This document shows, piece after piece, positions 1-25,052 of a stretch of DNA of 25,052 nucleotides. The stretch is from assembly GCA_934591815.1 (NCBI GenBank), contig CAKTPV010000025.1, positions 1 to 25,052 of the forward strand, given 5' to 3'. Made by a program: the position numbers and the translations under genes. The notes below the pieces were generated by a model. It saw nothing but the letters and a program-made list of their open reading frames with translations, had not been told where the DNA came from and ran no database searches. The DNA comes from an uncultured Oscillospiraceae bacterium. GTDB taxonomy: Bacteria > Bacillota > Clostridia > Oscillospirales > Oscillospiraceae. The number at the start of each line of letters is the position of its first letter. Position 1 is the first letter of the stretch.

Positions 1-2204
1 CCCAGATAGTCGGGGATATATTTGGTGAACTCCTGCTGTCCCAGCTCCAGACCGCGGCACAGCTCCACCGCCACCTCATTGCGCTGATCCACCGTCAGCC
101 GGGGCGCCAGCTCCAGCAGGGCGCTGCCGGCGCTGTGGCGCACGGTGACGCGGTCGCTGACCTTGATGAGGTTGGACAGATGGGTGGCGATATGCAGCGC
201 GGGACTGCTGCCGCTGCGGGCAAAGTCCGTCAGCAGGCGGATGTTGGCCTGCTTGGTGATCCACGGCGTGGCGGTTTTCAGGTTGTCCAGAAAGATCTCG
301 GACACGGCCTCGTCCGGCAGGGTGATGGGGACGCCGTCCTGCACATCCTCCTGCAGCAGCCGGAGGGTGGTGCTGCCGCCGCAGTCCATGCGCGCCAGCA
401 CCCGCAGCGCTCCGGCGGACTGGGGCGACGACCGGTGCAGGCGGTCCAGCAGCAGTACAGCGGCGGTACGCACCTGCACATCCTGCCGGGAGGAGAGGGC
501 CTCCGCAAACCGAAGCAGCAGCGCCCCGTGGCGGGCATACACCGTGTCCGGCAGGGAGACCGCCGCGTCCAGAAGCTGGAACGCCGTGCCGTCATCCAGA
601 CGGTCGGGGCGGCGGTAGTAGGTGAACAGCGGGGTCAGGAAGCGCTCCTCCCGTCCGGCGGCGTGCCGGAGCAGGGAGGCGACCGCGAATTTCAGGGTAT
701 AGCCGATCCAGCGGCGGTGTTGGGGCATCAGCTTGTGATCGGGATAGATGATCTTGTCCAGATACAGCTTCCACTGATCCAGATCGGTGACGCTGCGGGG
801 GTCGGGACGGCTGCCGGCAGGCCGCTCCTTGGCGTAGCCGGCGTGGAAGCCGCCGATGATCTCACCCAGCAGCGCCGCCGCCTGCCGGCGGATGTCGCCC
901 TCCCGGTGCATCAGCAGCTCGTAGAGGAAGGCCAGTGTCTGCACCTTCTGGGGGATGTGCAGGTACAGGGAGTAGGATTCAAACACGCCCAGATAGGCGC
1001 GGAGACGGCGCCAGTTGGTCTCGCCGCGGGCCAGCTCCAGCAGTTGGGCAAAGCTGCGCTGGCCGGTAAGGCGGCTCATCAGCTCCATATTGTGTTCCAC
1101 GCACTGCATGGTCAGGGCGTGGAGCGCCTCATCATCGGTCATGAGGGCGGTCTGCTTCTCCGGGCGGGGCGGCGTGTCATGCCCCTGCAGCGTCACATCC
1201 ACGCCCCTGTCGACCATGAACTGCTCAAAGTCCCGCAGCCGGGCGTAAACCCGCATATACCGGCGGCGCTTGGCGTCGTCCACGCCGTCCAGCTTGGCAA
1301 GGATCACGTCGAAGGCCTCCGCCAGCGAGGAGATGCGGGTGATCTCCCTCCCATCAGGATCGCGGCTCTGCTTTACCCGGAAATCCGCATAGATCAGCAG
1401 CAGCGATTCCACCGACAGATAGTCCGGCTCCAGATCCCAGACGGAGTGGTTGGCGGCCACATGGCCGATATCGGTGATACGGCGGCGGCGGAACCACAGG
1501 TCGGTGTAGTAGTAGTGCAGGTAGGGCACCCGCTCGCCGGGACGGCAGCCGAACTTGCCGATGTCGTGTCCGGCGGCGCTGCCGGACACCAGAGCCAGAT
1601 CCAGCGGGATACCGGCCCGGCGCAGGCCGCGGGCGGCGGTCATGGCCACATGGTGGACACCGGCGATATGCTCCAGCGTGCGGTAGGGCGTGGCCTCCAG
1701 CCCCAGACGCATCAGCTCATAGACGTACTCCCGCTTCCAGCTTCGCAGCATCTGGCCGAGGCTGGCGGCGCAGGCACAGCCGGACAGCTCCTCCTCCGTG
1801 GGGAAGTCGAAGGTCCACGCCGGGTCGCGGGGCAGCAGCTCGTCCTCCGCCGCAAACAGTACCTGCAGGACAGAGAGAAGGAGCACGGCGCCGGCGGCGC
1901 AGGATGTGTCCGCGTCCTCCTCCGGATACAGCAGGCGGCAGGCGAAATCATAGGTGTACGCCAGCCAGCCCTGCTCCGGCTCCCTTCCGCCGCTGAGGGC
2001 GTCCAGCTCCGGGCGGCACAGCTCCAGCACCTCGGCGCAGCGCAGCCGTGCCCCGTGGAACAGCGGGGCAAAACGCTGCATATAGTTCTCCGCCTCCAGT
2101 GTCCGGGCAAAGGACTCCCCCTCGGGGAGCCAGTCCGCTGCCGGGCGGTTGGTCAGGCGGCGGCGCAGAGCGCCGTTCATCTGCCGGATGCGTTTTTTCG
2201 TCAT
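1..2204 (-). CDS. HD-domain protein, C-terminal end beyond window
   Basis: An open minus-strand frame runs from an ATG at 2204 off the left edge, giving 734 visible codons and no stop. The start has a good GGAGG site about 9 bases upstream. Residues 184-253 carry an HD-type metal phosphohydrolase pattern: His184/His185, then His213-Asp214 in GHDIGKFG, then His248 and His253. HD enzymes cleave phosphate esters such as cyclic nucleotides or (p)ppGpp, but the substrate cannot be read from this sequence. The N-terminal 170 residues and the long C-terminal part are not a family I recognise; the C-terminal 200 residues are Leu/Ala/Arg-rich and helical, resembling HEAT-like repeats. No signal peptide or membrane segment is obvious. 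It has its own promoter and is transcribed divergently from the efflux operon. I am confident that it is a gene and of the HD motif, and unsure of its role. Confidence 0.85.
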   Translation of the reverse strand, partial: MTKKRIRQMNGALRRRLTNRPAADWLPEGESFARTLEAENYMQRFAPLFHGARLRCAEVLELCRPELDALSGGREPEQGWLAYTYDFACRLLYPEEDADTSCAAGAVLLLSVLQVLFAAEDELLPRDPAWTFDFPTEEELSGCACAASLGQMLRSWKREYVYELMRLGLEATPYRTLEHIAGVHHVAMTAARGLRRAGIPLDLALVSGSAAGHDIGKFGCRPGERVPYLHYYYTDLWFRRRRITDIGHVAANHSVWDLEPDYLSVESLLLIYADFRVKQSRDPDGREITRISSLAEAFDVILAKLDGVDDAKRRRYMRVYARLRDFEQFMVDRGVDVTLQGHDTPPRPEKQTALMTDDEALHALTMQCVEHNMELMSRLTGQRSFAQLLELARGETNWRRLRAYLGVFESYSLYLHIPQKVQTLAFLYELLMHREGDIRRQAAALLGEIIGGFHAGYAKERPAGSRPDPRSVTDLDQWKLYLDKIIYPDHKLMPQHRRWIGYTLKFAVASLLRHAAGREERFLTPLFTYYRRPDRLDDGTAFQLLDAAVSLPDTVYARHGALLLRFAEALSSRQDVQVRTAAVLLLDRLHRSSPQSAGALRVLARMDCGGSTTLRLLQEDVQDGVPITLPDEAVSEIFLDNLKTATPWITKQANIRLLTDFARSGSSPALHIATHLSNLIKVSDRVTVRHSAGSALLELAPRLTVDQRNEVAVELCRGLELGQQEFTKYIPDYL

Positions 2205-2232
2205 GGCGATCCCTCCTGCATCAGAGGCCGCA

Positions 2233-2255
2233 CCGCCCGGAAAAGCGCCGGGCGG
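2233..2255 (-). other. GC-rich hairpin in the HD-gene leader
   Basis: CCGCCCGG at 2233-2240 and CCGGGCGG at 2248-2255 form a perfect 8-bp stem with a 7-base loop. It sits between the predicted transcription start (about 2267) and the ribosome site of the HD gene. No T-run follows in either direction, so it is not an obvious terminator. Confidence 0.5.
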
Positions 2256-2273
2256 CGGCAGTTTTCATCAAAT

Positions 2274-2303
2274 ATTTTATGCCATGGGCGCAGGCGCTGT
2301 CAA
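2274..2303 (-). promoter_or_regulatory. Sigma-A type promoter of the HD-domain gene
   Basis: On the minus strand there is a perfect -35 TTGACA (2298-2303), an 18-base spacer and a -10 TAAAAT (2274-2279). The expected transcription start is near 2267, giving a leader of about 60 bases. Confidence 0.7.
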
Positions 2304-2340
2304 CATTTTCCCACCTGCAAACTTATACGGCTCTTAAATC

Positions 2341-2359
2341 TTTGTTCATGTTTTGTTCA
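2341..2359 (+). promoter_or_regulatory. Direct-repeat operator upstream of the efflux operon
   Basis: TTTGTTCA occurs at 2341-2348 and again at 2352-2359, an 11-bp period or one helical turn. This is the layout bound by OmpR/PhoB-family dimers. The second copy ends 22 bases before an extended -10, where a -35 would lie. A near copy with the same spacing is found at 16448-16466. The binding protein is inferred. Confidence 0.6.
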
Positions 2360-2378
2360 CATTTGCAGAAAAGGGGCA

Positions 2379-2387
2379 TGGTATGAT
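2379..2387 (+). promoter_or_regulatory. Extended -10 promoter of the efflux operon
   Basis: TGGTATGAT is an extended -10 (TGn plus TATGAT at 2382-2387). No recognisable -35 lies 16-18 bases upstream; the direct repeat occupies that place, as expected for an activator-dependent promoter. The expected start near 2394 gives a leader of about 120 bases. Confidence 0.5.
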
Positions 2388-2470
2388 GGAAACGGCGTTT
2401 TTTCGACGGATACACCCATGTTTTGCGGAACATTTTTCCGGGACGCTCCGTCATAAAAGTATGTGAGATG

Positions 2471-2486
2471 CTGCGGCGTGCCGCAG
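2471..2486 (+). repeat. 16-bp inverted repeat in the efflux operon leader
   Basis: CTGCGGC and GCCGCAG flank a GT centre, giving a perfect 7-bp inverted repeat 10 bases before the ribosome site AAAGGAG (2496-2502). With only two central bases it is more likely a DNA operator than an RNA hairpin. The rest of the 2205-2512 gap holds the two divergent promoters and no gene. Confidence 0.35.
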
Positions 2487-2512
2487 AGGAAAAGCAAAGG
2501 AGATATAGAAAA

Positions 2513-3802
2513 ATGAAGAAAGCTGCATTCATTCTGGCGCTGGTCATGCTGCTGGGCGTAACGGCCGGCTGCGGCGCGGGCAACGGAGAGGCGTCCGTTC
2601 AGTCCGTCTCCATGATCTGCGGACTTGGTACTGCCGGTCTGACAGACCGATTCGCAGGCGTGGTCAGCGCAATGGGCGAGACAAATATCAAAAAGGACGA
2701 TTCCCTTTCCATCGGGGAGGTCAAGGTCAAGGTGGGCGACGCCGTCAAGGTGGGCGACGTGCTGTTTACCTACGACATGAGCCAGATCGAGATCAATCTG
2801 GAGGAAGCGCAGCTGGCACTGGATGATCTGAAGGCCACGCTCGCCGACAAGGAGGAGGAGAAGAAGCAGACCGAGGCTGCGCTGGATGCGATCGTGGACG
2901 ACGTCGAGAGAAACAAGACGCTCAACCAGATCCGCCAGATCAACCTGGAGATCCGCAACACCAACCGCAGTATTGCGGAGAAGGGGCGGGAAATCGAAAA
3001 GCTGCAGGAGAACCTGAAGAACACCTCCGTCAAGTCGGAGGTGGAGGGCGAGGTCAAGAGCGTCAACCCCAACGGCGGTACCGATGACCGGGGCAACGCC
3101 CTGCCGCTGATCTCCATCGTCCAGACAGGCGGCTTCCGGGTCAAGGGCTATGTCAATGAGAGCAATGCCTCGGTGCTGAACGAGGGAGCCAAGGTGGTCA
3201 TCCGTGCCCGCACCGGCAGCCAGACCTGGGGCGGCACCATCTCCAACATCGACTGGAACAACCCGGCACAGAGCGGAAACACCAACTATTACGACGGCGG
3301 CTCCAGCGATACCGGCACCTCCAGCAAATATCCGTTCTATGTGGAGCTGACCAGCAGCGAAGGACTGCTGCTGGGCCAGCACGTGTACATCGAGCCGGAT
3401 CTGGGTCGGAACGACAGTCCCACCGGCATCCAGCTGCCGGCCGGCTTTATCAATGATGCCGACACCTCTCCGTGGGTGTGGGCGCAGGGCAGCAACGGCA
3501 AGCTGGAGAAGCGCAGCGTGACGCTGGGCGAGTACAATGGTGAACTGGATACCTACACCGTGACGGACGGCCTGACGGCCTCGGACTATATCGCCTATCC
3601 CGACGACACGCTGAAGGCCGGTATGACCTGTGTCACCTATGACGAGAGCACCTTCGAGCCCGACGACAGCGGTAAGATGGACGGCATGGATGGCATGGAT
3701 AATATGACCGGTATGGACGGTATGGACGGTATGGACGGCATGACCGGCGGCACGGATGTTCCGGAGGATATGCAGACCGCGGATGCGCCGGTGGAGGGTT
3801 AA
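2513..3802 (+). CDS. Lipoprotein efflux adaptor (MacA/HlyD-like) with Met-rich tail
   Basis: Periplasmic-adaptor-type subunit of a MacAB-like transporter, 429 aa. I start it at 2513 because AAAGGAG lies 10 bases upstream and the first residues form a lipoprotein signal peptide with lipobox TAGC and Cys20. An upstream in-frame ATG at 2423 would put the signal peptide inside the protein. A lipoyl/barrel-sandwich segment (about 55-90) is followed by a charged coiled-coil hairpin (about 90-165), the second lipoyl half (about 165-215) and beta domains. The C-terminus (389-412) is eight tandem MDG/MTG/MDN triplets, not typical of the family. It is probably anchored on the outer face of the membrane and links the permease to cargo or cell wall. 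The ATPase gene starts 2 bases after its stop. Confidence 0.9.
   Translation: MKKAAFILALVMLLGVTAGCGAGNGEASVQSVSMICGLGTAGLTDRFAGVVSAMGETNIKKDDSLSIGEVKVKVGDAVKVGDVLFTYDMSQIEINLEEAQLALDDLKATLADKEEEKKQTEAALDAIVDDVERNKTLNQIRQINLEIRNTNRSIAEKGREIEKLQENLKNTSVKSEVEGEVKSVNPNGGTDDRGNALPLISIVQTGGFRVKGYVNESNASVLNEGAKVVIRARTGSQTWGGTISNIDWNNPAQSGNTNYYDGGSSDTGTSSKYPFYVELTSSEGLLLGQHVYIEPDLGRNDSPTGIQLPAGFINDADTSPWVWAQGSNGKLEKRSVTLGEYNGELDTYTVTDGLTASDYIAYPDDTLKAGMTCVTYDESTFEPDDSGKMDGMDGMDNMTGMDGMDGMDGMTGGTDVPEDMQTADAPVEG
3677..3748 (+). repeat. Eight 9-bp coding tandem repeats (Met-Asp-Gly type)
   Basis: Eight consecutive 9-bp units starting with ATG encode MDG MDG MDN MTG MDG MDG MDG MTG at the end of the first adaptor. 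Third positions vary between units (ggc/ggt), so the array is not brand new, but its repeat number could vary between strains. Confidence 0.85.
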
Positions 3803-3804
3803 GT

Positions 3805-4485
3805 ATGATCCTTGAAATGCGCGACATCTGCAAGGACTACCCCATGGGCAAATCCGTGAACCACATCCTCAAGCATATCGATCTGGATGTGGAGGCGGGG
3901 GAGTATCTTGCCATTATGGGTCCTTCCGGCAGCGGAAAGACCACGCTGATGAATCTCATCGGCTGTCTGGATGTGCCTACCAGCGGCAGCTACCTGCTGG
4001 GCGGGCAGGACATCACCAAATGCACCCCCAAACAGCTGGCGGAGGTGCGGAACAAGCAGCTGGGCTTCGTGTTCCAGTCCTTCAACCTGCTGCCCAAGCT
4101 GACGGCGCTGGAAAATGTGGCGCTGCCCCTGCTGTACGGCGGCGTGAAGAAGGCCGAGCGGCTGGAGCGCGCCCGGGAGGCGCTGGAGACGGTGGGCCTT
4201 GCCGACCGTGTGGATCACCGGCCCGATCAGCTGTCCGGCGGACAGTGCCAGCGTGTGGCCATTGCCCGCGCCATCGTGGGAAAGCCCCAGCTGCTGCTGG
4301 CTGACGAGCCCACCGGCGCGTTGGACTCCGCCAGCGGCGCGGCGGTGATGGAGCTGTTCCAGCAGCTCCACGACAACGGCGCCACGATCATCATGATCAC
4401 CCACGATCAGGGCATCGCACAGCATGCCCACACCATTATGAACATCCGCGACGGTGTGCTGTCAGGAGGTGCATTCCATGAATAA
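3805..4485 (+). CDS. ABC transporter ATP-binding protein, MacB/LolD type
   Basis: A 226-aa cytoplasmic ATPase that powers the exporter. Visible motifs are Walker A GPSGSGKT (39-46), Q-loop Gln91, signature LSGGQ (143-147), Walker B LLLADEP (163-169) with catalytic Glu168, the D-loop at ALD (172-174) and H-loop His200. The sequence after Walker A and around the signature is that of the LolD/MacB/FtsE group. Residue 148 is Cys where most relatives have Gln (LSGGQCQR). It starts 2 bases after the first adaptor; its ribosome site GGAGGG lies in the end of that gene. Its last 8 bases overlap the second adaptor, so the four proteins are almost certainly co-translated. Confidence 0.95.
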   Translation: MILEMRDICKDYPMGKSVNHILKHIDLDVEAGEYLAIMGPSGSGKTTLMNLIGCLDVPTSGSYLLGGQDITKCTPKQLAEVRNKQLGFVFQSFNLLPKLTALENVALPLLYGGVKKAERLERAREALETVGLADRVDHRPDQLSGGQCQRVAIARAIVGKPQLLLADEPTGALDSASGAAVMELFQQLHDNGATIIMITHDQGIAQHAHTIMNIRDGVLSGGAFHE

Positions 4486-6091
4486 ATCCCTGAAAAAAAC
4501 GCTGCTGATCGCGGGCATCGCCGTGGCTGTGTGCGCCGCCGTCTGGGGCGGCCTGACGCTGGCGCGGAATGCCCAGCGCGGCGATGTCAACGTGTATCGG
4601 GTGTCCGATTTTGCCATGACTGACTACTGGGGCGACACCGCCAACACCAGCGGCAGCGTGAGCACGGATAAATTGCAGAAGCTCTATATCTCCGAGACGC
4701 AGTCGGTCAGCGAGATCTACGTCAAGGAGGGCCAGACCGTCAAAAAGGGCGACAAGCTGATGGCCTACGATACCTCCCTGTCTCAGGCGACGGTGGAGCA
4801 GGCGGAGATCTCTCTGGAGCGGGCGCAGATCAGCGCCAACGCCTCCAAGCGCAAGCTGGAGCTATATAGATTCGCGGAGAACAAGGAGAAGCTCCAGCTC
4901 GAGTACGATACCCAGTACATGAAGCTGGAGGCGCTCATCAAGGCACAGGACGAGGCGGCAGGCCGCTATGAGCCTGTGAAGGAGGGGCTGCTCTCCGTGG
5001 AGGGCAGCAACGGCAGAACAAAGGAAACGCCGCTGTACTATCAGATGCTGGAGGACAGCGGGAAGCAGGAGTACTATCTGACGGACGAGACTATCCGCAC
5101 GAAGATCCTCAAGAACCGCAGCAGCGCGTATGTGGTGCTGGTGGAGAAGGCGGGCAACGTGACCAACGGCTCTGTTACCTGCTACGGTGTGTATGTCGTG
5201 GCGGATGACACCGCCGCGCCGGTGAAGCTGAAAATGCTCAATGACCTGCCTCCCTATGAGGACGTCTACTCTACGAAGAGCACCGAGGAGATCAAGGAGG
5301 CCAGAAAGGAGCTGGACAAGATCCAGGCGCTGCTGGAAGACTCCTTCACCAAGGAGGAGCTGAAATCCCTGATCGCCACCACGGAGAAAGAAGTCTATAA
5401 CAACCAGCGAGCTGTCAGACAGGCACAGATCGAGCTGGAAAAGAAGAAAAAGGAGCTGGGTGACGGCACCGTGTACAGTGAGATCGACGGCGTCGTAAAG
5501 GCCGTGCGGGATGCGAAGGAGGCCTTCAACAAGAACGAGCCTGTGGTGGAGGTCTCCGGCGGCGGCGGTTACTATGTCACCGGCTCTATCGGCGAGCTGG
5601 ATCTGGGCACCGTCAAGATCGGCGACAAGGTGCAGATCAGCAGCTGGATGACCGGCACCAGCTGCGAGGGGGAGATCGTGGAGATCAGCGATTTCCCTAC
5701 GGACAACGGCAGCTACTGGGGCGGCGACTCCAACAGCAACGTGTCCTACTACCCCTTTAAGGTATTTGTGTCCGAGGACGCCGCCCTGCAGGCCGGCGAC
5801 TATGTGGATATGTCCTATCAGAAGACCGTGGCAACTGACGGCACCAGTCTGTACCTGCAAACCATGTTCATCCGCACCGAAAACGGCAAGAGCTATGTGC
5901 TGGCCCGGGGTGAGGACGGCAAGCTGGAGAAGCGCTGGGTCCAGACGGGCCGCGACCTGTGGGGCAGCTACACCCAGATCCGCGGCGGCCTGACGGTGGA
6001 CGACCTTGTGGCGTTCCCCTACGGCCGTGACGTGAAGCCCGGCGCCGCCACGGTGGAGGCCACGGCGGATCAGCTGTACGGCGGAATGTAA
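4478..6091 (+). CDS. Second efflux adaptor (HlyD-like), membrane-anchored
   Basis: A 537-aa adaptor. The start at 4478 is preceded by AGGAGG (4464-4469) and gives an N-terminal signal anchor (about residues 7-29) without a lipobox. A lipoyl motif (about 60-90, VKEGQTVKKGDKLMAYD) leads into a first helix (about 95-165). The second helix (about 270-325, rich in Glu/Lys) and second lipoyl half (EIDGVVKAVRDA) follow only after a non-helical insert of roughly 100 residues. This insert makes it longer than usual MacA proteins (about 370-400 aa). The C-terminal beta domains align in style with the first adaptor (KLEKR near the end of both). The operon therefore encodes two different adaptors for one permease. 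It overlaps the ATPase by 8 bases and is followed after 13 bases by the permease. Confidence 0.9.
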   Translation: MNKSLKKTLLIAGIAVAVCAAVWGGLTLARNAQRGDVNVYRVSDFAMTDYWGDTANTSGSVSTDKLQKLYISETQSVSEIYVKEGQTVKKGDKLMAYDTSLSQATVEQAEISLERAQISANASKRKLELYRFAENKEKLQLEYDTQYMKLEALIKAQDEAAGRYEPVKEGLLSVEGSNGRTKETPLYYQMLEDSGKQEYYLTDETIRTKILKNRSSAYVVLVEKAGNVTNGSVTCYGVYVVADDTAAPVKLKMLNDLPPYEDVYSTKSTEEIKEARKELDKIQALLEDSFTKEELKSLIATTEKEVYNNQRAVRQAQIELEKKKKELGDGTVYSEIDGVVKAVRDAKEAFNKNEPVVEVSGGGGYYVTGSIGELDLGTVKIGDKVQISSWMTGTSCEGEIVEISDFPTDNGSYWGGDSNSNVSYYPFKVFVSEDAALQAGDYVDMSYQKTVATDGTSLYLQTMFIRTENGKSYVLARGEDGKLEKRWVQTGRDLWGSYTQIRGGLTVDDLVAFPYGRDVKPGAATVEATADQLYGGM

Positions 6092-6104
6092 GGAGGGCGA
6101 AGGG

Positions 6105-7352
6105 ATGTTAGAAAATATCAATCTCGCCTTTCAGGGCGTTTGGAGCCACAAGCTGCGGTCATTCCTGACCATGCTGGGCATCATCATCGGCATTGCCGCC
6201 ATCATCACCATCGTGTCCACCATTCAGGGCACCAACGAGCAGATCAAGGAGAACCTCATCGGCGCGGGCAACAATGTGGTGCGTGTCCAGCTGACGCAGG
6301 ACGGCAATCAGGTGGAGCTGGGCTATATGGCGCTGCCCCAGGGCGTCAGCGTCATCACCGAGGAGATGCGTGACGAAATGAGCCAGCTGGGCAGCGTGGC
6401 GGATGTGGCGCTGTACCACCAGCGCCAGTGGCCCGACGGCGTGTACGTGGGCAACAACTCCTTCAGCGGCAACCTGTACGGCATCGACAGCCACTACCTG
6501 TCTGCGGCGGATTATGCCATCAACTACGGCCGGGGCTTCAGCGCGTCGGACTTTGCCAACTGCCGGAAGGTGGCGCTCATCGACACCAAGACGGCGCAGA
6601 GCCTGTTTCAGGGCGAAAACCCCATCGGCGGCACCATGGAGATCTCCGGCGAGCCGTTCACCGTGGTGGGCGTGATCTCCCCGCGGGTGACCTCCGAGCC
6701 GGTGATCAACAACCTCAACGATTACTATATGTACACCGGAAACACCTCCGGCACGGTGTTTATCCCCGATAGCTGCTGGCCCATCGTCTATCGCTATGAT
6801 GAGCCCCAGTCTGTGGCGGTTCGCGCCACGTCCACCAACGATATGACCTCCGCCGGCAACAACGTGGCGGAGTATCTGAACAGTCATGTCATCTCCGGCG
6901 ACACGTTCAAGTACCAGTCCAGGGACCTGCTGGAGCAGGCCAGCCAGCTGCAAAGCCTGTCCGAAAGCTCCAACAAGCAGTTGATCTGGATCGCCGCCAT
7001 CTCTCTGGTGGTGGGCGGCATCGGCGTGATGAACATCATGCTGGTGTCGGTGACGGAGCGTACCCGCGAGATCGGCCTGAAGATCGCCATCGGCGCCCAG
7101 CAGAGCCGGATCCGCTGGCAGTTCCTGACGGAGGCGGCGGTGCTGACCAGCATGGGCGGCATCCTGGGCGTGGGCTGCGGCATCGGCCTTGCGGAGATGA
7201 TGTCCCATGTCATGAGCACGCCGGTGGCCATCAGCGTACCGGCCTGCATCATCGCCGTGGCCTTCTCCATGTGCATCGGCGTGGTATTCGGCTTCGTACC
7301 GGCGGTGAAGGCCTCCAAGCTCAACCCCATCGAGGCGCTGCGCCGCGAATAA
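6105..7352 (+). CDS. MacB/FtsX-type ABC transporter permease
   Basis: A 415-aa inner-membrane permease of the type VII (MacB) ABC superfamily. One N-terminal membrane helix (about 18-40, MLGIIIGIAAIITIVSTI) is followed by a large extracellular MacB core domain (about 45-285). Three C-terminal helices come last (about 290-312, 340-365, 375-402). The block VGGIGVMNIMLVSVTERTRE is a hallmark of MacB permeases. Unlike E. coli MacB, the ATPase is a separate protein here. Family members work by mechanotransmission: they move substrates already outside the membrane, such as peptides, lipids or antibiotics, rather than pumping across it. AGGAGGG lies 8 bases before the ATG. The substrate is unknown. 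Confidence 0.95.
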   Translation: MLENINLAFQGVWSHKLRSFLTMLGIIIGIAAIITIVSTIQGTNEQIKENLIGAGNNVVRVQLTQDGNQVELGYMALPQGVSVITEEMRDEMSQLGSVADVALYHQRQWPDGVYVGNNSFSGNLYGIDSHYLSAADYAINYGRGFSASDFANCRKVALIDTKTAQSLFQGENPIGGTMEISGEPFTVVGVISPRVTSEPVINNLNDYYMYTGNTSGTVFIPDSCWPIVYRYDEPQSVAVRATSTNDMTSAGNNVAEYLNSHVISGDTFKYQSRDLLEQASQLQSLSESSNKQLIWIAAISLVVGGIGVMNIMLVSVTERTREIGLKIAIGAQQSRIRWQFLTEAAVLTSMGGILGVGCGIGLAEMMSHVMSTPVAISVPACIIAVAFSMCIGVVFGFVPAVKASKLNPIEALRRE

Positions 7353-7360
7353 AACACGCA

Positions 7361-7398
7361 AAAAAAGAAAGACCTGCCCGGCAGGTCTTTCTTTTTTG
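7361..7398. terminator. Bidirectional terminator between efflux operon and lysR
   Basis: A-rich 7361-7370, stem GACCTGCC/GGCAGGTC (7371-7387) and a following T-run form a long symmetric hairpin with A and T tails on both strands. It sits 8 bases after the permease stop and 6 bases from the convergent LysR stop. Confidence 0.9.
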
Positions 7399-7404
7399 TG
7401 TGTT

Positions 7405-8325
7405 TCAGCGGGTGGTGGGCGGCGGCGCGTTCCAGCCGTCGGGGAAGTTTGCCAGCACCCAGCGGCGGGTGTGATCGATAAAGGCACGGGTGCTGTTGGA
7501 CAGGGCGTCCTTATCCTTGACGCAGATGCCGATGTTCCGATAGAAGGGCTGGGGCAGGGAACAGGCCACCAGCGGGTAGGCGCAGCGGTAGAGCATCAGC
7601 TCCTCCATGATGCTGATGCCCAGCCCGTTGGACACCATGGCCAGAATGGTCTGGTCCTGCTGAACGGTGTACTGGATCTTCGGCTTGACACCCAGCGTGT
7701 CGAACACCGCCTGTATCTCGTAGTCGTCCCCCTCATCCAGCAGGATCAGGGGGTATTTTTCCAGTGCCGCCGGCGGGAAGGGATCGGCGCCGGCCAGCGG
7801 GTGTCCACAGGGGACGATGACCTTCCACTGGTCCCGCTGCAGCAGCCAGCAGTCCAGGTACTTCTCCGCCGGAGCGGGCAGGCTGATAAAGCCGCAGTCC
7901 GCCTGCCCGCTGAGCACCCAGTCGCTGATCTCGTTGTTGAAGTTGGAGGGCAGCAGCTCAAATTCGATGCGGGGGTACAGCTCCTGAAACGTCTTGAGGA
8001 TGTTGGGCAGCCACTTTTCCGATACGCTGGTGAAGGTGGCGACCTTCACCAGGCCGGTTTCCAGCCCCCGCAGGTCGGCAGCCCGCTGCTCCAGCTGGTG
8101 CTGCATGGCGCACATCTTCTCAAAATAGGGCATCAGCGCCCGGCCGTCCGCCGTGGGGGTGACGCCGCCGTGGCTGCGGATGAGCAGGGACACGCCCAGC
8201 TCCTCCTCCAGCGAGTTGATGGCGTGGCTGATGCCGGACTGGGTAAAGCTCAGCTCCCGCGCCGCCGCCGTAAAGCTGCCGCGCTCCACCGTTTTCAAAA
8301 AAATCTGATATTTTGCCACGCTCAT
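7405..8325 (-). CDS. LysR-type transcriptional regulator
   Basis: A 306-aa DNA-binding regulator. The N-terminal winged helix-turn-helix (about 4-60) has the standard LysR pattern: GSFTAAARELSFTQSGISHAI at 16-36, then LEEELGV and LIR at about 48-50. The rest is a two-lobed effector-binding domain. The start at 8325 is chosen because AAAGGAG lies about 10 bases upstream. An in-frame start 22 codons earlier has no ribosome site and would cover the promoter. The divergent control region (8351-8442) and the adjoining transporter and amidohydrolase suggest it senses a small molecule connected with those genes. The effector is unknown. Confidence 0.93.
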   Translation of the reverse strand: MSVAKYQIFLKTVERGSFTAAARELSFTQSGISHAINSLEEELGVSLLIRSHGGVTPTADGRALMPYFEKMCAMQHQLEQRAADLRGLETGLVKVATFTSVSEKWLPNILKTFQELYPRIEFELLPSNFNNEISDWVLSGQADCGFISLPAPAEKYLDCWLLQRDQWKVIVPCGHPLAGADPFPPAALEKYPLILLDEGDDYEIQAVFDTLGVKPKIQYTVQQDQTILAMVSNGLGISIMEELMLYRCAYPLVACSLPQPFYRNIGICVKDKDALSNSTRAFIDHTRRWVLANFPDGWNAPPPTTR

Positions 8326-8350
8326 GCCGCCACGCTCCTTTCTCAGTGTC

Positions 8351-8379
8351 AGTATACCACACCGCGTCGTGCAGTGCAA
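8351..8379 (-). promoter_or_regulatory. Promoter of the LysR-type regulator gene
   Basis: On the minus strand there is -35 TTGCAC (8374-8379), a 17-base spacer and -10 TATACT (8351-8356) extended by TGG. The predicted start near 8344 lies about 20 bases before the start codon. Confidence 0.75.
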
Positions 8380-8386
8380 AGTAATT

Positions 8387-8403
8387 TTCATGATTTTGAT
8401 GAA
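8387..8403. promoter_or_regulatory. LysR-type operator between divergent promoters
   Basis: TTCAT (8387-8391), 7 bases, ATGAA (8399-8403) is a perfect inverted repeat containing the T-N11-A signature of LysR-family binding sites. It lies 8 bases upstream of the lysR -35 and 10 bases upstream of the -35 of the divergent small gene, the usual place for autorepression plus divergent activation. Confidence 0.65.
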
Positions 8404-8413
8404 TATGATGCGT

Positions 8414-8442
8414 TTTACAAATCCAATATTGTGTGATACAGT
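8414..8442 (+). promoter_or_regulatory. Promoter of the 26-codon gene
   Basis: TTTACA (8414-8419), a 17-base spacer, and TACAGT (8437-8442) extended by TGA. Expected start near 8449, leader about 47 bases. The -10 is a 4/6 match. Confidence 0.5.
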
Positions 8443-8495
8443 AAAGATACATTAAAGAGACGTTAAGAAAACAACAGAAAAGGAGGCGCTGAAGC

Positions 8496-8576
8496 ATGGG
8501 CCCGAATATTATGTTGGCAGCTCTGGCCGGTCTTCTTCTGGTGGTCGGCATCGTCAGCAGAGTCACAGACAAGTAA
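8496..8576 (+). CDS. 26-aa predicted membrane peptide
   Basis: ATG at 8496 is preceded by a perfect AGGAGG (8481-8486) at 9-base spacing and opens a 26-codon frame ending in TAA. The peptide MGPNIMLAALAGLLLVVGIVSRVTDK has a single hydrophobic helix (about residues 5-20) with a charged C-terminal end, as in small single-pass membrane proteins. It has its own promoter, a LysR-type operator upstream and a strong terminator downstream, so it forms a discrete transcription unit of about 230 bases. I do not recognise a family. It could be a regulator of the neighbouring transporter, a type I toxin-like peptide or an unrelated stress peptide. No antitoxin RNA could be identified by eye. Confidence 0.65.
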   Translation: MGPNIMLAALAGLLLVVGIVSRVTDK

Positions 8577-8610
8577 AAACTTTTCTTTTCCCCGTTATGC
8601 ATGATCTCTC

Positions 8611-8676
8611 CCGGAGGGACCTCCCTGAACCTCCGGCACGACAGTCCCGCGCAGTGCGCGGGGCTGTCGCGTTTTT
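8611..8676 (+). terminator. Terminator of the small-peptide transcript, with upstream stem
   Basis: The 14-bp arms at 8639-8652 and 8656-8669 (CGACAGTCCCGCGC against GCGCGGGGCTGTCG) fold around AGT and are followed by TTTTT (8672-8676). A second stem, CCGGAGG (8611-8617) with CCTCCGG (8630-8636), lies just upstream and shows two CCTCC motifs. The rest of the gap to 8730 contains no gene. Confidence 0.85.
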
Positions 8677-8729
8677 CGGGGCGGTACGGCAGAAAAGAAA
8701 AGCTTCCTATATCATTCCGTGGTTGCTTA

Positions 8730-8738
8730 TGGTATAAT
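8730..8738 (+). promoter_or_regulatory. Extended -10 promoter of the DMT transporter gene
   Basis: TGG followed by a consensus TATAAT (8733-8738). No clear -35 at 17 bases. Predicted start near 8745, about 50 bases before the ATG. Confidence 0.6.
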
Positions 8739-8793
8739 CGCCGCAGAATGACTGCCGCATAAGGCGGCTGCAAAGAAAAAGAGGTATCGGGAC

Positions 8794-9726
8794 ATGACAC
8801 AGAAAAAGACGCATACGCTGTCGCTGCTGGCGGCACTGACCTCCGCCGTGATCTTCGGCATGAGCTTTATGTTCTCCAAGCTGGCGCTGGAGGTGGCGGC
8901 GCCCACGGTGCTGCTGGCCTTTCGGTTCACCGTGGCGGTGGCGGCCATGTCGCTGGTCATCTTAGTCAATGCGCTGGTGGGAAAGCTCCGGGGGCGTCCG
9001 CTGTTCGCCTTTTCCCTGCGGGGAAAGCCGGTGTATAAGCTGGTGCTGCTGGGCATCGTGCAGCCGGTGGCCTATTTCATCTTCGAAAACTACGGCATCC
9101 TGTACACCTCCTCGGCGGTGGCGGGCACCATCATCGCCGCCGTACCGGTGTGCTGCATCCTGATGGATGTGCTGGTGCTCCACGAGCGGGTGACGCTGAA
9201 GCAGGTGCTGTGCGCGCTGGGCGCCATCGGCGGCGTGGCGCTGATCTCTGTGGGCGGCGCCATGATGGTCTCCGCGCTGGGTATGCTGTTTCTGGTGCTG
9301 ACCATGCTCAGCGATACGCTGTACTACGGCATCAGCCACAACGCCGCCAAGCGCTTCACACCCTTTGAGATGACCTACGTCATGTTCATCGTGGGCATGG
9401 TGGTGTTCATCCCGGTAGGACTGATCTATGCCGGCGGGCTGCATAGCCCCCTTATCACCGGGCCTATGCACGACGGCGGCTTCTGGGTGGCGGTGCTGTA
9501 TCTGGGGCTTTTGTCCTCGGTGCTGGCCTACGGCCTGCTGAACTTCGCCAACAGCCATCTGTCCGTGTCGGAGACTTCGCTGTTTTCCAACGTGACAACG
9601 GTGGTATCGGTGCTGGCGGGCGTGGTGCTGCTGAAGGAACCGTTCAGCGTGTGGCAGATGCTGGGCGTGGCGGTGATCCTGGTCTGCGTATTCGTCGCCA
9701 ACGTATCCGGCGGCAAGGAGAGCTAA
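8794..9726 (+). CDS. DMT-superfamily transporter (EamA type)
   Basis: A 310-aa integral membrane protein with about ten hydrophobic helices arranged as two EamA repeats (about 10-150 and 163-305). The N-terminal repeat shows the FGMSFMFSKLAL segment, and the second ends in SLFSNVTTVVSVLAGVVLLKEPFSVWQMLG, typical of drug/metabolite exporters. Members move amino acids, metabolites or drugs, usually outward; the substrate here cannot be told. The start is preceded by AGAGGT at about 8 bases. The amidohydrolase follows 35 bases after the stop with no terminator between, so the two are probably one operon, perhaps moving a product or substrate of that enzyme. Confidence 0.93.
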   Translation: MTQKKTHTLSLLAALTSAVIFGMSFMFSKLALEVAAPTVLLAFRFTVAVAAMSLVILVNALVGKLRGRPLFAFSLRGKPVYKLVLLGIVQPVAYFIFENYGILYTSSAVAGTIIAAVPVCCILMDVLVLHERVTLKQVLCALGAIGGVALISVGGAMMVSALGMLFLVLTMLSDTLYYGISHNAAKRFTPFEMTYVMFIVGMVVFIPVGLIYAGGLHSPLITGPMHDGGFWVAVLYLGLLSSVLAYGLLNFANSHLSVSETSLFSNVTTVVSVLAGVVLLKEPFSVWQMLGVAVILVCVFVANVSGGKES

Positions 9727-9761
9727 AGGAACTCTGACGATTTTTTACAGGAGGTGCTGCG

Positions 9762-11054
9762 ATGTACAAAAACGAGACGCGCTATGCGCTGATAAACGGC
9801 GTTCTGCTGGACGGAACGCGGGACATGACCCCCCAGACCGGCAAGGTCGTCTGTGTGGAGGGCAGCAAGATCGCCGCCGTCACCGACGGCCCTGTACCCG
9901 CCGGGTATGAGCCGGTGGATCTGGCGGGACGGTATATCCTGCCGGGACTGATCAACCTGCACGTACACCTGCCGGCCTCCGGCAAGCCGAAAAAGAAGCC
10001 CTCTGACCCGAAAAAGCTGGTGAAGCTCATCACCTCCAACGGTCTCATGCGCCGGGTGGGCGTCAAGCTCTGCGAGAGCTACGCCAGAACGGAGCTGCTC
10101 AGCGGCGTCACCACCGTCCGTACCGTGGGCGGCGTGGCGGACTTCGACACCATCATCCGCCAGAAGGCGGCGGCAGGCGAGATCCTAAGCCCCCGGGTGG
10201 TGGCCTCCAATATGGCGGTATCCGTACCGGGCGGCCACATGGCTGGCTCGCTGGCCTACGAGGCCCGGACGCCGGAGGAGGCGGCGGCCTACGTGGAGCG
10301 GATCGCGGCGGAAAAGCCCGACCTCATCAAGCTGATGATCACCGGCGGCGTGATGGACGCCGAGGTGGTGGGCGAGCCGGGCGTTCTGCGGATGGAGCCG
10401 CCGCTGGTGAAGGCCGCCTGCGATAAGGCCCACGGGCTGGGCATGAAGGTGGCCGCCCATGTGGAGAGCCCGGAGGGTGTCCGGGTGGCGCTGGAGAACG
10501 GCGTGGACTCCATCGAGCACGGCGCCAAGCCGGATGAGGAGATCCTGCGCCTGCTCAGGGAGCACGGCGCGTTTCAGGTGGCGACCCTCTCCCCTGCCAT
10601 CCCCTATGCGCTGTTTGACCGCAGCGTCTCCCATGCCACCTACGAGCAGCAGGAGAACGGCAAGGTGGTGCTGGAGGGCGTGATCGCCATGGCCCGGGCG
10701 TGTCTGGAAAACGACATCCCCGTGGGACTGGGCACCGATACCGGCTGCCCCTACGTCACCCACTACGATATGTGGCGTGAGCTGTGCTACTTCGTGAAAT
10801 ACTGCGGCGTGACGCCTGCCTTTGCGCTGCACAGCGCCACGCTGCGCAACGCCCGGCTGGCGGGCATCGACAGCGTCACCGGCTCCGTGGAGGCGGGGAA
10901 GGCCGCCGATCTCGTCGTGTGCGACAAAGACCCGCTGGCCGATCTGTCGGTGCTGCGGAGCCTGCACATGGTCATCAAGGACGGCGTCCGCATCGAGCAT
11001 CCCACCGTGAAGAAGCTGCCGGAGGTGGAGCGGGAGCTGGATAAATTCCTGTGA
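9762..11054 (+). CDS. Metal-dependent amidohydrolase (imidazolonepropionase-like)
   Basis: A 430-aa cytoplasmic hydrolase of the amidohydrolase superfamily (COG1228 style). All expected metal and catalytic positions are visible: His67-x-His69 in LINLHVHLP, Lys190 in DLIKLMITGG (likely carbamylated bridge), His233 in KVAAHVESPEG, His253 in SIEHGAKPDEE, and Asp326 in GLGTDTG. The N-terminal strand domain and the C-terminal GSVEAGKAADLVVCDKDPL complete the composite beta-sandwich. Such enzymes cleave C-N bonds in cyclic amides or X-Pro-type dipeptides; the true substrate is unknown. CAGGAGG lies 9 bases before the ATG. It is likely co-transcribed with the EamA transporter and ends at a bidirectional terminator. 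Confidence 0.92.
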   Translation: MYKNETRYALINGVLLDGTRDMTPQTGKVVCVEGSKIAAVTDGPVPAGYEPVDLAGRYILPGLINLHVHLPASGKPKKKPSDPKKLVKLITSNGLMRRVGVKLCESYARTELLSGVTTVRTVGGVADFDTIIRQKAAAGEILSPRVVASNMAVSVPGGHMAGSLAYEARTPEEAAAYVERIAAEKPDLIKLMITGGVMDAEVVGEPGVLRMEPPLVKAACDKAHGLGMKVAAHVESPEGVRVALENGVDSIEHGAKPDEEILRLLREHGAFQVATLSPAIPYALFDRSVSHATYEQQENGKVVLEGVIAMARACLENDIPVGLGTDTGCPYVTHYDMWRELCYFVKYCGVTPAFALHSATLRNARLAGIDSVTGSVEAGKAADLVVCDKDPLADLSVLRSLHMVIKDGVRIEHPTVKKLPEVERELDKFL

Positions 11055-11076
11055 GATGTACCGCGTGTAAAAACGA

Positions 11077-11108
11077 AAACGGGACGACCCGATCGGGTCG
11101 TCCCGTTT
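11077..11108. terminator. Bidirectional terminator between convergent genes
   Basis: AAACGGGACGACCC (11077-11090), a GATC loop and GGGTCGTCCCGTTT (11095-11108) form a perfect 14-bp stem. It lies 22 bases after the amidohydrolase stop and 21 bases from the convergent phosphatase stop. Confidence 0.9.
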
Positions 11109-11129
11109 GCTATTGTTCCGGCATAGCTC

Positions 11130-11903
11130 TTACAGCGCTAATTCCTTCAGCACGCCGTGACATTTGGCGTTGGCGGCAAACACCGACGAGGGGTGCAGCA
11201 CATCCAGCGGCGTATCCGCCAGCGTGGTGACGGTTCCGCCGGCCTCCGCCACGATCAGGCTGCCGGCGGCGTAGTCCCACGGGGACAGACGGCACTCGTA
11301 GAACAGCTCCACCCGTCCGGCCGCCACCTGACACAGATCCAGCGCCGCCGCCCCGAAGCGGCGGAAGTCCAGACCCTTTTCGTACAGCTGCCGCATCAGG
11401 GAAAAGCTGCGCTCCGTCAGACTGCGGTCGTAGATGGTGGAGCCGCAGAGGAACACGGCGTGTGCCATGTCCTTGTCGCTGACGCGGATGGGAAGACCGT
11501 TGCAGAACGCGCCGCAGTCCTTCTGGGCGGAGAACAGCTCGTCGGCAAAGGGGTCATAGACCACGGCGTACTCCACCTGCCCGTCGTGGGCCAGCGCCAC
11601 GGAGATGTTGCTGTAATGCAGGCGGCGGACAAAGTTGGTGGTGCCGTCGATGGGGTCGACGATAAACGTCCACGGCTGGGTCAGCGCCGCGTGATCCCCC
11701 TCCTCGCCGAAGAAATCCGCCTCCGGCAGCAGCGTCAGCAGCTCCCGCTTCAAAAAGCCCTGTACCGCCACATCGTACTTGGTGACAAGGTCGGCGGCGC
11801 CGTTCTTCTCCGAAGTGACCTGCTCGATGTCGTGGGCCTCCCGCACCATGTCCCCGGCGCACCGGACGATGCGCTCCAGTTCCTGCATCATATTCTCCTT
11901 CAT
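11130..11903 (-). CDS. Inositol-monophosphatase-family phosphatase
   Basis: A 257-aa Mg2+-dependent phosphatase of the SuhB/IMPase/CysQ fold. Metal-binding motifs are complete: GEEG with Glu67/Glu68, DPIDGTTNF with Asp83, Asp86 and Thr88, and WDYAAG with Asp210. Substrates in the family include inositol phosphates, 3'-phosphoadenosine phosphate, NADP and sugar phosphates. The sequence does not settle which. The start at 11903 overlaps the stop of the upstream deacylase as ATGA, with GGAGG 9 bases upstream, so translation is probably coupled. It is the last gene of the minus-strand operon beginning with the response regulator. Confidence 0.93.
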   Translation of the reverse strand: MKENMMQELERIVRCAGDMVREAHDIEQVTSEKNGAADLVTKYDVAVQGFLKRELLTLLPEADFFGEEGDHAALTQPWTFIVDPIDGTTNFVRRLHYSNISVALAHDGQVEYAVVYDPFADELFSAQKDCGAFCNGLPIRVSDKDMAHAVFLCGSTIYDRSLTERSFSLMRQLYEKGLDFRRFGAAALDLCQVAAGRVELFYECRLSPWDYAAGSLIVAEAGGTVTTLADTPLDVLHPSSVFAANAKCHGVLKELAL

Positions 11904-13492
11904 AGGGCATCCCTCCTGATGACTGTTCCGGCTTGTGCGCCGGTGTATGTATCGTGTATGACCGCCGGCTCTCCTGCCACCAGCACGGCGTCCAGTCCGG
12001 ACGCCATCCGGCAGGGGTGCTGATAGTCGCCGTTTTCCCGGAGCTGCGCCAGGTCAAAGACGCAGAGATCCGCGTCCATGCCCGGGGCGATGCGCCCCTT
12101 GCCCCGCAGACGCAGCGCCTTGGCGGGAAGTGCCGTCATCTTCCGGACGGCCTGCTCCGGCGTGAGAATGTGCTTCTCCATGACGAAGTGTTGGATAAGC
12201 CGGGGGAATGTGCCGTAAACGCGGGGATGGGGCATCCCCTCCGTGGGGTAGGTGGCGTCGGAGATCAGATTGGACAGCTCGCTTTGCAGAATGGCGGCGA
12301 TGTCCTCCTCCGAGGCCATGAAGTCGATCATGGTGATCTGGCAGTCCTCCCGTACCAGCAGGTCGCAGCAGCAGTTCAGCGGGTCCTGCCCCGTCAGTGC
12401 CGCGATCTGGGCAAGGCTCTTGCCCAGAAAGGGGTGATCCTCCGGACAGTGGAGACTGGTGAGGTAGATGCCGTCCCAGCCCGCCAGACGGGCAATGTCG
12501 TCGAAGCCTTCACCTGTCTCGATGCGCTGCGCCAGCTCCCGCCGGGCGGCGGGGTCACGGAGCCGCCGCACCACCGCGTCCATGCCGCCCTCCAGAAACT
12601 CCGGCGGCAGGATGTGCAGCAGCTGGGTAGAGCCGGCGGTGTAGGGGTACACGTCGCAGGAGACGTCCAGCCCCTCCTGCCGCGCCTGCTCCAAAAGCGC
12701 CAGCGCACGGGGGATCTTTTGGCCCCAGCTGTCCCGCCCCATGGCCTTCAGGTGGCTGATGTGCAGGGGGATGCGGAGCGTCCGCGCCACGGTGAGCATC
12801 TCCTCCACGGCGGTGCAGACCCCGGCGCCCTCCTGCCGCATATGAACGGTGAGGGGAATATCCTGTCCCCGCAGCGGCGCCAGCGCGCGGAGCAGCTCCT
12901 CCGTGGTGCAGAAGCACTCCGGCGCATAGCCCAGACCCAGCGACACGCCCAGCGCACCGTCGGCCAGCGCCTGCTCCATGGCGCGGTGGATGGCGCGGTA
13001 GTGCGCGTCCTCCAGACGCTCCAGCTCATACCCGGCGGCGTTCGCCCGCAGGGTACCCATGCCCACCAGCATCCCGGTATGGAGGGGCGGCGCCTGCAGC
13101 GCCGATAGATACGCCGCCATGGAGACGGCGGGCAGCGTCTCCGGTATGTCGCCGGTGATGGGCCGCAGGTAGGCGCGGATGGCGGCGTCGTGCGCGCCGC
13201 CGAAGGGGGCGGCGGACAGGCCGCAGTTGCCGTTGACGATGGTGGTCAGCCCCTGCCGCAGCTCCAGCTCCCCGTAGCCGGGGCGGAATGCCGCCGCGTC
13301 GGCGTGGCGGTGGATGTCGATAAAGCCGGGGGTCACCGCCTTGCCGGAGGCGTCGATGATGCGGCACGCTTGGGCAGCGGACAGGTCGTCCACCGCCGCG
13401 ATCCTTCCGGCGGCGATGCCCACATCGGCGGTAAAGCCGGGACGGCCGGTGCCGTCGAGCACCGTACCGCCGCGGATAATGGTATCAAACAC
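11900..13492 (-). CDS. N-acyl-D-amino-acid deacylase family amidohydrolase
   Basis: A 530-aa enzyme of the D-aminoacylase family, which releases D-amino acids from N-acyl-D-amino acids or related compounds. Visible ligands match the family: His61-x-His63 in GFIDIHRHAD, metal-ligand Cys90 in NGNCGLS, His217 in TVHMRQEG, His247 in ISHLKAMG, Asp412 in ISDATYP, plus HPRVYGTFPR. It begins with GTG (13492) after an AGGGAG site. The kinase gene ends 12 bases upstream with no terminator between, so the enzyme is made from the two-component transcript. The downstream phosphatase overlaps by 4 bases. Substrates may be cell-wall-derived or environmental acylated D-amino acids; this is inference. Confidence 0.93.
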   Translation of the reverse strand: MFDTIIRGGTVLDGTGRPGFTADVGIAAGRIAAVDDLSAAQACRIIDASGKAVTPGFIDIHRHADAAAFRPGYGELELRQGLTTIVNGNCGLSAAPFGGAHDAAIRAYLRPITGDIPETLPAVSMAAYLSALQAPPLHTGMLVGMGTLRANAAGYELERLEDAHYRAIHRAMEQALADGALGVSLGLGYAPECFCTTEELLRALAPLRGQDIPLTVHMRQEGAGVCTAVEEMLTVARTLRIPLHISHLKAMGRDSWGQKIPRALALLEQARQEGLDVSCDVYPYTAGSTQLLHILPPEFLEGGMDAVVRRLRDPAARRELAQRIETGEGFDDIARLAGWDGIYLTSLHCPEDHPFLGKSLAQIAALTGQDPLNCCCDLLVREDCQITMIDFMASEEDIAAILQSELSNLISDATYPTEGMPHPRVYGTFPRLIQHFVMEKHILTPEQAVRKMTALPAKALRLRGKGRIAPGMDADLCVFDLAQLRENGDYQHPCRMASGLDAVLVAGEPAVIHDTYTGAQAGTVIRRDAL

Positions 13493-13504
13493 AGTATCGT
13501 CTCC

Positions 13505-14707
13505 CTACTTCCCCGGTTGGACGGGGATGGTGATGGTAAAGCGGGTGACGCCCCCGCCGCTGTCGCAGCGGATAGCGCCCCGGTGCGCCTCCACGATGGC
13601 CTTGGCAATGGGAAGACCCAGCCCGAAGCTGCCCTCGTCGGTGCGGGAGGCATCCGCCCGGTAAAACCGGTCGAAGATGTGGGGCAGTTTGTCGGCGGGG
13701 ATGGCGTCCCCTTGGTTTTCCACCCACAGGCAGGCGTTTTTCCCCTGCCGCACCGCGTCCAGCCGGATCTCCGTGTGGGGCGCGGCGTATTTGATGGCGT
13801 TGTCCAGCAGAACGGCCACCGCCTGCTCCAGCTTCTGCCCGTCGCCCCGTACCCAAAGCCCCGGCGCAATGTCGTAGGACAACGTGTGTCCCGCCTCATA
13901 CGCCACCGGCTCAAACCGCAGGGCCACGTTGGCTGCCGCGTCCGACAGATCCGCCGTGGTATCCGGCAGGCGGGTATCGCCCCGCTCCACCCGGGACAAT
14001 GTGAGCATATCCTCCACCAGATGCTTCATCCGGCGGGACTCGGCGCGGATGTTGTCCACATACTGCCGCTGCTCCGGCGCGGCGCTCTGTTCCAGCAGCT
14101 CCGTCGAGGACAGGATCACCGTCAGGGGTGTTTTCAGCTCGTGGCTGGCGTCGGACAGGAACTGCTTCTGCTGCGCCCACGCCCGGTCCACCGGGCGGGT
14201 CACAGCACCGCTGAGCACATAGCTGCACGCGAACAGCACCGCCAGCGCCGCAAGGCCGATGAGCAGGCTGCCGGTCAGCAGACTGCGGAGGGTGGCCTGC
14301 TCCAGCGTGCTGTCGGTAAAGGCGATGCGGGTGGACAGCAGCCCCTCCTGCCGCAGATAGCGCAGGTGGTGTGCCGGCAGCACGCCCTCGCCGCTCTCCG
14401 CCGTCAGTGCGGCGGTGACGATCTCCGCCAGCGCCGCCTTGTCCGTCAGGTCGTAGTAGCTGTTGCCGGAGATGCGGACGGTGCCGCTGGCATAGACCTC
14501 CGCCACAAAGCAGGGCAGTCCCTCCTGCCCCGGCTGGGACAGCTCATAGCCGCTGCCGGGTTGGAGCGCCTGCTGTAATTGCTGGCGCACATTGCGGGAG
14601 ATGACGGCGCGGGAGGAGAAGTACACAGCGGCGAATACCGCCAGCAGCACGCAGAACACCATACCCATGTTCAGCCCCACGACCTTCCAGCGAAGCTTGC
14701 GGATCAT
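13505..14707 (-). CDS. Sensor histidine kinase
   Basis: A 400-aa membrane kinase paired with the OmpR-type regulator. Helix TM1 spans about 9-30, an extracytoplasmic sensor region about 31-145, and TM2 about 146-168. The H-box is SDASHELKTPLT with phospho-acceptor His189. The ATPase has the N-box LLDNAIKYA, the DRFYRAD F-box and the G-box GSFGLGLPIAKAI. Only about 16 residues separate TM2 from the H-box, so the usual HAMP domain of about 50 residues is missing. The true start is 14707 (GGAGGTGACGGC before ATG), overlapping the regulator stop as ATGA; the frame is open further upstream but that part lies inside the regulator gene. The signal is unknown. Confidence 0.95.
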   Translation of the reverse strand: MIRKLRWKVVGLNMGMVFCVLLAVFAAVYFSSRAVISRNVRQQLQQALQPGSGYELSQPGQEGLPCFVAEVYASGTVRISGNSYYDLTDKAALAEIVTAALTAESGEGVLPAHHLRYLRQEGLLSTRIAFTDSTLEQATLRSLLTGSLLIGLAALAVLFACSYVLSGAVTRPVDRAWAQQKQFLSDASHELKTPLTVILSSTELLEQSAAPEQRQYVDNIRAESRRMKHLVEDMLTLSRVERGDTRLPDTTADLSDAAANVALRFEPVAYEAGHTLSYDIAPGLWVRGDGQKLEQAVAVLLDNAIKYAAPHTEIRLDAVRQGKNACLWVENQGDAIPADKLPHIFDRFYRADASRTDEGSFGLGLPIAKAIVEAHRGAIRCDSGGGVTRFTITIPVQPGK

Positions 14708-15384
14708 GCCGTCACCTCCTCCAGACAGTACCCCACCATGCGCAGCGTCTTGATGCGCACGCGGGAGTGCAGGTGGGTCAGCTTCCGCCGCAGGAAGGAG
14801 ATATACACCTCCACGTTGTTGTCCTCGGCGGCGGAGTCGTAGCCCCATACCTTCAGTATAAGCTGCTCCTTGGACACGATCTGACTGCCGTTCTTCATCA
14901 GCAGCTCCATAAGATCGTACTCCCGGCGGCTCAGGCGGACGGAGCGCTCTCCGCAGGCCAGCAGGAACGTGGCCATTTGCAGGCGCAGGTCTCCAAAGCA
15001 CGTCTCGCCGCTGTCCGCCGTCTCGCCGCCCCGCCGCAGCAGGGAGCGGATGCACGCCAGCAGCTCCTCCGTTTCAAAGGGCTTTGTCAGGTAGTAGTCG
15101 GCGCCGCAGTCCAGCCCCCGCACCCGGTCGCTCACGTCGCTGCGGGCGGTCAGCATCAGCACCGGCACCGTCTCGCCGCCGGCGCGGAGCTGCTGCAACA
15201 GGGAGAAGCCGTCCAGCCCCGGCAGCATAGCGTCCAGCAGCACCAGGTCATAGATGCCGCTGCGGGCGTTGTCCAGCCCGGACACGCCGTCATAGCTGAC
15301 GTCTACGGCGTAGCCCTGCCGGTGCAGCAGCTCCGCCAGCGTGCCGGCCAGACGTTTTTCATCCTCCACGATAAGAATACGCAC
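14704..15384 (-). CDS. OmpR/PhoB-family response regulator
   Basis: A 226-aa DNA-binding regulator. The receiver domain (1-115) has the acidic pair Glu7/Asp8, phospho-acceptor Asp51 in LLDAMLPGLDG, Thr79 and Lys101 in LTKPFE. The C-terminal winged helix (about 128-222) has the family pattern SRREYDLMELLM and VYISFLRRKL. It starts with GTG at 15384 after a GAGGGGG purine run. It is the first gene of a four-gene operon with the kinase, deacylase and phosphatase. OmpR-family dimers bind head-to-tail repeats spaced about 11 bp, so the repeats at 2341-2359 and 16448-16466 are good candidate targets. Confidence 0.96.
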   Translation of the reverse strand: MRILIVEDEKRLAGTLAELLHRQGYAVDVSYDGVSGLDNARSGIYDLVLLDAMLPGLDGFSLLQQLRAGGETVPVLMLTARSDVSDRVRGLDCGADYYLTKPFETEELLACIRSLLRRGGETADSGETCFGDLRLQMATFLLACGERSVRLSRREYDLMELLMKNGSQIVSKEQLILKVWGYDSAAEDNNVEVYISFLRRKLTHLHSRVRIKTLRMVGYCLEEVTA

Positions 15385-15416
15385 GGGCAGTCCCCCTCTT
15401 CTCTGGATCGTCTCCT

Positions 15417-15445
15417 CTTATACCACAAAAAGGTGCGTTTTGCAA
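15417..15445 (-). promoter_or_regulatory. Promoter of the two-component operon
   Basis: On the minus strand there is -35 TTGCAA (15440-15445), a 17-base spacer and -10 TATAAG (15417-15422) extended by TGG. The -35 and part of the spacer lie inside the terminator hairpin of the preceding gene. Confidence 0.65.
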
Positions 15446-15454
15446 CGCACCTTT
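15424..15454 (-). terminator. Terminator of the DUF4340 lipoprotein gene
   Basis: AAAGGTGCGTT (15429-15439) and AACGCACCTTT (15444-15454) form an 11-bp stem with a 4-base loop. On the minus strand it is followed by TTTTTGTGG. It begins 5 bases after the lipoprotein stop. Confidence 0.85.
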
Positions 15455-15459
15455 CGTGT

Positions 15460-16386
15460 TCAGCTCAGACCGTTTTCCGCCAGCGTCAGCACCTGCACCA
15501 GCGACGCCTCCTCCATGCGGTAGATGGTGGGCTCGTCGTTCAGCGTCACATAGCGGCCGCCGTCTCCGGTGGGCAGGCCGATGGAAACGGTCAGCGCCTC
15601 CTCGCGGCCGGTGACGCCCGTATAGGTCACCACCAGGATCGCCTCCGGCGCGTTGAGCCCGCAGACGGCGGCAGCGCCCTCCGCGGGAGCGTAGTCCACG
15701 CAGGAGGTCACGCTCAGACGGGACAGCTCCTCCACCAGCGGGGCGGTTTTTTCGGTCACATCCCGCGTACCCACCTTCCGCACGCCGTCCGCCGCCCGGA
15801 TGGTGAAGCGCTCTCCGTCGGCGCCGGCAATCACGGCGGTACGCAGCGTGTCGGCGGTGATGGCGGGCATGACGGGCAGCACCGCCAGATCGTAAATGCT
15901 GCCGTCCAGCAGCTGGAAGATCTTCACGGCGTCATCGGACACCAGACGCACGGAGGTGTCCTCAGCGCACAGCAGGTACCAGTCACCGGAGGCGGCCTGA
16001 TCGCCCCGTGTGAAGGTCAGCGTCTCACCGTCCGCCGTGACGGAGAGACTGGTCTTGGCGTCATCCAAGCCGTATTCCGACAGGTCGTCCCCCGCCTGCA
16101 CCGGCGTGGAGGCGGTCATGGCGGCGGCAGCCTCCAGCAGCGCCGGCATACCGGCCTGATCCAGCGGAAACGTGGCGTCGTCCTGCCAGAACCAGACGCC
16201 GTCGTCGTCCCGGCGGAAGCGCAGCACCTGTGTGTCGTCGGACAGCACCAGCGCCGTGATGCCCTCCGGCGGAAGCGCCGCCTGCGCATTGGGGTCGGCG
16301 TCGGCGTCGGGCTGCGCCTTGTGGCCGCAGCCCACCAAAAGCGCCGCTGTCAGCAGCAGCACCGGCAAATATACGTGTCGTTTCAT
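15460..16386 (-). CDS. DUF4340-type lipoprotein
   Basis: A 308-aa lipoprotein. The start at 16386 is chosen because AAAGGAG lies about 9 bases upstream and it begins the signal peptide directly, with lipobox LVGC and Cys20; a start 10 codons earlier lacks these. The body shows repeated beta-rich units with Asp-Leu-Ser-Glu-Tyr-Gly-Leu-Asp and CGLNAPEA, resembling the YGLD-x-P units of DUF4340 proteins. Relatives are often next to ABC-type export systems, and their molecular role is unknown. This copy is monocistronic or reads through a terminator into the two-component operon. Its promoter shares an operator with the efflux operon at 2513-7352. Confidence 0.8.
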   Translation of the reverse strand: MKRHVYLPVLLLTAALLVGCGHKAQPDADADPNAQAALPPEGITALVLSDDTQVLRFRRDDDGVWFWQDDATFPLDQAGMPALLEAAAAMTASTPVQAGDDLSEYGLDDAKTSLSVTADGETLTFTRGDQAASGDWYLLCAEDTSVRLVSDDAVKIFQLLDGSIYDLAVLPVMPAITADTLRTAVIAGADGERFTIRAADGVRKVGTRDVTEKTAPLVEELSRLSVTSCVDYAPAEGAAAVCGLNAPEAILVVTYTGVTGREEALTVSIGLPTGDGGRYVTLNDEPTIYRMEEASLVQVLTLAENGLS

Positions 16387-16419
16387 GGGAAATTCTCCTT
16401 TCTCGATAGGAACCATGCC

Positions 16420-16448
16420 AGTATACCAGCTTCGTGTACAAAAGTGAA
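16420..16448 (-). promoter_or_regulatory. Promoter of the DUF4340 lipoprotein gene
   Basis: On the minus strand there is -10 TATACT (16420-16425) extended by TGG, with a weak -35 TTCACT (16443-16448) at 17 bases. The -35 touches the direct-repeat operator. Confidence 0.6.
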
Positions 16449-16466
16449 GAACAAAACGTGAATAAA
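16448..16466 (-). promoter_or_regulatory. Direct-repeat operator, second copy
   Basis: On the minus strand TTTATTCA (16466-16459) and TTTGTTCT (16455-16448) repeat with an 11-bp period. The 20-base block matches the one at 2341-2360 in 16 of 20 positions, and exactly 22 bases separate it from an extended -10 in both cases. Confidence 0.6.
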
Positions 16467-16490
16467 CCGCCGAAAACCGAAAAAATATAC

Positions 16491-16519
16491 TTTACAAACC
16501 ATTTATTTTATGGTAGCAT
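16491..16519 (+). promoter_or_regulatory. Promoter of rpsO
   Basis: TTTACA (16491-16496), a 17-base spacer and TAGCAT (16514-16519) extended by TGG. Predicted start near 16526; it is divergent from the lipoprotein promoter. Confidence 0.55.
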
Positions 16520-16525
16520 ACCAAG

Positions 16526-16628
16526 GTACGCGACTGAGTCGCTGCCCCTTGCCTTAGCCCTGCGGAGCGGTCCATCTCTCCCGTGGCTCAGGATGCGGGC
16601 GTATTTTATGAAAGGTGGAAACACAACT
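16526..16628 (+). promoter_or_regulatory. rpsO: Structured rpsO leader, possible S15 autoregulation site
   Basis: The roughly 100-base leader contains a GCGAC/GTCGC stem (16530-16542). It also has a stem of CCTTAGCC (16552-16559) with GGCTCAGG (16585-16592), one mismatch, closed further by GCCC/GGGC (16544-16547 with 16597-16600). S15 represses its own mRNA in several bacteria through leader structures; the match to any known class is not established here. Confidence 0.4.
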
Positions 16629-16895
16629 ATGATGCTGAAAGACCAGAAGACCTCCATCATCGAGGCCAATCGTACCCACGAGACTGACACCGGCTCCCCC
16701 GAGGTGCAGGTGGCGATCCTGACCGAGCGTATCAACCAGCTGACCGCTCATCTGAAGGTGCATCCCCACGACTTCCACAGCCGCCGCGGTATGCAGATGA
16801 TGATCGGTAAGCGCCGTCGTCTGCTGGACTATCTGGCCAAGAAGGACATTGAGCGTTATCGTGCCCTGATCGCCAAGCTGGGTCTGCGTAAGTAA
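16629..16895 (+). CDS. rpsO: 30S ribosomal protein S15
   Basis: An 88-aa primary 16S rRNA-binding protein of the small-subunit platform. The sequence is canonical: [19 protein letters not shown] (17-35), the conserved HxxDFHSRRG (45-54), and KRRRLLDYL with the basic tail KLGLRK. The length fits the family. The start at 16629 follows AAAGGTGG by about 11 bases; a second ATG directly after it would give too long a spacing. The frame upstream is open to 16434 but crosses the promoter and is not coding. It lies upstream of pnp, as in many bacteria. Confidence 0.97.
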
Positions 16896-16904
16896 GTTGA
16901 AACA

Positions 16905-16937
16905 GGGTGATGTGCGCACGCGCATCACCCTTCTTTC
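16905..16937 (+). terminator. Terminator or attenuator after rpsO
   Basis: GGGTGATG (16905-16912) pairs with CATCACCC (16923-16930), extended by inner TGC/GCG pairs, and is followed by TTCTTTC. No strong promoter is evident before pnp, so some read-through is likely. Confidence 0.75.
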
Positions 16938-16966
16938 ACATTCTGCGCTGTGTTCACATCCAACCA

Positions 16967-17021
16967 TTAGCAGTTGAAAATGCGCCGAAACCGCCGCTTT
17001 CGGGGTGTTTTCAAGTGCTAA
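16967..17021 (+). other. Long hairpin in the pnp leader
   Basis: TTAGCA (16967-16972) pairs with TGCTAA (17016-17021), then TTGAAAA with TTTTCAA, then CCGAAA with TTTCGG, around the loop CCGCCGC (16991-16997). The stem is about 23 pairs with few mismatches. It lies 50 bases before the pnp start and has no T-run, so it is not a terminator. Confidence 0.7.
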
Positions 17022-17071
17022 CGGCGATGAGACCGGCACAGGATGCTATTTCACAAAAAAGGAGAAACGAT

Positions 17072-19222
17072 ATGTCGACTATCATCACCAAGCGCCAATT
17101 CCCCCACTATCACAAGTACACCATGGATCTGGCCGGCCGTCCCCTCACGCTGGAGGTGGGCAAGCTGGCTGAACTGGCCAACGCCGCCGTCATGGTGGGC
17201 TACGGCGACACCCGCGTGCTGTGCTGCGTCACCGCCGCCCCCCGTCCCCGGGACGGCATCGACTTCTTCCCCCTCAGCGTGGACTTTGAGGAGAAGCTGT
17301 ACGCCGTGGGCCGCATTCCCGGCAGCTTCAACCGCCGCGAGGGCCGTCCCGGCGAGAAGGGCATCCTGACCAGCCGCGTCATCGACCGCCCCATCCGCCC
17401 CCTGTTCCCCTACGACTTCCGCAACGACGTGTCCGTGATGTGCACCGTCATGGCCGTGGATCACGATTGCTCTCCGGAGATCGCCGCCCTCATCGGCACC
17501 TCCGCCGCGCTGGCCATCTCCGACATCCCCTGGAACGGCCCTGTTGCCGCCCTGAAGGTGGGTCTGGTGGACGGCAAGCTGGTGTTTAACCCCGACGCCG
17601 AGCAGCGTAAGGTCAGCGATCTGGACGTCACCGTGGTCTCCACCGGCAAGAAGGTGGTCATGATCGAGGCCGGCGCCAATGAAGTTCCCAACGACGTGAT
17701 GTTCGAGGCCATCCGCTCCGCTCACGAGGAGAACCAGAAGCAGATCGCCCTCATCAACCAGATGGTGTCCGAGATCGGCAAGCCCAAGTTCGACTACCCC
17801 CACGCCGACTTCGATCAGGAGCTGTTTGACAAGATCGTGGCCGCCACCATGGACGATGCCAAGGCCGCCATGGATACCGACGACAAGAACGTCCGCGAGG
17901 CCCGCTGGAACCAGCTGATCGAGAAGTGGCACGAGCTGTTCCTGGAGGACTATCCCAACATGGATCAGTATCTGGACGAGATCACCTACAAGTTCCAGAA
18001 GAAGATCGTGAAGGCATGGCTGCTGGAGGGTCACCGCGTGGACGGCCGCCAGAAGAACGAGATCCGTCCGCTGGACGCCGAGGTGGGCGTGCTGCCCCGT
18101 GTCCACGGCTCCGGCCTGTTCACCCGCGGCCAGACTCAGGTGCTGAGCGTGGCCACGCTGGATACCCTGTCCGCCAACCAGAAGCTGGATACCATCTGGG
18201 AGGAGACGGAGAAGCGCTACATGCACCACTACAACTTCCCCGGCTACTCCGTGGGCGAGGCCAAGCCCGCCCGCAGCCCCGGCCGCCGCGAGATCGGCCA
18301 CGGTGCGCTGGCTGAGCGCGCCCTGCTGCCTGTCATCCCCCCGGTGGAGGAGTTCCCCTACGCCATCCGCGTGGTGTCCGAGGTGGTGTCCTCCAACGGC
18401 TCCACGTCTCAGGGCTCCATCTGCGGCTCTACGCTGGCGCTGATGGACGCCGGTGTGCCTATCAAGGCCCCTGTGGCCGGCATCTCCTGCGGCCTGATTC
18501 AGGACGATGACGGCAGCTTCACCACCTTCATCGACATTCAGGGCGTGGAGGACTTCCACGGCGAGATGGACTTCAAGGTGGCCGGCACCAAGAAGGGCAT
18601 CACCGCCATTCAGATGGATCTGAAGAACGACGGCCTGACCATGGAGATCATCAAGAACGCGCTGGACATCACCTACGACGCCCGCGTGCAGATCCTGGAT
18701 CAGGTGATGCTGCCCTGCATCGCCGAGCCTCGCGCCGAGGTGAGCAAGTACGCTCCCAAGATGCTGACCATGCACATCGACCCCGACAAGATCCGCGACG
18801 TCATCGGCAAGGGCGGCTCCGTCATCCAGAAGATCGTGGCCGAGTCCGGCGCCAAGATCGACATCGACGACGACGGCACCATCCACATCGCCTCCCCCGA
18901 CGCGGAGAGCTGCGCCATCGCCAAGAAGTGCATTGACGACATCGTGTTCGTACCTGAGGTGGGTCAGCTGTACTACGGCCGCGTGGTGCGCCTGATGACC
19001 TTCGGCGCCTTCGTGGAGCTGGCCCCCGGCAAGGACGGTCTGGTGCATATCTCCAAGCTGGCTGACCACCGCATCGAGAAGGTGGAGGACGCCTGCAAGA
19101 TCGGCGATATGATGTGGGTCAAGGTCACCGAGATCGACGAGAAGGGCCGCGTGAACCTGAGCCACAAGGACGCTATGAAGGAGATCGCCGCCAAGGAAGC
19201 CGCCGGCGAGCCCATCAAGTAA
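17072..19222 (+). CDS. pnp: Polyribonucleotide nucleotidyltransferase (PNPase)
   Basis: A 716-aa 3'-to-5' phosphorolytic exoribonuclease, part of the RNA degradosome. Two RNase PH domains (about 15-145 and 325-460) flank the helical domain. The second core carries FTRGQTQVLSVATL and GEAKPARSPGRREIGHGALAERAL. The KH domain (about 555-612) has GxxG at 579-582 (GKGG) and the S1 domain (about 635-708) has GAFVELAPGKDGLVHIS. The start at 17072 is set by AAAGGAG 8-9 bases upstream; the open frame before it runs through the leader hairpin and rpsO terminator and does not look coding. It lies directly downstream of rpsO. Confidence 0.98.
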   Translation: MSTIITKRQFPHYHKYTMDLAGRPLTLEVGKLAELANAAVMVGYGDTRVLCCVTAAPRPRDGIDFFPLSVDFEEKLYAVGRIPGSFNRREGRPGEKGILTSRVIDRPIRPLFPYDFRNDVSVMCTVMAVDHDCSPEIAALIGTSAALAISDIPWNGPVAALKVGLVDGKLVFNPDAEQRKVSDLDVTVVSTGKKVVMIEAGANEVPNDVMFEAIRSAHEENQKQIALINQMVSEIGKPKFDYPHADFDQELFDKIVAATMDDAKAAMDTDDKNVREARWNQLIEKWHELFLEDYPNMDQYLDEITYKFQKKIVKAWLLEGHRVDGRQKNEIRPLDAEVGVLPRVHGSGLFTRGQTQVLSVATLDTLSANQKLDTIWEETEKRYMHHYNFPGYSVGEAKPARSPGRREIGHGALAERALLPVIPPVEEFPYAIRVVSEVVSSNGSTSQGSICGSTLALMDAGVPIKAPVAGISCGLIQDDDGSFTTFIDIQGVEDFHGEMDFKVAGTKKGITAIQMDLKNDGLTMEIIKNALDITYDARVQILDQVMLPCIAEPRAEVSKYAPKMLTMHIDPDKIRDVIGKGGSVIQKIVAESGAKIDIDDDGTIHIASPDAESCAIAKKCIDDIVFVPEVGQLYYGRVVRLMTFGAFVELAPGKDGLVHISKLADHRIEKVEDACKIGDMMWVKVTEIDEKGRVNLSHKDAMKEIAAKEAAGEPIK

Positions 19223-19249
19223 GCGCGTATATTTTACCGGTTTTTCTGG

Positions 19250-19275
19250 AAGGACCGCCTGCGGGCGGTCCTTTC
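19250..19275 (+). terminator. Terminator of pnp
   Basis: AAGGACCGCC (19250-19259), loop TGCG and GGCGGTCCTT (19264-19273) form a perfect 10-bp stem with a short T tail, 27 bases after the pnp stop. Confidence 0.85.
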
Positions 19276-19630
19276 GGCTGTCGTGGGGCATTCCCGGCCG
19301 CTGTGCCGCGGCACAGTGTTGCGGGGCGAAGCGGAGGTGTCAAAAAGTGCGTAAAAAAGTGGAAAACAGGGGAAACACGTCCAAACGGCGTGAAAAACCA
19401 GAAAAAGGGGAATTTGCAGGCAATTATGGTAAAGCTCGCGGTTATGCGCACTTTTTCAGCAAAAACGAATTTACATAACGTATGTGGAAAACTCGGTGGA
19501 AACTGTGCAAAACCCTTTTGAGACGGGCGTTTTTCCGGTTGTCCTCCTGTTATTTTTTGCATGAACCTGTAAACTTTTTTGTACACCGCTCTTATTTTGG
19601 CGAGCCGCCGCGCTTCTTGTCCGGCGAGAC
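19276..19630. other. Non-coding stretch between pnp and the topoisomerase operon
   Basis: I find no supported gene in these 355 bases, which are more A/T-rich than the neighbours. They hold a perfect 16-bp palindrome CTGTGCCGCGGCACAG (19301-19316) and a 10-bp inverted repeat AAAAAGTGCG/CGCACTTTTT (19342-19351 and 19447-19456). The small inverted repeat ACATA-ACG-TATGT lies at 19473-19485, and DnaA-box-like sequences at 19358, 19483 and 19504. Confidence 0.6.
19483..19512 (-). promoter_or_regulatory. Pair of DnaA-box-like sites
   Basis: Read on the minus strand, TTTTCCACA (19483-19491) and TTTTGCACA (19504-19512) both match the relaxed DnaA consensus TTWTNCACA. They have the same orientation and lie 21 bp (two turns) apart. 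A third near match, TTTTCCACT, is at 19358-19366. Binding is not established. Confidence 0.35.
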
Positions 19631-19659
19631 TTGCATTGACCGGAGAAATACGGTAAAAT
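19631..19659 (+). promoter_or_regulatory. Promoter of the topoisomerase operon
   Basis: TTGCAT (19631-19636), a 17-base spacer and TAAAAT (19654-19659). Expected start near 19666, about 34 bases before the ATG. Confidence 0.6.
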
Positions 19660-19699
19660 ATTGAAAAACAAATGGCTCGGTGTATGCCGGAGGAAAGAT

Positions 19700-21700
19700 A
19701 TGGCAAAGAAAAACGTATACGATAACGAGAGCATCTCCAGTCTGAAGGGCGCGGATCGGGTCCGGAAACGGCCCGGTGTTATTTTTGGCTCCGACGGGCT
19801 GGAGGGCTGTGAGCACGCGGTGTTCGAGATCCTGTCCAACGCCATCGACGAGGCCCGCGGTGGGTATGGCAGGCTTATCACCGTCACCCGGTTTCTGGAC
19901 CAGTCGGTGCAGGTGGAGGACATGGGCCGGGGCTGCCCGGTGGACTGGAACGAGAAGGAGGGGCGCTACAACTGGGAGCTGGTGTTCTGCGAGCTGTACG
20001 CCGGCGGCAAGTACGACAACGAGAACAGCGAGAACTATGAGTTTTCCCTGGGTCTGAACGGCCTTGGCTCCTGCGCCACCCAGTACGCCTCCCGCTACAT
20101 GGACGTCACGGTGTACCGTGAGGGGAGGGAGTACCGCCTCCACTTCGAGCGGGGCGAGATCGTGGGAAAGCTGGAGAGCACGGAGCTGACCACCAACAAG
20201 AAAAGGACCGGCACCACCATCCGCTGGCTGCCGGATCTGGAGGTGTTTACCGACATCGCCGTGCCGCTGGACTACTATCAGGACGTGATGAAGCGGCAGG
20301 CGGTGGTCAACGCCGGCGTCACGTTCCGCCTACGCAACGAGACGGCCCCCGGTAAGTTTGATACCCAGGAGTTCCTGTATGAAAACGGCATCGCCGACTA
20401 CATCCGGGAGCTGGCGGGGGACGACGCCCTGACGGAGCCGGTATTCTGGGAGGCGGAGCGCCGGGGCCGCGACCGGGCGGACAAGCCGGAGTACAAGGTG
20501 AAGCTCAGCGTGGCGCTGTGCTTCTCCAACCGGACGGCGGTGTGCGAGTACTACCACAACTCCAGCTATCTGGAGCACGGCGGCAGCCCGGAGAAGGCCA
20601 CCCGCTCGGCCATGGTGTCCGCCATCGACAAGTACCTGCGTGACAACAACAAATACACCAAGGGCGAGTCCAAGATCACGTTTCCGGACGTGCAGGACTG
20701 CCTCATTCTGGTGAGCAACAGCTTCTCCACCCAGACCAGCTACGAGAACCAGACGAAAAAGGCCATCACCAACAAGTTCGTACAGGAGGCCATGACGGAG
20801 TTCCTCCGCAGCCGGATGGAGATCTACTTCATCGAGAACAAGGAGGCGGCGGAGAAGATCGCCGCACAGGTGCTCATCAACAAGCGCAGCCGGGAGACGG
20901 CGGAGCGCACCCGCATCAACCAGAAAAAGAAGCTGACGGAGAAGATCGACATCGCCAACCGCGTCCAGAAGTTCGTGGACTGCCGCACCAAGGACGTGGA
21001 GCGCCGGGAGATCTACATCGTGGAGGGCGACTCCGCACTGGGCGCCTGCAAGCAGTCCCGCGATGCGGAGTTTCAGGGTCTGATGCCCGTGCGGGGCAAG
21101 ATCCTGAACTGCCTGAAGGCCGACTATCCCCGTATCTTCAAAAGCGACGTCATCACCGACCTGATGAAGGTGCTGGGCTGCGGCGTGGAGGTCAGCGGCA
21201 AGGCGGTGAAGGATCTGAACCAGTTCGACCTTGCCAACCTGCGCTGGAGCAAGGTGGTCATCTGCACCGATGGCGATGTGGACGGCTTCCAGATCCGGAC
21301 GCTGATCCTGACCATGCTGTACCGCCTGTGCCCCACCCTGATCCGGGAGGGCTACGTCTATATCGCGGAGACGCCGCTGTTTGAGATCACCTGCAAGGAA
21401 AAGGGCGGCGAAAAGACGTGGTTTGCCTACTCCGAGCGGGAGAAGGCGGACATCCTCAAGGAACTGTCCGGGAAAAAGGTGAATATCCAGCGCTCCAAGG
21501 GACTGGGTGAGAACGACCCGGAAATGATGTGGCTCACCACCATGAATCCGGAGACACGGCGGCTCATCCGTGTGCTGCCGGAGGAGGCGGAGGAGACGGC
21601 GCGGGTCTTTGACCTGCTGCTGGGCGACAATCTGGCGGGCCGCAAGGACTATATCGCCGAGAATGGCTGCCGCTATCTGGATATGATCGACGTGAGCTGA
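19700..21700 (+). CDS. Divergent type IIA topoisomerase subunit B (GyrB/ParE-like)
   Basis: A 666-aa ATPase/TOPRIM subunit that acts with the next gene to pass DNA strands. I start at 19700, 6 bases after GGAGGA; a frame-extended start at 19661 lacks a ribosome site. The GHKL ATPase keeps Glu in FEILSNAIDEA (about 48-58) and QTK in ENQTKKA. It has DMGRG where DNGRG is usual and SLGLNGLGS where GGLHGVG is usual. The TOPRIM catalytic acids are intact: Glu442 in EGDSALGA and Asp524/526/528 in DGDVDG (usually DADVDG). SKGLGENDPE is conserved. The changes set it apart from ordinary GyrB/ParE, but all chemistry-bearing residues remain, so it is probably active. It is likely the genome's decatenase or a third type IIA enzyme. 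Confidence 0.9.
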   Translation: MAKKNVYDNESISSLKGADRVRKRPGVIFGSDGLEGCEHAVFEILSNAIDEARGGYGRLITVTRFLDQSVQVEDMGRGCPVDWNEKEGRYNWELVFCELYAGGKYDNENSENYEFSLGLNGLGSCATQYASRYMDVTVYREGREYRLHFERGEIVGKLESTELTTNKKRTGTTIRWLPDLEVFTDIAVPLDYYQDVMKRQAVVNAGVTFRLRNETAPGKFDTQEFLYENGIADYIRELAGDDALTEPVFWEAERRGRDRADKPEYKVKLSVALCFSNRTAVCEYYHNSSYLEHGGSPEKATRSAMVSAIDKYLRDNNKYTKGESKITFPDVQDCLILVSNSFSTQTSYENQTKKAITNKFVQEAMTEFLRSRMEIYFIENKEAAEKIAAQVLINKRSRETAERTRINQKKKLTEKIDIANRVQKFVDCRTKDVERREIYIVEGDSALGACKQSRDAEFQGLMPVRGKILNCLKADYPRIFKSDVITDLMKVLGCGVEVSGKAVKDLNQFDLANLRWSKVVICTDGDVDGFQIRTLILTMLYRLCPTLIREGYVYIAETPLFEITCKEKGGEKTWFAYSEREKADILKELSGKKVNIQRSKGLGENDPEMMWLTTMNPETRRLIRVLPEEAEETARVFDLLLGDNLAGRKDYIAENGCRYLDMIDVS

Positions 21701-21713
21701 GAAAGGAACCGCA

Positions 21714-23954
21714 ATGGCAAAGAAAAAAACGGAAGAAAAGACCGTCCACCGTCCGGCCGATCCCAATGTGATGGGCCTGCGGGGCGCGGTGGTGGAGCAG
21801 CCCATCACCCGCACGCTGGACGAGAACTATATGCCCTACGCCATGTCGGTCATCGTCAGCCGCGCCATCCCGGAGATCGACGGCTTCAAGCCCTCCCACC
21901 GCAAGCTGCTGTACACCATGTACAAGATGGGACTGCTCACCGGCAGCCGCACCAAGTCCGCCAACATCGTGGGTCAGACCATGCGCTTGAACCCCCACGG
22001 CGATCAGGCCATCTATGAGACCATGGTGCGTCTGGCAAAGGGCAACGAGTCCCTGCTGCATCCCTTCGTGGACAGCAAGGGCAACTTCGGCAAGGTGTAC
22101 TCCCGGGATATGGCCTACGCCGCCAGCCGCTATACCGAGGCCAAGCTGGCGCCCATCTGCGCCGAGCTGTTCCGGGATCTGGACTGCGACGCCGTGGACT
22201 TTGTGGACAACTACGACAACACCATGAAGGAGCCGTCGCTGCTGCCCACCACCTACCCCAACGTGCTGGTGTCCGCCAATCAGGGCATCGCCGTGGGCAT
22301 GGCCAGCCAGATCTGCGGCTTCAATCTGGGCGAGGTGTGCGACACCGCCATCGCGTATCTGAAAAACCCCGACCACGACATCGCCTCCACCCTGCTGGCG
22401 CCGGACTTTCCCACCGGCGGGCAGATCATCTGCGACAACGATGAGCTGCGAAGCATCTACGCCACGGGACGGGGCGGCCTGAAGGTCCGCGCCCGCTGGC
22501 GCTACGACAAGAAGGAAAACGTCATCGAGGTCTACGAGATCCCCTACTCCACCGCCATTGAGACGATACTGGACAAGGTGGCGGAGCTGGTGAAGGCCGG
22601 CAAGATCAAGGAGATCGCCGATATGCGGGACGAGACGGACCTGAGCGGTCTGAAGCTGGCCATTGACCTGAAGCGTGGCGTGGACCCGGACAAGCTGATG
22701 GCCAAGCTGTTCCGCCTGACCCCCCTGCAGGACACGGTGAGCTGCAACTTCAACATCCTCATCGCCGGTATGCCCCGGGTCATGGGGGTGGGGGAGATCC
22801 TCACGGAGTGGACGGCGTGGCGCACCGACTGCGTCAAACGCCGGGTGTACTATATCCTCAACAGGAAGAAGGAAAAGCTCCACCTGCTGCAGGGCCTGAA
22901 GCGCATCCTGCTGGATATCGACAAGGCCATCCGGATCATCCGGGAGACGGAGGAGGAGGCCGAGGTCATCCCCAACCTGATGATCGGCTTCGGCATCGAC
23001 CAGGTGCAGGCGGAGTACGTGGCGGAGATCAAGCTGCGGAACATCAACAAGGAATACATCCTCAAGCGGGTGCAGGAGACGGCGGCGCTGGCCGACGAGA
23101 TCGACGATCTGGAGGACACACTGGCCAAGCCGGGGCGCATCCGCCGCATCATCATCGACGAGCTGACGGAGGTGCGGAAGAAATACGCCGTACCCCGCCG
23201 CACCGAGATCGTGTACAGCCACGAGATCGAGGAGGAGCCGGAGGAGGACGCACCGGAGGACTATCCCGTCCACCTGTTCCTGTCCCGCGAGGGGTATTTC
23301 AAGAAGATCACGCCCCAGTCCCTGCGGATGTCCGGCGAGCAGAAGTACAAGGAGGGCGACGGTCCCAGCCAGTACTTCGAGGCCACCAACAACACGGAGC
23401 TGATGTTCTTCACCGATAAGCAGCAGGTCTATAAGACCCGCGCCAGCGAGTTCGGCGAGACGAAGGCCTCCCTGCTGGGCGACTATCTGCCCGGCAAGCT
23501 GGGTATGGACGCGGGAGAGAATGTGGTCTTTTTGTGTCTGCCCGGCGATTACAGCGGCAGCCTGCTGTTCGCCTTCGAGAATGGCCGTGTGGCGCGTGTG
23601 GCGCTGAGCGCCTACGCCACCACCTCCAACCGCCGCAAGCTCACCGGCGCCTACTGCGACAAGTTCCCGCTGGTGCAGATCCTACCGCTGACGGAGGACA
23701 GAGAGCTGGCGCTGCTGACCAACGAGCCCCGCGCCCTGCTGGTTCATACGGCGCTTCTGGCGCCCAAGACCACCCGCAGCACCCAGGGCGTGCAGGTCAT
23801 GAACATCAAGCCCAAATACCGGCTGGAGCGGCTGGCCGAGGTGGCCGACACCGGCATTACCAACCAGGCGCGCTACCGCACGCGCACCATTCCCGCCGTC
23901 GGTGCGCTGCTGCGTCCGGAGGACAGTGAGGAAAAGCAACTGGAGCTTCTGTAA
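21714..23954 (+). CDS. Divergent type IIA topoisomerase subunit A (GyrA/ParC-like)
   Basis: A 746-aa DNA breakage-reunion subunit, partner of the preceding gene. The N-terminal core starts with the conserved YAMSVIVSRAIPEIDGFKPSHRKLLYTM. The catalytic pair Arg139-Tyr140 lies in SRYTEAKL. The quinolone-pocket segment reads NPHGDQAIYETMVR, so the Ser83 position of E. coli GyrA is Gln98 and the Asp87 position is Glu102. GIAVGMASQI follows at about residue 190. A coiled-coil and gate region (about 350-490) precedes a short C-terminal pinwheel (about 510-740) without a GyrA-box (QRRGGKG). Lack of that box argues against negative supercoiling and for topoisomerase IV-like decatenation or relaxation. 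The gene starts 13 bases after the B subunit, with GAAAGGA before the ATG. Confidence 0.9.
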   Translation: MAKKKTEEKTVHRPADPNVMGLRGAVVEQPITRTLDENYMPYAMSVIVSRAIPEIDGFKPSHRKLLYTMYKMGLLTGSRTKSANIVGQTMRLNPHGDQAIYETMVRLAKGNESLLHPFVDSKGNFGKVYSRDMAYAASRYTEAKLAPICAELFRDLDCDAVDFVDNYDNTMKEPSLLPTTYPNVLVSANQGIAVGMASQICGFNLGEVCDTAIAYLKNPDHDIASTLLAPDFPTGGQIICDNDELRSIYATGRGGLKVRARWRYDKKENVIEVYEIPYSTAIETILDKVAELVKAGKIKEIADMRDETDLSGLKLAIDLKRGVDPDKLMAKLFRLTPLQDTVSCNFNILIAGMPRVMGVGEILTEWTAWRTDCVKRRVYYILNRKKEKLHLLQGLKRILLDIDKAIRIIRETEEEAEVIPNLMIGFGIDQVQAEYVAEIKLRNINKEYILKRVQETAALADEIDDLEDTLAKPGRIRRIIIDELTEVRKKYAVPRRTEIVYSHEIEEEPEEDAPEDYPVHLFLSREGYFKKITPQSLRMSGEQKYKEGDGPSQYFEATNNTELMFFTDKQQVYKTRASEFGETKASLLGDYLPGKLGMDAGENVVFLCLPGDYSGSLLFAFENGRVARVALSAYATTSNRRKLTGAYCDKFPLVQILPLTEDRELALLTNEPRALLVHTALLAPKTTRSTQGVQVMNIKPKYRLERLAEVADTGITNQARYRTRTIPAVGALLRPEDSEEKQLELL

Positions 23955-23966
23955 AAAGGAGGGTCT

Positions 23967-24602
23967 ATGAAAAAGAGAGTGCTGCCGCTTCTGCTGGCCG
24001 CGCTGCTGTGCCTTACCGGCTGCGGCAGCTTTTTGCAGCGGGAATGGTATGAGGTCAAGGATCACAGCCCCAACAGCTATGAGGGTAATGGCCGCGATGC
24101 GCTGCAGGCCGATACCTATCAGGATCTGGTCAATAACATCTTGATCCTGGTGGGCAATCACACCGCGAAGGGTACCATCTGGCTATATTACGCGCAGGAG
24201 GATCTGGACGCGGTAACCGCCATGGAGCAGGCCTGTCAGGAAGTGGAGCACGAGACGCCGGTGGGCTCCTATGCTGTGGAGTACCTGCAATACACGGTGG
24301 AGGACACGGTCCGCAATTACAGCGAGATCGAGGTCACCATCGGCTACCGCCGGACGGAGCAGCAGCTGGCCGAGATCACCCATGTGACCAATACGGCCGC
24401 GCTGCGCGATATGCTGACCAATGCGGTGGAACAGGGGAAGACGGAGCTGGTGGTGCAGTTCAGCAATGTAGACCGCCGGGCGGAGGAGGTCGAGCGGATC
24501 GTCCGCAGTGTGCAGAGCAGTGTGGACGGCCGCGGCTGGACGGTGAGCTTTTTTCCCAGCCGGGAAAGTGTGGGACTGGCGGAAATTTTGATGAACGATT
24601 GA
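23967..24602 (+). CDS. Lipoprotein of unknown function in the topoisomerase operon
   Basis: A 211-aa protein with a lipoprotein signal peptide ending in lipobox LTGC with Cys19, so it should be anchored outside the membrane. AAAAGGAGGG lies just before the ATG. The mature part has alternating helices and strands with no motif I recognise; it contains a VEYLQYTVEDTVRNYSEIEVTIGYRR segment (residues 97-122) and a C-terminal half rich in Val/Glu/Arg. The start lies 12 bases after the topoisomerase A stop, without a terminator, so the three genes are one transcript. A functional link between a surface lipoprotein and a DNA topoisomerase is not expected from known biology. It may simply ride on the promoter. 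Confidence 0.85.
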   Translation: MKKRVLPLLLAALLCLTGCGSFLQREWYEVKDHSPNSYEGNGRDALQADTYQDLVNNILILVGNHTAKGTIWLYYAQEDLDAVTAMEQACQEVEHETPVGSYAVEYLQYTVEDTVRNYSEIEVTIGYRRTEQQLAEITHVTNTAALRDMLTNAVEQGKTELVVQFSNVDRRAEEVERIVRSVQSSVDGRGWTVSFFPSRESVGLAEILMND

Positions 24603-24621
24603 AGAAAATGAAAATGCAGGG

Positions 24622-24650
24622 TTGACAAAGCGGCATTTTTACGCTATAAT
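24622..24650 (+). promoter_or_regulatory. Consensus promoter of tRNA-Gly
   Basis: TTGACA (24622-24627), a 17-base spacer and TATAAT (24645-24650): a full consensus sigma-A promoter. The transcription start near 24657 is about 7 bases before the tRNA. It begins 20 bases after the lipoprotein stop, with no terminator between. Confidence 0.92.
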
Positions 24651-24663
24651 CATCCTTGCGTTT

Positions 24664-24739
24664 GCGGGCGTAGCTCATCTGGTAGAGCGCGACCTTGCCA
24701 AGGTCGAGGTAGCGAGTTCGAGCCTCGTCGCCCGCTCCA
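24664..24739 (+). tRNA. tRNA-Gly (anticodon GCC)
   Basis: The 76-base gene folds as a full cloverleaf. The acceptor is GCGGGCG/CGCCCGC with discriminator T and encoded CCA (24737-24739). The D arm is GCTC/GAGC, the anticodon stem CGACC/GGTCG with loop TTGCCAA (anticodon GCC at 24697-24699), and the T arm GCGAG-TTCGAGC-CTCGT. It reads GGC and GGU glycine codons. Confidence 0.97.
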
Positions 24740-24742
24740 AAA
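24723..24742 (+). repeat. Direct repeat, copy 1: tRNA 3' end
   Basis: The last 17 bases of the tRNA plus AAA (20 bp, 24723-24742) recur exactly at 24891-24910, 168 bp downstream. Confidence 0.95.
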
Positions 24743-24768
24743 CACCACCCTATCGGGTGGTGTTTTTT
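24740..24768 (+). terminator. Terminator of tRNA-Gly
   Basis: AAACACCACCC (24740-24750), loop TATC and GGGTGGTG (24755-24762) followed by TTTTTT, starting right after the CCA end. Confidence 0.95.
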
Positions 24769-24890
24769 CGTGTGCGCCTCGGCGCTCACCGTCGTGTCAG
24801 CCGGCTGACGGCGGCTGCCGCAGCCGACAGCCGGGACACTTCCTCGAAAGCGCCACGCTTCATCCGCCGCAGGCGGCGCTTCGGCGCTTT

Positions 24891-24910
24891 CCTCGTCGCC
24901 CGCTCCAAAA
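24891..24910 (+). repeat. Direct repeat, copy 2: duplicated tRNA 3' tail
   Basis: An exact 20-bp copy of 24723-24742 (tRNA-Gly 3' end with CCA plus AAA), with no tRNA 5' part upstream. It could be a tandem-duplication remnant or an attachment-site copy. Confidence 0.9.
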
Positions 24911-24950
24911 AGAAACACCATCCGTCAGGATGGTGTTTTCTTTTTGGAGC
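24902..24950 (+). terminator. Second terminator-like hairpin, covaried copy
   Basis: The arms 24902-24923 and 24928-24950 pair along 22 bp with one bulged T around GTCA. The core CACCATCC/GGATGGTG matches the tRNA terminator core CACCACCC/GGGTGGTG with one compensated base pair. The T-rich right arm and A-rich left arm would let it work in both directions. Confidence 0.75.
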
Positions 24951-25052
24951 AGCACTTTTGCTACGCAAAAGTGGGCGCCTGCGGGCGGGTGATTGAACGC
25001 GAGTGGGGGAACCCGTCAAAGGTTCCCCCCTCACACTCCCCCTTCCTTGCGG

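Follow-up and report, generated by a model that had tools for sequence, protein, structure and literature searches.

A likely OmpR/PhoB-type operator at an exporter promoter of a gut Oscillospiraceae bacterium, and a possible counterpart at the operon of a two-component system

The promoter of a two-adaptor ABC exporter operon in an uncultured Oscillospiraceae bacterium appears to carry a genuine activator-type operator, a direct repeat with an 11-bp period (site 1), and a look-alike further along the same DNA (site 2) appears to be the operon promoter of the lipoprotein, response regulator and sensor kinase genes that follow it, the two having the same layout. We assign this reading, which draws on sequences, conservation and gene order, a probability of about 0.55. 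As site 2 is mostly its operon's own conserved promoter, a switch shared by the two promoters is no more than possible. The window, that is, the whole stretch of DNA analysed, comprises 25,052 nucleotides (GenBank assembly GCA_934591815.1, contig CAKTPV010000025.1).

In the proposed mechanism, a regulator of the OmpR/PhoB family would bind head-to-tail 11-bp units at site 1 (TGTTCA-N5-TGTTCA, possibly with a degenerate third unit), which directly precede an extended -10 that has no -35, and RNA polymerase would be recruited to the exporter operon, the direction of the effect thus being activation. Site 2 would serve the lipoprotein-regulator-kinase operon through a pyrimidine block lying over the -35 position together with an extended -10.

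Genomic setting

Four consecutive plus-strand genes (2513-7352) are arranged as HlyD adaptor, ABC ATPase, HlyD adaptor and MacB permease, the order of a two-adaptor MacB-type ABC exporter. By Pfam they encode a first HlyD-type adaptor lipoprotein (2513..3802; HlyD_3), an ABC ATPase (3805..4485; ABC_tran), a second HlyD-type adaptor (4478..6091; HlyD_3 above the cut-off and Biotin_lipoyl_2 slightly below it) and a MacB/FtsX-type permease (6105..7352; MacB_PCD, FtsX).

About 6 kb away lies the two-component system, on the minus strand. A DUF4340 lipoprotein (15460..16386; PF14238), with a homologue in 29 of the 32 genomes of the genus, is followed by RR1, a predicted OmpR-family response regulator (14704..15384; Response_reg and Trans_reg_C), a sensor histidine kinase (13505..14707; HisKA, HATPase_c) and an amidohydrolase (11900..13492), likely the fourth gene of the operon. 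The order of these four genes is the same in the related genome G666, where the amidohydrolase again follows the kinase. In NCBIfam, RR1 is RppA/CopR-like, below the cut-offs. A preliminary description made from the sequence alone had placed an OmpR-family gene next to site 2; Pfam bears out the family, and the gene can now be described more precisely as the second of the operon that site 2 precedes.

Among 394 genomes of the order, the GyrA-like proteins closest to that of the window come from G139 (83%), G001 (82%) and G050 (79%). The lipoprotein most similar to the window's is that of G666 (48%, with the next full-length match at 40%), which also has the most similar first adaptor (62%, next 60%).

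The exporter promoter

Site 1 occupies 2341..2359 on the plus strand and consists of the direct repeat TTTGTTCA-TGT-TTTGTTCA with an 11-bp period, which makes it a putative operator of the OmpR/PhoB type for the exporter genes. Exactly as the preliminary description had it, 22 nt separate the repeat from the TATGAT (2382-2387) of an extended -10 (TGG plus TATGAT, 2379..2387) without a -35, and a scan of the plus strand from 2150 to 2520 returned no match to a sigma-70-type promoter. Immediately upstream, TCTTAAATC (2332..2340, plus strand) may represent a degenerate third unit; its CTTAA is present in G666, and TTAA lies equally far upstream of a gene in another genome of the genus, G671.

Conservation of site 1 is that of a footprint in a single relative. 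The exporter promoter of G666 retains TGTTCA-N5-TGTTCACA together with the upstream CTTAA and GCATGNTATGAT, with much of the other intergenic DNA diverged; its -10 is TGATATGAT, at a spacing of 23 nt vs 22 in the window. Over the repeat positions the match to site 1 is 15/16 in G666, and none of the remaining 36 exporter upstream regions exceeds 12/16, so that one region of 37 conserves it at an orthologous exporter promoter. This set comprises the best 30 loci (134 genomes had a match) and seven more, with L176-L178 left out; one of its stretches, L175, sits inside its gene and contains no promoter.

Few tandem copies of TGTTCA exist in the genus. The exact pair TGTTCA-N5-TGTTCA occurs in seven copies in six of the 32 genomes vs none for the reversed pattern, and a 22-base version allowing up to three mismatches gave four matches vs none for the reversed control (G671 with no mismatch, G666 with one and two other genomes with three). 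In G671, exactly 22 nt separate the copy from the TATAAT of a TIGR02206-like gene, which scores 71.5 bits against a cut-off of 75. Apart from the G666 exporter and the G671 gene, the exact pairs precede unrelated genes and have no 22-nt spacing. A wider regulon reaching through the G671 gene was considered and dropped; seven other genomes have distant homologues only, at 26-34% identity.

Because of the footprint in G666, the rarity of tandem TGTTCA and the 22-nt spacing in G671, site 1 is likely an operator of the OmpR/PhoB type. Its units are head-to-tail with an 11-bp period, in G666 as well, and adjoin a promoter without a good -35. The suggestion of a class II activator site of this family fits site 1 in period, position and footprint, as far as sequence can tell, but it carries over poorly to site 2, whose conservation across the genus lies in a pyrimidine block and the -10.

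Exporter promoters elsewhere present a different picture. An inverted repeat, TGTATTA...TAATACA, was matched at 12/14 or better in 12 of the 37 exporter upstream regions (the best 30 loci plus seven), although at least the match in L114 may be chance, and six of the 12 come from genomes of the same genus. Orthologous two-adaptor exporters with an inverted repeat near this form at the promoter are found in L105, L106, L108, L112, L124, L125 and L170-L173. In the window and G666, its best match is only 9/14. These palindromic elements, which we take to be of the GntR/YtrA type, are inverted repeats at orthologous exporters, whereas site 1 is a direct repeat.

The promoter of the lipoprotein and two-component operon

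Site 2, TTTATTCA-CGT-TTTGTTCT, lies at 16448..16466 on the minus strand, with its second unit inside a T-rich block conserved in the genus, and 22 nt separate it from the TATACT of an extended -10 (TGG plus TATACT, 16420..16428, minus strand). The window form of the conserved pyrimidine block, TTTTGTTCTTCACTTTTG (16439..16456, minus strand), includes a -35-like TTCACT, 17 nt upstream of TATACT, with which the promoter scores 9/12 matches and has the TG. The preliminary description, which had presented this site as a mirror of site 1 at 16466-16420, was correct as to the 16 of 20 identical bases, the 22 nt and the TGG plus TATACT, but the -35-like element sets the two promoters apart.

In most of the 28 relatives' lipoprotein promoters, anchored on the -10, a block near TTTTTCTTTCCTTTT ends about 10 nt before TGNTATACT. 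Strong conservation across the genus thus falls on TGNTATACT and on a pyrimidine block where a -35 would lie, not on the TTTGTTCA repeats. The set uses 28 of 30 rows, as two G675 rows (one with no upstream DNA, one a short fragment) were set aside; the G139 promoter, in which no block is clear, was kept in the 28-promoter matrix and omitted from alignment A1 (27 rows) and from model R1. With the window excluded from its construction, the matrix of 28 promoters puts site 2 at the top of 50,010 positions, with 43.4 bits where the runner-up has 2.7; site 1, in the register of the preliminary description, comes 97th. Model R1, built on 27 promoters, likewise ranks site 2 first (27.1 bits, E 6.5e-8, next 7.0). 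Site 2 accordingly has the features of the genus-conserved RR1-operon promoter, in which some 10 nt lie between the pyrimidine block and TGNTATAMT, and between the window and G666 this promoter keeps ATTCACG-N3-TGTNCTT-N2-CTTTT and TATACTG.

Downstream of the lipoprotein gene, which starts at 16386, the regulator (15384-14704) and the kinase (14707-13505) come next on that strand, so that in site 2 we probably see the two-component system's own promoter, that of a lipoprotein-RR1-kinase operon. In G288, in which no lipoprotein gene was detected, RR1 itself is immediately preceded by a promoter of this type, and for this reason a promoter of the site 2 type is taken to belong with the two-component system. 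The pyrimidine block may itself be the site at which a regulator acts.

Likeness of the two sites

Sites 1 and 2 are identical at 16 of 20 bases and at 14 of 16 repeat positions. Dinucleotide shuffling of the whole window (300 rounds, scanned on both strands) never gave 14 or more (best 13), and shuffling of the 221-bp intergenic region gave 14 in five of 20,000 rounds, figures that ignore that the pair had been picked after the whole window was read. In the same register, the orthologous lipoprotein promoters of 28 relatives reach at most 12/16, with a median of 7.

This likeness appears to be composite. Since the second unit, TTTGTTCT, falls within the block, at a place occupied by T-runs in relatives, part of the resemblance to site 1 comes from the block itself; another part comes from a TTCAC in the register of the first unit, which five of the 28 relatives share (G666, G672, G674, G685 and G686), with the G672 and G674 promoters reaching 12 and 11 of 16. 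Restricted to the operator columns, the 28-promoter matrix places site 1 1,820th in register, but places its region 4th of 50,040 when shifted by 3 nt; restricted to the two-unit columns, it places site 1 44th of 50,066 and site 2 2nd. Because of the ranks of 44th and 4th, the two promoter elements may be less distinct than argued here.

A composite pattern, TTCAYN4TGTNC-N21-26-TATRNT, gave ten matches in eight of the 32 genomes vs two for the reversed pattern. These are the exporter and lipoprotein promoters of G666, two promoters before the pair formed by a second regulator, RR2, and its kinase, and six elsewhere. The two G666 promoters are that genome's sole matches, to a pattern partly drawn from both. 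A common operator at the exporter and lipoprotein promoters is possible. The argument that operator and spacing point to shared regulation is sustained insofar as the likeness exceeds that of the shuffles and the 28 orthologues, but weakened by the lack of the TTTGTTCA pair in the relatives' promoters.

Candidate regulators

The foremost alternative, though an improbable one, is that RR1 binds both sites and activates the exporter as well as its own operon. It would account for the 14/16 identity at an equal spacing of 22 nt, for a regulator encoded within the very operon that site 2 precedes, and for the in-register TTCAC and the partial matches in G672 and G674 described above. Furthermore, a degenerate T-N-T-T-C unit recurs in the relatives' promoters at columns 26 (12 of 29) and 37 (9 of 29), a distance of 11 and a phase that agree with sites 1 and 2; this was noticed post hoc, and the unit also occurs at columns 29 (10) and 31 (8). 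However, the motif SFLRRKL, which by analogy with OmpR/PhoB structures presumably forms the core of the RR1 recognition helix, is the same in all 28 relatives. A site of autoregulation should therefore have persisted with it, but the TTTGTTCA pair is missing from those relatives' promoters, where the match peaks at 12/16 (n=28). Model R1, the profile of the RR1-operon promoters, gives site 1 only 3.4 bits (E 2.1). The six genomes of the genus with palindromic exporter operators all have RR1, and response regulator or histidine kinase matches near the exporter were found in one of the 22 stretches searched, so the neighbourhood of exporter and two-component system is not a conserved one. Lastly, in the G666 assembly a short tandem duplication shifts the frame of RR1 (L256:3308-4010), and both promoters persist there although the reading frame is interrupted; the duplication is possibly an assembly error. 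Given a helix constant in 28/28 relatives, of whose orthologous promoters none (0/28) reaches site 2's match, control of both sites by one local regulator is unproven and somewhat disfavoured, and the same verdict falls on the small regulon under RR1 that the preliminary description had put forward.

A more speculative version gives RR1 a looser specificity. RR1 would read degenerate T-N-T-T-C half-sites that recur every 11 bp and keep a constant phase relative to the extended -10. For most of the genus, the T-rich block would be where RR1 controls its own operon; in the line leading to the window's organism and G666, the exporter, whose relatives have palindromic operators, would have gained in-phase TGTTC units and joined the regulon by recent capture. 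This scenario is doubtful.

Less probable again, and on balance unlikely, is control of site 1, perhaps also of site 2, by RR2, an MtrA/YycF-like regulator (near both in NCBIfam, below the cut-offs) encoded elsewhere. RR2 is found in 29 of the 32 genomes at 88-100% identity (E 1e-70 or better), but outside the window, so that its presence in the window's organism is an extrapolation. The attraction lies in its own promoter, which precedes a regulator-kinase pair and carries a related operator, TTYACA-N5-TTYAGG, in 26 of the 27 promoters taken (L293 deviates) at nearly the same distance from TATAAT, the gap between TTCA and TATAAT being 21 nt in those counted and 22 at sites 1 and 2. In 26 of the 27 promoters taken from L289-L317, the element upstream of TATAAT is near AATTTACANAATGTTCAGGAAA. 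The 27 sites come from 29 loci (L304, with a misplaced start, and L316, at a contig end, were dropped) and were found with a repeat search pattern; that pattern came from the sites compared, and the resemblance is therefore partly built in.

The best match to the 15-mer of the G666 RR2 operator in the 16-kb locus L255 is the G666 exporter operator itself (13/15), and both window sites are among its three best matches over about 50,000 positions (11/15); of 20,000 letter-shuffled 15-mers, two did equally well on the pair of window sites. However, the -10 of this G666 promoter (L295) is not clear-cut, and among the other 26 RR2 sites only that of L299 places the window sites in its top three; for the remaining ones, 20 to 1,305 positions match as well as site 1. 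Scored with a matrix of all 27 sites, site 2 comes 31st among 50,062 positions and site 1 comes 84th, as both lack the GGAAA that is conserved after the second unit (TTYACA-N5-TTYAGGAAA). With so attractive a layout but so weak a matrix score, RR2 was set aside as the regulator.

Chance likeness is a very unlikely explanation. Both promoters would then simply stand out as AT-rich against a GC-rich genomic background, with an ordinary promoter at site 2 and a lineage-specific sequence at site 1. The small difference between the second unit of site 2 and the relatives' T-rich block speaks for it, as does the manner in which the pair was chosen; against it stand the 14/16 identity, which neither the 300 window shuffles nor the 28 orthologous promoters reached, and the conservation of site 1 in G666.

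The WalR/VicR box is given as TGTWAH-N5-TGTWAH (PMC4168254, PMC9210968), and wal operons are described as not autoregulated (PMC9210968). Like site 1, the box as given there has two hexamers with an 11-bp period, a TGT start and a position upstream of the promoter, but TGTTCA has C at position 5 against TGTWAH, and in this respect site 1 departs from the published form (PMC4168254). The Pho box of the genus, before pstS-like genes, also consists of repeated hexamers before a -10, but its units are of the TTTACA type, not TGTTCA; they were recognised by eye in seven of the eight pst loci read, out of nine above the cut-off, and site 1 has no such unit. PhoB is therefore unlikely as the regulator, since the pst promoters carry a TTTACA box instead. 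DnaA boxes were likewise considered and set aside.

Implications

Should the shared operator be real, a two-component system from a little-studied lineage of gut Oscillospiraceae would gain a set of targets open to testing, and the exporter would have switched from a palindromic to a direct-repeat operator between related species, a case of regulatory rewiring. If it is not, the pair warns that where the genome is GC-rich, T-rich promoters can mimic shared operators.

Further observations

The pyrimidine block does not appear to mark a general class of promoters. It was present at one of 53 extended -10 sites, namely the G666 lipoprotein promoter, with one match for the reversed control; these sites were drawn from 95 loci not selected for the block, many of them RR2 loci. 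Model R1 also matched promoters of unrelated genes, among them a GTPase (Pfam MMR_HSR1) that we presume to be RbgA/YlqF-like. A pyrimidine-block promoter precedes the GTPase gene in at least eight genomes of the genus (L216-L220, L222, L223 and L229), and by eye several of these matches overlap the apparent T-run of an upstream terminator. In the Oscillibacter-type loci L002, L003, L006, L007 and L061, the DNA before the DUF4340 gene resembles, by eye, the end of a membrane-protein gene and not a promoter. A large gene on the minus strand (1-2204), divergent from the exporter, is cut by the edge of the window; its counterpart in G666 encodes 1582 aa, with a cytidylyltransferase-like stretch in mid-protein as its sole Pfam match.
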